Of a stretch of DNA of 64,000 nucleotides, positions 1-64,000 are shown piece by piece. The translations under genes were made by a program, and so were the position numbers. This stretch comes from Rhodoplanes serenus (GTDB lineage: Bacteria; Pseudomonadota; Alphaproteobacteria; Rhizobiales; Xanthobacteraceae): positions 1 through 64,000 of the forward strand of contig WNKV01000015.1 in assembly GCA_009720755.1 (NCBI GenBank), given 5' to 3'. The stretch's first letter is position 1. Every line of letters starts with the position of its first letter. Below the pieces are notes generated by a model. It worked only from the letters and a program-made list of their open reading frames with translations, had not been told where the DNA came from and searched no databases.

Positions 1-20
1 CGCCACCGCCGCGCGCGCGG

Positions 21-1331
21 GTGCTGATGCGCACGCTCGCCGCCGCCGCGCTCGCCGCGGCCGGCGGCCTCGGGGCGGCGACGCTGCCGTGGCGCGCCGC
101 CATCCCGCCGATCCCACGGCCCGACCCCGCGGTGTTCTCGGCCGCGACGCTGGCGCGCGGCGAGGCGCTGGCGCATCTCGGCGCCTGCTTCGCCTGTCAC
201 ACGGCGACCGACGGCGTGCCGCTCGCCGGCGGGCGGCCGATCGCGACGCCGTTCGGCACCATCACCAGCCCCAACATCACGCCCGATCCGGAGACCGGCC
301 TCGGCGCGTGGTCCTATCCGGCGTTCGAGCGGGCGATGCGCGAGGGCCTGCATCGCGACGGCCGCCACCTCTATCCGGCCTTTCCCTACACCTCGTATGC
401 CAAGGCGACCGATGCCGATCTCCAGGCCCTCTATGCCTTCCTGATGTCGGTGCCGGCGGTGCGCAACCCGACGCCGCCGGCCGCGTTGGCGTTCCCGTTC
501 GATCAGCGGCCCCTGATGGCGCTGTGGAACACCGCGTTTCATCGCGCCCAGCCGTTCGTGCCCGATCCGTCGCGCTCGGACCTGTGGAACCGCGGCTTCT
601 ATCTGGTCGAAGGGCTCGGCCACTGCTCGGCCTGCCACTCGCCGCGCAATCCGCTCGGGGCCGAGGAGAAGGGCGCCGCGCATCTTTCGGGCGGCACCGG
701 CGACGGCTGGGAGGCACCGGCGCTCACCACCGCGAACCGCGCCCCGGTGCCCTGGGACGAGGCTGCGTTCTACGACTATCTGCGCACCGGCTGGTCGCCG
801 CATCACGGCGCCGCCGCGGGGCCCATGGCCGAGGTGGTGGCCGGCCTGAAGGCGCTGCCCGATGCCGACATCCGCGCCATGGCGCATTATCTCGCCGATC
901 TCGACGGCCCGCGGCCGGACGCCGCCACGATCGCGGCACGCGCCGCCGCGGTCGAGGCGGAGGCCGCCGCGCGGGCCGCGACGCCGGTCTCGCTCGCCGG
1001 CGCCCGGATGTTCGCGGGCGCCTGCGCGGTGTGCCACGAGCCGGGGCAGGGCGGCCCGCTGCACGGGGTACGGCCGTCGCTCGCCACCGTCACGGCGCTG
1101 CAATCCGACAGTCCCGAGACGGTGCTGCGGGTGATCCTCGAAGGCAGCCATCCGGCCGGGCTCGCCGGGATCGCGGCGCTCGGCGCCATGCCGGCCTTCG
1201 CGGAGCATCTCTCCGACTGGCAGATCGCCGAGCTCGCCCGCTACCTGCGCCACCGCTTCGCACCGGCCCGGGCGCCGTGGTCCGATCTCGACGCCACGGT
1301 GGCGCGGCTGCGCGCCGGCGCGGCGCCTTGA
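21..1331 (+). CDS. Three-heme cytochrome c, probable electron-transfer part of nicotinate dehydrogenase; may be truncated at the window edge
   Basis: Three CXXCH heme-c motifs are visible (CFACH near residue 56, CSACH near 203, CAVCH near 337), the layout of cytochrome subunits or C-terminal domains that take electrons from periplasm-facing molybdenum hydroxylases and aldehyde/alcohol dehydrogenases. An Ala-rich hydrophobic stretch at the N-terminus could be a signal peptide or membrane anchor. The frame has no stop before base 1, so the GTG at 21 or ATG at 27 is only the first start inside the window. The protein could be the tail of a NicB-like fusion whose molybdopterin part lies to the left. 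Its position just ahead of hnr suggests it serves the first hydroxylation of nicotinate; that role is inferred. Confidence 0.75.
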   Translation: MLMRTLAAAALAAAGGLGAATLPWRAAIPPIPRPDPAVFSAATLARGEALAHLGACFACHTATDGVPLAGGRPIATPFGTITSPNITPDPETGLGAWSYPAFERAMREGLHRDGRHLYPAFPYTSYAKATDADLQALYAFLMSVPAVRNPTPPAALAFPFDQRPLMALWNTAFHRAQPFVPDPSRSDLWNRGFYLVEGLGHCSACHSPRNPLGAEEKGAAHLSGGTGDGWEAPALTTANRAPVPWDEAAFYDYLRTGWSPHHGAAAGPMAEVVAGLKALPDADIRAMAHYLADLDGPRPDAATIAARAAAVEAEAAARAATPVSLAGARMFAGACAVCHEPGQGGPLHGVRPSLATVTALQSDSPETVLRVILEGSHPAGLAGIAALGAMPAFAEHLSDWQIAELARYLRHRFAPARAPWSDLDATVARLRAGAAP

Positions 1332-1352
1332 CAGGACGGCGACCATGCCGGA

Positions 1353-1373
1353 CCATTTGTACACTAACGATCT
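1353..1373. promoter_or_regulatory. Candidate MarR operator upstream of hnr
   Basis: The 16-bp core CATTTGTACACTAACG (1354-1369) is an imperfect palindrome. Read on the minus strand, the surrounding 21 bp match 11712-11732 upstream of the transporter operon at 17 of 21 positions. It lies about 55 bp before the hnr start. A MarR gene sits in the same operon region. Binding is inferred. Confidence 0.5.
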
Positions 1374-1426
1374 TGCCGGCCCTCGCGGTCGCGTCGCGGC
1401 ACGGGGCCATGCCCGACAGGGACGCC

Positions 1427-2929
1427 ATGACGCTTCAACCCGCGCGTGACGACACCGCCCACACGGCCGACGGAAAGGTGCGCTGCGACGCCTGTCCGGT
1501 CACCTGCTGGATCCGGCCCGGCCTCGCCGGCGCCTGCGACCGCTACGCCAACCGCGACGGCGAGCTGGTGCGGGTCGACCCGCACGTCATCCTGCAACGC
1601 ACACTCGACCAGGGCGGCCGGGTGGTGCCGTTCTCGCGCCGCGCGGCCGAATGGGCCGGCGAGATCCTGTCGGACGACGCGCCGCTGTTCGTCACCGCCA
1701 TCGGGGCCGGTACCACCTATCCGGACTACAAGCCGGCGCCCTTCATCGTCTCGGCCGAGGTCGACGGCGTCGACATGGTGACGGTGGTCACCGAGGGCAT
1801 CTTCAGCTACTGCGGCGTCAAGGTGAAGGTCGACACCGACCGCTGGCTCGGCCCCGAGCAGGCGACGGTGCGGGCGCAGGGCGAGGCGGTCGGCCACGTC
1901 ACCACCGGCGAGTACGGCTCGCAGATGCTGTCGCTCGGCGGCGTGCATCACCTCACCGGCGGCTCCAAGAAGGAGGGCCGCGTCACCTGCGACACGCTGC
2001 TGGAGCTGTCCAACGGTAAGCCGGTCGAACTCGTCGTCGACGGCGGCTCCACCATCGTGGTGGAGGCCGGCAAGCCGCCGGTCATCAACGGCGTGCCCGA
2101 GGAGCGCATGCGGGTCGGCTGCGGCTCCGCCACCATCGGCATCTTCGCCAAGCAGTGGCTCGGCAAGGTCGACGAGGTGGTGGTGGTCGACGACCACATC
2201 ACCGGCGTGCTGTCGGAGCACCAGTCCGGCAAGGTGCTCGGCATTCCGCCGACCGGCATCCGCATGAAGGGGCGGCGCTCGACGCCCGGCCGCTACTTCC
2301 AGGTCGCCGAGCCCGGCACCGGCTGGGGTGGCACCGACATCTCCGATCCGCTGTCGATCCTCGGGGCGTTCGATCCGGCGGTGGCGCGCCCGGGCCTGAC
2401 GCTGTTCATGGTGTCGACCACCGGCGAGCACGCGGCGTTCTATCGGCTCGACGAGGCGCTGCGTCCGGTCGAGGCCGAGATGCCGGCGGCGCTGCGCGCC
2501 TCCACCGAGCGCATCAAGGAGAACTGCGAGCCGGCGCTGTCGACGGTGCTGTTCATGGCCGGGGCCGGCGGCTCGCTGCGCGCCGGCGTCACCGAGAATC
2601 CGGTGCGGCTCACCCGCTCGGTCAAGGACACGCTGACCCGCGTCACCTGCGGCGGCGCGCCCGTCTATGTGTGGCCGGGCGGCGGCATCACCTTCATGGT
2701 CGATGTCACCCGGCTGCCCGCCAATGCGTTCGGCTATGTGCCGACACCCGCGCTGGTGGCGCCGATCGAGTTCACGTTGCGGCTCGACGACTATGCGGCG
2801 CTCGGCGGCCACATGGATCACGTCCGCCCGCTGTCGACGCTCGGTGAGCACGAGCGCCGGCTGGTGCCGCAGCTTCCCGGCAACACCTGGCCGTTCGGCC
2901 GCGAGGGGCCGCCCTGGGGGCGCGAGTGA
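1427..2929 (+). CDS. hnr: 6-hydroxynicotinate reductase
   Basis: This 500-residue protein resembles the 6-hydroxynicotinate reductase of Eubacterium barkeri, which reduces 6-hydroxynicotinate to 1,4,5,6-tetrahydro-6-oxonicotinate in nicotinate fermentation. Near the N-terminus a cysteine set (CDACPVTC, then GACDR) could bind an iron-sulfur cluster; further cysteines occur in FSYCGV, RVTCDT and RVGCGS. The long Gly-rich body has no common domain I can name. The identification is strongly helped by the enamidase in the neighbouring operon, which acts on the product. ATG at 1427 was chosen; an in-frame ATG at 1409 is possible. The stop overlaps the next start in GTGA, so the two genes are translationally coupled. 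Confidence 0.85.
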   Translation: MTLQPARDDTAHTADGKVRCDACPVTCWIRPGLAGACDRYANRDGELVRVDPHVILQRTLDQGGRVVPFSRRAAEWAGEILSDDAPLFVTAIGAGTTYPDYKPAPFIVSAEVDGVDMVTVVTEGIFSYCGVKVKVDTDRWLGPEQATVRAQGEAVGHVTTGEYGSQMLSLGGVHHLTGGSKKEGRVTCDTLLELSNGKPVELVVDGGSTIVVEAGKPPVINGVPEERMRVGCGSATIGIFAKQWLGKVDEVVVVDDHITGVLSEHQSGKVLGIPPTGIRMKGRRSTPGRYFQVAEPGTGWGGTDISDPLSILGAFDPAVARPGLTLFMVSTTGEHAAFYRLDEALRPVEAEMPAALRASTERIKENCEPALSTVLFMAGAGGSLRAGVTENPVRLTRSVKDTLTRVTCGGAPVYVWPGGGITFMVDVTRLPANAFGYVPTPALVAPIEFTLRLDDYAALGGHMDHVRPLSTLGEHERRLVPQLPGNTWPFGREGPPWGRE

Positions 2930-3897
2930 GCCCGGCGGCGCCGGCCGGCGCGTCGCCGCCGCACGCGCGCGTGCGGCAGCCACAGGCTCGCCTGCCCCAG
3001 GCTCGCCTGCCACAGGTGCGCCTGCTGCCGGACGGCCGCCGCCTGCATCTCCAGGACGGCCCGATCGATCTCATCATCGAGGCATTCGGGCCGCGAGAGG
3101 CCGTCGAGACCGCCTACCGGGCCGCCGTGCGGCGGCTGACCGGCCTGCTCGACGCGCTGTGCGCCGAGCTGCCGCGGCTGCGGGCACCGGCGGGTCCGGA
3201 TCAGCCGGCGCTGTCCGATGCGGTCGCCCGCCGCATGGCCGAGGCGGTGGCGCCCCACGCGGTGCGCGGCTTCATCACCCCGATGGCGGCGGTGGCGGGC
3301 GCGGTCGCCGATGCGGTGCTGGCCGCGATGATCGCGGCGACCGGCCCGGCGCTCGCCCGCGCCTATGTCAACAACGGCGGCGACATCGCGCTGCATCTCG
3401 CGCCCGGCACGCGCTTCGTCACCGGCCTCGTCGACCGACCCGACCGGCCGGGCCTGTTCGCCACCGCGACGATCGCGGCCGAGGATCTTGTGCGCGGCAT
3501 CGCCACCTCGGGGGCGCGCGGGCGCAGCTTCTCGCGCGGCATCGCCGATGCGGTGACCATCCTGGCGCGCGACGCCGCCACCGCCGACGCGGCCGCGACC
3601 GTGGTGGCCAACGCGGTCGATCTCGATCACCCCGGCATCGTGCGGGTGCCGGCCTGCACGCTCCAGCCCGACAGCGATCTCGGTGACCGTCTCGTCACCC
3701 GCGTGGTGCCGCCGTTGCCGCCGGCCGAGATCGCCACCGCGCTCGACCGTGGTGTCGCGATGGCCGAGGCGTTGCGCGCCGAGGGGCTGATCGCCGCCGC
3801 GGCGCTGCATCTGCAAGGGTTCACCCGCACGGTCGGGCCGTTGCGCCATGACCGCGACACGCCCCTCGTGACCGATCGACCGGAGAGCCCGCCATGA
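2926..3897 (+). CDS. UPF0280 family protein (ApbE-like fold), function unknown
   Basis: The 323-residue product belongs to the UPF0280 family, related in fold to the ApbE flavin transferases. Recognisable family stretches are AYVNNGGDIALHL (about 145-157), the GIATSGARGRSFSRG region (about 190-204) and ADAVTILA just after it. The GTG start overlaps the hnr stop, and the stop overlaps the next ATG in ATGA, so it is locked into the hnr operon. A role in cofactor supply or maturation of hnr is a guess from this coupling and the ApbE relation. The N-terminal 35 residues are low complexity and include a 15-bp tandem repeat encoding QARLP-type units, so the true start might be further in. Confidence 0.8.
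   Translation: MSPAAPAGASPPHARVRQPQARLPQARLPQVRLLPDGRRLHLQDGPIDLIIEAFGPREAVETAYRAAVRRLTGLLDALCAELPRLRAPAGPDQPALSDAVARRMAEAVAPHAVRGFITPMAAVAGAVADAVLAAMIAATGPALARAYVNNGGDIALHLAPGTRFVTGLVDRPDRPGLFATATIAAEDLVRGIATSGARGRSFSRGIADAVTILARDAATADAAATVVANAVDLDHPGIVRVPACTLQPDSDLGDRLVTRVVPPLPPAEIATALDRGVAMAEALRAEGLIAAAALHLQGFTRTVGPLRHDRDTPLVTDRPESPP
2981..3025. repeat. 15-bp tandem repeat, three units, in coding sequence
   Basis: Units at 2981-2995, 2996-3010 and 3011-3025 differ at one to three positions (CACAGGCTCGCCTGC type). The period is a multiple of three, so the reading frame of the UPF0280 gene is kept. Confidence 0.85.
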
Positions 3898-4478
3898 CGC
3901 CGAAGATCCGCAAGCTCGTCACCGTGGTGGACGAGACGCTGACCGAGATGGGCCGCGCGGTGAGCCCGCCGGTGCGCCGTGCCGCCGCGGTGGCGGTGAT
4001 CGAGAACCCGTTCGCGGGCCGCTATGTCGAGGACCTGGCGCCGTTGATCGACATGGGCGAGGCGCTGGGGCAGCTTCTCGCGGAGCGCGCCGTGGCGGCG
4101 CTCGGGGTGGCGGGCGACGTCTGCGAGAGCTACGGCAAGGCGGCGCTGGTCGGTGCCGACGGCGAGCTGGAGCATGCCGCCGCGCTGCTGCATCCCAAGA
4201 TGGGGGCGCCGGTGCGCAAGACGCTCGGCAAGGGGGCGGCGCTCATTCCGTCGTCGAAGAAGCGCGGCGGTGTCGGCGCCGAGCTGGACATCCCGCTCGG
4301 CCACAAGGACGCCGCCTTCGTGCGCAGCCATTTCGACGGCATGCAGGTGGCGGTCGCCGATGCGCCGCGCGCCGACGAGATCGTGGTCGCGGTGGCGGTG
4401 ACCACCGGCGGGCGGCCGCTGCCGCGGGTCGGCGGCCTCACCAAGGACCAGATCAAGGGCGAGGACGGGTTGCGCTGA
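3894..4478 (+). CDS. DUF1185 ("amino acid synthesis") family protein
   Basis: This 194-residue protein matches the DUF1185 family, often named amino acid synthesis family protein although no reaction is established. The sequence is a single globular unit with AVIENPFAGRYVEDL (about 35-49) near the start, a HPKMGAPVRKTLGKG stretch around 100 and a C-terminal VVAVAVTTGGRPLPRVGGL segment. It is the third gene of a tightly overlapping hnr-UPF0280-DUF1185 set (ATGA overlap upstream, 46 bp to the MarR gene downstream). The arrangement suggests these three proteins are needed together. I cannot give a reaction. Confidence 0.8.
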   Translation: MTPKIRKLVTVVDETLTEMGRAVSPPVRRAAAVAVIENPFAGRYVEDLAPLIDMGEALGQLLAERAVAALGVAGDVCESYGKAALVGADGELEHAAALLHPKMGAPVRKTLGKGAALIPSSKKRGGVGAELDIPLGHKDAAFVRSHFDGMQVAVADAPRADEIVVAVAVTTGGRPLPRVGGLTKDQIKGEDGLR

Positions 4479-4524
4479 GCGATCGGCCGGTCGCGGCCGT
4501 GATCGCACGCCACGGGGGCAGGGC

Positions 4525-4971
4525 ATGGGAGCCAAGATCGCGAAGCCGAAGCCGGGCGCGGACGCCTATCGGCTCGACGAGCAGGTCGGCTTCGTGCTGC
4601 GCCAGGTGAGCCAGCGTCACACCGCGATCTTCGCCGAGCGGATCGGCTGCGATCTCACCGCCATGCAGTGGGCCGTGCTGGCCAAGCTGCGCGAGATCGG
4701 CGCGACGTCGCAGAACCAGCTCGGCCGCGCCACCGCCATGGACGTCGCCACCGTCAAGGGCGTGGTCGACCGGCTGCGCGGTCGTGGCCTGGTGGATATC
4801 GACTCCGACCCGGACGACGCGCGCCGCCGCGTCGTCGCCCTCACCGACGAGGGCATGGGGCTCGTCGATGCCCATGCCGCGGCGGCGCTAGCCATCTCGG
4901 ACGAGACGCTGGCGCCGCTCACCGCCGCCGAGCGCAAGACCTTCCTGGCGCTGCTTCTGAAGCTGCGGTGA
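4525..4971 (+). CDS. MarR-family transcriptional regulator, probable regulator of the nicotinate genes
   Basis: The 148-residue protein has the MarR winged-helix layout: an N-terminal dimer helix, a recognition region ATSQNQLGRATAMDVATVKG (about 72-91), a wing with DPDDARRRVVALTDEG (about 97-112) and C-terminal dimer helices. It follows the hnr operon by 46 bp. MarR proteins bind 16-20 bp palindromes and are often released by aromatic acids, so a nicotinate intermediate is a likely ligand. The shared palindromes at 1353 and 11712 are the best candidate targets. Family membership is clear; target and ligand are inferred. Confidence 0.85.
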   Translation: MGAKIAKPKPGADAYRLDEQVGFVLRQVSQRHTAIFAERIGCDLTAMQWAVLAKLREIGATSQNQLGRATAMDVATVKGVVDRLRGRGLVDIDSDPDDARRRVVALTDEGMGLVDAHAAAALAISDETLAPLTAAERKTFLALLLKLR

Positions 4972-5013
4972 GTGCGGTCCGATCGGATCTCGCTCTACGA
5001 AGCGACGAAGGTC

Positions 5014-5160
5014 CGTGTCCCGGACGCGATGCGGCGTGCGAAGCCGGTGCATCGCGAGCCGGGACCCAGGCCGGTCGGGCCTGCTTTGCATGAGAGGTGG
5101 GTCCCGGGTCTGCGGCGCACCACGACGCCATGCGTCGCGCTGCACCGCGCCCGGGACACG
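5014..5160. repeat. Dispersed inverted-repeat element (CGTGTCCCGG ... CCGGGACACG type)
   Basis: Two arms face each other: 5014 onward begins CGTGTCCCGGAC and contains CCGGGACCCA, and the second arm contains TGGGTCCCGGGT and ends CCGGGACACG at 5160. The ends are inverted copies of one another. Similar elements are common between genes in Bradyrhizobium relatives. It fills much of the spacer between the convergent MarR and ena genes. Confidence 0.7.
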
Positions 5161-5217
5161 CGGCTTGTCGCGCGGCGGCGTTGCCGCCCTCGTACCAGCT
5201 GGCTGATCGACTTGGCG

Positions 5218-5355
5218 GTCATTCCGGGGCGGCGTGCAGCGCCGCACCCGGAATCCAGCCGAGAGTTCCGAGTTTGCCGCTGGGTTCCGGGTTCGCGGCG
5301 GAGCCTGCGCCCGGACGGCGCGAAGCGCCGATCCGGGTGCCGCGCGCCGGAACGA
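5218..5355. repeat. Second dispersed inverted-repeat element (GTCATTCCGGGGC ... CGCCGGAACGAC)
   Basis: The outer ends GTCATTCCGG and CCGGAACGAC are near inverted copies. Internal pieces (CACCCGGAATCC, GGGTTCCGGGT) give further pairing. It ends just before the enamidase stop and could act as a bidirectional terminator for the convergent MarR and ena transcripts. Confidence 0.65.
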
Positions 5356-5382
5356 CAGCGAACCGATCACCCGGAAACAGAA

Positions 5383-6576
5383 TCACACCACCTCGGGCAG
5401 CCTGGTTGCCGGCGGGGTGTTGCGGCTGCGGCCGGTGCGCACGATGCCATCGATGATGGTCATGCCGATGCCGGGCAGGTCGCCGAGCCGGATCGAGTCG
5501 AGGAAATCCTTGCCGGCGGAGTGCTGCGCCTTGTCCATGATGACGAAGTCGGCGGCGCGACCCACCTCGATCAGCCCGACGTCGAGCGCGCGCAGTCGCG
5601 CCGTGTTGCCGGTGGCGAAGCAGAACGCGATCTCGGCCGGCACCTCGCCGAGCGACGACAGCATCGACACCATGCGGGCGATGCCGAGCGGCTGCACGCC
5701 GGAGCCGGCCGGCCCGTCGGTGCCGAGGATGATGCGATCGAGCTGGTTCATCTCGCGGGCGAGGCGCAGCGTGTAGAGCGCGGCGCGCTCGTTGCCGTTG
5801 TGGACCAGCTCCAGGCCGCGCCGGCAGCCCTCGCAGATGCAGCGGATCTCGGCGTCGGGCAGTGCCGTGTGGCCGCCGTTGACGTGGCCGACCACGTCGG
5901 TGTCGGCTTCGAGCACCATGTCGGCGCCGATCAGCCCGGAGCCGGGGATCGACGGTCCGCCGGTGTGGATGGTCGACTGGATGCCGTACTGGCGCGCCCA
6001 CCCCACCATCTGGCGCGCATTGGCGCCGTCCTTGACGCCCCCGAGCCCGACCTCGCCGAGCAGCCGCACGCCGGCCGCGGCCAGCTCGCGGAAGTCGTCC
6101 TCGGTCATGCCGTGCTCCAGCACCGGCGCGCCGGCATGCAGCTTGACGCCGGCGACCCGGAAGGCGTCGAAGCAGCGTTGTGCCGTGATCGCCATCGCCT
6201 TGAGGCCGACGATGTCGCGCGGCCGGCCGGGCGTGTGCACCTCGCCGGCCGAGATCATCGTGGTGACGCCGCCGTGCAGGCTCGAGTCGATCCAGCCGAG
6301 CTGGTTCTGGCGCGGCGTCCAGTCGCCGGCGACCGGATGGACGTGGCTGTCGATCAGCCCCGGCGCCACCACGGTGCCGTGGGCATCGACCACCGTCGTG
6401 GCGCCCTCGGTGTCGACGTCCTTGGCGCGGCCGATGGCGGTGATGCGGCCGTCCACCGCCACGATGGTGTCGGCGTCGAGCACCGGGTTCTCCAGCGCGC
6501 CGGACAGCATCAGCCCGATGTTGCGGATCACCAGCTTGGTCGGGCCGGCCGGGCCGGCGGGCGCGTCGTTCGCCAT
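5383..6576 (-). CDS. ena: Enamidase (6-oxo-1,4,5,6-tetrahydronicotinate hydrolase)
   Basis: The 397-residue protein is an amidohydrolase that matches Eubacterium barkeri enamidase along its whole length. Shared landmarks are the metal motif DSHVHP (about 75-80), SSLHGGVTTMISAGE (about 93-107), GVKLHAGAPVLEHG, HTGGPSIPGSG, GHVNGGHTALP, LGTDGPAGSG and the ending SRNTPPATRLPEV. The known enzyme hydrolyses tetrahydro-6-oxonicotinate to 2-formylglutarate and ammonia, the step after hnr. It is the last gene of the minus-strand transporter operon, 30 bp after livF. No gene for later steps (2-formylglutarate reduction or oxidation) is in the window. Confidence 0.92.
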   Translation of the reverse strand: MANDAPAGPAGPTKLVIRNIGLMLSGALENPVLDADTIVAVDGRITAIGRAKDVDTEGATTVVDAHGTVVAPGLIDSHVHPVAGDWTPRQNQLGWIDSSLHGGVTTMISAGEVHTPGRPRDIVGLKAMAITAQRCFDAFRVAGVKLHAGAPVLEHGMTEDDFRELAAAGVRLLGEVGLGGVKDGANARQMVGWARQYGIQSTIHTGGPSIPGSGLIGADMVLEADTDVVGHVNGGHTALPDAEIRCICEGCRRGLELVHNGNERAALYTLRLAREMNQLDRIILGTDGPAGSGVQPLGIARMVSMLSSLGEVPAEIAFCFATGNTARLRALDVGLIEVGRAADFVIMDKAQHSAGKDFLDSIRLGDLPGIGMTIIDGIVRTGRSRNTPPATRLPEVV

Positions 6577-6606
6577 GGGGGCTCTCCTTGGTCTCGGGGG
6601 CGCGTC

Positions 6607-7317
6607 TCACACCGCCAGATAGGCGTCGCGGATGTCGGGCCGCGCCTCCAGCTCGGCGAGCGAGCCGGAGAAGCGCACGCGGCCCTTCTCCAGGATCACG
6701 GCGCGGTCGGAGATCAGCCGGGCGAAGTGCAAGTTCTGCTCGGACAGCACGATCGCCAAGCCCTCGCGCTTCATGGTCAGGATGGCGGCCGCCATCTGCT
6801 CGACGATCTTGGGCGCGAGCCCTTCGGACGGCTCGTCGAGCAGCACCAGCGAGGGATTGCCCATCAGCGTGCGGGCGATGGTGAGCATCTGCTGCTCGCC
6901 GCCGCTCATCCGGCCGCCGGGGCGCTTGCGCATCTCGGCGAGATTCGGGAACAGCGCGAACAGCGTCTCGGGCGTCCAGCCCGGCGCGCCGGGGCGCGGC
7001 GCCTGGCGGCCGACCATCAGGTTCTCCTCGACCGTGAGGTCGGCGAAGATGCGGCGGTTCTCCGGCACGAAGCCGAGGCCGCGGCGGGCGATCGCGTAGG
7101 TCGGCAGCCGGGAGACGTCGTCGCCCTCGAACAGCACCGTGCCGGAGCGCCGCTCCACCATCGCCATGATGGACAGGAAGGTGGTCGACTTGCCGGCGCC
7201 GTTGCGGCCGAGCAGTGCCACCACCTCGCCGGGTGCGACCGTGAAGGCGACGTCGAACAGGATATGGGCCTGGCCGTAATAGGCGTTGAGATTCGCCACG
7301 GCGAGCTTGTGGGTCAT
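6607..7317 (-). CDS. livF: ABC transporter ATP-binding protein, LivF type
   Basis: The 236-residue ATPase shows Walker A GRNGAGKST (about 38-46), signature MSGGEQQML, Walker B LVLLDEPSEGLAP and the FVPENRRIFADLTVEENL stretch typical of LivF. It works on the inner face of the membrane with LivG to drive import through LivH/LivM. Start ATG at 7317 overlaps the livG stop (ATGA). The enamidase gene directly downstream suggests nicotinate or a related pyridine carboxylate as substrate rather than leucine; that is inference from context. Confidence 0.93.
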   Translation of the reverse strand: MTHKLAVANLNAYYGQAHILFDVAFTVAPGEVVALLGRNGAGKSTTFLSIMAMVERRSGTVLFEGDDVSRLPTYAIARRGLGFVPENRRIFADLTVEENLMVGRQAPRPGAPGWTPETLFALFPNLAEMRKRPGGRMSGGEQQMLTIARTLMGNPSLVLLDEPSEGLAPKIVEQMAAAILTMKREGLAIVLSEQNLHFARLISDRAVILEKGRVRFSGSLAELEARPDIRDAYLAV

Positions 7318-8132
7318 GCGCGCGCCTCCGGCTGCGGTCCGGACGTCGACGCATCCGCGCGCGCCTCCTGGTGGCGGGCGTCGTAGACCAGCCCCTCGCC
7401 AAGATAGATCGCGCGCACCTCGGGGTCGCGGCGCACCGTCTCGGGCGGCCCTTCGGCGATCAGCAGGCCGCGGGACAGCACCATCATGCGATCGGCATGC
7501 TCGAACACCACGTCCATGTCGTGCTCGGTGAACAGCACGCCGATGCCCTCGGCCCGGGCGATCTCGGCGGTGAGCCGCATCAGGCCGACGCGCTCGCGCG
7601 GCGCCATGCCGGCGGTCGGCTCGTCCATCAGGAGGAGCTTCGGCCGGTTGGCGAGCGCGACGGCGAGCTCCAGCCGCTTCAGGTCGCCATAGGCGAGCTC
7701 GGCGGCGGCGCGGTCGGCATCGGCCGCCATGCCGACCAAGGCGAGCAGACGGTCGGCCTCGTCGCGGCCGCGGGTGTCGGCGCGTCCGAACCAGCGGCCG
7801 AGCGCGCCGCCGTGCGACATCAGTGCCACCTGCACGTTCTCGCGCACCGTCATCGAGCCGAAGGTGGCGGTGATCTGGAAGGTGCGGCCGACGCCCTTGC
7901 GCCACACGGCGCGCGGCGGCAGGCTGGTGGTGTCGACGCCGTCGATGCGGATGCGCCCGGCATCCGGCCGGATCTGGCCGTTGAGCATGTTGAAGCAGGT
8001 GCTCTTGCCGGCGCCGTTGGGGCCGATCATCGCGAGGATCTCGCCACGGTCGAGCCCGAACGAGACGTGGCGCACGGCGGCCAGGCCGGCATACGACTTG
8101 GCGAGATTCTCCACGTCGAGCAGGCGCGTCAT
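7314..8132 (-). CDS. livG: ABC transporter ATP-binding protein, LivG type
   Basis: The 272-residue protein has Walker A GPNGAGKST, the Q-loop region GRTFQITATFGSMTVRENV, Walker B LLLMDEPTAGMAP and H-loop TEHDMDVVF. The C-terminal extension after IYLGEG is typical of LivG. ATGA overlaps on both sides tie it to livF and the permease gene. Confidence 0.93.
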   Translation of the reverse strand: MTRLLDVENLAKSYAGLAAVRHVSFGLDRGEILAMIGPNGAGKSTCFNMLNGQIRPDAGRIRIDGVDTTSLPPRAVWRKGVGRTFQITATFGSMTVRENVQVALMSHGGALGRWFGRADTRGRDEADRLLALVGMAADADRAAAELAYGDLKRLELAVALANRPKLLLMDEPTAGMAPRERVGLMRLTAEIARAEGIGVLFTEHDMDVVFEHADRMMVLSRGLLIAEGPPETVRRDPEVRAIYLGEGLVYDARHQEARADASTSGPQPEARA

Positions 8133-10087
8133 GGCCGCGTCCTCCCGGCGACGGTGGCGGGCGAGGGGGCCGGCGCCATCGTGCCTGCCGGCGGCTCGGC
8201 CGCGGTGGCGTCGGCGGACGCTTCTGCGTCGCTCGGCCCGGCGCCGCGTCGCGCCGTCAAGCGGTCGCGCCAGTCGGCCAGCGTGCCGACGATGCCCTTC
8301 GGGAAGGCGACCACCAGCGCCACCACGACGGCGCCGAGCACCAGCTTCGAGTAGTCGGTCTGGCTGATCAGCCACATCGCCAGCGCCTTGAACACCACGG
8401 CGCCGACGATCGGTCCCAGCACCGTCTCGACGCCGCCGAGAAGCACCATGACGAGACCGTCGACCGAGGTCGGGATGGCCATCACGTCGGGGAAGATACT
8501 GCCCTTCAGGAACGCGAACAGCGCGCCGCCGAGGCCGGCTGCGGTGCCGGCGATCACGAAGGCGATCCACTGCACGCGGCGGCGGTCGATGCCGATCGCC
8601 TCGGCGCGCAGCTCCGAATCGCGCACCGCCCGCAGTGCGTAGCCGAACGGCGAGAAGATGACCATGTGGAGCCACACCAGCGCCGGTGTCACCACCGCCA
8701 GGGTGAGCCAGAAGAACGCCGCCGGGCTCGCCGCGAAGGCGTCCGGCCAGAGGCCGAGAATGCCGTTGTCGCCGCCGGTGACGTCGACCCACTGGAACGC
8801 GATCGACCACACGATCTGCGAGAAGGCCAGCGTCAGCATGGCGAAGTAGACGCCCGACAGCGACACCGCGAACCAGCCGACCACGGCGGCGCCGAGCGCG
8901 GCGAGCAGTGGCCCGGCCGCGATCGCGGCCAGCATCGGCAGGCCGGCGGCCTTCACGACGAAGGCGGCCCCGTAGGCGCCGAGGCCGAAATACGCGGCAT
9001 GGCCGAAGGAGGCGAGGCCGCCGACCGACATCAGGAGATGCAGGCTGGCGGCGAACAGGACGAAGATCAGGATCTCGCTCGCCACCGTGAGGGCGTAATG
9101 GCCGAGCCACAGCGGCATCAGCGCCACCGCGGCCACCACGGCGGCGGCGACGGCGATCTCGCCCGGCGCGAGCGGTCGCCACGGCCGCACCGCCATGCCA
9201 ATCGATGCCTGGGCGGGCGGCGGCCGGGTGCCGAACAGGCCCCACGGGCGCACCACCAGCACCACGGCCATCACCAGGAACACCAGAACCAGCGAGATCT
9301 TCGGCAGCACCAGGATGCCGAAGGCGTTGAGCTGCGACACCAGGATGGCGGCGACGAAGGCGCCGGTGGTGGAGCCGAGCCCACCGATCACCACCACCAC
9401 GAACGCCTCGACGATGATGCGCAGGTCCATGCCGTGATTGACGGCGTCGCGTGGGATCTGGAGCGCGCCGCCGAGCGCCGCGAGGAACACGCCGAGCCCG
9501 AACACGCCGGTGAACAGCCATTTCTGATTGATGCCGAGCGCCGCCACCATGCTGCGATCGAGCGTCGCGGCGCGCACCAGCACGCCCCAGCGGGTGCGGT
9601 GGAACAACAGCCACAGCCCGGCCAGCACCAGCGGCCCGAGCGCGATCAGGAACAGGTCGTAGGAAGGAATGCGCTTGCCGAAGATCTCCACCGCGCCGGC
9701 GAGCCCGGGCGCGCGCGGGCCGACCAGATCCTCGGGACCCCAGATCAGCAGCACCAGATCCTGCACCATCAGGGTGACCCCGAAGGTGGCGAGAAGCTGG
9801 AACAGCTCGGGCGCCTGATAGATGCGCCGCAGCAGCGTCATCTCCAGCAGACAGCCGACGATCGCCACGATGGCGGCGGCGGCGAGCAGCGCGAACCAGA
9901 ACCCGAACGCGCCGGTGAACCGATCGGTGAGCGTGTAGGCCACATAGGCGCCGAGCATGTAGAAGGCGCCGTGGGCGAAGTTCACGATGCGGGTGACGCC
10001 GAAGATGATCGACAGGCCGGAGGCGACGAGGAACAGCGACGCGGCGCTCGCGAGGCCGGTCATGAACTGGACGAAGACGAGCTGCAT
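8129..10087 (-). CDS. Fused LivH-LivM permease of a branched-chain-amino-acid-type ABC transporter
   Basis: One 652-residue chain carries both permeases. Residues about 1-290 are LivH-like (GLSIIFGVTRIVNFAHGAFYMLGAY near the start; LGSTTGAFVAAILVSQL near 245). Residues about 310-610 are LivM-like (SVGGLASFGHAAYFGLGAYGAAF, then RDSELRAEAIGIDRRRVQWIAF). Many hydrophobic segments fit an inner-membrane protein. The tail after LADWRDRL is low complexity. Fusions of this pair are known but less common than separate genes. The stop overlaps the livG start. A 244-bp gap separates it from the binding-protein gene. Confidence 0.9.
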   Translation of the reverse strand: MQLVFVQFMTGLASAASLFLVASGLSIIFGVTRIVNFAHGAFYMLGAYVAYTLTDRFTGAFGFWFALLAAAAIVAIVGCLLEMTLLRRIYQAPELFQLLATFGVTLMVQDLVLLIWGPEDLVGPRAPGLAGAVEIFGKRIPSYDLFLIALGPLVLAGLWLLFHRTRWGVLVRAATLDRSMVAALGINQKWLFTGVFGLGVFLAALGGALQIPRDAVNHGMDLRIIVEAFVVVVIGGLGSTTGAFVAAILVSQLNAFGILVLPKISLVLVFLVMAVVLVVRPWGLFGTRPPPAQASIGMAVRPWRPLAPGEIAVAAAVVAAVALMPLWLGHYALTVASEILIFVLFAASLHLLMSVGGLASFGHAAYFGLGAYGAAFVVKAAGLPMLAAIAAGPLLAALGAAVVGWFAVSLSGVYFAMLTLAFSQIVWSIAFQWVDVTGGDNGILGLWPDAFAASPAAFFWLTLAVVTPALVWLHMVIFSPFGYALRAVRDSELRAEAIGIDRRRVQWIAFVIAGTAAGLGGALFAFLKGSIFPDVMAIPTSVDGLVMVLLGGVETVLGPIVGAVVFKALAMWLISQTDYSKLVLGAVVVALVVAFPKGIVGTLADWRDRLTARRGAGPSDAEASADATAAEPPAGTMAPAPSPATVAGRTRP

Positions 10088-10331
10088 CGGCGGTCACGTC
10101 GGCTGCTGGTGTGAAGGATGTGACGGCGCGGTCGGCGGCGGCACGGTCTGCGGCTTCATCGTCGGCGGCGGCAGGGTCGGCCCGACCGCCGCATTTCGGA
10201 TGCTGCCGCGCCGCTGCCTGCGCCCGTGAGACGGGGCGTGCCCGGTCGCATCTCCGTGTCGTCCGGGTGCCCCCCGTGCCGCGGCGCGGCGGCGCGGAGG
10301 GCCGGGGATGCGGACGGGATGGCGCGCCGCG

Positions 10332-11534
10332 TCAGTTCTGCGGCCGCATCTTCTTCACCTCGTCGTCGCTCGGCAGATACTTGGCGCCGTCACGATAGAC
10401 GAAATCGACCATCACGCCCTTGCCGTCCTTGACGGCGGTCTTGCCCACGAAGGCGCCGAGCGTCGCCTGGTGGTCGATGGCGCGGAACACGATCGGGCCG
10501 AACGGCGTCTCGACGCCGATGCCGCGCGCCGCCTCGATCAGCTTGTCGGTGTCGGTCGAGCCGGCCTTGGTGAGAATGGCGGCCACCGACTTCATCAGGG
10601 CGTAGCCGACGATCGAGCCGAGCCGCGGATAGTCGTTGAACTTGGCCTGATAGGCTTTCAGAAAGGCGTCATGCTCGGGCGTCCCGACGCCGTTCCACGG
10701 ATAGCCGGTGACGATCCAGCCCTCCGGCGTCTCGGCCTTGAGCGGATCGATGTATTCGGGCTCGCCGGTCAGGAAGCTCACCACCGAGCGGCCCTGGAAC
10801 AGCCCGCGGGTGTTGCCCTCGCGCACGAACTTCACGAGGTCGGGGCCGAAGGTGACGTTGAGGATGGCCTCCGGCTTGGTGGCGGCGAGCGCCTCGGCCA
10901 CGGCGCCGGCGTCGATCTTGCCCTGCGGCGGCCACTGCTCGCCGACCCATTCGATGTCGGGACGCTTGGCCGAGAGGAGCTGCTTGAACACCGCCACTGC
11001 CGACTGACCGTACTCGTAATTGGGCGCGACCGTAGCCCAGCGCTTCGCCGGCAGCTTGGCGGCCTCCTCGGCCAGCATCGCGGCCTGCATGTAATTGGAG
11101 GGACGCAGCCGGAAGGTGTAGCGATTGCCCTTCGACCACACGATGGCGTCGGTGAGCGGCTCGCCGGCCAGGAAGAACATCTTCTTCTGCGCGGCGAAGT
11201 CCGAGAGCGCGAGGCCGACATGGGAGAAGAACGCGCCGGTGAGCATGACGACGCCCTCGCGCGACACCAGCTCGTTGGCCGCCGTCACCGCGTCGGCCGG
11301 TTTGCCCGCGTCGTCCTTGGAGATCACCACCAGCTTGTCGCCGTTGATGCCGCCCTTGGCGTTGATCTCCTCGACGGCGAGCTGCCATCCCTTGCGGTAC
11401 GGCTCGGTGAAGGCGGGCAGGCCCGAGTAGCTGTTGATCTCGCCGATCTTGATCTCGGCGGCGAGCAGCGGAGCCGGCAGCGCCAGGGCGAAGGCGGCGG
11501 CGACCAGCAGGCGGCGGGTGGCGGTTGGCGACAC
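10332..11534 (-). CDS. Periplasmic substrate-binding protein of the LivFGHM-type transporter
   Basis: The 400-residue product is a type I periplasmic binding protein (Leu/Ile/Val-binding fold): signal peptide RRLLVAAAFALALPAPLLAAE, then EIKIGEINSYSGLPAFTEPYRKGWQLAVEEINAKGG. I chose the GTG at 11534 because AGAGGAA sits about 9 nt upstream and the signal peptide begins right after it; the frame stays open to 11660 but that stretch looks non-coding. It heads the operon SBP-livHM-livG-livF-ena. Ligand is not known from sequence; nicotinate or 6-hydroxynicotinate is the contextual guess. Confidence 0.9.
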   Translation of the reverse strand: MSPTATRRLLVAAAFALALPAPLLAAEIKIGEINSYSGLPAFTEPYRKGWQLAVEEINAKGGINGDKLVVISKDDAGKPADAVTAANELVSREGVVMLTGAFFSHVGLALSDFAAQKKMFFLAGEPLTDAIVWSKGNRYTFRLRPSNYMQAAMLAEEAAKLPAKRWATVAPNYEYGQSAVAVFKQLLSAKRPDIEWVGEQWPPQGKIDAGAVAEALAATKPEAILNVTFGPDLVKFVREGNTRGLFQGRSVVSFLTGEPEYIDPLKAETPEGWIVTGYPWNGVGTPEHDAFLKAYQAKFNDYPRLGSIVGYALMKSVAAILTKAGSTDTDKLIEAARGIGVETPFGPIVFRAIDHQATLGAFVGKTAVKDGKGVMVDFVYRDGAKYLPSDDEVKKMRPQN

Positions 11535-11571
11535 GGCGGGGGGTTCCTCTCTTCGTCTGGTCGGAACAGGA

Positions 11572-11610
11572 ACTCGTCGAATCGGAAACTCGTCGATCAG
11601 ATACTCGTCG
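11572..11610. repeat. Three direct repeats of ACTCGTCG with 15-16 bp period
   Basis: Copies start at 11572, 11588 and 11603, lying 38-77 bp upstream of the binding-protein start. They may be a regulator array or another of the short tandem duplications seen in this window. Confidence 0.6.
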
Positions 11611-11711
11611 CTCGGCCGAGATCGCTCGCCGTCATGCCGTCGCGCGCGGACATCTGTCACGATGCGCGATGCGGCGTCGCATCGGCACCGATCACGCCGC
11701 TCGGCCCGGCG

Positions 11712-11732
11712 AGATCGTTAGCATACGAACGG
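11712..11732. promoter_or_regulatory. Candidate MarR operator upstream of the transporter-ena operon
   Basis: The core CGTTAGCATACGAACG (11716-11731) is symmetric at 6 of 8 pairs, and the full 21 bp match the inverted site 1353-1373 at 17 positions. It lies about 180 bp upstream of the binding-protein start and 378 bp before the aminotransferase start. The rest of the 11535-12109 spacer shows no gene. Confidence 0.5.
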
Positions 11733-12109
11733 TATCAACTCCGCCGGGGCGCGCAAGAACTAAACAGAGGCGATCTCCGGACATTGTTGCATATTGTTTG
11801 GTCGTGTCACGGGTCTGATGTGCACTGCGGAATGTGGCACGGCGCCTCCGTCGCGACTCGCCTCACCGAGCCCGTGCCGATCGATGCCGGCGCGAACGCG
11901 CACTCGACGCTGCGCCGCGGCATGCGCACGGATCGCCGATTGTTGCGGTTGTCGCGGCCGTGTCATGCGCCGGCGCCGCGGCGACACCATGCCGCTGGCG
12001 CACGGCCGATCCTGGCTCACGGCCGGCGTCGCACGAAAGCGTTTGCGCCGGCCCGCGCGGCGGCGCACACACGGTTCGATCGTCGTGCTTCGTTCCGGGA
12101 TATGTCGCC

Positions 12110-13225
12110 ATGCCGGCCCGCTTCACCGCCCTCGTCGACAGCCTGCCCGCCACCGTGCCGTTCGTCGGACCGGAAGCGCAGGAACGCGTCCGCGGCCGTC
12201 CGTTCCGCGCCCGCATCGGTGCCAACGAGAACGGGTTCGGGGCCTCGCCGCTGGCCGTCGCCGCCATGGCGGCGGCTGCCGCCGAGGCATGGAAGTACTG
12301 CGATCCCGAGAGCCACGACCTCCGCCACGCGCTGGCGGCGGCCCATGAGGTCACGCCTGCCCATGTGATGGTGGGCGAAGGGATCGACGGCCTGCTCGGG
12401 CTGGTGGTGCGGCTTGTGGTGGAGCCCGGGACCCCGGTGGTCACCTCGCTCGGCGCCTACCCGACCTTCGCCTATCACGTCGCCGGATTCGGCGGCCGTC
12501 TCGTCACGGTGCCGTACCACGACGACCGCGAGGACCCCGAGGCGCTGCTCGCCGCGGTGCGCCGCACCGGCGCGCCGCTCGTCTACTTCGCCAATCCCGA
12601 CAATCCGATGGGCACTTGGTGGTCGGCCGAGGCGGTGGCCGAGCTGGTGGCGGCGCTGCCGGCCCACACGCTGCTGCTGCTCGACGAGGCCTATGCGGAG
12701 TTCGCGCCCGCCGGGGTGTCGCCGCGGCTCGCTCCCGACGATCCGCGGGTGCTGCGACTGCGGACCTTCTCGAAGGCCTACGGGCTCGCCGGAATCCGGG
12801 TCGGGTTCGCGGTCGGAGCGCCGGCCGTCATCGCCGCCTTCGACAAGATCCGCAACCATTTCGGCGTCAACCGCATCGGCCAGGCGGGAGCGCTGGCGGC
12901 GCTCGGCGATGGCGATCATCTGGCGCGTGTGCGTGCCGCGGTGTCGGCGGCGCGGTCGCGGATCGGGGCGCTCGCTCGGGCCAACGGGCTCCTGCCGCTG
13001 CCCTCCGCCACCAACTTCGTCACCGTCGATTGCGGCCGTGACGGCGCTCATGCGCGCCGCGTGCTCGACGCGCTGCTGGCGCGCGACGTGTTCGTCCGCA
13101 TGCCCGGCGTGGCGCCGCTCGATCGCTGCATCCGGGTCGGCTGCGGACGGCCCGAGGAGCTCGATGTGCTGGAGCAGGAATGGCCGGCGGCGCTCGCCAC
13201 CGCCACGGCGGCCGCGTCCGGCTGA
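12110..13225 (+). CDS. Pyridoxal-phosphate aminotransferase, histidinol-phosphate aminotransferase-like
   Basis: The 371-residue protein is a fold-type I aminotransferase of the HisC group. It shows IGANENGFGASPLAV (about 35-49), YFANPDNPMGTW (about 160-171), LLLDEAYAEF (about 189-198) and the PLP lysine in TFSKAYGLAGIRVGF (about 221-235), with the C-terminal substrate Arg in CIRVGCGRPEEL. ATG at 12110 was chosen because the upstream extension is Arg-rich and unlike the family. It could act in histidine or aromatic amino acid synthesis or in a specialised pathway; the missing his gene context leaves this open. Confidence 0.85.
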   Translation: MPARFTALVDSLPATVPFVGPEAQERVRGRPFRARIGANENGFGASPLAVAAMAAAAAEAWKYCDPESHDLRHALAAAHEVTPAHVMVGEGIDGLLGLVVRLVVEPGTPVVTSLGAYPTFAYHVAGFGGRLVTVPYHDDREDPEALLAAVRRTGAPLVYFANPDNPMGTWWSAEAVAELVAALPAHTLLLLDEAYAEFAPAGVSPRLAPDDPRVLRLRTFSKAYGLAGIRVGFAVGAPAVIAAFDKIRNHFGVNRIGQAGALAALGDGDHLARVRAAVSAARSRIGALARANGLLPLPSATNFVTVDCGRDGAHARRVLDALLARDVFVRMPGVAPLDRCIRVGCGRPEELDVLEQEWPAALATATAAASG

Positions 13226-13259
13226 CCCGACCGATCACCGGCGCCGCGCCGCGGCCGCT

Positions 13260-13457
13260 TCAGAGCTCCGTGTCGGGCCGGCGCACGCCCCGCCCGCCCG
13301 GCCGGCTCCGTCGGTCCTGCGCCGGAAGCGTGCGGGCGAGATGCAGCAGCAGCTCGCGCATGGCGGCGCGCACACGCGCCCGCTCGGCCCCGGCGAGCGC
13401 CGGGTGGGCTCCGGGGCCGGTCGTGCCCGCCGGATGGTGGTGGCTCTGGCTCGTCAT
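13260..13457 (-). CDS. Small basic protein, unknown function
   Basis: A 65-residue open frame with N-terminal HHHPAGTTGPG, a central helix ERARVRAAMRELLLHLARTL and a basic Pro/Gly tail. No family recognised. The ribosome site is weak. Support comes from a GTAA-N7-TTAA box 64 bp upstream of its start, placed as CtrA boxes are at cell-cycle promoters. It lies convergent to the aminotransferase. Confidence 0.4.
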   Translation of the reverse strand: MTSQSHHHPAGTTGPGAHPALAGAERARVRAAMRELLLHLARTLPAQDRRSRPGGRGVRRPDTEL

Positions 13458-13520
13458 GGTGCGGTGTCGTCTTTCTTCGGCTCGACCGGGTTGGGGTCCG
13501 TCAGGGTTGGCGTCCGTCAG

Positions 13521-13535
13521 GTAAGCTTCCATTAA
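13521..13535. promoter_or_regulatory. CtrA-like box GTAA-N7-TTAA
   Basis: GTAAGCTTCCATTAA matches the TTAA-N7-TTAA CtrA consensus at 7 of 8 defined bases. It sits between the divergent small genes starting at 13457 (-) and 13647 (+). Confidence 0.45.
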
Positions 13536-13646
13536 GCAATAGACGTGCCGAAATGATGTCGGTCCGCGGCGGGCCGTGTGAGGCACCTCACGGTTCGCGC
13601 CGGCGCGGTCGGGCATGACGGTGGGGTCGCCGCAAGGAGCCTTCCC

Positions 13647-13832
13647 ATGCTTCGCCGATCGTCCGCGCTGGTGTTCGCTCTGCTGTGGGCCGGCGCGATG
13701 CCGTGGACCGCGGACGCCGCTCTCCTGATGCCGGACCTCGGCGCCATCGCGGCGGGGGGTGTCGCGGGTCTCGCCGGCTGGTGGATCGCCGGGCCGAGCG
13801 GTCGGCTGGAGCCGTCGCCCGCTCAGTCGTGA
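13647..13832 (+). CDS. Small exported protein, unknown function
   Basis: A 61-residue product preceded by AAGGAG 8 nt upstream of the ATG. It begins MLRRSSALVFALLWAGAMPWTADA, a good signal peptide, followed by a Gly-rich hydrophobic segment GAIAAGGVAGLAGWWIAG. It could be a short secreted or membrane peptide. Its end overlaps the convergent gene 13823-14032 by 10 bp. Confidence 0.5.
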   Translation: MLRRSSALVFALLWAGAMPWTADAALLMPDLGAIAAGGVAGLAGWWIAGPSGRLEPSPAQS

Positions 13833-14032
13833 TGGTTGTTGCGGGGAATGTCGCGGATCGACAGCAGGCCATCCTTGATGGCGTTGCGGATGCCTTCCTC
13901 GATCAGGGTGCGGGCGACCCCGGGCACGCTGGTGCCGTGGGTGCCCTGCCGCACCAGCCGCTCCATGTAGCCGATGGTCGACAGCGCGAGGGTCACGGGA
14001 ATTCGGTCGGTCTCGGCTTTCTCGGTGGCCAT
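13823..14032 (-). CDS. Small conserved-looking protein, possibly DNA-binding
   Basis: The 69-residue product reads MATEKAETDRIPVTLALSTIGYMERL and continues with VARTLIEEGIRNAIKDGLLSI. A short beta-like stretch (IPVTLAL) followed by two helices recalls ribbon-helix-helix proteins, but I cannot prove that. A perfect TTAA-N7-TTAA box lies 9 bp upstream of the ATG, strong for CtrA control. It overlaps the end of the small exported protein gene. Confidence 0.6.
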   Translation of the reverse strand: MATEKAETDRIPVTLALSTIGYMERLVRQGTHGTSVPGVARTLIEEGIRNAIKDGLLSIRDIPRNNHHD

Positions 14033-14037
14033 GGCTC

Positions 14038-14058
14038 ACGTTAACCCGACATTAACGT
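14038..14058. promoter_or_regulatory. CtrA box TTAA-N7-TTAA
   Basis: TTAACCCGACATTAA (14041-14055) is an exact match to the CtrA consensus and lies inside a perfect 7-bp inverted repeat (ACGTTAA ... TTAACGT). It immediately precedes the 69-residue gene and is 139 bp before the rhodanese gene. A separate perfect hairpin AGACTCG-AAAA-CGAGTCT lies at 14067-14084. Confidence 0.6.
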
Positions 14059-14193
14059 AACGGAAAAGACTCGAAAACGAGTCTCTCTCGGTTCTCCGGT
14101 CGTAGGGGAAGGCCATCCCGGCCGGCGGGTTGCGCGGCGGGCGGGCCAGCGCTACAGCCGTCAGGGCGTCAGACGACGCCAGAGGAGAACGAA

Positions 14194-14586
14194 ATGGCGA
14201 AGAGCCTCAAAGACATGCTGGCCACGGCCAAGGCCGAGGTGCGGACGATTTCGCCGGCCGAGGCGCGCGACATGATGGCGGCCGGCGCGCTGGTGGTAGA
14301 CGTGCGCGACGCCCCCGAGCTGAGCAAGAGCGGCAAGGTCGCCGGTGCCGTCCACGTCTCCCGCGGCATGCTGGAGTTCCGCGCCGATCCGGACTCGCCC
14401 TACCACGACAAGGCGTTCGACAAGGCCAAGCCGGTGATCGTCTATTGCGCCTCGGGAGGCCGTTCGGCGCTCGCCGCCAAGACGCTCAAGGAGATGGGCT
14501 ACACCCAGGTGTTCAATCTCGGCGCCTTCAAGGACTGGGCCGAGAGCGGCGGCGCCGTCGAGCAGCCGCTCGACCCGGGCATGTGA
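14194..14586 (+). CDS. Rhodanese-like domain protein (sulfurtransferase)
   Basis: This 130-residue single-domain rhodanese has DVRDAPELSKSGKVAGAVHVSRG (about 35-57) and the active-site loop IVYCASGGRSALAA (about 88-101) with the catalytic cysteine. Such proteins move sulfane sulfur to acceptors such as cyanide or thiols in the cytoplasm. AGAGGAG lies just upstream of the ATG. It appears monocistronic; a REP-like repeat follows it. Confidence 0.88.
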   Translation: MAKSLKDMLATAKAEVRTISPAEARDMMAAGALVVDVRDAPELSKSGKVAGAVHVSRGMLEFRADPDSPYHDKAFDKAKPVIVYCASGGRSALAAKTLKEMGYTQVFNLGAFKDWAESGGAVEQPLDPGM

Positions 14587-14642
14587 TCCGAGATCGACCA
14601 GCATTTTGATACCAACGACAGCCCTCTCGGACTGCATCCTCC

Positions 14643-14732
14643 GTCATGGCCGGGCTTGTCCCGGCCATCCACGTCTTTGTTGCGCTGCTCGGCTTCACGT
14701 CGTGGATGCCCGGCACGAAGCCCGGGCATGAC
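14643..14732. repeat. Dispersed inverted-repeat element (GTCATGGCCGGGCTT ... GCATGAC)
   Basis: One arm GTCATGGCCGGGCTTGTCCC and a facing arm GGCACGAAGCCCGGGCATGAC enclose CATCCACGTC/CGTGGATG. A second copy of the same element is at 59460-59531. It separates the convergent rhodanese and pnp genes. Confidence 0.8.
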
Positions 14733-14767
14733 GAGTCAGCATCAGCGGCCATCGGTATGAACGAAAC

Positions 14768-14789
14768 AAGGCGGCCCATGGGCCGCCTT
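14768..14789 (-). terminator. Rho-independent terminator of pnp
   Basis: A perfect 10-bp stem (AAGGCGGCCC / GGGCCGCCTT, 2-nt loop) is followed on the minus strand by TGTTTCGTT, 63 bp after the pnp stop. Confidence 0.8.
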
Positions 14790-14851
14790 GTCGCATTCGA
14801 TCATGTCGTGTCGGACCTCGTCGCGTCTGGTCCGTCCGGAGACGTCGACGC

Positions 14852-17017
<2,166 letters not shown>

Positions 17018-17270
17018 GTGCGATATCTCTCATGGTTCCAGGGGGTGCCTCGGACAGCCATGAGCAAGACGGCGAGAGGCTGCCGCGCGCTCGGGCGAGC
17101 GGGCTGCGACAGCGTCCGGCGATCCTGCCATGGCGATCTCCAGCATGCGCCGGGTCGTGTGGACCCGGCTCGGTCGGCGGCGTCGAGCCGCCGCTCGGCG
17201 ACGGTGGTCGCCACAGACGGGCGCGGCCGTAGGACCGTTCGTCCCGCCGCCGGAGCGCCACTGCCGCCAA

Positions 17271-17300
17271 ATCCGATGCGGATTCATCCGATGCGGATTC
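17271..17300. repeat. Two perfect tandem copies of a 15-bp palindrome-containing unit in the rpsO-pnp spacer
   Basis: ATCCGATGCGGATTC occurs at 17271-17285 and again at 17286-17300; each unit contains ATCCG-ATG-CGGAT. A further perfect hairpin CATGGCGG-TT-CCGCCATG lies at 17361-17378. The rest of the 17018-17479 spacer shows no gene. These could be RNA-processing signals between rpsO and pnp. Confidence 0.75.
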
Positions 17301-17479
17301 GTTGCGCTCCGGACCTTTCGGTCGCCTGCTCGACGGTCCCGTCGTATGGCGGTCTCGTCGCATGGCGGTTCCGCCATGGTGACGGTCCCGTCCTCGGACG
17401 TCCGGCCGGGAGCCGTCGTCGTCGCGGCGAGGCGACCGCCTCGCCGCAGGTCGGCGCGGGCGTGGCCCGCGCCGGTCGC

Positions 17480-17749
17480 TCAGCGGCGGATGCCGAGCTT
17501 TTCGATGATGGCGCGGTAGCGGCTCTCCTCGGTCCGCTTCAGGTAGTCGAGCAGCTGACGCCGCTGCGACACCAGCTTGAGCAGGCCGCGCCGGGAGTGG
17601 TTGTCCTTGGTGTGGGTCTTGAAGTGCTCGGTGAGGTTGGCGATGCGCTCGGAGAGGATCGCGATCTGCACCTCCGGCGAGCCCGTGTCGCCGGCCTTCG
17701 TCCCATAGGTGGTGATCAGCTCGGCCTTGCGGCCCGTCGTGATCGACAT
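17480..17749 (-). CDS. rpsO: 30S ribosomal protein S15
   Basis: The 89-residue protein is full-length S15: [26 protein letters not shown] start, [28 protein letters not shown] centre and [21 protein letters not shown] end. It binds 16S rRNA early in small-subunit assembly. It starts 3 bp after the truB stop. Confidence 0.98.
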
Positions 17750-17752
17750 CGG

Positions 17753-18877
17753 TCAGATACCCTGCTGTCGGCCGGCTCTGCCGTGCAGGCCGGCGAGGTT
17801 GAACACGCGCTTGGGGACGATCTCGCCGCGATCCATGTCGGCCAGGGCCAGGAGCTGGCCGGCGACCGTGACACAGACCGTGCCGTGGACGATGGGGGCG
17901 TCCCGCCCGCGCACCAGAACGGCCTGGCCCCGCTGGAGCCTGGCCGCGTCCGCCCGACTGACGGCCAGCGCCGGGATGTCGTCCAGCGCGGTCGAGACGG
18001 GCAGAAGCGCGTCGGCGAGGTGAGCCTCGCCAACCGCCGCTCTATCGCATACCGCCTGCAAGTCCGCCAGCGGAATCATGTCGGCGGCCGCGAAGGGGCC
18101 GACCGCGGTGCGGCGCAGCGCCGAGACGTGGCCGAAGCAGCCGATCAGCCGGCCCATGTCGCGGGCGATCGCCCGCACATAGGTGCCCTTGCCGCATTCG
18201 GCCGCGAACACGGCGTGGTCGCGGTCCGGGGTGTCGATCAGCTCCAGCCGGTGGATCTCCACCGGGCGGGCCTCCAGCTCCACGGTCTCGCCGTCGCGGG
18301 CGATGTCGTAGGCGCGCTCGCCGGCGATCTTGACGGCCGAGTAGCGCGGCGGGACCTGCTCGATGGTGCCGGTGAAGCGCGGCAGCAGCGCCCGGATGGT
18401 CTCCGCGGTCGGCCGCTGCTCGCTCTCGGCCACCACCCGGCCCTCGGCGTCGTCGGTGTCGCGCTCCTCGCCCCAGCGCACCGTGAACTCGTAGCGCTTG
18501 CGGCCGTCCATCACGAACATGACGGTCTTGGTGGCCTCTCCGAGGGCGATCGGCAGGCAGCCGGAGGCGAGCGGGTCGAGGGTGCCGGCATGGCCGGCCC
18601 GCTTGGCCGAGAACAGCCGCTTGGCGACCGCGACCGCATGGGTCGAGGTCATGCCGACCGGCTTGTCGAGCACCAGCCAGCCATGGACGTCGCGCTTGTC
18701 GCGCTTCTTCTGCGGGCCGCGGTCGCGGCGCGGCCGCGCCTCGCCGGGCGCCGTGTCGGTGGCCGGGACGGCGGCTTCGCCGTCGGTCCGCGGCGCCACC
18801 GTGGCCGGCAGCTCGGTCCCGCCGGGGGACGGGGCGGACAACGGAAGATCGGTCGGACGGGGCGCGCTAGTCATCAT
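17753..18877 (-). CDS. truB: tRNA pseudouridine(55) synthase
   Basis: TruB makes pseudouridine 55 in the T-loop of tRNAs. The 374-residue product has an N-terminal Pro/Arg-rich extension of about 60 residues, then [24 protein letters not shown], the catalytic region [24 protein letters not shown] with the active-site Asp, and a C-terminal PUA-like part. The family is nearer 300 residues, so a later start is possible. Its start overlaps the end of rbfA by 11 bp. Confidence 0.95.
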
Positions 18878-19295
18878 CGGTCTCGTCGGTCTTGGCCGCC
18901 TCGACGTCGCGCCGCACCGAGGGCGAGCGCAGCAGGCCGTCGATGCGGGCGGCCTCGGCGAAGCGGTCGTCGATGCGGAAGCGGATGTCGGGTGCGTATT
19001 TGAGGTTCACCCGGTGGGCGATCTCGCCGCGCAGGAAGCGCTTGTTGCGCTCCAGCGCATCGAGCACCGCCTTCTCGTCCTGGCCGCCGAGCGGCATGAC
19101 GTAGATGGTGGCGAGCCGGAGGTCGGGCGTCATCCGCACCTCGGGCACGGTGATCAGATGGGTCTCGAGGACGGGGTCGTGCACGTCGCCACGAGAGAGG
19201 ATCTCGGCGACGGCGTGGCGCACCAGCTCGCCGGCGCGCAGCGCACGCTGCGACGGGCCGGCGCCCTGGTCACGGTGGTGGTGATGCTTGGCCAT
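18867..19295 (-). CDS. rbfA: Ribosome-binding factor A
   Basis: RbfA helps mature the 5' end of 16S rRNA. The 142-residue product shows [40 protein letters not shown] and [24 protein letters not shown], all family hallmarks. The ATG at 19295 ([11 protein letters not shown]) was chosen over a longer open frame with a non-homologous Pro-rich lead. The spacer to infB is 187 bp. Confidence 0.95.
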
Positions 19296-19482
19296 GTTCT
19301 TCTTTGCCAGTGGCGTGGGGTCGAACCTCGCGCCGGCGGTTTCTCGCGGGCTTTCGACGGGTCGGGCCGGTCCCGCGGGCAAGGCAGGCGGGCGGGCGGA
19401 CGCGCCGTCGTCCACGACATCGGATATGGTGCAGCGTGCCCGGCTGGAACAGCCGGGCACGCCCGATCGACGATGAAGAGAC

Positions 19483-22209
19483 CTACAGGCTGCGCTGCAC
19501 CGTCTCGACGCGGTAGCACTCGATGACGTCGCCGACCCGCATGTCCTGGTAGTTCTCGAACGACATGCCGCACTCGTGGCCGGACGTGACCTCGCGGACG
19601 TCGTCCTTGAGGTGCTTGAGCTGCGAGAGCTTGCCCTCGTGGATGACGACGTTGTCGCGGATCAGCCGGACATTGGCGCCGCGCTGGACGACCCCGTCGG
19701 TGACCTTGCAGCCCGCCACCTTGCCGACCTTGGTGATATTGAAGACCTGCTGGATCTGGGCATTTCCAAGCATGGTCTCCCGCGTGGTCGGCGGCAGCAG
19801 GCCCGACATGGCCTTCTTCACGTCGTCGACCAGGTCGTAGATGATGTTGTAGTAGCGGATCTCGATGCCGAGCCGCTCGGCGGCCTCGCGGGCCTCCTTG
19901 TGGGCGCGGACGTTGAAGCCGATGATGGCCGTGCCGGAGGCTTCCGCCAGCGTCACGTCCGACTCGGTGATGCCGCCGACGCCCGACAGGATCACCCGAG
20001 CCGCCACCTCGTCGGTGCCGAGCTTCTCGAGCGCCCCGACGATCGCCTCGACCGAGCCTTGGACGTCCGCCTTGATCAGCAGCGGGAATTCCTTGCGGCC
20101 GGAGGTCTTGAGCTGGCTCATCATCTGCTCGAGCGAGCCGCGCATGCCGCTCGCCCGGGCCGCCTGCTTCTCCCGCTTCTGATGCGAGCGATAGTCGGTC
20201 ACCTCGCGGGCCCGGCTCTCGTTCTCGACCACCGCGAGTCGGTCGCCCGCCTCTGGTGTGCCGTTGAAGCCGAGCACCTCCACCGGCACCGACGGGCCGG
20301 CCGAGTCGATCGACGCGCCGGTGTCGGAGACGAGGGCGCGCACACGGCCCCATTCGGCGCCGGCCACCACGATGTCGCCGACCTTCAGGGTGCCGCGCTG
20401 GACCAGCACGGTCGCCACCGGGCCGCGGCCGCGGTCGAGCTTGGCCTCGATCACGGTGCCTTCGGCCGCGCGATTCGGGTTGGCCCTCAGCTCGAGGATC
20501 TCCGCCTGCAACCCGATCATGTCGAGCAGCTTGTCGAGATTGGTCTTCTGCTTGGCCGAGACCTCGATCTCGATGGTCTCGCCGCCGAAGCTCTCGACCT
20601 GCACCTCGTGCTGCAAGAGCTCGGTGCGCACCCGCTCCGGCTTGGCGTCGGGCTTGTCGATCTTGTTGATGGCGACGATCATCGGCACATTGGCGGCCTT
20701 GGCGTGCTGGATCGCCTCGACGGTCTGCGGCATCACGCCGTCGTCCGCCGCGACCACCAGCACCACCACGTCGGTCACCCGGGCGCCGCGGGCGCGCATC
20801 GCCGTGAAGGCGGCGTGGCCGGGCGTGTCGATGAAGGTGATCTTGTCGCCGGAGGGCGACTTCACCTGATAGGCGCCGATGTGCTGGGTGATGCCGCCGG
20901 CCTCGCCGCCGACCACGTTGGTCTTGCGGATGGCGTCGAGCAGCGACGTCTTGCCGTGGTCGACGTGGCCCATGATGGTGACCACCGGGGGCCGCTGCAC
21001 CAGATCCTCGGGCGCGTCGGCGACGTCGAACAGACCTTCCTCGACGTCGGCCTCGGACACCCGCTTGACCGTGTGGCCGAGCTCCTCGGCGATCAGCTGG
21101 GCGGTGTCGGCGTCGATCGTGTCGGTGATCTTCGCCATCTGGCCCTGCTTCATCAGCAGCTTGATCACGTCCACGGCCCGCTCCGCCATGCGGTTGGCGA
21201 GCTCCTGGATGGTGATGGCCTCGGGAATTGTCACTTCACGCACGAGCTTTTCCTTCGGCTCGTTCGATGCGTGGCCCTTCAGGCGCTGCACGCGGCGGCG
21301 GAACGCGGCGACGGACCGCTCGCGCTCCTCGCCGGCGTCGAGCGCCGTCACCACGGTCAAACGGCCACGGCTCTTCTGAGGGGCTGCCTTGGCGGGCTTC
21401 GGCGCCGGGGCCGGGCGGGCCGGGCCGGCACCGCTGCGGCGCACCGGGCGACGCTCGTCCTCCTCCGGCTCGGGCGTCGCCGTACGGGCGCCGGGCGCCG
21501 GGGTGGCGGTGCGGGCACCTGCCGCGGGCGTCGCCGTGCGGGCACCGGCGGTCGGGGCCGGCTGAGTGCCGGCCGGCTTGGCGGGCCGGGCCGCGGCGGG
21601 CGCCGCCGTCTTGGCGGCCTCGTCGTCGCCGAACCGCTTCTTGGCCTCCTGCTCGGCCTTGCGCTTGGCCTCGTCCTCGACGCGGCGGCGGTCCTCTTCC
21701 TCGCGCTTGCGCGCCTCGGCGGCCTCGCGCTCGGCGCGCTCGGCGGCCTCGCGCTCCTTGCGGCGGCGGGCCTCCTCCTCGGCGATCTTGCGCTCTTCGG
21801 CCTCGCGGACCTTGGCGTCGGCGAGCGCCAGCGCGCGGGCCGACCGCTCCTCCTCGGTGAGGGTGCGCAGGACGACGCCGGACGGACGGCCGCCCGGACG
21901 CTGGCCGGGACCGCCGGCCGGGCGCTGACCGCCGCCCGCGGGTCGCTGGCCGCCGCCACCGCCGCCGGCCGGCGGGCGCGGCGACTGCGGGCGGGCGGGC
22001 GCCTGGCTCGCCTGCTGCGGCGTCGGCTCGGACTTCTGCTCGGGACCGTGGGCGCGGCGCTTCACCTTTTCGACCACCACCGCCTTGGTGCGGCCGTGGC
22101 TGAAGCTCTGGCGCACAACCCCCTGCTCGACGCCGCTGCGCTTGAGCGACAGCGTCTTGGGCTGTGCAACCGTCAACGTCTTCTCGCCGGGGTTCTTGGT
22201 ATCAGTCAT
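19483..22209 (-). CDS. infB: Translation initiation factor IF-2
   Basis: The 908-residue GTPase brings initiator tRNA to the 30S subunit. The first 330 residues are a charged, Ala/Pro/Arg-rich linker with long [10 protein letters not shown]-like coiled coil, as in other alphaproteobacterial IF-2. The G domain starts at about 410 with [15 protein letters not shown], then [15 protein letters not shown] and NKIDKP; IF-2 C domains follow. ATG at 22209 ([12 protein letters not shown]) shares its A with the ylxR stop (TAATG), so the genes are coupled. Confidence 0.97.
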
Positions 22210-22916
22210 TACGATCCTAGTATGGGGCCGGTACGACGGCCCTCTGCCTGTGGTCCCGCGCCTTCGGGAGCACCTGTTCGGAACAGTTCGAGCATGCGCC
22301 AACGCCCCAGGACCGCTTCGCTCGCGCGCCCGGGCAGGAGTGCAGCATGTATCACATTTGTCCGCCCCAGTGCCAAATCCAATTCGACGGATTCGAACGA
22401 ACCGATCACAGGAAGCGGAGCGTCACCGGCGTTCGGCCGACGCTCGGCCGCCGCGGTGATCTTGCGGACCCCGTCCGGGCTCGCATCGTGGGCCCGGACG
22501 AGCCCGATCGGGGTGCCGGCGGCGAGCGCGGCCTCCACCTTGGTGTAGCCGGCCACCACGGTGCCGGCCTTGCCGGCGATCGCCAGCGCATCCAGCACGG
22601 CCCGGCCGAGCAGCCGCTCGGTGTCGTCGGCGAGGTCGGGGCCGACCGTGGCCTTGCCCTTGAAGGCCCGCTCGAAGGCGCGCTGCTTGATGGCGGCGGC
22701 GAGCGCGCCGCGCCCGGCCGTCACCCAGGCGCCGCGTCCCGGCAGCTTGCGCTTGATGTCGGGCACCACGCGGCCGTCCGGTCCGGCGACGAAGCGGATC
22801 ATCTCCGCCTCGGGCTTCACGGTCCGGGTGGCGACGCACAGCCGCTCGCGCGGTGCCGCGGTGTGCCGCGGCCCCGCGTCCAGCAGGGTGGTGTCGTCCT
22901 CCATCCGGGCCAGCAT
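22209..22916 (-). CDS. ylxR: YlxR (DUF448) family RNA-binding protein with L7Ae-like C-terminal part
   Basis: The 235-residue protein has the YlxR domain at about 20-105 ([41 protein letters not shown] region) and then an L7Ae-like half ([30 protein letters not shown], about 115-145). It is always found between nusA and infB and is thought to bind RNA or influence transcription. An ATG four codons in (MEDDTT) is an alternative start. Confidence 0.88.
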
Positions 22917-22936
22917 CGCGATCGGGGTTCTCCTCG

Positions 22937-24601
22937 TCAGGCCGGCGCCGTCCCGGCGCCTTCCGCCGTGGCCTCGCCGTCGGGGTCGCCCTCGCCCTCA
23001 CCCTCGTCCTCGGCGAGCTCCTCGGTCTCCTCCTCGGGGCGGGCGAGATCCTCCTCGCTGATCCAGCCGGCCTTCAGGCGCGCCTGCATGACGATCGCCT
23101 CGCAGTCGTCGCGGGACAGCTCCAGGCCGTCGAGAATGCCGGCCTCGCGCTTGGTCTCGCCGTCCTTGCGCTCGGTCCAGCCGGCGAGGTCGTCGGTGGC
23201 GCAGCCGGCCAGGTCCTCGACCGTCTTGATGCCGTTCTCGCCGAAGGCGACCAGCATCCGGCCGGTGACGCCCGGCACCTCGCGCAAGGCGTCCTCGACG
23301 CCGAGGGCGCGGCGCTTCTCGTCGTACTCGGCCTCGATCTGAGCCAGGTACTCGCGGGCGCGGGTCTGCAACTCCTGGGCGGTCTCCTCGTCGAAGCCCT
23401 CGATCCCGGCGAGCTCCTTCTCGTCGACGACGGCGAGGTCCTCGACCGAGCCGAAGCCTTCCGAGGCGAGCAGCTGGCCGACCACCTCGTCGACGTTCAG
23501 CGCCTCCATGAACAGCTTCGAGCGCTTCTCGAAGTCGGCCTGGCGGCGCTCCGACTCCTCCTGCTCGGTGAGGATGTCGATGTCCCAGCCGGTGAGCTGC
23601 GAGGCGAGGCGGACGTTCTGGCCGCGTCGGCCGATGGCCAGCGAGAGCTGCTGGTCCGGCACCACCACGGCGATGCGCTCCTTGTCCTCGTCGAGCACCA
23701 CCTTGGCGACCTCGGCGGGGGCGAGCGCATTGACCACGAAGGTGGCGATGTCGGGCGACCACGGGATGATGTCGATCTTCTCGCCCTGAAGCTCGTTCAC
23801 CACCGCCTGCACGCGCGAGCCGCGCATGCCGACGCAGGCGCCGACCGGGTCGACCGACTGGTCGCGCGAGATCACCGCGATCTTGGCCCGCGAGCCCGGA
23901 TCGCGCGCCACCGCCTTCACCTCGACGATGCCGTCGTAGATCTCCGGCACCTCCTGGGCGAACAGCTTGGCCATGAACTGCGGATGGGTGCGCGACAGGA
24001 AGATCTGCGGCCCGCGCGGCTCGCGGCGGACGTCGTAGATGTAGGCGCGGATGCGGTCGCCGTTGCGGAACACCTCGCGCGGCAGCATCTCGTCGCGGCG
24101 CACGATCGCCTCGCCGCGGCCGAGATCGACGACGACGTTGCCGTACTCGACCCGCTTGACGATGCCGTTGACGATGTCGCCGATGCGGTCCTTGTACTCC
24201 TGGTACTGACGGTCGCGCTCGGCCTCGCGCACCTTCTGCACGATCACCTGCTTGGCCGACTGGGCGGCGATGCGCCCGTATTCGAGCGGCGGCAGGGTGT
24301 CCGCGATGGTGTCGCCGACCTGGGCGGCGGGATTGTGCTTCCTCGCGTCGTCGAGGCTGATCTGGTTGGCGGGATTCTCCACCGTCTCGACCACCAGCAT
24401 GTGGCGGGAGAGGCGCAGCTCGCCCTTCTTCGGATCGATCTCGGCGTGAACGTCGGTCTCGCTGCCGTAGCGGGAGCGCGCCGCCTTGGCGATCGCGTCC
24501 TCCATGGCCTGGATCACGATGGTCCGGTCGATCGACTTCTCGCGCGCGACGGCGTCCGCGATCTGGAGGAGCTCGAGCTTGTTGGCGCTGACGACAGCCA
24601 T
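22937..24601 (-). CDS. nusA: Transcription termination/antitermination protein NusA
   Basis: NusA binds RNA polymerase and nascent RNA to control pausing, termination and antitermination. Order in the 554 residues: N-terminal polymerase-binding domain (NKLELLQIADAVAREKSIDR), S1 domain (about 135-200), two KH domains (GMRGSRVQAVVNELQGEKIDIIPW near 260-283; RRGQNVRLASQLTGWDIDI near 325-343), and C-terminal helix-hairpin-helix repeats ending in an acidic tail. It is 20 bp from ylxR and 3 bp from rimP. Confidence 0.97.
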   Translation of the reverse strand: MAVVSANKLELLQIADAVAREKSIDRTIVIQAMEDAIAKAARSRYGSETDVHAEIDPKKGELRLSRHMLVVETVENPANQISLDDARKHNPAAQVGDTIADTLPPLEYGRIAAQSAKQVIVQKVREAERDRQYQEYKDRIGDIVNGIVKRVEYGNVVVDLGRGEAIVRRDEMLPREVFRNGDRIRAYIYDVRREPRGPQIFLSRTHPQFMAKLFAQEVPEIYDGIVEVKAVARDPGSRAKIAVISRDQSVDPVGACVGMRGSRVQAVVNELQGEKIDIIPWSPDIATFVVNALAPAEVAKVVLDEDKERIAVVVPDQQLSLAIGRRGQNVRLASQLTGWDIDILTEQEESERRQADFEKRSKLFMEALNVDEVVGQLLASEGFGSVEDLAVVDEKELAGIEGFDEETAQELQTRAREYLAQIEAEYDEKRRALGVEDALREVPGVTGRMLVAFGENGIKTVEDLAGCATDDLAGWTERKDGETKREAGILDGLELSRDDCEAIVMQARLKAGWISEEDLARPEEETEELAEDEGEGEGDPDGEATAEGAGTAPA

Positions 24602-24604
24602 GGA

Positions 24605-25615
<1,011 letters not shown>

Positions 25616-25641
25616 TTATGAGGTGTCCTCAGACACGGCGG

Positions 25642-25669
25642 AATATAGCGAAGACCGCCGATATCGCAA
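25642..25669 (-). promoter_or_regulatory. Probable sigma-70-type promoter for the rimP-nusA-infB operon
   Basis: Minus strand reads TTGCGA (25669-25664), 16-bp spacer, TATATT (25647-25642). Transcription would start near 25635, just before a GTGTC-TGAG-GACAC hairpin (25624-25637) and the leader terminator. The AT-rich -10 stands out in this sequence. Confidence 0.6.
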
Positions 25670-25816
25670 GAGGAACCGGCAGCATCCAGGCGAATAGGGC
25701 GATTCCGGCAGGGCTTCCCCCGAGGGGCCATCTGCCGTCATAGGCAGCCGGCGTCCGGTCGCGTTTCATGCTACCGGGCAATGAGATTGTGCTCGCACGG
25801 AGAAAGGGCAGCCGGC

Positions 25817-26476
25817 ATGGCGGAGGCAGGCAGCGAGACGCCCGATGCGGCGCCCGTCCTGGACGTCTGGTTCGAGTTCGCCTCGACCTACTCGTATCCG
25901 GCCATGGTGCGGATCGGGCCGCTCGCCGCCGCGGCGGGGGTGGCGCTGCGCTTCCGGCCGTTCCTGCTCGGACCGATCTTCAAGGCCCAGGGCTGGGACA
26001 CCTCGCCGTTCAATCTCTACCCGGCGAAAGGCCGCTACATGTGGCGCGACCTCGCCCGCGTCTGCGCCGATCTCGGTCTCCCGCTCACCCGCCCGCCGGT
26101 GTTTCCGGCCAGCACGATGCTGGCCGCCCGGGTGGCGCTGGTCGGCCTCGGCGCAGCGGCCGCCGAGGGGGAGCGGGCGGCCGGCTGGGGCGAGGCGTTC
26201 TGCGTCGCCGTCTATCGGGCGGCGTTCGGCGAGGGGCGGGACGTGGCCGATGCGGCCGTCCTGGCCGACATCCTGGCTAGTCTCGGCGTCGACCCGGGTC
26301 CGGTGCTGAGGGCTGCGGGCTCCGCTGCCATCAAGGCGAAGCTGCGTCAGGAGACCGAGGAGGCGGCGCGCCGCGACATCTTCGGGTCGCCGAGCTTCGT
26401 CACCGCCGGGGGCGAGCTGTTCTGGGGCAACGATCGGCTGGAGCAGGCGCTGGCCTGGGCGAAGCGGGCGGCGTGA
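25817..26476 (+). CDS. 2-hydroxychromene-2-carboxylate isomerase family protein (DsbA-like fold)
   Basis: The 219-residue product has the thioredoxin/GST-kappa-like fold of HCCA isomerases: VWFEFASTYSYPAM near the start with the catalytic-type Ser, RFRPFLLGPIFKAQGWDTSPFNLYP, KGRYMWRDLARV, and DIFGSPSFVTAGGELFWGNDRLE at the end. In naphthalene degraders the enzyme isomerises a chromene intermediate using glutathione; here no aromatic-degradation neighbours exist, so the substrate is unknown. ATG at 25817 was preferred to 25781. Confidence 0.85.
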   Translation: MAEAGSETPDAAPVLDVWFEFASTYSYPAMVRIGPLAAAAGVALRFRPFLLGPIFKAQGWDTSPFNLYPAKGRYMWRDLARVCADLGLPLTRPPVFPASTMLAARVALVGLGAAAAEGERAAGWGEAFCVAVYRAAFGEGRDVADAAVLADILASLGVDPGPVLRAAGSAAIKAKLRQETEEAARRDIFGSPSFVTAGGELFWGNDRLEQALAWAKRAA

Positions 26477-26489
26477 GGAGGCGCCGGCG

Positions 26490-27257
26490 TCAGCCGCGCG
26501 CCACCCGCCGGAACACCAGATAGCAGGGCGTGCGGCCCTCGCGCACCGCCTTGGCCTCGTAGCGGGTGCGGGTCCAGCCGGCCCACGGCCGTCGCCAGTC
26601 GTCGGCCCGCTCGGCGGTCCATGCGAAGGCGGGCGAGCGGAGCAGGCGCTCCAGCGTCCACGCCGCGTAGTCGGACCAGTCGGTGGCGAAGCGGAACTCG
26701 CCGCCGTCGGCCAGCACCCGGGCGAGCGCCGCGACGTTGTCGTCCTGGACGAAGCGGCGCTTCCAGTGCCGGCGCTTCGGCCACGGGTCGGGATAGAGCA
26801 GGTCGAGGCGGGTCAGCGCCGCGTCCGGCAGCCAGGCGAGCACCTCGGTGGCGTCGCCGTGATGCAGGCGGATGTTGCCGAGCCGGTTCGCCTCGATCAG
26901 CGCGAGGGCCTGCGCCATGCCGTTGACGAAGGGCTCGCAGCCGATGAAGCCGGCGTCCGGCTCCGCCGCGGCCTGCGCCACCAGATGCTCGCCGCCGCCG
27001 AAGCCGATCTCCATCCGTACTCGGGCGACCGGGGTCGCGAACAGCGCAGCCAGCGGCACCGGCGGCGGTGCGGCCAGGTCGACGGCGAGGCGGGGCAGCA
27101 GGGTCGCCACCAAGTCGCCGTGATGGCGCCGCAGCGGGTGCCCCTTGCGGCGCCCGAAGAAGGCGCGGGGCGGCCGGGCGTCGGGGAGCGGAATGTCGCG
27201 GCCCGCCCCTTTGCGGCTCGCGTCGTCGGGGTCCGTGTCTTTGGGGTCCGGCGTCAT
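26490..27257 (-). CDS. trmB: tRNA (guanine-N7-)-methyltransferase
   Basis: TrmB methylates G46 of tRNA with S-adenosylmethionine. Motifs in the 255 residues: MEIGFGGGEHL (SAM-binding, about 86-96), FIGCEPFVNGMAQAL, IRLHHGDATEVL and LYPDPWPKRRHWKRRFVQ (about 155-172). The ATG at 27257 is preceded by an in-frame GTG at 27260. It follows metK after a hairpin that may limit read-through, and makes use of the metK product. Confidence 0.95.
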   Translation of the reverse strand: MTPDPKDTDPDDASRKGAGRDIPLPDARPPRAFFGRRKGHPLRRHHGDLVATLLPRLAVDLAAPPPVPLAALFATPVARVRMEIGFGGGEHLVAQAAAEPDAGFIGCEPFVNGMAQALALIEANRLGNIRLHHGDATEVLAWLPDAALTRLDLLYPDPWPKRRHWKRRFVQDDNVAALARVLADGGEFRFATDWSDYAAWTLERLLRSPAFAWTAERADDWRRPWAGWTRTRYEAKAVREGRTPCYLVFRRVARG

Positions 27258-27275
27258 CACGTCACGGCAGACGAA

Positions 27276-27306
27276 ACAGCCGACGAAGCGAGGCTTCGCC
27301 GGCTGT
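27276..27306 (-). terminator. Hairpin with T-tract between metK and trmB
   Basis: The minus strand forms ACAGCCGGCGAAGC ... GCTTCGTCGGCTGT with one mismatch, followed by TTTCGTCTG. It lies 42 bp after the metK stop and 19 bp before trmB, so it could end metK transcription or reduce trmB expression. Confidence 0.65.
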
Positions 27307-27347
27307 GGAACAGGTGGGCCTGCGCACGGCGGCGCCGGTGCGCAGGA

Positions 27348-28541
27348 TCAGCCGACCGCGTTCTTGATGGCGTCGGCGAGGTCGACCTTCTCCCACGAGA
27401 AGCCGCCGTCGGCCTCCGGGGCGCGGCCGAAATGGCCGTAGGCGGCGGTGCGGGCGTAGATCGGCCGGTTGAGGCCGAGATGCTCGCGGATGCCGCGCGG
27501 GGTGAGGTCCATCACCTCGGCCAGCGCCTTCTCGACCTTGGCCTCGGCGACCTGGCCGGTGCCGTGCAGGTCGACGTAGAGGGCGAGCGGCTTCGACACG
27601 CCGATCGCGTAGGCGAGCTGGATGGTGCAGCGCTCGGCGACGCCGGCCGCCACCACGTTCTTGGCGAGATAGCGGGCCGCATAGGCGGCCGAGCGGTCGA
27701 CCTTGGTGGGGTCCTTGCCCGAGAACGCGCCGCCGCCGTGCGGGGCCGCGCCGCCATAGGTGTCGACGATGATCTTGCGGCCGGTGAGGCCGCAATCGCC
27801 GTCCGGGCCGCCGATGACGAACTTGCCGGTCGGGTTGACGTGCCAGGCGGTCTGCTTGGTGATCCAGCCGGAGGGCAGCGCCTTGGCGACGTAGGGCTCG
27901 ACGATCGCCTTGATGTCGTGGGAGGTCAGCTTCTCGTCGAGATGCTGGGTGGAGACGACGATCTGGGTGACCTCGACGGGCTTGCCGTTCTCGTAGCGGA
28001 CGGTCACCTGGCTCTTGGCATCCGGGCCGAGCGCGGCGGTCTCGCCGGAGCGGCGCGCCTCCGACATCAGCTTGAGGATGCGGTGCGCGTAGTAGAGCGG
28101 CGCCGGCATCAGCTCGGGCGTCTCGCGGCACGCATAGCCGAACATGATGCCCTGGTCGCCGGCGCCCTCGTCCTTGTTGCCGCCGGCGTCGACGCCCTGG
28201 GCGATGTCGGCCGACTGCGGATGCAGCAGCACCTTGATGTCGGCATGCTCCCAGTGGAAGCCGTCCTGCTCGTAGCCGATGTCTCGGATAGCGAGACGGG
28301 CGACGTGGCTGACGAGGTCGGGCGTGATCGAGCGGGGGCCGCGGGTCTCACCGGCGATCACCACCTGGTTGGTGGTGGCCATGGTCTCGCAGGCGACGCG
28401 GAGCTGCCAGGGGTCGATGCCGGCGGCCGGGCCCTCGCGGAAAAACAGATCGACGATCTCGTCGGAAATGCGGTCGCAAACCTTGTCGGGGTGGCCTTCG
28501 GAAACGGATTCGCTGGTAAAAAGATAGCTCGCGCGGGACAC
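27348..28541 (-). CDS. metK: S-adenosylmethionine synthetase
   Basis: MetK makes S-adenosylmethionine from methionine and ATP. Full-length motifs: [26 protein letters not shown] at the start, GEGT-equivalent [23 protein letters not shown] as [18 protein letters not shown]-like [34 protein letters not shown] near 250-275. I chose GTG at 28541 because GGAG lies 8 nt upstream; a GTG three codons earlier (28550) lacks spacing for a ribosome site. Confidence 0.96.
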
Positions 28542-28560
28542 GTTCGACACTCCAGCCCGG

Positions 28561-28578
28561 GACGCGGACCTCCGCGTC
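28561..28578. promoter_or_regulatory. Perfect inverted repeat in the metK leader
   Basis: GACGCGGA-CC-TCCGCGTC is an 8-bp perfect stem 20 nt upstream of the chosen metK start. It does not match a SAM riboswitch class that I recognise. It may shape translation of metK. Confidence 0.4.
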
Positions 28579-28785
28579 GTCCAAATTTGGCGCTTCTAAT
28601 TGCAGTGTCACTCTGCCGGGTCAAGTGCGCGAGGGGCGCCGGTGCGCCCCTCGAAACCGTCGCCGGGCGCGTCGCTGGCGCACCCGGGTCGGTGGCGGTG
28701 GCCCGAAAACGAGAACGGCGCGCCCCGGGGGCGCGCCTGCCGACTTGTCGGGCTGGTGTCTCGTGTGGAGGCCGTCGACGGGCCG

Positions 28786-29226
28786 TCAGTGCCCGGCGCC
28801 GCCGTTGCCGTTCTCGACCGGCTCCCCGGCGATGTGCTCGACCAGGTCGACGATGCGCCGGCGCAGCTTGGCGTCCTGGATGCGCATGAAGGCCTTGGTC
28901 AGCGCGAGGCCGTCCGAGGTGGCGAGGAAGTCGGAGATGTAGGCCGGCGACGGAGCCTCGCCGAGGCCGTTGGTCGGCGTACCGTCCCCGAGATCGGGAG
29001 CGCCTTCGAAGAAGAACGCGACCGGCACCTGGAGAATGTGGGCGATCTGCTGCAAGCGGCTGGCGCCGATGCGGTTGGTGCCCTTCTCGTACTTCTGCAC
29101 TTGCTGGAACGTCAGGCTCAGTGCATCCCCGAGCTTCTCTTGGCTCATCCCCAGCATCATCCGGCGCATGCGGACGCGGCTCCCGACATGTCTGTCGATG
29201 GGGTTCGGAGCCTTCTTGGCCATCAT
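28786..29226 (-). CDS. praR: XRE-family (Cro/C1) transcriptional regulator, PraR-like
   Basis: The 146-residue protein has a helix-turn-helix domain IDRHVGSRVRMRRMMLGMSQEKLGDALSLTFQQVQKYEKGTNRIGASRLQQIA (about 10-60). This is the wording of the conserved alphaproteobacterial PraR group, known in Azorhizobium as a repressor of reb genes and in Rhizobium as a biofilm regulator. The C-terminal part binds no recognised ligand. Start MMAKK at 29226 has GAGGAGAG about 8 nt upstream; the longer frame is rejected. The lnt-praR-metK-trmB order is conserved. A perfect palindrome upstream suggests autoregulation. Confidence 0.85.
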   Translation of the reverse strand: MMAKKAPNPIDRHVGSRVRMRRMMLGMSQEKLGDALSLTFQQVQKYEKGTNRIGASRLQQIAHILQVPVAFFFEGAPDLGDGTPTNGLGEAPSPAYISDFLATSDGLALTKAFMRIQDAKLRRRIVDLVEHIAGEPVENGNGGAGH

Positions 29227-29282
29227 TTTCACTCTCTCCTCGTATCCCCGCCGACCAACCTTCTGTTCCGAATTGTCAGGCG

Positions 29283-29302
29283 ATGCAATCACAGGATTGC
29301 AT
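29283..29302. promoter_or_regulatory. Candidate PraR operator: perfect palindrome ATGCAATC-N4-GATTGCAT
   Basis: An 8+8 bp perfect inverted repeat lies 57 bp upstream of the praR start, with a third half site ATGCAATC at 29331-29338. The region is much more AT-rich than its surroundings. Helix-turn-helix dimers of this family bind such sites. The rest of the 596-bp lnt-praR spacer (29227-29822) has no recognisable gene. Confidence 0.5.
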
Positions 29303-29822
29303 AGCTGTTCCAAACACCGCGAAACAAAAAATGCAATCCTTCGCTTTGGGATGAAATAAACTCTACCCTCGTTTGCGAGGGGCGACCAATGCAAGTTAGT
29401 AAACAATGCTCTGGTCTGCTGGATCAATCCGCCCTGGTGTGGGGGCTAAGGTCTCTGAAACCAAGCGGATTCTGTTCGGTACGCGACGTTCGGGCCGTCT
29501 GGTTGGGTCCGGCTGTGCAGCCATTCTTTATCCCCGCGTGGTGGCGATGTCAGCAGATTGGTACCTGTGTTTGCGCGAAACCGGCCGCTCCTGACGCAAG
29601 ACTGGTATGCAGTTTGTAAGGCTGTCGACAGCCGAAATTCGCCCGCCAATCGGGCGTCCCGCGCCATTCTCGGGACGAATCGCCCTGACGTACTAGTGAA
29701 TTAGAATGCGGCAACATGCCGCATGGAGCGGGGCCGCGGGCACCGTTCTGAACGATCGCGTCACGTGCAATCGCGCGTGGCTGCGCTTTTCGCGGGATGG
29801 AATCGGGGATCGCCTGCGTCGG

Positions 29823-31415
29823 TCAGGCCGGCCGCCGGCGGCGCCACACGGCGGCCGCCAAGGCGAGCACCACGGTCGCGGCGGCGGTCGCGTCGCCGGT
29901 GCGGGCGTAGAGGGTCGGGGAAAGCGGAGCCGGCAGGTCGGCGTCGAGCACGGCCTCGCGGCCGAGTCCGAGGTGGGCCACGGTGCGGCCCACCGGATCG
30001 ATCACCGCCGAGACGCCCGTATTGGCGGCGCGGACCAGCGGCAAGCCTTCCTCGACGGCGCGCATGCGGGCTTGCAGCAGGTGCTGGAACGGGCCCGGGC
30101 TGAGGCCGAACCAGGCGTCGTTGGTGACGTTGAGGAGCCAGCCCGGGCGGGCGCCGCGCGGCGTCACCGCATGCGGGAAGATCGCCTCGTAGCAGACCAG
30201 GGGCACGAAAGCGGGGGTGCGGGGCAGATCGATGGTGCGCAGCCGGTCGCCGGCCAGGAAGCCACCCGGCACCCGCACGAGTTGCTCGACCCCGAACCGG
30301 CGCATGAGCCCGGCGAGCGGGATGAACTCGCCGAACGGCACCAGGTGCACCTTGTCGTAGACGGCCGCGATGGCGCCGTCGGCATCGAACACGTAGACGG
30401 AATTGTACGCCTCGATACGGCCGGGGCGCGAGGTGTCGGCGAGGCGCGCCGCGCCGGTGATCAGCACGGCGCCGGGCGGCAGCAGGTCGGCGATGGCGGC
30501 GAGCGCGTCGGCCTCGCGGGTGACGAAGAACGGGAAGGCGGATTCCGGCCAGATCAGGTGGGTCACGTCGGCGATGCCGCGCGGCCGCCGGTCGGTCGGC
30601 CGGCTCGACAACGCGACATAGCGGCGGATCACGTCGGCCTTGGCGGCGTAGTTGAATCGCTGGTCCTGCGGAATGTTGGGCTGCATTAGGCGCAGCCGCA
30701 CGCCGTCCACCAGGGCGGTCGGGTTCTGGGCGAGCCGAATCGCCCCGTAGAGGCCGATCGCCAGCACGAGCGCCAGGGCGACCGCCGGCAGCCGCCACGG
30801 CCGCGGCGTCTCGGCCTCCGAGTCGGCGAGGACCGCGGGGGACGCGAAGACCAGCACGGCGATGAACGTCATGCCCCACAGGCCGACGAGCCCGAAGCCC
30901 TGGGCCAGCGCCAGGGGCTCGGCGAAGGCATAGCCGAAGGCGTTCCACGGGAAGCCGCCGAGCAGGTGGCCGCGCAGCCATTCGGATGCGGTCAGCGCCG
31001 CCGCCAGCGTGACGATGCGCAGCCAGCCGGGCGTCCACAGGGCGCGGGCGAGCGCGAAGCCCGCCGCCGTGAAGGCGGCGAGACCGGCCGGCAACGCCAG
31101 CACGGCGGGGCCGAGCGCCCAGCCGAACTTGTCGGCGTCGACCAGGAAGGCGGCCCCGATCCAGTACAGGCCCGACAGGAAGTAGCCGAAGCCGAACCAC
31201 CAGCCGGCGGCGGCTGCCGACCCGGCGCCGTTCCAGCGGCCGGCCCCGGCGCCGTCGATCAGCCACACCACCACCGGAAAGGTGACGAGGAGGGCCGGCC
31301 ACAGGTGCAGCGGCGCCATCGCGAGCGTCGAGGCGGCGCCCGCCAGCACCGCGATGAGGGCGCGCCGCGCCCCCCAGGCGAGCACGATCGGATGGGCGAC
31401 GCGGGCGAGGATCAC
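29823..31415 (-). CDS. lnt: Apolipoprotein N-acyltransferase
   Basis: Lnt adds the third acyl chain to lipoproteins at the periplasmic face of the inner membrane. The 530-residue chain has six or more N-terminal membrane segments, then a nitrilase-like domain from about 225. The catalytic triad is visible: Glu in WPESAFPFF, Lys in YDKVHLVPFGEFIP and Cys in PLVCYEAIFP. GTG start overlaps the corC stop (GTGA). Confidence 0.95.
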   Translation of the reverse strand: MILARVAHPIVLAWGARRALIAVLAGAASTLAMAPLHLWPALLVTFPVVVWLIDGAGAGRWNGAGSAAAAGWWFGFGYFLSGLYWIGAAFLVDADKFGWALGPAVLALPAGLAAFTAAGFALARALWTPGWLRIVTLAAALTASEWLRGHLLGGFPWNAFGYAFAEPLALAQGFGLVGLWGMTFIAVLVFASPAVLADSEAETPRPWRLPAVALALVLAIGLYGAIRLAQNPTALVDGVRLRLMQPNIPQDQRFNYAAKADVIRRYVALSSRPTDRRPRGIADVTHLIWPESAFPFFVTREADALAAIADLLPPGAVLITGAARLADTSRPGRIEAYNSVYVFDADGAIAAVYDKVHLVPFGEFIPLAGLMRRFGVEQLVRVPGGFLAGDRLRTIDLPRTPAFVPLVCYEAIFPHAVTPRGARPGWLLNVTNDAWFGLSPGPFQHLLQARMRAVEEGLPLVRAANTGVSAVIDPVGRTVAHLGLGREAVLDADLPAPLSPTLYARTGDATAAATVVLALAAAVWRRRRPA

Positions 31416-32692
31416 GGGCGCGTCCGGCCGGGTGGGAGGTCGGTGTGCGGGGCGGGGCCGGGCTCGGACGGAGACGAGGGCGCCGAGGGCGTAGACGTCG
31501 ACGGCTCCGGTGCCGCGCCGTCGCGGCCGAGCGGACCCGTGCCGCCCAGCGTGCCGCCGCTGCCCTGCGGCCCGGCGGGCCGCGGCTCGCGGCCGCTGCG
31601 CCGCGGCTTGGCGCGCGAGATCTTCACCCGCTTCACCCGGCGCGGATCGGCGTCGAGCACCTCGATCTCGAACGGCTCCGGCCCGGGCACGATCTCGCCG
31701 CGCACCGGCACCCGGCCGACCCGGGTGACCAGGTAGCCGCCGAGCGTGTCGACCTCCTCGGCGGCGTCGCCGACGTCGAACTCGGCGCCGACGCTCGCCA
31801 CCACGTCCTCGAGCGGCGTGCGGGCATCGGCCAGGAACGAGCCGTCGGGCTGGCGCACCAGGCTGCGGGCCTGCTCGTCGTGCTCGTCCTCGATGTCGCC
31901 GACGATCTGCTCGACCAGGTCCTCGATGGAGATCAGCCCGTCGGTGCCGCCGTACTCGTCGATGACGAGGGCGAGGTGCACGCGGGTCGCCTGCATCTTG
32001 GCCAGCAGGTCGAGCGCCGGCATCGAGGGAGGCACGAACAGGATGGTGCGGACGATGCGGGTCTCCACCAGCGGCATCGCGAGATCGATGGCGCGCAGAT
32101 CGAGATCGGCCGGGAAGCGCTTGCGCCGCTTGTTGGTCGGCGGCGGCACCGCCGCATGGGTTGCCATGAAGGAGACGAGGTCGCGGATGTGGACCATGCC
32201 GACCGGGTCGTCGAGGGTGTCGTCGTAGACGACGAGCCGCGAGTGCCCGGCCTTCTCGAACACCTTCACCAGCTCGCCCAGCGGCATGTCCTGCTGGACC
32301 GCGACGATATCGGCGCGCGGCACCATGATGTCCTCGGCGCGGCGCTCCCGCAGGTCGAGGATGTTCTTGAGCATGGCGCGCTCTTCCGGCGAGAAGCCGC
32401 CGTCGCCGCCTTCGGCGGGGGGGCTGCCGTCGAGCAGCACCGCGAAGTCGGCGCGCGCCGAGCCCGGCTTCCAGCCGAACAGGGTGCGGACCAGCCGCTG
32501 GAGCCAGCCTTCGCCGGCCTCGCGGGGCAGGACCTCGCCGCGGAGGGCCGGCACCGCCACGCTCCGCGTCTCGCTCGCGGCGGTGCCGAGATGGTCGCTG
32601 CCGACGGAGTCGCGGGACTCGTCGGCGCCGGGGCCACGGGCGTGGCTCGCCGGCCGGTTCGGTTCGTTACGACTGGGAGGCTCGTCGGGCAT
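31412..32692 (-). CDS. HlyC/CorC family protein with CBS domains
   Basis: The 426-residue protein has an acidic/low-complexity N-terminus, two CBS domains (RRAEDIMVPRADIVAVQQD near 135; LVETRIVRTILFVPPSMPALDLLAKMQ near 215), IDEYGGTDGLISIEDLVEQIVGDIEDEHDE (about 250-279) and a C-terminal CorC_HlyC domain. It lacks the DUF21 membrane part, as in CorC of the ybeY-corC-lnt cluster. Proposed roles are divalent-cation handling or ribosome-linked functions; neither is proved here. The last 70 residues are Pro/Ser-rich. Confidence 0.9.
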   Translation of the reverse strand: MPDEPPSRNEPNRPASHARGPGADESRDSVGSDHLGTAASETRSVAVPALRGEVLPREAGEGWLQRLVRTLFGWKPGSARADFAVLLDGSPPAEGGDGGFSPEERAMLKNILDLRERRAEDIMVPRADIVAVQQDMPLGELVKVFEKAGHSRLVVYDDTLDDPVGMVHIRDLVSFMATHAAVPPPTNKRRKRFPADLDLRAIDLAMPLVETRIVRTILFVPPSMPALDLLAKMQATRVHLALVIDEYGGTDGLISIEDLVEQIVGDIEDEHDEQARSLVRQPDGSFLADARTPLEDVVASVGAEFDVGDAAEEVDTLGGYLVTRVGRVPVRGEIVPGPEPFEIEVLDADPRRVKRVKISRAKPRRSGREPRPAGPQGSGGTLGGTGPLGRDGAAPEPSTSTPSAPSSPSEPGPAPHTDLPPGRTRP

Positions 32693-32703
32693 GGTGGCGG
32701 CGG

Positions 32704-33258
32704 TCAGGCGCATTCTCGTCCGGCATAGGGGTCGGGGACGGCCAGCGAGGCGAGAATGTCGCGCTCGCGGGCCTCCATGAGGTCGGCCTCGGAATCGGTG
32801 ATGTGGTCGTGCCCGAGCAGGTGCAGGACGCCGTGCACGACGAGATGCATGAGATGATGCGCGAAGGGCTTGTCGTCGCGCTCGGCCTCGGCCCGCACGG
32901 TCTCGAAGGCCAGCACCACGTCGCCGAGCGGCGTCGGCTCGGTCGCACCGTCGGGATGCGCCACCGGGCTCGGCACGGCGGGGAACGACAGAACGTTCGT
33001 CGGGGCATCGCGGCCGCGGAAGCGGGCGTTGAGGGCCTGCACGGCAGCGTCGTCGGCCAGCACCACGCACAGCTCGCCGGCCGGCTGGCCGGCCGGCAGC
33101 GCCGCCAGCGCGGCGCGGCGCGCCAGCGCCTCGGCCTCCGGCACCGCATCCCACAGGGCGGACTCGACGATGACGTCGACGCCGGTGTGGTCGCCGGCCG
33201 GGGTGTCGGTCTCGCTGCCGGCGGTGTCCGCCGAAGCGTCGGTTTGGGCGGTGGTCAT
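32704..33258 (-). CDS. ybeY: rRNA maturation RNase YbeY
   Basis: YbeY is a zinc endoribonuclease for 16S rRNA processing and ribosome quality control. The zinc motif HGVLHLLGHDH (HxxxHxxGHDH) is intact near residue 133. Other marks are LNARFRGRDAPTNVLSFP and GDVVLAFETV. The start overlaps the phoH stop (ATGA). Confidence 0.95.
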   Translation of the reverse strand: MTTAQTDASADTAGSETDTPAGDHTGVDVIVESALWDAVPEAEALARRAALAALPAGQPAGELCVVLADDAAVQALNARFRGRDAPTNVLSFPAVPSPVAHPDGATEPTPLGDVVLAFETVRAEAERDDKPFAHHLMHLVVHGVLHLLGHDHITDSEADLMEARERDILASLAVPDPYAGRECA

Positions 33259-34290
33259 GGGGAGCCCTCGCGCTTGCGGGCGTCGGCGCGGTCGTAGGCG
33301 GAGACGATGCGGGCGACCAACTCGTGCCGGACCACGTCCTCGGCCCCGAAGGTGGCGATGCCGACGCCCTCGACGTCGGTCAGCAGGCGCATCGCCTCGG
33401 CGAGCCCGGAGGTCTGGCCGGGCGGCAGATCGACCTGGCTCGGATCGCCGGTGACGATCATCCGGGCGTTCTCGCCGAGCCGGGTCAGGAACATCTTCAT
33501 CTGCATCGAGGTGGTGTTCTGCGCCTCGTCCAGGATGACGGCCGCGTTGGCGAGCGTGCGGCCGCGCATGAAGGCGAGCGGCGCGATTTCGATCTCGCCG
33601 GTCTGGAGCGCACGCTCGACGATGCGGGTGTCCATCAGGTCGAACAGCGCATCGTAGATCGGGCGGAGATACGGATCGACCTTCTCGCGCATGTCGCCGG
33701 GCAGGAAGCCGAGCCGCTCGCCGGCCTCGACGGCGGGGCGCGACAGCACGATGCGGTCGACCTCCTTGCGCTCGAACAGGGCGACCGCATAGGCGACGGC
33801 GAGCCAGGTCTTGCCGGTGCCGGCCGGCCCGGCGCCGAACACCAGGGCGTGCCGGCGCAGCGCCCGGATATAGGCGTCCTGGGCGGGCGAGCGGGCGCGC
33901 ACCAGGCGCTTGCGCAGGTTGATCTCCTCCGAGCGGGGACGCGGATCGGCGGAGTCGTAGTCGAACAGCGAGCCTTGGGCGATCGCCATGCGGATGGCGC
34001 CCTCGACGTCGCCGGCGCCGAGCTCGTGGCCCTGCTCGAGCTGCTCGTAGAGGGTTTCCAGCACACGGCGCGCCTGCTCGCAGGCGTCGCGCGGGCCACC
34101 GAGGGTGACGTGATTGCCGTGCGAGTCCGCCGTCACGCCGAGGCGGCGCTCGATCAGGGCGAGGTTCTGGCCGTACTGGCCGAACAGGGCGAGTGCCAGC
34201 CGGTTGTCCTCGAAGGCGAGGACGAGCTGCGCCTCCGCGGCGGGCGGCATCAGCGACGGCGTGTCGGTGGGGCGTCGTGACACGGTCGGG

Positions 34291-34313
<23 letters not shown>
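33255..34313 (-). CDS. phoH: PhoH family ATPase
   Basis: The 352-residue cytoplasmic ATPase has an N-terminal KH-like region, Walker [20 protein letters not shown] (about 148-166), [19 protein letters not shown] and Walker [11 protein letters not shown], followed by [20 protein letters not shown]. It is the PhoH-L form found next to ybeY, linked with RNA metabolism. ATG at 34313 lies inside the 3' end of miaB (23-bp overlap). Confidence 0.94.
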
Positions 34314-35748
<1,435 letters not shown>

Positions 35749-35861
35749 TGCCTCGTCGTCATCTCCCGTCCGGCGGCCGTCCGGTCCGCTGCCTTGCTGG
35801 GCGTTCATTCGGTGCCTTGGCATCCATATGGTGCACGACCGCCGTGATCGCACGACCGGAC

Positions 35862-35891
35862 ACGCGAGAACCTCACACGCGAGAACCTCAC
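35862..35891. repeat. Perfect 15-bp tandem duplication in the miaB leader
   Basis: ACGCGAGAACCTCAC occurs at 35862-35876 and 35877-35891. The remaining 35749-36137 spacer holds no visible gene. Confidence 0.85.
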
Positions 35892-36137
35892 AGGCTGGAT
35901 CGTCGAGACGATCGTCGCCGACCCTGCCGCCGCTCCGCCCCGATAGGGCCGACCTGCGGTCCGGCGATCCGGACCGGCAGCCTGACCCTCCATCACGCGG
36001 ACGGGACGACGACACTCGTGTGCTCGTCGCCCGGTCTAGCGGTTTTTCGGCCGAAATGGAATGGCGGGCGCTCAAACTCCCTCGGGCGCCCAGAAAAATA
36101 ACATGAAATTCAGTCGATTATGCTCGCGCCTGGGAGG

Positions 36138-36944
36138 TCAGCGGCGGTCCTGGGGAGCGGCGCGTCCGCGCAGGGCCTCGGCGGTGAGGCGGCGGACCCG
36201 CGTCTCCAGCAGCCGCGCCATCGCCTTGCGGTTGGAGGTGGTATCCCAGCGCAGCGGCTCGCCCCAGGTCACGGTGACGTCGATGGCGCCGTGCCGCCAC
36301 ACCCGCAGCAGGTGGGGCAGCAGGTCGCTCGCCCCGTACCAGGCGGCCACCGGCCGGTGCTGGCGGCCGAGCGGCAGGCCCTGAAAGCCCGTGTAGGCGA
36401 GCGACAGGGGCTGCACCAGCACGCTGCCGGTCTCGTCGCCGGCCTGGGCGAGGGCGTCGCCGGCAGCGCCGATCAGGGCCGAGCGGAACGGCAGCACCCG
36501 GTTGCCGTCGCTCGACGTGCCTTCGCCGAACAGCACCACCGGGTCGCCCTCGGTCAGCCGGGCGGCGATCTCGGCATTGACGTCGCGGGTCTTCTGGCGG
36601 CGCGAGCGATCGACGAACACCGAGCGCTGGAGCTTGGCGAACAGCCCGAACAGCGGCCAGGAGGCGATCTCGTGCTTGGCCACGAACACCACGGGCAGGC
36701 GCGACGTGATGACCGAGATGTCGAGCCAGGAGACGTGATTGGCGACGATCAGCAGCGGCCGCTGGGTCGCCGGCACCCCGATCTCGCGCACCCGCACGTC
36801 GAACAGGAGGCAGACGATCCGGTGAAACAGCAGCGGCACCAGCCGCCGCAGCGGCAGGCCGTAGCGGACCGACAGCCATTGCACCGGCAGCAGCGCGGCC
36901 GTCGCGACGGCGAACCCCGCCCCGGTGACGGCCAGCCGCAGCAT
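36138..36944 (-). CDS. Lysophospholipid acyltransferase (PlsC family)
   Basis: The 268-residue membrane-associated enzyme transfers an acyl chain to a lysophospholipid, probably 1-acylglycerol-3-phosphate or a related acceptor. The NHxxxxD motif is seen in VANHVSWLDISV (about 73-84), followed by KHEIASWPLFG and FGEGTSSDGNRVLPFRSAL (about 140-158). The start shares TGATG with the fur stop. Confidence 0.9.
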   Translation of the reverse strand: MLRLAVTGAGFAVATAALLPVQWLSVRYGLPLRRLVPLLFHRIVCLLFDVRVREIGVPATQRPLLIVANHVSWLDISVITSRLPVVFVAKHEIASWPLFGLFAKLQRSVFVDRSRRQKTRDVNAEIAARLTEGDPVVLFGEGTSSDGNRVLPFRSALIGAAGDALAQAGDETGSVLVQPLSLAYTGFQGLPLGRQHRPVAAWYGASDLLPHLLRVWRHGAIDVTVTWGEPLRWDTTSNRKAMARLLETRVRRLTAEALRGRAAPQDRR

Positions 36945-37378
36945 CAGGGCGCCGCCTTGTCGTCGAGCGGCACGGCGTAGAGCTCGAGCCGGTGGTCGAT
37001 GAGCCGATAGCCGAGCCGCCGCGCCACCTCGCGCTGGAGCTGCTCGATCTCCTCGGACTGGAACTCGATCACCTCGCCGGTGCGCAGGTTGACCAGGTGG
37101 TCGTGGTGGGACTCGCGGATCTGCTCGTAGCGGGCGCGGCCGGCGCGGAAGTCGTGGCGCTCGATGATGCCGGCGTCCTCGAACAGCTTGACGGTGCGAT
37201 AGACGGTCGACAGCGAGATGTTGGGATCGATCACGGCGCAGCGGCGATACAGCTCCTCGACGTCCGGGTGGTCGTCGGAGCCGGCCAGCACACGGGCGAT
37301 GACCCGGCGCTGCTCGGTCATCCGCATGCCCTTGGCGACGCATTGCGCCTCGATGTGGGTTTCGGTCTGGTCGTTCAC
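36944..37378 (-). CDS. fur: Fur family transcriptional regulator
   Basis: The 144-residue protein has the Fur winged helix (MTEQRRVIARVLAGSDDHPDVEELYRRC, ISLSTVYRTVKLFEDAGII) and the metal-binding ESHHDHLVNLRTGEVIEF. It lacks the C-terminal Cys pairs of classic zinc-bearing Fur, which fits alphaproteobacterial Fur/Mur proteins responding to iron or manganese. I chose GTG at 37378, which has GGAG about 8 nt upstream and keeps the usual length; an ATG at 37441 gives 21 extra residues with no ribosome site. Confidence 0.88.
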   Translation of the reverse strand: MNDQTETHIEAQCVAKGMRMTEQRRVIARVLAGSDDHPDVEELYRRCAVIDPNISLSTVYRTVKLFEDAGIIERHDFRAGRARYEQIRESHHDHLVNLRTGEVIEFQSEEIEQLQREVARRLGYRLIDHRLELYAVPLDDKAAP

Positions 37379-37471
37379 CCGCTGCTCCGCCGTTCGACCC
37401 TGCCGGGCCGGATCATAAGAGCCGCCGGATGCATCGTCCACGGCGCGCCGTCAAGCCGGAACGGCGTTTCG

Positions 37472-37957
37472 TCAGGCCAGATCGCGCCGCATCACCAGGG
37501 CGACCGCCGGCGTGGCGCCGGGTCGGGCGTAGTAGCCGGGCCGCTGCCCCACCTCGCGGAAGCCGGCCGAGCGATACAGCCGGCAGGCCGGGGCGTTGTC
37601 GCGATCGACCTCGAGAAACACCCGGACGATGCCGATGCCGGCGAGGCGGCCGAGATGCAGGGCGACCAGCCGCCCGGCGAGGCCGCGGCCGCGGCGGGCC
37701 GGGGCGACCGCGACCGACAGGATCTCGGCCTCGTCGACCGCACAGCGCGACATCACGAAGCCGGCCGGCGTCTCGCCCATCAGGGCGACGTCGGCCACCA
37801 CGGCGCGGTCGATCAGCAGCCGCTCGATCTCCTCCTCGCTCCAGCCGCGGCGGAACGATTCGGCGTGGAGCGCCGCGAGGGCGGCGGCATCGCTCGTCTC
37901 GGCGAGGCCGAAGCGGGCCTCGCCGCCTTTCCACCAGCGGCGCACCAGCTCGATCAT
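37472..37957 (-). CDS. rimI: Ribosomal-protein-alanine N-acetyltransferase (RimI-like GNAT)
   Basis: A 161-residue GNAT enzyme with the acetyl-CoA loop ARRGRGLAGRLVALHL (about 86-101) and EVDRDNAPACRLYRSAGFREVGQRPGYY near the end, typical of RimI. It sits directly after tsaB, its usual partner. It may acetylate the S18 N-terminus. Confidence 0.9.
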   Translation of the reverse strand: MIELVRRWWKGGEARFGLAETSDAAALAALHAESFRRGWSEEEIERLLIDRAVVADVALMGETPAGFVMSRCAVDEAEILSVAVAPARRGRGLAGRLVALHLGRLAGIGIVRVFLEVDRDNAPACRLYRSAGFREVGQRPGYYARPGATPAVALVMRRDLA

Positions 37958-37967
37958 CGCACTCGCC

Positions 37968-37999
37968 CGACCATCACATCCGCTCGACCATCACATCCG
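37968..37999. repeat. 15-bp unit repeated twice with 17-bp period
   Basis: CGACCATCACATCCG occurs at 37968-37982 and 37985-37999 in the tsaB-rimI spacer. Confidence 0.8.
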
Positions 38000-38004
38000 C
38001 CCGA

Positions 38005-38688
38005 TCAGCGCCGCGCCACCCGGGCGCCGCCCTGTGGCCGCGCGTCGGGGGCGCGCAGATAGAGCGGCTTGGGAAACGCCATGGTGTCGGCCGCGACGGC
38101 GCCGAGCCGCGCCACCCAGTCGATATCGGGGGCCGGCGTGGTGTCGACGCACAGCGGCGGGCGGGCGCCGGTCATCCAGGCGGCGTGCAGCATCCCGGCC
38201 GCCGAGCCGACCAGCCGGGTCGGCGCCGCGGTGGCGATGCGGGCCGCCTCGCGGATCGAGGCGATGCGCGGCGGGATGACGGCGCGGCCGCCCTCGCCGA
38301 CGAGCTGCATGTAGACGTGGTCGTGGCGGGCATCGATGGCGGCGAGCAGCGGGCTGCGGTCGTCGCTGGCGATGTGGGGGGCCGCGAAGGCGGCCAGCGT
38401 GGTCAGCCCGACCACCGGCTTGTGGGCCGCCAGCGCCAGGCCGCGCGCCGCCGCCACCCCGACCCGCAGGCCGGTGAAGCTACCCGGCCCGATGGTGACG
38501 GCGATGCGGTCGAGATCGCCGAACTCGAGATCGGCCTCGCTCATCACGCGGGCGATCATCGGCATCAGCGCCTCGGCGTGGCCGCGCTCCATCGGGCGTG
38601 ATTCGTGCGCCAGCACGCCACCACGATCGAGGTCGAACACCGCCGCGGAGCACGCCGAAAGGGCGGTATCGAGGGCGAGAACGCGCAT
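38005..38688 (-). CDS. tsaB: tRNA threonylcarbamoyladenosine biosynthesis protein TsaB
   Basis: TsaB is the non-catalytic partner of TsaD in making t6A37 of tRNAs. The 227 residues begin MRVLALDTALSACSAAVFD and contain ITVGPGSFTGLRVGVAAARGLAL-type sequence (VTIGPGSFTGLRVGVAAARG, about 70-89). The C-terminal part is truncated relative to TsaD, as expected. Confidence 0.94.
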   Translation of the reverse strand: MRVLALDTALSACSAAVFDLDRGGVLAHESRPMERGHAEALMPMIARVMSEADLEFGDLDRIAVTIGPGSFTGLRVGVAAARGLALAAHKPVVGLTTLAAFAAPHIASDDRSPLLAAIDARHDHVYMQLVGEGGRAVIPPRIASIREAARIATAAPTRLVGSAAGMLHAAWMTGARPPLCVDTTPAPDIDWVARLGAVAADTMAFPKPLYLRAPDARPQGGARVARR

Positions 38689-38854
38689 CCGGACGGCACT
38701 CCACGGACACCTGCGACGAGGCTCCGGACGAGCCTGCCGTCCTGGAACAAAAACCGCAAGCCGGCCGGTCGATGTGCCGGCATGGCAGGGGGCCGCGGGC
38801 GGAGTGGGGGACGGGGCGGGACGGGCGCGCGCCCCGCGGGGGGCGGAACGAGAA

Positions 38855-38877
38855 AGCGCCGGCGCGAGGCCGGCGCT
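38855..38877 (-). terminator. Terminator of the NifU-like gene
   Basis: A perfect 9-bp stem AGCGCCGGC / GCCGGCGCT with a 5-nt loop is followed on the minus strand by TTCTCGTTCC, 49 bp after the stop. Confidence 0.7.
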
Positions 38878-38925
38878 CGATCACGTGGACACGCGGCGGC
38901 GCCGCGCCGACCGATCCCGGCCGGA

Positions 38926-39477
38926 TCAGACCGGCCGCACCTCGACCACCTCGGGCACGTAGTGGCGCAGGAGGTTCTGGATGCCGTGGCGGAGCGTCGC
39001 GGTCGACGACGGGCAGCCCGAGCAGGCGCCCTTCATGGCCAGATACACCACGCCGTTCTCGAAGCCGCGGAAGGTGATGTCGCCGCCGTCGTTGGCGACC
39101 GCCGGGCGGACCCGGTTCTCGATCAGCTCCTTGATCAGCTCGACCGTCTCGGCGTCCTTCTCGTCGAAGAACTCGTCGTCCTCCTGGGCGGCCGTGCCGG
39201 TGAGCACCGGCGCGTCGGCCATGAAGTGCTCCATGATGACGCCGAGCACGCCCGGCTTGACGTGCTGCCAGTCCACATCGGTCTTGGTGACGGCGATGAA
39301 GTCGGTGCCGAAGAACACGGTGGCGACGCCCGGCACGTCGAACAGGCGCTGGGCGAGCGGCGAGGCGTCGGCGTCGGCCTTGCTGCGGAACTCCAAAGCC
39401 CCGTAGGGCAGCACGGCGCGGCCCGGCAGGAACTTGAGGGTGGCGGGGTTGGGCGTCGCTTCGGTCTGGATGAACAT
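38926..39477 (-). CDS. NifU-like iron-sulfur scaffold/carrier protein (Nfu type)
   Basis: The 183-residue protein has the N-terminal Nfu_N domain (MFIQTEATPNPATLKFLPGR) and a C-terminal NifU domain with the cluster-binding CSGCPSS (CxxC, about 155-158). It carries [4Fe-4S] clusters to apo-proteins. ATG at 39477 matches the usual family start. Confidence 0.95.
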   Translation of the reverse strand: MFIQTEATPNPATLKFLPGRAVLPYGALEFRSKADADASPLAQRLFDVPGVATVFFGTDFIAVTKTDVDWQHVKPGVLGVIMEHFMADAPVLTGTAAQEDDEFFDEKDAETVELIKELIENRVRPAVANDGGDITFRGFENGVVYLAMKGACSGCPSSTATLRHGIQNLLRHYVPEVVEVRPV

Positions 39478-39650
39478 GAGCTTGTCTCCTCGGCCGCGGG
39501 TCAAGGTCGCGGCGGGCCACGGTTCCGGCGGGTCGGGCGGCGGGCAGGGCGCGCCGGCCACGGCCCGGGAACCGCCGGTGCCCAAGAGATGTCCCTTCGA
39601 CGGACGGGCGTCAACCGCAGGGGGCGGGCGGTCCGTAGTCGCCCCGACCG

Positions 39651-39692
39651 GGCGAGCCACCGAGGGCGAGCCACCGAGGGCGAGCCCCCGAC
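39651..39692. repeat. 14-bp tandem repeat, three units
   Basis: GGCGAGCCACCGAG at 39651-39664 and 39665-39678, then a variant at 39679-39692. It lies between the universal stress protein gene and the NifU-like gene. Confidence 0.8.
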
Positions 39693-39729
39693 CGGCGAGC
39701 CGCACCGTAGCGGCGGCCGGCTCCGGCGG

Positions 39730-40224
39730 TCAGGTCATGGCGTCGAGCTCGTCGTCGGAGAGGTGTCCGGGCACGAGGCCCATGGGAATCGGGAACGAGC
39801 CCGCCGTCTTGGTCAGGCTGGTGACCAGCGGCCCGGGGCCTTCCTTGTCGTCGCCGGCGGCCAGCACCAGCACGGCGATGTCCTCGTCCTCGTCGATCAG
39901 CCGGGTGATCTCGGTGGCCGGGTCGCCCTCGCGGATCACCCGCTCGGGCGTGATGCCGGCGACGCCGTTGGCGCGCGCCGCGTAGCGGGCCAGCACCGCG
40001 TCGGCCTCCTCCTGCTGCTCGGCCTGCATGATGTCGGCGACCCCGAGCCACTGCGGGGCGCGGTCCTTGGTCTCGATCACCCGCAGCATCACCATGCCGG
40101 CCCCGGTGCGTCCGGCGCGCCGGCTGGCGTAGTACACGGCGCGGTCGCATTCCGGCGTGTCGTCGATGACCACGAGGAACTTGGGCCGGTGCCCGGCCTC
40201 GTAGCTGCGGCGTCTCCGGGTCAT
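39730..40224 (-). CDS. Universal stress protein family protein
   Basis: The 164-residue product shows a UspA fold: KFLVVIDDTPECDRAVYYASRRAGRTGAGMVML at the start and IAVLVLAAGDDKEGPGPLVTSL near 118-140. The classic GSHGRSG nucleotide loop is replaced by AAGDDKEGPGPL, so ATP binding is doubtful. ATG at 40224 (MTRRRRS) was preferred. Confidence 0.85.
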   Translation of the reverse strand: MTRRRRSYEAGHRPKFLVVIDDTPECDRAVYYASRRAGRTGAGMVMLRVIETKDRAPQWLGVADIMQAEQQEEADAVLARYAARANGVAGITPERVIREGDPATEITRLIDEDEDIAVLVLAAGDDKEGPGPLVTSLTKTAGSFPIPMGLVPGHLSDDELDAMT

Positions 40225-40342
40225 GGTCCGTCCGGGCGACGCATAGGCGCCGCCCACCTCCCGCCGGGAATCTGCCACGGCGACGGCCGCCGGCACAAGC
40301 GGACCGCGCGCAGTCTCGCCGTGGCGTCTCGGGACGGCCGTG

Positions 40343-41380
40343 TCAGCGCCCGACGAAGCCGACGATCTCCTTGACGTGGCGCATGGTTTCGCCGGCGAGC
40401 ACGCGCGCCCGCTCGCTGCCGTCGGCGAGCACCGCGTCGATATGGGCCGGATCGGCGCTGAGCCGCCGCATCTCGGCGGTGATCGGCCCGAGCTTGTCGA
40501 CCGCGAGGTCGATCAGCGCCGTCTTGAAGGTGGAGAACTGGCCGCCGCCGAACTCGGCCAGCACCTCGGCCTTCTGCCGGCCGGACAGCGCCGCATAGAT
40601 GCCGACCAGGTTGTCGGCCTCGGCGCGACCTTCGAGGCCCTTCTCCTCGCTCGGCAGCGGCTCCGGATCGGTCTTCGCCTTCTTGATCTTCTGGGCGATG
40701 GTGTCGGAATCGTCCGCGAGATTGATGCGCGAGTAGTCCGACGGATCGGACTTGGACATCTTCTTGGTGCCGTCGCGCAGGCTCATCACCCGGGTCGCCG
40801 GGCCGCCGATCAGCGGCTCGGTCATCGGGAAGAAGCCGTCGGTGAAGCCCTTGGCCTCGATCTGCGGGCGGAAGTCGTTGTTGAACTTCTGGGCGATGTC
40901 GCGGGTCAGCTCCAGGTGCTGCTTCTGGTCCTCGCCGATCGGCACATGGGTGGCGCGGTAGACCAGGATGTCGGCCGCCATCAGGCTCGGATAGGCGTAC
41001 AGCCCGAGCGAGGCGTTCTCGCGGTCCTTGCCGGCCTTCTCCTTGAACTGGGTCATCCGGTTCATCCAGCCGAGGCGGGCGACACAGTTGAACACCCAGG
41101 CGAGCTCGGCGTGCTCGGCGACCTGGCTCTGGTTGAACACGATGTGAGCCTTGGGGTCGACACCGGCCGCCAGGAACGCCGCCGTCACCTCGCGGATCGA
41201 CCTGGTCAGCACAGCGGGGTCCTGCCAGACCGTGATGGCGTGCAGGTCGACGACGCAGTAGACGCACGAGAACCGCGACTGGAGCGCGACGAAATTGACG
41301 ATGGCGCCGAGATAGTTGCCGAGATGCAGATTGCCGGTCGGCTGCACACCGGAAAACACCTGTTCCTTGAACGCCATCAC
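40343..41380 (-). CDS. trpS: Tryptophanyl-tRNA synthetase
   Basis: Class I synthetase of 345 residues. The HIGH-type motif is in [11 protein letters not shown] (about 16-26) and the KMSKS motif in [12 protein letters not shown] (about 206-217). It lies 42 bp downstream of murJ. Confidence 0.97.
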
Positions 41381-41422
41381 AAAAGCTCCTCTGGTCGCGG
41401 CCGCGGTGTGCCACCATTGCCC

Positions 41423-43021
41423 TCAGGGCGCAAGAGGCCGGCCCCGGCGGAGCGCCCGCCAGTCGGCGGCCCCGATCACCCCGAGCAGCCGCAGGGCGGC
41501 GAGATAGACGGCGAGGCCGGTCGCGAGCAGCAGCGCCAGCACGGCGGCGCGTCCGAGGGTCGAGGCCGGAACCCCGAAGCCATCGGCGAGGAGACGGGCG
41601 GCTGCGAGGGCGAGCCCCATGACGGCGGCGGCGACCACGATTCGGGCGAGCCGGCCGCTGGCGGCCGCGTCGTGGCGCAGCCAGCCGCGGCGGCCGAGCA
41701 CCACGGCGAGCACGGCCGACCCGACATAGGAGGCTGCCGCGATGGCGGCCGCCACCCCGACATGGCCGTAGGCCGGAAACAGCAGCAGCCCGCCGGCCAC
41801 CGCCGCGGCCAGGCCGGCGAGAGCGGCCAGCATCGGGGTGCGGGTGTCCTCGCGGGCGAACGAGATGGCGCCCAGCACCTTCTCGGCCACATGGCCGGGC
41901 AGGCCGGCCGCGATGGCGGCCAGCGCCGCCGCCACCATGGCGGTGTCGTGGGCCACGAAGGCGCCGCGCTCGAACAGGGTGCGGGCGATCGGCACGGCCA
42001 GCAGCACGAAGGCGATCGCCGAGGGCAGCGCCAGCCCGATCGCCAGCTCCATGGCGCGGGCCTGGGCGGCGGCGACCTCGGCGGCGCTGCCGCTGCGCAC
42101 CCGCCCGGCGATCACCGGCCCCATGACGGCGGCGATCGCCACCGAGACGACGCCGAGCGGCAGCTCATAGAGGCGGTCGGCGTAGTAGAGCCAGGACACC
42201 GCGGCGGGCGACGGCGAGGCGATCATGGCGCCGGCCATCAGGGTGAGCTGCGGGATGCCGCCGGCGACGAGACCCGGCCCGGCGAGGCCGAACAGGCGGC
42301 GCCCCTCCGGCGAGAGGGCGAGCCGCGGCCGCCGCGGCCGCACCGGAAGGCGCAGGACGGCGCCGCCGATCAGCACCATCTGGGCGAGCCCGGCCACCAC
42401 GATCGCGGCTGCCAGCACGTCGCCGGCACGTCCCGCCGCGGCGGGGCCGGCGATCAGCAGACCGGCCACGGCGGTGAGCAGCACCCCGTTGAACACGATC
42501 GGCCCGAGCGCGACGGCGCCGACCCGCCGCTCCGCCGACAAGATGGCGCCGAGCACCGCAACGCACCCGGCGATCGCCACATAGGGGGCGGCGATGCGGA
42601 CGAGATCGGCCGCCAGCGCGAAGCGCTCGCCGCCGGGCGCGAAGCCCGGGGCGATCACCCGCACCGCGAGGGGCGCGGCCAGCACCAGCAGCAGCGTGGC
42701 GACGCCGAGCCCGAGCGCCATGACGCCGAGCACGCCCTCGGCGAAGCGGCGCGCCGCCTCGCCGCCGTCGCGCTCGCGCAGCCGCAGCCACAGCGGCACG
42801 AAGGCGCCGTTGAGGGCGCCCTCGGCGAGCAGCCGGCGGAACAGGTTGGGGATCTGGAGGGCGGCGAAATAGGCGTCCGCCAGCGGCCCGGCGCCGACCA
42901 GCGCGGCGATGCCGGCGTCGCGCAGGAAGGCGAGCACGCGGGACGCCAGGGTGGCGGCGCCGAGCGTGCCGACGTCGCGGGCGAGGGCGCCGGAGGGTCC
43001 GGCGGGCTGCGGCTGTGCCAT
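41423..43021 (-). CDS. murJ: Lipid II flippase MurJ
   Basis: The 532-residue inner-membrane protein has about 14 hydrophobic segments and MurJ marks: GTLGAATLASRVLAFLRDAGIA, AYFAALQIPNLFRRLLAEGALNGAFVPL and YYADRLYELPLGVVSVAIA. It moves lipid II across the membrane for peptidoglycan synthesis. Confidence 0.96.
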   Translation of the reverse strand: MAQPQPAGPSGALARDVGTLGAATLASRVLAFLRDAGIAALVGAGPLADAYFAALQIPNLFRRLLAEGALNGAFVPLWLRLRERDGGEAARRFAEGVLGVMALGLGVATLLLVLAAPLAVRVIAPGFAPGGERFALAADLVRIAAPYVAIAGCVAVLGAILSAERRVGAVALGPIVFNGVLLTAVAGLLIAGPAAAGRAGDVLAAAIVVAGLAQMVLIGGAVLRLPVRPRRPRLALSPEGRRLFGLAGPGLVAGGIPQLTLMAGAMIASPSPAAVSWLYYADRLYELPLGVVSVAIAAVMGPVIAGRVRSGSAAEVAAAQARAMELAIGLALPSAIAFVLLAVPIARTLFERGAFVAHDTAMVAAALAAIAAGLPGHVAEKVLGAISFAREDTRTPMLAALAGLAAAVAGGLLLFPAYGHVGVAAAIAAASYVGSAVLAVVLGRRGWLRHDAAASGRLARIVVAAAVMGLALAAARLLADGFGVPASTLGRAAVLALLLATGLAVYLAALRLLGVIGAADWRALRRGRPLAP

Positions 43022-43245
43022 CGCGGTTCGAGGCGTCCCCTGCGGCCGCCGTGATGCCGGGGCGGTGCCCGCCCTGCTCGGCCGTTGAATGCCGGTGGCG
43101 CGACGGTATAGTGCGCCGCCATCGGCGGCACCCGGTCCGGGGTCCGGCCGCCCGTTCCCAGTTCCCGTGCGCGACCTATGCGCAATCCCCCGGCTCCCGG
43201 CAAGCGCGCTGCGCCGCAGGGGGCCGGCCCATCACGAGTATTCCC

Positions 43246-44247
43246 ATGACGGCTCTCCGCTACGACGTGCTCGGCATCGGCAACGCGATCGTCGACGTTC
43301 TGGCCCGCACCGAGGACGATTTCCTGGTGGCGCAGGGCATGCGCAAGGGCGGCATGGCGCTGATCGACGAGGCGCGGGCCGAGGCCGTCTATGCGGCCAT
43401 GGGGCCGGCCGTCGAGGTGTCGGGTGGCTCGGCCGCCAACACCATCGCGGGGGTCGCCAGCTTCGGGGCGCGCGCCTGCTTCGTCGGCAAGGTCAAGGAC
43501 GATCCGCTCGGCACCGTGTTCGCCCACGACATCCGCGCCGCCGGGGTGGCGTTCGACACCCGCCCGGCCGGCGACGGGCCGGCGACGGCGCGCTCCTTCA
43601 TCCTGGTGACGCCGGACGGCGAGCGCACCATGAACACGTATCTCGGCGCCGCCCAGGACCTGCATCCCGACGACATCGATCCCGACGCCGTCGCGGCCGC
43701 CGCCATCACGTATCTCGAGGGCTATCTGTGGGACCCCGAGAACGCCAAGAACGCCTTCGTCAAGGCCGCCAAGATTGCCCACGGGGCCGGCCGCACGGTG
43801 GCGCTGACACTGTCGGACTCGTTCTGCGTCGACCGCTGGCGCGACGAGTTCTTGCAGCTCATGCGCTCGGGCACCGTGGATCTCGTGTTCGCCAACGAGG
43901 CCGAGCTGCGCAGCCTCTACCAGACCGCCGATTTCGACGCCGCGGTCGCGGCGTTGCGGAAGGACATCCGTCTCGCCGTGGTGACCCGCAGCGAGAAGGG
44001 CTGCCTCGTGGTGTCGCGCGACGCCACCGCGGCCGTGAAGGCGTTCCCGGTCGACCGGGTGGTCGACACCACCGGGGCCGGCGACCTGTTCGCGGCGGGC
44101 TTCCTGTTCGGCATCGCGCGGGGCGACGATCACGAGACTGCGGCGCGGCTCGGGGCGCTCGCCGCCGCTGAGGTGATCCAGCACATCGGCGCCCGGCCCG
44201 AGGCGTCGCTTCAGGCGCTCGCCCAGCAGACCGGCCTGCTCGCCTGA
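43246..44247 (+). CDS. PfkB family carbohydrate/adenosine kinase
   Basis: The 333-residue kinase begins YDVLGIGNAIVDVLARTEDDFL and has GGSAANTIAGVASFG (about 58-72) and the catalytic DTTGAGDLFAAGFLFG (about 272-287). In the Rhizobiales this form is usually called adenosine kinase. Upstream open frame to 43015 was rejected because family sequence starts at MTALRYDV. Confidence 0.93.
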   Translation: MTALRYDVLGIGNAIVDVLARTEDDFLVAQGMRKGGMALIDEARAEAVYAAMGPAVEVSGGSAANTIAGVASFGARACFVGKVKDDPLGTVFAHDIRAAGVAFDTRPAGDGPATARSFILVTPDGERTMNTYLGAAQDLHPDDIDPDAVAAAAITYLEGYLWDPENAKNAFVKAAKIAHGAGRTVALTLSDSFCVDRWRDEFLQLMRSGTVDLVFANEAELRSLYQTADFDAAVAALRKDIRLAVVTRSEKGCLVVSRDATAAVKAFPVDRVVDTTGAGDLFAAGFLFGIARGDDHETAARLGALAAAEVIQHIGARPEASLQALAQQTGLLA

Positions 44248-44264
44248 GCGGGGCCGCCGACCCC

Positions 44265-44405
44265 TTAACGCATCCTTCAGCATTCCGCTGGACGCCGCAT
44301 CGGTGCGCGGTTCGCGCCACCGCATGGCCGCGATTCGGCCGCAGCGCCCTGCCAGGAATGGAACCGTAACGATTTGGTAAGCGGACGTGGTCAACGATTC
44401 CCTAA
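44265..44405. promoter_or_regulatory. Cluster of three CtrA-like N7 sites
   Basis: TTAA-N7-TTCA at 44265-44279, GTAA-N7-GTAA at 44366-44380 and TCAA-N7-CTAA at 44391-44405. The last two are direct repeats of AACGATT...TAAGCGGA spaced 25 bp. All lie within 215 bp upstream of the gene at 44479. Confidence 0.4.
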
Positions 44406-44478
44406 GCGGATCGACGACGGCCGCCGGACAGCGAGACGGGGCCCCGCACGGGGCGAGCACGACGGGGGCGAGTGCGCC

Positions 44479-45609
44479 ATGTCGCACGACGACAGCCACA
44501 GGACCGACGCGAGCGGCACCGACGCGAGCGGACCGACCGATACGAGCGGACGCGACCCCGCGGCCGACGCGGGCATCGATGCCGCAGCGACCGGGTCGGC
44601 AGCGACCGATGCCGCAGCGGCGGGGTTCGGCGCAGCCGACACCGGCGCCCGGCCGTCCGGCCAGGCGCGGCTGCCGAAGCCCGATCCGGCCGCAGCCGGC
44701 GGCGCGGCGGGCCGGCGCCCCGCGGGCGGGGCCGGCGATCCCCATGCGGCCATGCCGATTCCGGCGGCCCCCGCGGTCGAGCACGGCGGCTGGCGCGCCT
44801 CCGGCGACACCATCGACATCGATCTCGATCCGGCGCCGCGGCGGCGCTTCTCCTTCGAGGTTCCGCCCTACATGAAGGTCGCGGCCGTGATCGCCATGGC
44901 GACCTCGTTCGGCGCCCTCGCCGGCACCTTCGCGGCGACCCGGTTCGGACCGGAGCCGGCCGCGCCCGTCGTGCAGGTGGCGGCCGCCGACGACAGCGTC
45001 CTCCGCGCCACGGTGGCGCAGCTCCAGAGCGACCTCGCCGGCCTGCGGGCCAGCGTCGAGACCTCGTCCAAGGCCATGCAGGCGCAGACCGGCAAGCTCG
45101 CCGATCGGCTGGAGCGCACCGAGCGGGCCCAGGCCGAGCCGGCCCAGAAGCTCGCCCGCCTCGGCGAGGCGATCGACCGGCTGGAGAAGCGCACCGCCCA
45201 ACTCGGCGCCACCCAGGCCGGCGCCACGCCGGCCGCCGGTCAGACGCCCGGGGCGCCGCCCACCACCTTGCAGGCTCAGGCGGCCGCCCAGGGCGGCCCG
45301 CCGGCGCCGATGCCGGCTCCGCACGGCGGCGCGACCGCCGCCCCGCCCGCGCTGGCGCCGCCCGCCACGATCGCCTCCGCCGACGTCACCGCCGCGCTCG
45401 GCGATCCGCGTCCGCCGGCGCCGCCCGTCCTCAACGGCTGGGCGGTGCGCGACGTGCGCCGCGGCATCGCCCTCATCGAGGGCCGCTATGGGCTGGTCGA
45501 GGTGGAGACCGGCGACCAGCTGCCCGGCGTCGGCCGCATCGAGAGCATCCGCAAGCAGGACGGCCGCTGGATGGTGGTCACCTCGCGCGGCGTGATCCTG
45601 GCGCGCTGA
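44479..45609 (+). CDS. Membrane-anchored coiled-coil protein, unknown function
   Basis: The 376-residue product has a Thr/Asp/Ala-rich cytoplasmic N-terminus (about 1-115), one membrane segment (KVAAVIAMATSFGALAGTFAA, about 133-153), a coiled coil (LRATVAQLQSDLAGLRASVE through LERTERAQAEPAQKLARLGEAIDRLEKR, about 174-245), an Ala/Pro linker and a compact C-terminal domain (GWAVRDVRRGIALIEGRYGLVEVETGDQLPGVGRIESI). The domain resembles that of many uncharacterised Rhizobiales proteins. The upstream CtrA-like sites hint at a cell-cycle or envelope role; that is inference. Confidence 0.85.
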   Translation: MSHDDSHRTDASGTDASGPTDTSGRDPAADAGIDAAATGSAATDAAAAGFGAADTGARPSGQARLPKPDPAAAGGAAGRRPAGGAGDPHAAMPIPAAPAVEHGGWRASGDTIDIDLDPAPRRRFSFEVPPYMKVAAVIAMATSFGALAGTFAATRFGPEPAAPVVQVAAADDSVLRATVAQLQSDLAGLRASVETSSKAMQAQTGKLADRLERTERAQAEPAQKLARLGEAIDRLEKRTAQLGATQAGATPAAGQTPGAPPTTLQAQAAAQGGPPAPMPAPHGGATAAPPALAPPATIASADVTAALGDPRPPAPPVLNGWAVRDVRRGIALIEGRYGLVEVETGDQLPGVGRIESIRKQDGRWMVVTSRGVILAR

Positions 45610-45772
45610 TCTGGCCCGCTGATCTGGCGCACTAGCTGGCGCGCGGATCGCGCCGGCGATCGTTGCGGCTGCGGCCATCGGTCCGTGCCCGGTAAGCCGA
45701 TTGTGTTCGCGCGGCCGGCGGACACCGGCCGCCCCTCGGCTATGCTCGGCTCCGCACCACCAGGGAGCCCGC

Positions 45773-46678
45773 ATGCCGTTCACCCCCGTCCGGCGGCCCG
45801 CTCGTGCGGCCGCGCGCCCCGCGCCCGTGTCCCTCGTCGGCCTGGCCGCCCTGATGCTCTGGCTCGCCGCGTCGACGGCGGGTCCTTCCGCGGCACAGCC
45901 CGCCGCTCCCGCGGCCCCGGCGGCCCCGGCCGCCCCCGGGCGGGCCGAGAGCTGCCCCGGCCTGGTCTCGGCGGTGCCGCCGCGGGCGATGCCGGCGGCG
46001 TTCCGTCCGGCCGCGCTGGCGCCCGATCAGGTGCGGCTGACCTATGTGGGCCACTCGACCTTCCTGATCGAGAGCCCACGGCTCGTCCGCGTCGCCACCG
46101 ACTACAACGACTACGTCAAGCCGCCGGTGGTGCCCGACATCGCCACCATGAACCGGGCGCATTCGACCCACTACACCTTGGCGCCCGAGCCCGGCATCAA
46201 GCATGTGCTGCACGGCTGGCGCGACGACGGCAAGCCGGCTGCCCACGACGTCACCCATGGTGACGTCCATGTCCGCAGCGTCGCCACCAACATCCGCGAC
46301 TGGACGGGCGGCGGCACGGTGCGGCATGGCAATGCGATCTTCATCGTCGAGGCGGGCACGCTGTGCATCGCCCATCTGGGCCATCTGCATCACACATTGA
46401 CGGCCCAGCAGCTCGCCGAGATCGGCCGCGTCGACGTCGTGCTGGTGCCGGTCGACGGCAGCTACACGCTCGACCTCGACGGCATGGTGGAGGTGCTCCA
46501 GGCCCTCAAGGCCCCGCTGATGATTCCGATGCACTATTTCAGCCGCTACACCCTGGACCGCTTCCTCGACCGGGTGCGTGATCTCTACGCGATCGAAATG
46601 GCCGAGACGCCGTCGCTGGTGGTGTCCAAGGCGACGCTGCCGACCCAGCCGAAATTCCTGGTGCTGCCGGGCCGGTGA
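45773..46678 (+). CDS. Metallo-beta-lactamase-fold protein, UlaG-like, with altered metal motif
   Basis: The 301-residue product carries a signal peptide (VSLVGLAALMLWLAASTAGPSAAQ) and an UlaG-like fold starting LTYVGHSTFLIES (about 83-95). The usual HxHxDH motif is replaced by NRAHSTHYT near 128. AHLGHLHHTL (about 201-210), VLVPVDGSYTLDLDG and IPMHYFSRYTLDRF follow. It is probably periplasmic. Hydrolase activity cannot be assumed. Confidence 0.85.
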   Translation: MPFTPVRRPARAAARPAPVSLVGLAALMLWLAASTAGPSAAQPAAPAAPAAPAAPGRAESCPGLVSAVPPRAMPAAFRPAALAPDQVRLTYVGHSTFLIESPRLVRVATDYNDYVKPPVVPDIATMNRAHSTHYTLAPEPGIKHVLHGWRDDGKPAAHDVTHGDVHVRSVATNIRDWTGGGTVRHGNAIFIVEAGTLCIAHLGHLHHTLTAQQLAEIGRVDVVLVPVDGSYTLDLDGMVEVLQALKAPLMIPMHYFSRYTLDRFLDRVRDLYAIEMAETPSLVVSKATLPTQPKFLVLPGR

Positions 46679-47234
46679 GGGCGGCGGAGGTGGCGGGGCG
46701 TCGCGTCACGACGACGCCGGCCGACGTCCGGTGCCGGCCTGCGATGGCCTTATCGTGGAGGAGCGTACCGGGGGCTGCCGCACACGATGACCCGGGTGTC
46801 CAATCTCGCGATTGGAGCCGGGTCCCGTCGAATGCTCCGGGGGAGAGCAGACCGTCAGAGCGGGCTCGGGAGAGCGGGCTCGGGAGGCATGCTCCGGACA
46901 GAACGTGCTCCGGACGTCTCGACAGCCCCCGCAACGAGAACGTCTCGTCAAGAACGCCTCGTCGACGGTGGATCGGCCTGCCGACGGCGTTCTAGAACCG
47001 CCCCCGACAGACTCCCACGCCCCGATGGCTCGACAGGTGCGCTCCGGCACAGTCAGAGCGGCTGTCACCAGCGGATGATGGGCCACATCCCTGGCCGGAC
47101 CGGCGGGCGCCGGCACGAGCCCAGGATCCGGTATCATACGGCATTGTGCTTAATGCGCGCTGAAGAGTCGAGCCCGGCCGGCGACACACCCGGGAAACAT
47201 CGACGGCTGCGTCGTCCGGCGTCCTCGCGTTGGA
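46679..47234. other. Gene-free spacer with a 14-bp tandem duplication
   Basis: The convergent genes on both sides leave 556 bp without a credible gene. AGAGCGGGCTCGGG is repeated exactly at 46857-46870 and 46871-46884. Nothing else could be supported. Confidence 0.6.
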
Positions 47235-47783
47235 TCATCGAACCGGGTGGTTCCGCCGCCAGGCCCACCAGCTGGCCCGGTCGAGCGTCCACATCACGCC
47301 GTCGTGGCCGACTGCGCCTGGGTTCGGCAGTGGCGCGAGCGTTGCCCCGAGCCAGCGGGCGAGCCGGGTCACCCGGACATTGCCGGCGGTGGTCCGGCCG
47401 ACCACCGCTGCCAGAGCGGGATCTCCGAAGGCATGATCGAGCAGGGCCTCGGCGATCTCCAATGCAAGCCGGTGGCGGCCGCGCTCGCCTGCGGCAAGCT
47501 CGATGCCGAGCTCTGAGCGATCCTCCGGCAGTCCCGCCTGGCGCAGGCCGGCGCATCCGAGGAGCCGACCAGTGGCGCGATCGAACACCCCGAGCTGGAG
47601 GTTCCTCCGCGGAATCTCGTCGCGCCACGCCAGGAAGAGGGTGAACAGGGTGGCGGCATCCGGCTCTGCCTCGGGCGCGCCGGAGGGGCCGTGGAAATCC
47701 GGGTCGTGCCGGTAAGCCGCGAAGGCCGGACCGTCGGCCTCGGTGAAGTCGCGCAGCACCAGCCGGCGGGTGACGATCAGCAC
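47235..47783 (-). CDS. GNAT family N-acetyltransferase
   Basis: The 182-residue protein begins VLIVTRRLVLRDFTEADGPAFAAYR and contains ELGIELAAGERGRHRLALEIAEALLDHAF and AVVGRTTAGNVRVTRLARWLG, the RimJ/RimL-type acetyltransferase pattern. GTG at 47783 overlaps the upstream ATPase gene by 7 bp, so the pair is probably co-translated. Substrate unknown. Confidence 0.8.
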   Translation of the reverse strand: MLIVTRRLVLRDFTEADGPAFAAYRHDPDFHGPSGAPEAEPDAATLFTLFLAWRDEIPRRNLQLGVFDRATGRLLGCAGLRQAGLPEDRSELGIELAAGERGRHRLALEIAEALLDHAFGDPALAAVVGRTTAGNVRVTRLARWLGATLAPLPNPGAVGHDGVMWTLDRASWWAWRRNHPVR

Positions 47784-48364
47784 GGCGCCTTCGGCCCTTC
47801 CTGCGCGGCGAGCGGAGTCGCCATCCCGAGCGTGTCGAGCACGAATCGCAGCCGCTCCGCCACCGCGGCCCGCGGCAGCGCGATGGGCGTATAGCCGAGC
47901 CGTCGATAGGTGATCATCATGGCCTCGCAGGTCCGCACCGCCTCGTCGAAGTCCTGTCGGCGCTCGGCGTCCCGCGTGAAGATCTCCGGCCACGGCGGTG
48001 CGACGAAGACCCGATCGTAGCGGAGTTTCGCCGCCGCGCGCTCCATGTGAGGCGGCACCGGCCGCCCCAGCATGACCAGATAGCCGATCACATCGGGAAC
48101 GCCGCGGTCGAAGAACACCGGGCCGGCGCGCCGGGCCGCCGTGCGGTAGGAGCGCATCTCCCAGCTCAGCATCAGCTCGGCGAACAGCATCGGGTCGCGC
48201 CACGTCAGGGCGGGGCCGTCGATCGCGACCTGATCCTGGATGATGGCGCGGCCAGCCTCGACGGTGCGGGCGAAGCCGGCCTTTTCGAGCGCGTCGATCA
48301 GGGTGCTCTTGCCGGAGCCGGGACCGCCGGTGATCACATGGAAGGGCGCGGGGGTGTCGGGCAT
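47777..48364 (-). CDS. AAA family ATPase / predicted nucleotide kinase-like protein
   Basis: The 195-residue P-loop protein has Walker A VITGGPGSGKSTLIDALEKAGF (about 10-31), VFFDRGVPDVIGY (about 85-97) and APPWPEIFTRDAERRQDFDEAVRTCEAM. This layout fits small ATPases resembling thymidylate or nicotinamide-riboside kinases, but no substrate is known. ATG at 48364 was chosen. Confidence 0.82.
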   Translation of the reverse strand: MPDTPAPFHVITGGPGSGKSTLIDALEKAGFARTVEAGRAIIQDQVAIDGPALTWRDPMLFAELMLSWEMRSYRTAARRAGPVFFDRGVPDVIGYLVMLGRPVPPHMERAAAKLRYDRVFVAPPWPEIFTRDAERRQDFDEAVRTCEAMMITYRRLGYTPIALPRAAVAERLRFVLDTLGMATPLAAQEGPKAPC

Positions 48365-48536
48365 GCGGGAGTTCCGGGGGTGGGGGCGGGAATGCTGGCG
48401 CCGGCGCGCGTCGAGTCCGCCGTGCGCCGGCATGCGACCGGGTCGGTCGGATGATCGGCAGTGGCGAAGCATGGTCCGCGGCCCGCGGCTGTGGGCCGGC
48501 GAGGCGTCACGGTGCAACGCTGGACGGGGAGCGCTC

Positions 48537-48737
48537 TCAGGGGGAGGCGGTCGACGAGCGCTGATCGTCGGAGCCGAGAACCCGCGAGCCGAGCCGCATG
48601 GCGCGGCTCTGCGCCCTCAGCGCGGCGGCCTCCTGACGAGCCTGCTGCGAGAGTGCGCGCAACCGTCGACTCTGCGCCAGGAGGGCGCGGCTCTCGGCCT
48701 GAAGGGACAGCATGTCGTCGGACGATTCGATGGTCAT
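48537..48737 (-). CDS. Small coiled-coil protein, unknown function
   Basis: The 66-residue product is almost entirely a helix-forming heptad pattern (LSLQAESRALLAQSRRLRALS through ALRAQSRAMRLGSRVL). No family recognised and the ribosome site is weak. A CtrA-like TTAA-N7-TGAA lies 200 bp upstream (48937-48951). Confidence 0.45.
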   Translation of the reverse strand: MTIESSDDMLSLQAESRALLAQSRRLRALSQQARQEAAALRAQSRAMRLGSRVLGSDDQRSSTASP

Positions 48738-48786
48738 GGCCAGGCAATCGCTTCGCGCTGAACAGGCAGGACGGCGACACACGCTT

Positions 48787-48815
48787 CGAACGCCACAACT
48801 GCGAACGCCACAACT
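48787..48815. repeat. Exact 14-bp unit repeated with 15-bp period
   Basis: CGAACGCCACAACT occurs at 48787-48800 and 48802-48815. The spacer 48738-49159 otherwise contains only the CtrA-like site TTAACAAAGCCTGAA (48937-48951). Confidence 0.75.
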
Positions 48816-49159
48816 CGGAACGACCCGGTCTCGGCGCGACAGCTCCGCTTCGCGGAGCCCCGAACGCGGCGCCCTCTCGTGCGCCATGCGGGCAGCGGGC
48901 CGGCCGAGCCAGGCCGATCGATTTGCACCGACATGGTTAACAAAGCCTGAAGGCCCAGCCACCCCGTCCAGGTGCATGGCCGCGATTCCGCCCGCGAATG
49001 GGTGCCGTGCGGCCGCGCGATACGCCCAGCTCGGCCAGAGGGGCCTCGCCGATCGAGCGATGGGCTCCGGCCGTCGGCCGGCACCCGAACGACCAGGATC
49101 GGGACTCCGACAGCCTGCAGGGCAGACCCCGACCCCGTTGGGCCGGGGTCCGCTCCGGC

Positions 49160-50608
49160 TCAGAGGCTGTCGCCGAGATCGGCGCGGAACTTCGCCACCA
49201 GCCGCTCCTGCCAGTCGGACACCGGCTTCAGGCGACCGTAGAAGAAGCGCAGGATCTCCGGCTCGTCGTAGAAGATGAGCCCTTGGATCAGCGCCCGGTT
49301 CTCGTGCAGCCAGGCGAGGCGGTCGATCGCGTACTTGATCTGCGACAGGGTGAACACCCGCCGCGGCACCGCGAGCCGCACCAGCTCCATGTTGGCGAAC
49401 ACCTCGCGGCCGTCCGGCTCGCGCTGCTCGGACAGCGTGCCGCGCTCCATGCCGCGGATGCCGCCGGCGATGTAGAGCGCCGCCGCCAGCGCGCCGGCCG
49501 GGTACTGCGACTGCGGGATGTGGTCGACGAAGCGCTTGGCGTCGACATGGCAGCCGAGGCCGCCGGCCGGGGTGATCACCGGAACGCCGCGCTTGCTCAG
49601 CTCGTCCACCATGTAGGCGATGAACTGCGGCCCCTGGTTGATCATGTCCTCGTCCATGGTCTCGTCGAGACCGACGGTGAGTGCCTCCATCTCGCGGACC
49701 GACATGCCGCCATAGGTGAGGAAGCCCTCGTAGAGCGGCACGAATCCGCGCATGCGCTCGTAGAGGGCGCGGTCGCGGATGCAGATGCCACCGCCGCGCG
49801 CGCAGCCCAGCTTGCGGGCCGAGAAGTAGATGACGTCGCAGAGGTCGGCGATTGCCCGGGTGATCTCCCGGATGGTCATGCCCTTGCAGGCGTCCTCGCG
49901 GGTCTTGTTGAAGTAGAGATTGTCGGCGAGCAGGCTCGCGTCCATCACCAGCACGATGCCGTGCTCGCGACACACCGCGCTGACCTCGGCGAGATTCTTC
50001 AGCGACACCGGCTGGCCGCCGATCAGGTTGGTGCCGGACTCGACCCGCACGAAAGCGACCTTGTCGGCGCCGTGCTTGGCGATCACGGCGGTGAGCTTGC
50101 CGATGTCCATGTCGCCCTTGAACGGCAACGTGCTGGTGACCTCCAGCCCGGCGTCGGTGACCAGCTCCTCCACGGTGCCGCCGCACAGGGTGATGTGAGC
50201 CTTGGTGGTGGTGAAGTGATAGTTCATCGGCACCACGGTGCCGGGCGTCACCAGCACCTTGGCCAGGATGTGCTCGCAGGCGCGGCCCTGGTGGGTCGGC
50301 AGGAACCACTCCATGCCGAACAGCTCGCGCAGCTTGCTCTCCAGGCGCGTGTAGGTGGCGCTGCCGGCGTAGGAGTCGTCGGCGACCAGCATGGCGGCCT
50401 GCTGCTGGTCGCTCATGGCGTTGACGCCGGAGTCGGTGAGCATGTCGAGGAACACGTCCGCGTTCTGGAGCAGGAACGTGTTGTTGCCGGCCTGGTTGAT
50501 TACCTCCAGGCGCCGCTCGACCGGCGGCAGGCTGAGCTTCTGGACGATGCGGACCTTGTGCATCTCCAAGGGAACCGTTTCGCCCCCGTAGAACGCGACG
50601 TTCGCCAT
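49160..50608 (-). CDS. Tyrosine phenol-lyase/tryptophanase family enzyme, divergent
   Basis: The 482-residue protein is a PLP-dependent beta-eliminating lyase. Conserved landmarks: NNTFLLQNADVFLDMLTDSGVNAMSD, SYAGSATY, PTHQGRACE, YHFTTTKAH, TNLIGGQPVS, the PLP lysine in FSARKLGCARGG, GMERGTL and LVRLAVPRR. The Arg of MERG is the residue that marks tyrosine phenol-lyase (tryptophanase has Ile there), so tyrosine cleavage to phenol, pyruvate and ammonia is the best guess. Several PLP and cation-site residues differ from known enzymes. ATG at 50608 has GAGGA 8-9 nt upstream. It looks monocistronic. Confidence 0.85.
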   Translation of the reverse strand: MANVAFYGGETVPLEMHKVRIVQKLSLPPVERRLEVINQAGNNTFLLQNADVFLDMLTDSGVNAMSDQQQAAMLVADDSYAGSATYTRLESKLRELFGMEWFLPTHQGRACEHILAKVLVTPGTVVPMNYHFTTTKAHITLCGGTVEELVTDAGLEVTSTLPFKGDMDIGKLTAVIAKHGADKVAFVRVESGTNLIGGQPVSLKNLAEVSAVCREHGIVLVMDASLLADNLYFNKTREDACKGMTIREITRAIADLCDVIYFSARKLGCARGGGICIRDRALYERMRGFVPLYEGFLTYGGMSVREMEALTVGLDETMDEDMINQGPQFIAYMVDELSKRGVPVITPAGGLGCHVDAKRFVDHIPQSQYPAGALAAALYIAGGIRGMERGTLSEQREPDGREVFANMELVRLAVPRRVFTLSQIKYAIDRLAWLHENRALIQGLIFYDEPEILRFFYGRLKPVSDWQERLVAKFRADLGDSL

Positions 50609-50983
50609 GTCATTCCTCAATCGGTTCGGGATGGAACGGGGGTCGTGAAAAACAGTACCGGCTGAAATGCCCGTCTTGGTCTGCGGTTCGGAGATGGCTG
50701 CCGGCCGGAATACGTAGCGGCGGCACCCTGTCAAAAAGGGCCGGCGGAATCAATGCAGCCGAAGGGCGAACCGGATATTTCCGCCGCCAGAGGGGCGGCG
50801 TCGGCCGGCGCCCGGGGAGACGCGCGGGCGAGCGGCCGGGGCACTGCCGGCGGTCTACCGCTGGCGGTCTGCTGCGCCAGCCCCGTGTGCCCGATTGCTG
50901 CTCCCGGCTGGCGCACCCCGCCTGCCGCGGTGCTCCGCCCCGGCGCCGTAGACGGGTCGGGCGAGCCTTCGCTCGCCCGTGCA

Positions 50984-51039
50984 AGTCCTGCCACGCCAGT
51001 CCTGCCACGCCAGTCCTGCCACGCCAGTCCTGCCACGAC
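50984..51039. repeat. 14-bp tandem repeat, four units
   Basis: AGTCCTGCCACGCC-type units begin at 50984, 50998, 51012 and 51026; the last ends GAC. They lie in the 489-bp spacer between the lyase gene and the electron-transfer operon; nothing else is recognised there. Confidence 0.9.
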
Positions 51040-51097
51040 GATCCGAGTTGCCGTTTGGCCCGGCGACAACCGGACGATGTCGCGGCGGCCGCGGCGG

Positions 51098-52171
51098 CTA
51101 TTTCTCGAAGCCGAGGATCAGCGGCGCTTGGCTGTAGGCGTGGCGCACCTGGGCATTGTCGAAGAAGGCGACGCCGAAGCCGTAGGTCTTCCCCAGGTCG
51201 TCGAACTGCACGTCGGTCTTCGAGCCGGTGACGAGCTTGCGCGACAACTCGGCGGTCCACTTGCCGTCCTTCCACACCACCGCGGCCTTGATGTCCCCGC
51301 GGTCGCCAGTGAACGGAGCGACGATGATCGAGGCGACCTCGTCGCCGGCGACGAACTTCGAATCGTCGAACGGCACCTTGTCCTCGGCCCTGATCCAGTA
51401 GGTGCCGCCCTTGTTGGCCGCCTTGGCGTCCTTGCTCATGAATTCCGGCTTGCCGTCGATCAGCTTGACGTCCTGGTAGCCGCCCCCGGTGTTGGCGTCG
51501 GACTTGCGGCCGGCCTCCCGCGCCTTCTGCGGATCGAAGCGGGTGTGATCGAGCCACTGGTCGTCGATCTGGCCGAGGAAGCCGCCGCGCACATACTTCA
51601 TGTGCCACATGTCGCCGATCTCGCCCTCCTCGCTGCTGTACTTGTTGCCGTAGGGCTTGCCGGGCTCGCCGGCGTGGCAGCTCACTTGGCAGCCGAAGCG
51701 CTCGTCGAAGCCGAACATCGACTTGCCGATGTTCCAGATCACCGCGAACTTGTCCTCGTAGTATAGATTGTCGTCGCCGCCCTTGTCTTCGGGGTCGACG
51801 AGCTTCTTCCAAGACCCGTCAGCCTGCTTCTGGAACGGGAAGCGCCGCACCGACAGGGTCGGATCTTCCCAGGTGATCAGCATGTAAAGGGTGTCGGCAA
51901 GATACGCGGCCTGCACGGTGGCATTGGTGTTGCCGGCATTGTCCTTGAAATGCACGCCTTTGACCGCCTCGATGACGGTGACCGGCGCTTGCTTCCACAC
52001 CGGGTCGCTTGCGTCGGCGTCGAGCGTCGGTGCCGCCGCCGCCTTCACGGCCTTGACCGGGACAGGCTTCATCGCGACGGGTTTCTCCTGGGCGAGCACG
52101 ACTGGCGCCGCCAGTGCGAGAGCCGCCAAGGTGACTAATGACGTCAGCACTGTCGAACGTCTCATTGGCAT
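51098..52171 (-). CDS. Ethylbenzene dehydrogenase-related heme protein with CX3CH motif
   Basis: The 357-residue exported protein (signal peptide ending APVVLAQ) resembles the heme-binding gamma subunit domain of ethylbenzene dehydrogenase and DMSO-reductase type II enzymes: PTLDADASDPVWKQAPV, AAYLADTLYMLITWEDPT, FAVIWNIG. It contains GCQVSCHAGEPG, a CX3CH motif at residues 161-166 instead of the standard CXXCH, which could attach heme c. It is the last gene of a three-gene operon with cytochromes, so it is probably the periplasmic electron acceptor or donor. Partner enzyme not seen. Confidence 0.82.
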   Translation of the reverse strand: MPMRRSTVLTSLVTLAALALAAPVVLAQEKPVAMKPVPVKAVKAAAAPTLDADASDPVWKQAPVTVIEAVKGVHFKDNAGNTNATVQAAYLADTLYMLITWEDPTLSVRRFPFQKQADGSWKKLVDPEDKGGDDNLYYEDKFAVIWNIGKSMFGFDERFGCQVSCHAGEPGKPYGNKYSSEEGEIGDMWHMKYVRGGFLGQIDDQWLDHTRFDPQKAREAGRKSDANTGGGYQDVKLIDGKPEFMSKDAKAANKGGTYWIRAEDKVPFDDSKFVAGDEVASIIVAPFTGDRGDIKAAVVWKDGKWTAELSRKLVTGSKTDVQFDDLGKTYGFGVAFFDNAQVRHAYSQAPLILGFEK

Positions 52172-52183
52172 TCCCTCCTGTTG

Positions 52184-52837
52184 TCAGCGGGCACGTCTCG
52201 ACGAGGTCCGACCTGAAGGCAGGTCACCCTCGTGCCAGCCGGTGATCATCGTCTTGTATTGCGATGTCGCGGTATGTCCGAGCGTCCCCAGATAGACGTG
52301 CAGGATCGCGAACAACACCACGGCGGCGCCAATCACGTAATGCAGCACCGCGATGGGAAACAGGCCGTCGAATCCGAACAGGCGGTCGGGTGCGGTCTGC
52401 GGAAACATGAAGATCAGGCCGGTGATCACCACCACGGGCATCATCAGATACATGACGACCAGATAGGCCGACGCCTGCATGTCGTTGAAGTTGGTGTCGG
52501 GGGTCGGCTCGTGCGGGTCGCGCTCGCCTCGCATGATTCCGTAGGCGTAGTAGCGAGTCACTTTCAACGAGCGCGCCATGATGCCGGGCGGCTTCGGGAT
52601 ATATTGCCACCAGTTTCCGGTCACGGCATTGGCGATGACGAAGAAGACATACAGCCCGGCCAGCGACATCCCGACGAGGTCGTGGATCTGTGCGGCGGTG
52701 GCGAAGGACAGCGGGACGAGGGTCGAGTCGGCGAAGTGCAGGCTGGCTCCGGTCACCGCCAGCACGATGATCAGAACTGCGTTGCTCCAGTGCCAGAGCC
52801 GCAGCCACAGCGGCAGCAGGTAGATGCGTGTCTTCAT
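52184..52837 (-). CDS. Membrane cytochrome b (hydrogenase/thiosulfate-reductase type)
   Basis: The 217-residue protein has four membrane segments with heme-b histidines: LWLRLWHWSNAVLIIVLAVTG near the start, IHDLVGMSLAGLYVFFVIAN, then VLHYVIGAAVVLFAILHVYLG near the end. Such subunits exchange electrons between quinones and periplasmic cytochromes. Its ATG overlaps the stop of the heptaheme cytochrome gene, so the two are made together. Confidence 0.88.
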   Translation of the reverse strand: MKTRIYLLPLWLRLWHWSNAVLIIVLAVTGASLHFADSTLVPLSFATAAQIHDLVGMSLAGLYVFFVIANAVTGNWWQYIPKPPGIMARSLKVTRYYAYGIMRGERDPHEPTPDTNFNDMQASAYLVVMYLMMPVVVITGLIFMFPQTAPDRLFGFDGLFPIAVLHYVIGAAVVLFAILHVYLGTLGHTATSQYKTMITGWHEGDLPSGRTSSRRAR

Positions 52838-53805
52838 GGCGGCCTTCTTTCCCGGCGCCGCCACAGCGCCGCGCCGATGCGGAGCAGGGCGTGCGTCAGC
52901 ATCCCGACGGCGAGCAGCGCCGCCGCCGCGCCGACCGACCAGTCGATCCACGGATTGCGGCTGGCGCCGATCACATAGGACTGGCTCAGGAAGATGCTGT
53001 TGACGAAGCCGAACTTCTCTTCCTCCGCGGAGACCAGGTGTCGGTAGAGACGGGTGCGCAGCGACGATTCGCGTGAATGGCACGACACGCAGTTCTTCTC
53101 GGCCTTCGATTTGTCGAGGATCTCGTGGGAGAAACTCCGGCCCGCCGGGGTGTGGCACTCGACACAGCGCACCGAGCCCCAGTGGCTTTTGGTGTTCGGC
53201 AGCCAGGCGTGGATCGTGTCGATGGTCGGTCGGCGCTTTCCGACCGGCGCGAACTTCGAGAACTGGAGGTCGGAGTTGTGGCAGTCCAGGCACATCGCAT
53301 TGTCTTGCGCGACGATCTTGGCCGGGGTCCCGATCTTGGCGGCGATGTTGTAGACGTGTCCGTCGTGGCACGACCAGCAGGTGAACTTGTCCTTCTGGGT
53401 TTTGGCGTGGACGCTCGCTTCGAACTGCGTTTCGATGCGGTACACCTTGGCGGCGTGGCACTCCGAGCAGGGGCTCACCTGGGCCTTCAGCGTCGCGCCG
53501 TGCGGAAACGTGGTGGAGCCGACGCCGTGGCAGGTGCGGCACTCGACGCGGCCGTGGCTGGAGGTCTCATAGAGGGCCGGGTCGTGCAGCAGGGACTTCA
53601 GCTTGTCGAAATCCATGTCCTGCCGAGGTGGCGACTTGAGCCCGTCGGCGGAGTGGCAGGCGAAGCACTTGGCGTTGGACTCGCGGATCTCGGCGAGCTT
53701 GGCGGGGTCGAGCGCCACCGTGCTCTGGGCGTGGGCGGGTGCCGACGGTGTCAGGGCGAGAACGAGCGGGAGGATGGCGGTGGCGAAACTGCGACCTGCG
53801 TGCAT
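52834..53805 (-). CDS. Heptaheme c-type cytochrome with C-terminal membrane anchor
   Basis: The 323-residue protein has a signal peptide (to about 27) and seven CXXCH sites: residues 47, 89, 113, 143, 172, 214 and 239. A single hydrophobic segment at about 286-313 (WSVGAAAALLAVGMLTHALL) would anchor it to the inner membrane, facing the periplasm. With the cytochrome b it looks like a quinol-linked electron conduit. No octaheme or NapC family match is claimed. It heads the operon. Confidence 0.88.
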   Translation of the reverse strand: MHAGRSFATAILPLVLALTPSAPAHAQSTVALDPAKLAEIRESNAKCFACHSADGLKSPPRQDMDFDKLKSLLHDPALYETSSHGRVECRTCHGVGSTTFPHGATLKAQVSPCSECHAAKVYRIETQFEASVHAKTQKDKFTCWSCHDGHVYNIAAKIGTPAKIVAQDNAMCLDCHNSDLQFSKFAPVGKRRPTIDTIHAWLPNTKSHWGSVRCVECHTPAGRSFSHEILDKSKAEKNCVSCHSRESSLRTRLYRHLVSAEEEKFGFVNSIFLSQSYVIGASRNPWIDWSVGAAAALLAVGMLTHALLRIGAALWRRRERRPP

Positions 53806-54114
53806 GACAGGTGGACGGTTCCGTGAAGGGACGCGACCGAGACGGCTACGGGAACGAGCGACCGCGAGAGTGGGGACGAGCCTCGACGAGCAGGAACCTG
53901 CGCCACCGGCACATCAGAAGAATGCAAACCCGACCTGATCACGAACCGCATCACCGGCAGCGCGGCGGCAGACACATTGGAGAATGACAGAGGTTCGGCT
54001 GCAAGCGCTGAAATACTTACGCAGTTAAATACAACGCATGTGCGTGCAATGCAGGAGCACTAGCCTCCGCAATGATCCTTACATATGAAACGGATGGAGG
54101 ATCTGGATACCGTC
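53806..54114. other. Upstream region of the cytochrome operon
   Basis: No gene seen. The part near 53985-54060 is AT-richer and includes a perfect 12-bp palindrome ACGCATGTGCGT (54034-54045), a possible regulator site for the operon. Confidence 0.4.
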
Positions 54115-56890
<2,776 letters not shown>

Positions 56891-57430
56891 TCAGGCGGCG
56901 GTCAGGACCGGCTCGCCCTTCTGCCAGTTGCACGGGCACAGCTCGTCGGTCTGCAAGGCGTCGAGCACGCGCAGCACCTCCTGCGGGTTGCGGCCGACGC
57001 TGAGATCGTTGACCGAGACGAAGCGGATGATCCCCTCCGGATCGGCGATCAGGGTGGCGCGCAGGCAGACGCCCTCCTCGCGGTGGAGCACGCCGAGCGC
57101 GGTCGACAGCTCGCGCTTGATGTCGGACAGCATGGGGAAGGGCAGCTTCGCCAGGTCCTTGTGGTTCTGGCGCCAGGCCAGGTGGACGTACTCGCTGTCG
57201 GTCGAGATGCCGTAGATCACCGCGTCGCGGTCGGCGAACTCGCCGTTGAGGGCGCCGAAGGCGGCGATCTCGGTCGGGCACACGAAGGTGAAGTCCTTCG
57301 GCCAGAAGAACAGAACCTTCCACTTGCCCGGGTTGGTGGCATCGGTGATGCGGGCGAAGGCCGACCGCGGATCGGTCGAGACGACGGCCTGAAGATCGAA
57401 GGCGGGGAGCTTGTCGCCGACGGTAAGCAT
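56891..57430 (-). CDS. ahpC: Alkyl hydroperoxide reductase subunit C (peroxiredoxin), mycobacterial type
   Basis: The 179-residue peroxiredoxin reduces peroxides. The peroxidatic Cys is in FFWPKDFTFVCPTEIAAFG and the resolving Cys pair in DELCPCNW. The sequence is closest in wording to Mycobacterium AhpC, which is recycled by AhpD rather than AhpF, and an ahpD gene lies directly upstream in the same operon. Confidence 0.94.
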   Translation of the reverse strand: MLTVGDKLPAFDLQAVVSTDPRSAFARITDATNPGKWKVLFFWPKDFTFVCPTEIAAFGALNGEFADRDAVIYGISTDSEYVHLAWRQNHKDLAKLPFPMLSDIKRELSTALGVLHREEGVCLRATLIADPEGIIRFVSVNDLSVGRNPQEVLRVLDALQTDELCPCNWQKGEPVLTAA

Positions 57431-57490
57431 GTTCGGTCAGTCCAGTCCTGTGTTGGGGGTGGGTGGTCGTGGTGGCGAGGGCCGGCGCGG

Positions 57491-58072
57491 TCAGGCCAGC
57501 GCCGGCTCGCCGGCGGTGATCGGGGCTGCCGACGTCGCGGTCGGGACGGCGTCGAGCAGGGTCGCGGCGGCATGGATCACGGCGGCGATCCGCAGCGCCG
57601 CCTGCACGGCCTGGATGCTCACGCCGTGCTTGCGGGCGCCGTCGACATGGGCGCGGGTGCAGCCCTCGCAGCCCTTCACGGCCGAGGCGGCCAGCCCGAA
57701 CAGCTCGAAGTCGGCCTGGGCGATGCCGTGGCGGGTCAGCGCGTTCATCCGCAGGCCGGCCGGCAGCTTGGCGAGGTCGGCATCGCCCGCCATGTGGACG
57801 GCCCGGTAATAGACGTTGGTCATCGCCATCAGGGCGGCGGCCGTGCGGGCCGCCTCGGCGGTCGCCGGATCGATGGCGCGGGCCGCCTCCGCCTCGACGG
57901 CACGCAGCAGCGCCGGCTGGCGGGCCGCGACGGCGGCCGCGATGGCGCATCCCCAGGTCTGGGCCGCCGTCAGCTCCGGCATGCCGCCGGACCCCAGCAG
58001 CGAGCCGAGATTGAGCCGGATGTCCTTGCCGTAATCGGGCAGGGCCTGCCGCAGGGTTTCGAGCTCGCTCAT
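57491..58072 (-). CDS. ahpD: Alkyl hydroperoxidase AhpD
   Basis: The 193-residue protein matches AhpD: LRQALPDYGKDIRLNLGSLL start, MTNVYYRAVHMAGDADLAKLPAGLRMN and the redox centre GCEGCTRAHVDGA with both cysteines and the later His. The His normally between the cysteines (CSHC in Mycobacterium) is Gly here. It carries electrons from dihydrolipoyl partners to AhpC. A 5-bp inverted repeat CAACT-N7-AGTTG lies upstream at 58193-58209. Confidence 0.9.
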   Translation of the reverse strand: MSELETLRQALPDYGKDIRLNLGSLLGSGGMPELTAAQTWGCAIAAAVAARQPALLRAVEAEAARAIDPATAEAARTAAALMAMTNVYYRAVHMAGDADLAKLPAGLRMNALTRHGIAQADFELFGLAASAVKGCEGCTRAHVDGARKHGVSIQAVQAALRIAAVIHAAATLLDAVPTATSAAPITAGEPALA

Positions 58073-58281
58073 GCCGTCTCCTCACGTCGCGATGGCAGTC
58101 GTCGCGCCTGATCGCGGTCGATCGAGGCACGGCGACACAGATGCAAATCAGTGCATTCGAGGAAGAAGCCTTAGCGCCCTACCGTTTTAATGCAACTAAT
58201 TCGCAGTTGTTGCGGCGCGGCAAGTCGCCCCACTCCCAAGCTGCGTGGGAGCTGTGGGCGGGCGGGATTGGGCGAGGAGGG

Positions 58282-59448
58282 TCAGGGCCGGCCAGTCAAG
58301 CGGGCCGGCGCCTCCGGCCGGCGCACCTGGCCGGGCGTCACCTCGAACAGGTCGGCGTCGGCCGCAATGGCCGCGAAGGCGGCCGGGTCGGCCCCCGCCA
58401 TCCACACCTGCGCCCCGAGCGCCCCGAGCGCCTCGAACAGCGCTTCACGCCGGCCAGGATCGAGATGCGCCACCACCTCGTCGAGCAGCACCAGGGGGGC
58501 GATGCCCGTCATAGTGGCGACCAGCTCGGCATGGGCCAGCACCAGCGCGATCAGCAGCGCCTTCTGCTCGCCGGTCGAGGCGTCGCGGGCCGCCACGCCC
58601 TTGGGCACGAAGGTGACGGCGAGGTCGGTGAGGTGCGGCCCGTCGAGGGTGCGGCCGGCGGCGGCGTCGCGCGGCCGGCCGTCACGCAGGCGGGCGCGGT
58701 ACTCGTCCTCGAGCGCGAGGGCAGGGCGGTCACGGGCGGCCGCCTCCATCCAGCCGTCGAGGGCGAGGCCGGCGGTGGGGAACGGGCCGTCGCGGCGGGC
58801 CGCGAGCGCTGCCGCGAGCCGCTGCACCGTCTCGGCCCGTGCGACCGCGACCGCGACGGCGAGCTCGGCAGCCTCGTGCTCGGCGGCGTCGAGCCAGTGC
58901 GGATCGGGCGTCGGGCTCTCCAGCAGGCGGTTGCGGCCACGCAGGGCCCGGTCGAGCGCCGACACCCGGCTGCCGTGGTCGGGATGAACGGCGAGCACCA
59001 GCCGGTCGAGGAAGCGTCGCCGCTCGGCCGCCGGCCCGACGAACAGCCCGTCCATGGCGGGCACCAGCCAGACCAGGCGGAGATGATCCGCGAAGGCGGT
59101 GGCGGAGCCGACCGGCTCGCGATCGATCCGGCATTTTCGCGCATGCCCCCCTTCGGCACCGGCCGGTGCCGCGAGGCCGGTACCCAGCGTGGCGAGACCG
59201 AGCGCCCCTTCCACCTCGGCCGCCACCGCCCAGGTGCCGGCGCCCTCGTCGCGGGCGACGGCGTCGAGCGTGGCCCGCCGCAGGCCGCGGCCGGGCGCCA
59301 GAAACGAGATCGCCTCCAGGATGTTGGTCTTGCCGGCGCCGTTCGGCCCGGTGAGCACGACGAGACGCCGCTCGACCGTCAGGGTCGCGGCGCGCCAGCT
59401 CCGGAAGTCGGTGAGGCCGAGCCGAAGAATCTGCGGGGCGAGGGTCAT
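58282..59448 (-). CDS. recF: DNA replication and repair protein RecF
   Basis: The 388-residue SMC-like ATPase loads RecA at gaps. Walker A LTGPNGAGKTNILEAISFLAPGRGLR, signature region DASTGEQKALLIALVLAHAEL and Walker B APLVLLDEVVAHLDPGRREALFEAL are intact. ATG at 59448 has GGTGAG 7 nt upstream and is preferred to a GTG three codons earlier. Confidence 0.95.
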   Translation of the reverse strand: MTLAPQILRLGLTDFRSWRAATLTVERRLVVLTGPNGAGKTNILEAISFLAPGRGLRRATLDAVARDEGAGTWAVAAEVEGALGLATLGTGLAAPAGAEGGHARKCRIDREPVGSATAFADHLRLVWLVPAMDGLFVGPAAERRRFLDRLVLAVHPDHGSRVSALDRALRGRNRLLESPTPDPHWLDAAEHEAAELAVAVAVARAETVQRLAAALAARRDGPFPTAGLALDGWMEAAARDRPALALEDEYRARLRDGRPRDAAAGRTLDGPHLTDLAVTFVPKGVAARDASTGEQKALLIALVLAHAELVATMTGIAPLVLLDEVVAHLDPGRREALFEALGALGAQVWMAGADPAAFAAIAADADLFEVTPGQVRRPEAPARLTGRP

Positions 59449-59459
59449 GTCTCTCACCT

Positions 59460-59531
59460 GTCATGGCCGGGCTCGTCCCGGCCATCCACGCTCTTGAAGG
59501 CGTGGATGCCCGGCACGAAGCCGGGCATGAC
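59460..59531. repeat. Dispersed inverted-repeat element, second copy
   Basis: GTCATGGCCGGGCTCGTCCC faces GGCACGAAGCCGGGCATGAC with GGCCATCCACG and CGTGGATGCC inside. It matches the element at 14643-14732 but has a shorter loop. It separates dnaN from recF. Confidence 0.85.
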
Positions 59532-59571
59532 GACTCGGAGATTACCGCGAGATTGCGCCTCTATACCCGTC

Positions 59572-60690
59572 CTACACCCGCATGGGCATCAGCACATAGA
59601 GGGCGCCCTTGGCGTCCTTGTCCTGGATCAGCGTCGGCGAGCCGGGGTCGGCGAGCTTGAGGACCGCGGTGTCGCCGTCGATCTGCGCCGCGATGTCGAG
59701 CAGGTAGCGTGAGTTGAAGCCGATATCGAGCGGGTCGGCGTCGTAGCCGACCTCGATCTCCTCGGTGGCGCTGCCGGAGTCCGGGTTGGTGACCGAGAGC
59801 ACCAGCTTGCCGCCCGAGATCGACAGCTTGACGGCGCGGCCGCGCTCGCTCGACACCGTGGAGACGCGGTCGACCGCCTGCTCGAAGTCGTGCTTCTCGA
59901 CCTCCAGCAGCTTGTCGTTGCCGGCCGGGATCACCCGCCCGTAGTCCGGGAAGGTGCCGTCGATCAGCTTGGAGGTGAGCACGACGCCGCCGAGCGTGAA
60001 GCGGATCTTGGTGGCGGAGAGATCGATCGTCACCTCGCCCGACGGGTCCTCGATCAGCCGGTGGACCTCGCCGACGGTCTTGCGCGGCACGATGACGCCC
60101 GGCATCCCGTCGGTGCCGGGCGGCGCCGGAAACTCGACCTGGGCGAGCCGGTGGCCGTCGGTCGCCACCGCGCGCAGCATCGCGCCGGCGCCCTCGCCGG
60201 CGACATGCAGGAAGATGCCGTTGAGGTAGTAGCGCGTCTCCTCGGTCGAGATGGCGAACTGCGTCTTGTCGATGAGGCGCTTGAGATCGGCGGCCGGCAG
60301 CGCGAAGGCGTGCGTCATGTCGCCGGCGGCGAGGTCCGGGAAGTCGCTCTCGGGCAGGGTCTGCAAGGTGAACTTGGAGCGGCCGGCGCGGATCACCATC
60401 ACGGCGCGGTCGCCGGTGGCGTCCAGCGTGATCTGCGCTCCCTCGGGCAGCTTGCGGACGATCTCGTAGAACATGTGGGCCGGCACCGTGGTGACGCCCG
60501 GCGTCGCCACCTCGGCCGCGATGGTCTCGATCACCTCGATGTCGAGATCGGTCGCCTTGAAGGCCAGCTCGGCGCGGTCGGCGCGGATCAGCACATTGGC
60601 GAGGATCGGGATGGTGTTGCGCCGCTCGACCACACGGTGGACATGCGACAGCGACCGCAGGAGTTCGGATCGCTCGACCGTGACCTTCAT
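59572..60690 (-). CDS. dnaN: DNA polymerase III beta subunit (sliding clamp)
   Basis: The 372-residue clamp begins MKVTVERSELLRSLSHVHRVVERRNTIPILANVLI and ends in the standard PMRV-type terminus (ALYVLMPMRV). RAVATDGHRLAQVE and GFNSRYLLDI are further hallmarks. ATG at 60690 gives the normal length. The 304-bp spacer upstream (60691-60994) shows no gene. Confidence 0.98.
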   Translation of the reverse strand: MKVTVERSELLRSLSHVHRVVERRNTIPILANVLIRADRAELAFKATDLDIEVIETIAAEVATPGVTTVPAHMFYEIVRKLPEGAQITLDATGDRAVMVIRAGRSKFTLQTLPESDFPDLAAGDMTHAFALPAADLKRLIDKTQFAISTEETRYYLNGIFLHVAGEGAGAMLRAVATDGHRLAQVEFPAPPGTDGMPGVIVPRKTVGEVHRLIEDPSGEVTIDLSATKIRFTLGGVVLTSKLIDGTFPDYGRVIPAGNDKLLEVEKHDFEQAVDRVSTVSSERGRAVKLSISGGKLVLSVTNPDSGSATEEIEVGYDADPLDIGFNSRYLLDIAAQIDGDTAVLKLADPGSPTLIQDKDAKGALYVLMPMRV

Positions 60691-60994
60691 GCGCAACCCC
60701 GCTCTACCGAGACGCCAAACCAACGACGCGCAACCGATCCGACGGGCGGCCGGAGCCGCCTCGGATCTCGACGGCGGCGATCGCCCGGCGGCGCGCAAAC
60801 GCGACGATCCGGTCGAAACAGCCCTGGGGCACGCGGACGGATGTCGCGGACCGGCACCGGGTGCCGGTGCGCCGGACTGGGGAAAGTGCCGCGCCGGCGC
60901 GGATTCGGCAAGGGTAACGAGGCCGAACCACAGGAAAAACCGACGTTTCGGCCGATCGGGCGAAGCCGCGGGCGACCGGCTGGGCGACTGCACC

Positions 60995-62218
60995 TCAGCG
61001 GGCGATGCCGCCGGGGGGCTCGGCCAGGCCGGATCGATAGGACAGGAGCTGCTCGGCCCGCTGCCACGGCGTGAGGTGGTGGGCGGCCACATGGGCGCGC
61101 GCCGCGACGGCGATCCGCCGCAGCCGCTCGGGATCGGCGAGCGCCGCCTCCACCACCCGGGTCAGGCTGCCGGGCACGTCGGCGTCGTAGTGGAGCGCGT
61201 GGACGCCGTCGACGAGCGGCTGGAAACGCACGATGGTCGGCTGGTTGATGACCGGCACCGAGTAGACCGAGGCGGCCTCGTAGTGGCGGGCGCAGTCCCA
61301 GCCCAAGCCCTCCGGCGACCAGGTCAGCCAGGCGCTCGCCATGCCCCGCAGATCGGCGTCGTGGAGCAGCCGCTCCTCGGCGATGACGATGTCCGTGCGG
61401 CGCTCGGCGAGGGCTCGCAGCTCGGCGAGGCCGGCCTGCCGCACCGTCGAGGACTTGGAGCCGATGGCCACGAACAGGCCGACGGTCTTGTCCGGAAATT
61501 CCATCGGCGGCAGCGTCGGGCCATCGGTGAGCAGCCCGACGGCGAGCGGCCGCAGCTTCTCCAGGCGCCGCCGGTGGTGCGGGCGGCCGCGGATGTCGGC
61601 GTCGGGCCGCGCCGGCATCAGCGTGCCCTCGAGCGCCTGCCAGCGGTCGATCGGCAGCTCGCGCTTGAAGTACCAGGTGCAGCGATCGACGAGAAAGCGA
61701 TGGCGGCGCGCAATGGTGCGCTGGTCGCCGGAGTCGACCACGATGGTCGAGACGCGGCGCGGCAGCAGCCGGACGGCCTGGACGCCGAACAGGCGGACGA
61801 GCCGCCGCCACGGCCCGAACGGCCGGTGGAAGACGCTGCGCAGCGACCGCCAGTGCCAGGGCGCATCGCCGCCGGGCGGGATCACCACGAGGGTGTCGAT
61901 CTCGTAGCGCCAGCAGGCGCGCCAGAGCTGCCAGAAGGTCCGCGGCCCGAACTCGCGCACATTGGGCGGCAGCGGCCGGCTCAGATCCTCGCGGCCGGCC
62001 CACACCAATGTCGCGGTCTGCGGGTCGACGCGGGAGAGGAGGCCGTTGCCGCCGATCTCGACGATGGAGCCGAAGGCGTGCGGCGACCGTGGCGGTGCCG
62101 CCGGGCGCCGCGGCTGGAGAGGGTCGACGGCGCGCGGCGCTTCGGGACGGTCCGACAACATGGCGGCACTCGCAACGGCGGGCGCCGCGAGAGCGGCGCC
62201 GTCGAGGACGGGTATCAT
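60995..62218 (-). CDS. Glycosyltransferase-like protein between dnaA and dnaN
   Basis: The 407-residue protein has no signal peptide. The C-terminal half looks like the nucleotide-sugar side of a GT-B glycosyltransferase: VGLFVAIGSKSSTVRQAGLAELRALAERRTDIVIAEE, then HYEAASVYSVPVINQPTIVRFQPLVDGVHALHYDADVPGSLTRVVEAALADPERLRRIA. The family cannot be named. ATG at 62161 is an alternative start. It is co-directional with dnaA and dnaN, which are normally adjacent. Confidence 0.65.
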   Translation of the reverse strand: MIPVLDGAALAAPAVASAAMLSDRPEAPRAVDPLQPRRPAAPPRSPHAFGSIVEIGGNGLLSRVDPQTATLVWAGREDLSRPLPPNVREFGPRTFWQLWRACWRYEIDTLVVIPPGGDAPWHWRSLRSVFHRPFGPWRRLVRLFGVQAVRLLPRRVSTIVVDSGDQRTIARRHRFLVDRCTWYFKRELPIDRWQALEGTLMPARPDADIRGRPHHRRRLEKLRPLAVGLLTDGPTLPPMEFPDKTVGLFVAIGSKSSTVRQAGLAELRALAERRTDIVIAEERLLHDADLRGMASAWLTWSPEGLGWDCARHYEAASVYSVPVINQPTIVRFQPLVDGVHALHYDADVPGSLTRVVEAALADPERLRRIAVAARAHVAAHHLTPWQRAEQLLSYRSGLAEPPGGIAR

Positions 62219-62309
62219 GATCCGTCCGGGCTCGCCAGAACGGGCGGAGCCGGCAGAGCGTCGGCCGGTGCCGATCGAGCCAGCAGGGCCCGTCTACGCC
62301 GCCGCAACA

Positions 62310-63764
62310 CTACTCTTGCAGCTCGCGCTTGATCGCCTCGATCTCCTCGGCGAGCGACACGTCGTTGCCGACCAGGTTCTCGATCTTGCGCACCGCGTGC
62401 AGCACGGTGGTGTGGTCGCGGCCGCCGAAGCGCCGGCCGATCTCCGGCAGCGAGCGCAGCGTCAGCGTCTTGGCGAGATACATGGCGATCTGGCGCGGCC
62501 GCACCACGTTGGCGGTCCGGCGCGACGACAGCAGGTCGCCGCGGCTGACATTGTAGCGCCGCGCGACGATGCGCTGGATCTCCTCGATCTTGACCTTGCG
62601 GGGCTCCTGCGGACGGACGAGGTCGCGGATCTCGCGCTCGGCCAGCTCCATGGTGATCGGCTGGCCGGTCAGCTTCGAATGGGCGAGGAGACGGTTGAGG
62701 GCGCCTTCGAGGTCGCGCCCGTTGTGGGTCACCGACTTGGCGATGAAGGACAGCACCGGCGCCGGCACGTCGAAATCGGCATGGTGGGTGCGGGCGCAGG
62801 CGACGCGGGACTGGAGGATCTCGAGGCGGAGGTCCTCGCCGAACGAGCCCATCTCGACCACGAGGCCGCCGGCCAGGCGCGAGCGCACCCGGTCGTCGAG
62901 ATTCTCAAGGTCGAGCGGCGGCCGGTCGGCGGCCACCACCACCTGCCGGCCGGCGTCGATCATAGCATTGAGGGTGTGCGAGAACTCCGCGAAGGTCGAC
63001 TTGCCCTGAAGGAACTGGAGATCGTCGATCAGCAGCACGTCGGTGGCGCGCAACACCTCCTTGAAGGCGAGCGTGGTCTGGGTGCGCAGCGACGAGACGA
63101 AGCCGTACACGAACTTCTCGGCCGTGAGATAGAGCACCCGGCGCTCGCCGCCGGCATTGCCGGCCCAGGCGATCGCTTGCAGCAAGTGGGTCTTGCCGAG
63201 GCCGACCGCGGCGTGGACGTAGAGCGGGTTGAACATCACGGTGTCGCCGCGCCGCGCCGCCGCGACCTGCTTGGCGGCCGCGTGAGCGAGCGAGTTGGCG
63301 CGACCGACCACGAAGGTCTCGAAGGTGAGACGGGGATCGAGCGGCGAGCCGCCGACCGCATCCTGGCCGGCGCTCGACGGCGCCGGCATGCCGACCGGGC
63401 CGGAATGGCCGTTGATCGCGATGGGGCCTGCGGGCGGCTCGGCCCGGACCGTCACCGCCGCCACGGCGCCGGCCGCTCGTATCGCCATCGCGGCCGGGCG
63501 AACCCCGGCCGAGCGGACCGAGAGGTCGATCCGGCGCACCAGCGGCTCCTCGCCCTGCCAGCAGGCCAGCACCCGCTCGGCGTAATGCGACTGAATCCAG
63601 CTCTTGAGGAAGCGGGTCGGCACCGACAGTCGCACCGTGTCGCTGTCGACGCCCTCCAGCTCCATGCGGGCGAACCAGCTCGAAAAGATATCCTCTCCGA
63701 CCTCGGCGCGCAGGCGCCCTTTGACCCGGGTCCAACGTTCTTGATGGGTGTTCGACATCGACAT
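62310..63764 (-). CDS. dnaA: Chromosomal replication initiator protein DnaA
   Basis: The 484-residue AAA+ initiator binds DnaA boxes and opens oriC. Domain I at about 1-90, a variable linker, then Walker [16 protein letters not shown] (about 172-186), Walker [14 protein letters not shown] and the C-terminal DNA-binding domain ending [24 protein letters not shown] at 63764 was chosen; an ATG two codons later is possible. The 236 bp to the window end show no clear DnaA boxes. Confidence 0.97.
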
Positions 63765-64000
63765 GGCCTCACGCAGTCCGCCCCGGGGCGGTAATTTCGG
63801 TCGTGCGGGTCGATCCCGGGGACGGTCCCCGGGGTCGTGGTCCGACGAACGGACGGCGATGCTCCGGCCCTCGCCTCGCAGTGGGCCGGAGTACCGGCGG
63901 TTTAGGTTCCGGAGGGCCAGACCAAGGTCCGGCGGGGCGGGGCGGGTGGGCGGAAGGTGGGCAGGGGACAGGGCCGGGCGGGGGGCGCGAAACGGGGATG

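Follow-up and report, generated by a model that had tools for sequence, protein, structure and literature searches.

Gene content of the locus

The window, a stretch of 64,000 nucleotides, lies at the beginning of contig C6 in the Rhodoplanes serenus assembly (5.5 Mb, 51 contigs), and its positions 1-11660 hold an upper gene set for reductive nicotinate breakdown: part of a hydroxylase, Hnr, Ena, a MarR regulator and a Liv-type importer. All named genes are long open frames with family matches. Two further hydroxylase genes stand on contig C8 of the same genome and are given here in coordinates of the stretch L009.

L009:6363-6896, contig C8: 2Fe-2S subunit of the hydroxylase, preceding the molybdopterin part (Pfam)
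L009:6893-9226, contig C8: molybdopterin part of the hydroxylase large subunit (open frame, Pfam)
1-1331, plus strand: C-terminal part of the hydroxylase large subunit, with membrane anchor and three c-type hemes (overlap, open frame, Pfam)
1427-2929, plus strand: hnr, 6-hydroxynicotinate reductase, 500 aa (relatives, public labels, invariant residues, cysteine list)
2926-3897, plus strand: UPF0280 family protein (NF003322) of predicted ApbE fold, a proposed flavin-maturation factor
3894-4478, plus strand: AA_synth (PF06684, DUF1185; Pfam E 5e-76; PDB 2qtp, 3byq)
4525-4971, plus strand: MarR regulator, probably of the BpsR kind
5383-6576, minus strand: ena, enamidase, an amidohydrolase (PDB 2VUN)
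6607-7317, minus strand: LivF-like ATPase of the importer (open frame and sequence alone)
7314-8132, minus strand: LivG-like ATPase of the importer (open frame and sequence alone)
8129-10087, minus strand: fused LivH-LivM permease, 652 aa (NCBIfam matches to both halves, under the curated cut-offs)
10332-11660, minus strand: LivK-like substrate-binding protein (Pfam Peripla_BP_6, E 8e-70)

Four-base overlaps join hnr to the UPF0280 gene and the UPF0280 gene to AA_synth, an operon-like arrangement, and marR and ena are convergent. The UPF0280 and AA_synth genes, which lie between hnr and marR, went unnamed in the preliminary description of this DNA. Among 80 loci, AA_synth was found in 71, as one copy in 43 and as two in 28; the window has one copy. 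The full ABC importer of the earlier description is indeed there, as a Liv-type set at 6607-11660 in which LivH and LivM are fused. Next after the importer (about 11834-13225) comes an aminotransferase-like gene, of the HisC type by eye.

A fused hydroxylase subunit across two contigs

A tri-heme cytochrome c occupies positions 21-1331 (Pfam Cytochrom_C, E 3e-24, three CxxCH motifs) and had been described as a cytochrome-type subunit of the hydroxylase. Contig C8 ends in 32 bases that are identical to positions 1-32 of the window, and its molybdopterin frame continues across this overlap into the cytochrome, giving a protein of 1210 aa that aligns end to end with a single open frame of Rhodoplanes tepidamans (L010). 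The join of C8 to C6 rests on that overlap and that alignment and is in this sense a predicted one. Among relatives, 41 have a cytochrome match that reaches 250 aa (two shorter matches were left out), and in 40 of these, all but L046, the fusion is a single frame exceeding 1050 codons. Because the frame crosses the overlap and relatives carry the fusion, the cytochrome in the window forms the tri-heme C-terminal end of a NicB-like protein. The cytochrome of the earlier description therefore stands, but a separate cytochrome subunit is ruled out by the frame across the contig overlap and by the single frame in R. tepidamans.

The same description had pointed to the left flank as the place to look for molybdenum hydroxylase subunits, and that is where they are: the 2Fe-2S and molybdopterin genes immediately precede the cytochrome, on the abutting contig C8, and the pathway's first reaction is thereby represented. 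In Pseudomonas putida, NicB is likewise a large subunit with a fused tri-heme cytochrome, and NicAB, with its 2Fe-2S subunit, is the arrangement that the R. serenus enzyme resembles; the later pathway is oxidative in P. putida, whereas it would be reductive here. The hydroxylase of Eubacterium barkeri differs from this fused cytochrome form in being made of four subunits, including a flavoprotein (PMC10331938).

Upstream of the hydroxylase, contig C8 also carries an ABC transporter, of the taurine/sulfonate type by eye (L009:3-2238), a NadC-like quinolinate phosphoribosyltransferase gene (Pfam; L009:2413-3246), and a 698-aa frame (L009:3672-5768) in which a PhnN kinase-like domain appears by eye to be joined to a thymidine-phosphorylase-like domain.

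Hnr, Ena and the MarR regulator

Hnr had no above-threshold match in the copies of Pfam and NCBIfam that we searched. Its relatives occur in at least 470 candidate stretches, the best 80 of which are 70-88% identical; the nearest in the scan is from R. tepidamans (88% over the best segment), and the Afipia protein is 79% identical to that of the window. Many of 26 plasmid matches bear the label '6-hydroxynicotinate reductase', and 42% identity has been reported between the Hnr proteins of strain SG-6C and E. barkeri (PMC3511419). Hnr has nine cysteines in 500 aa, of which C20, C23, C27 and C37 lie in an N-terminal CxxCPxxC cluster. Residues 129-231 are very weakly like the C-terminal barrel of T-protein.

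The best PDB match for Ena is the enamidase 2VUN, which we take to be from E. barkeri (E 2e-109, 369 bits, residues 13-395 of 397), with the second-ranked entry at 31 bits. The HVH, GEVGLG and HTGG stretches are identical between the two proteins, and HVNGG and GTDGP of Ena align with HINGG and GNDAP. Homologues of hnr and ena in a single locus, as first described, are thus confirmed by these relatives and this match.

The MarR protein, also recognized from the start, is nearest to PDB entries 2nnn and 6pcp/6pco, the latter being BpsR. The BpsR pocket for 6-hydroxynicotinate is formed by Tyr15, His23, Arg26 and His32 (PMC6837509), three of which are kept in the window protein (Tyr15, Arg26, His32), with His23 replaced by Phe. 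An alignment of 62 MarR sequences (the window, 55 loci and 6 plasmid loci) shows the pocket Tyr, Arg and His in 60 of them, the exceptions being the plasmid rows L096 and L115. Because most MarR proteins from clusters where no Ena was seen share these residues, they do not separate Ena from non-Ena clusters.

A proposed pathway and its published relatives

We propose, with a probability of roughly 0.85, that these genes cover the first three reactions by which nicotinate is degraded reductively, together with uptake and control, the reactions in R. serenus and their electron donor being what we infer from the genes. A membrane-anchored molybdenum hydroxylase, with a NicA-like 2Fe-2S subunit and a fused NicB-like molybdopterin/tri-heme subunit, would convert nicotinate to 6-hydroxynicotinate and pass the electrons to the respiratory chain. 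The iron-sulfur protein Hnr would then reduce 6-hydroxynicotinate to 1,4,5,6-tetrahydro-6-oxonicotinate, most likely with electrons from ferredoxin, and Ena would open the ring to give 2-formylglutarate and ammonia. The MarR protein would be released by 6-hydroxynicotinate, and UPF0280 would act as an ApbE-fold partner of Hnr, most likely handling its flavin cofactor. A reductive route from nicotinate through 6-hydroxynicotinate, as first suggested for this locus, is supported, at the level of sequence, by the gene set, the kinship of Ena to 2VUN, the three kept residues of the MarR pocket and the published clusters.

We count in favor of ferredoxin as the donor the ferredoxin-NADP reductase genes in five of the six intact plasmid clusters that we viewed and a 7Fe-type ferredoxin gene in two of five relatives scanned. 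The pattern used found no ferredoxin motif in the window or in L009. Two Xanthobacter loci (L059, L068) have a 7Fe-type ferredoxin gene at about 3160-3290, on the minus strand between ena and the hydroxylase, a candidate donor for Hnr.

The E. barkeri nicotinate fermentation cluster, reportedly described by Alhapel and colleagues in 2006, is said to contain both Hnr and Ena, as the R. serenus locus does, and it is also discussed in PMC3511419 and PMC10331938. Closer relatives were published in 2012, when a nicotinate cluster was described for Azorhizobium caulinodans, Bradyrhizobium (B. japonicum), R. palustris HaA2 and strain SG-6C, the last of which was shown to grow on nicotinate via 6-hydroxynicotinate (PMC3511419). 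Going by the text of that paper, these clusters, like ours, combine the first three steps with an importer and two conserved but uncharacterized proteins, and the Azorhizobium route invoked in the preliminary description fits its wording. From the relatives analysed here, we take the two unknown proteins to be UPF0280 and AA_synth. There are differences of layout: the R. serenus locus is split over two contigs, and, set against the Bradyrhizobium loci that we fetched, it has hydroxylase and hnr in one orientation, with ena placed after the minus-strand importer genes and on their strand. Since the cluster type was published in 2012 (PMC3511419), the R. serenus locus is not new as a cluster and, as a nicotinate cluster, adds one further genome to a known list. 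It is an ordinary, nearly complete upper nicotinate pathway of the published kind, and its point of interest is the near-strict ApbE-fold partner of Hnr.

Hnr occurs in varying surroundings

We surveyed the genes around 106 Hnr sequences, those of the window and of 105 loci, within stretches of limited length. Of these, 36 have a close Ena in view, 16 have the hydantoinase/oxoprolinase HyuA, 2 have an amidohydrolase less closely related to Ena and 52 show neither kind of ring-opener, a class that does not mean absence, because many loci end short of the ena position. On the stretches seen, none of the 106 had Ena together with HyuA. The hydroxylase was of the cytochrome kind in 49, of the FAD-subunit kind in 44 and unseen in 13. 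These traits mix, with Ena beside the FAD kind in 10 cases and HyuA beside the cytochrome kind in 1, and the Hnr tree requires 3 changes for the ring-opener label and 7 for the hydroxylase label. By the quick tree method used, the window falls in an Ena-rich part of the tree. HyuA genes, often with HyuB, stand where no ena was seen in L113, L114, L115 and 12 of L117-L136, mostly with an FAD-subunit hydroxylase.

Among 289 alphaproteobacterial genomes, a close Ena (at least 68% identity) occurs in only 18 of the 44 that have Hnr, so Hnr alone does not prove that the ring is opened by Ena. In one genome, G082, a close Ena was found without Hnr. This leaves room for a reading in which the same cluster build acts naturally on another pyridine carboxylate or a related N-heterocycle, the Hnr family being wider than nicotinate. 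The 26 Hnr genomes without a close Ena speak for it, as do the 20 of them that we examined, on stretches 11.6 to 20 kb long: a HyuA-type gene is present in 12 and Ena in none, and the FAD subunit that belongs to a different kind of hydroxylase turns up in 19, the cytochrome in none. We nevertheless consider another substrate improbable for R. serenus, since the window carries both Ena and the fused-cytochrome set and sits among Ena-rich relatives. Its MarR protein also keeps the BpsR contacts to the carboxylate, the ring nitrogen and the 6-hydroxy group, an argument weakened by the same residues in non-Ena clusters. Nicotinate thus stays our preferred substrate. The HyuA-type clusters are possibly a variant of the reductive pathway, and the exchange of Ena for a HyuA-type protein means that an hnr gene by itself does not name the ring-opening step.

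Hnr and UPF0280 are found together

Of the 289 alphaproteobacterial genomes, 44 have Hnr and 44 have UPF0280 (NF003322), and these are the same genomes once 3 weak Hnr and 4 weak UPF0280 matches are dropped; we give this count without a probability because the sample is phylogenetically non-independent. The UPF0280 match exceeds the curated cut-off in 42 of the 44, with broken matches below it in G064 and G087, and either the Hnr or the UPF0280 match is broken or stop-bearing in G028, G064, G087, G184, G194, G231 and G281. The two genes are adjacent (less than 300 bases between matches) in 43 of the 44; in the 44th (G231), both are in fragments near contig ends.

The wider scan gives a similar picture. 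UPF0280 lies on the fetched stretch in 76 of the best 80 Hnr loci of at least 470, three of these being cut by the contig end. In the genomes of L055, L060 and L085, Hnr and an above-cut-off UPF0280 are each present once, at separate places; L060 has them on a single contig with about 8 kb between them, and the UPF0280 match of L055 holds one internal stop. The L065 genome has an Hnr match with one stop, in an hnr that ends about 110 bases from the contig end, and UPF0280 was not found in that assembly. All 26 plasmid records with Hnr also carry UPF0280, many of them near-copies (12 are from Sulfitobacter). A 27th plasmid with UPF0280, pBPS33-1 of Hydrogenophaga sp. BPS33 (L096), has it beside a C-terminal hnr remnant, and there the two stand in repeated units with IS1071 elements.

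UPF0280 has a predicted ApbE fold and a second partner

Residues 35-320 of UPF0280 are predicted to have the fold of the ApbE/Ftp/FmnB flavin transferases (PDB 1vrm, 4ifw, 7esa, 6nxi and others). Like ApbE proteins, it has GGD, ATSG and ADxxxT stretches, the last of which is presumably the Mg-binding one in ApbE; its A220, D221 and T225 are invariant in 41 sequences. The ApbE family differs from it in other respects. In Vibrio cholerae ApbE the catalytic residue is His257 (PMC12052999), and this histidine is absent from UPF0280, where the loop that contains it aligns to a gap. The window protein has no His between TSG and ADxxAT, and 19 of the 40 sequences (of 41) that fit this pattern have one somewhere between. 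UPF0280 also shows no obvious export signal by eye, and the ApbE target motif D-x-x-[ST]-G-A-[ST] occurs in none of 37 Hnr and none of 7 HcyBio sequences.

Outside the Alphaproteobacteria, the family has another neighbor. Of 199 Acidobacteriota genomes, G322 alone has a strong Hnr and a UPF0280 over the cut-off; in seven further genomes the UPF0280 match is distant (62-86 bits), and in one more it is very weak. A search for HcyBio (PF01837) in 29 of the 199, namely all 9 with any UPF0280 match and 20 listed without, found it in exactly the seven with the distant UPF0280 and in none of the other 22. In all seven it lies less than 500 bases from UPF0280, on the opposite strand in G329. HcyBio was found in none of the 289 alphaproteobacterial genomes searched. 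The pairing is not strict, as the control genome of Synechococcus elongatus is HcyBio-positive and NF003322-negative.

We take COG2122, DUF375 and UPF0280 to be one family, and the label 'DUF375' on PDB entry 2o34 (DVU1097) agrees with this. The COG2122 proteins DvMF_0044 and MA1715 would then belong to the same superfamily and, like UPF0280 here, have a reductive enzyme as partner; that partner is HcyBio/DUF39 in the homocysteine system, whereas it is Hnr here, and sequence kinship of Hnr to the HcyBio/COG1900 superfamily went undetected (hhalign probability 0.4%, null results from hmmsearch and shuffles, with both profiles shallow). Desulfovibrio requires COG2122 to make homocysteine, and the fitness of COG2122 tracks that of DUF39 (r = 0.98; PMC5764234), and MA1715 of Methanosarcina acetivorans has been interpreted as a sulfur-trafficking protein (PMC12068725).

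What UPF0280 might do for Hnr

Alhapel and colleagues reportedly found a covalent flavin in the Hnr of E. barkeri. In Hnr, the GCGSAT stretch at residues 231-236 is one candidate for the place where such a flavin would sit. With both partners reductive enzymes, that Hnr said to be flavinylated and UPF0280 of ApbE fold, flavin attachment or loading is the simplest common job, and we tentatively suggest that UPF0280/COG2122 may be a cytosolic ApbE-fold flavin transferase or loader for the low-potential, ferredoxin-fed reductases Hnr and HcyBio. The kinship tests between Hnr and HcyBio found none and so do not strengthen this suggestion, and any flavin transfer would differ chemically from that of ApbE, because the catalytic His and the target motif are missing. 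If it is right, UPF0280 attaches the covalent flavin of Hnr without either of them, the sulfur-trafficking reading of its methanogen relative would be replaced, and HcyBio would be predicted to carry a flavin. The family, taken here to be that of COG2122, is needed for an unsolved step of homocysteine synthesis in Desulfovibrio and methanogens, and an aerobic rhizobium that degrades nicotinate and is amenable to genetics would offer a convenient system for settling what UPF0280 does.

Two other accounts have to be weighed against flavin loading. UPF0280 could be a sulfur-trafficking protein that supplies Hnr with sulfur or iron-sulfur clusters, as the persulfide/sulfur-trafficking proposal for MA1715 and the need for COG2122 in Desulfovibrio homocysteine synthesis would suggest (PMC12068725, PMC5764234). 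The nine cysteines of Hnr and the loss of the ApbE catalytic His from UPF0280 fit this account, which we regard as less likely than not. UPF0280 could also be a mere operon passenger kept by linkage, and adjacency in 43 of the 44 genomes means that linkage alone could hold the pair together. This seems highly improbable, since both genes are kept in the three genomes where they stand apart (L055, L060, L085), and the Hnr-UPF0280 pair stays constant among clusters in which Ena and the hydroxylase type vary.
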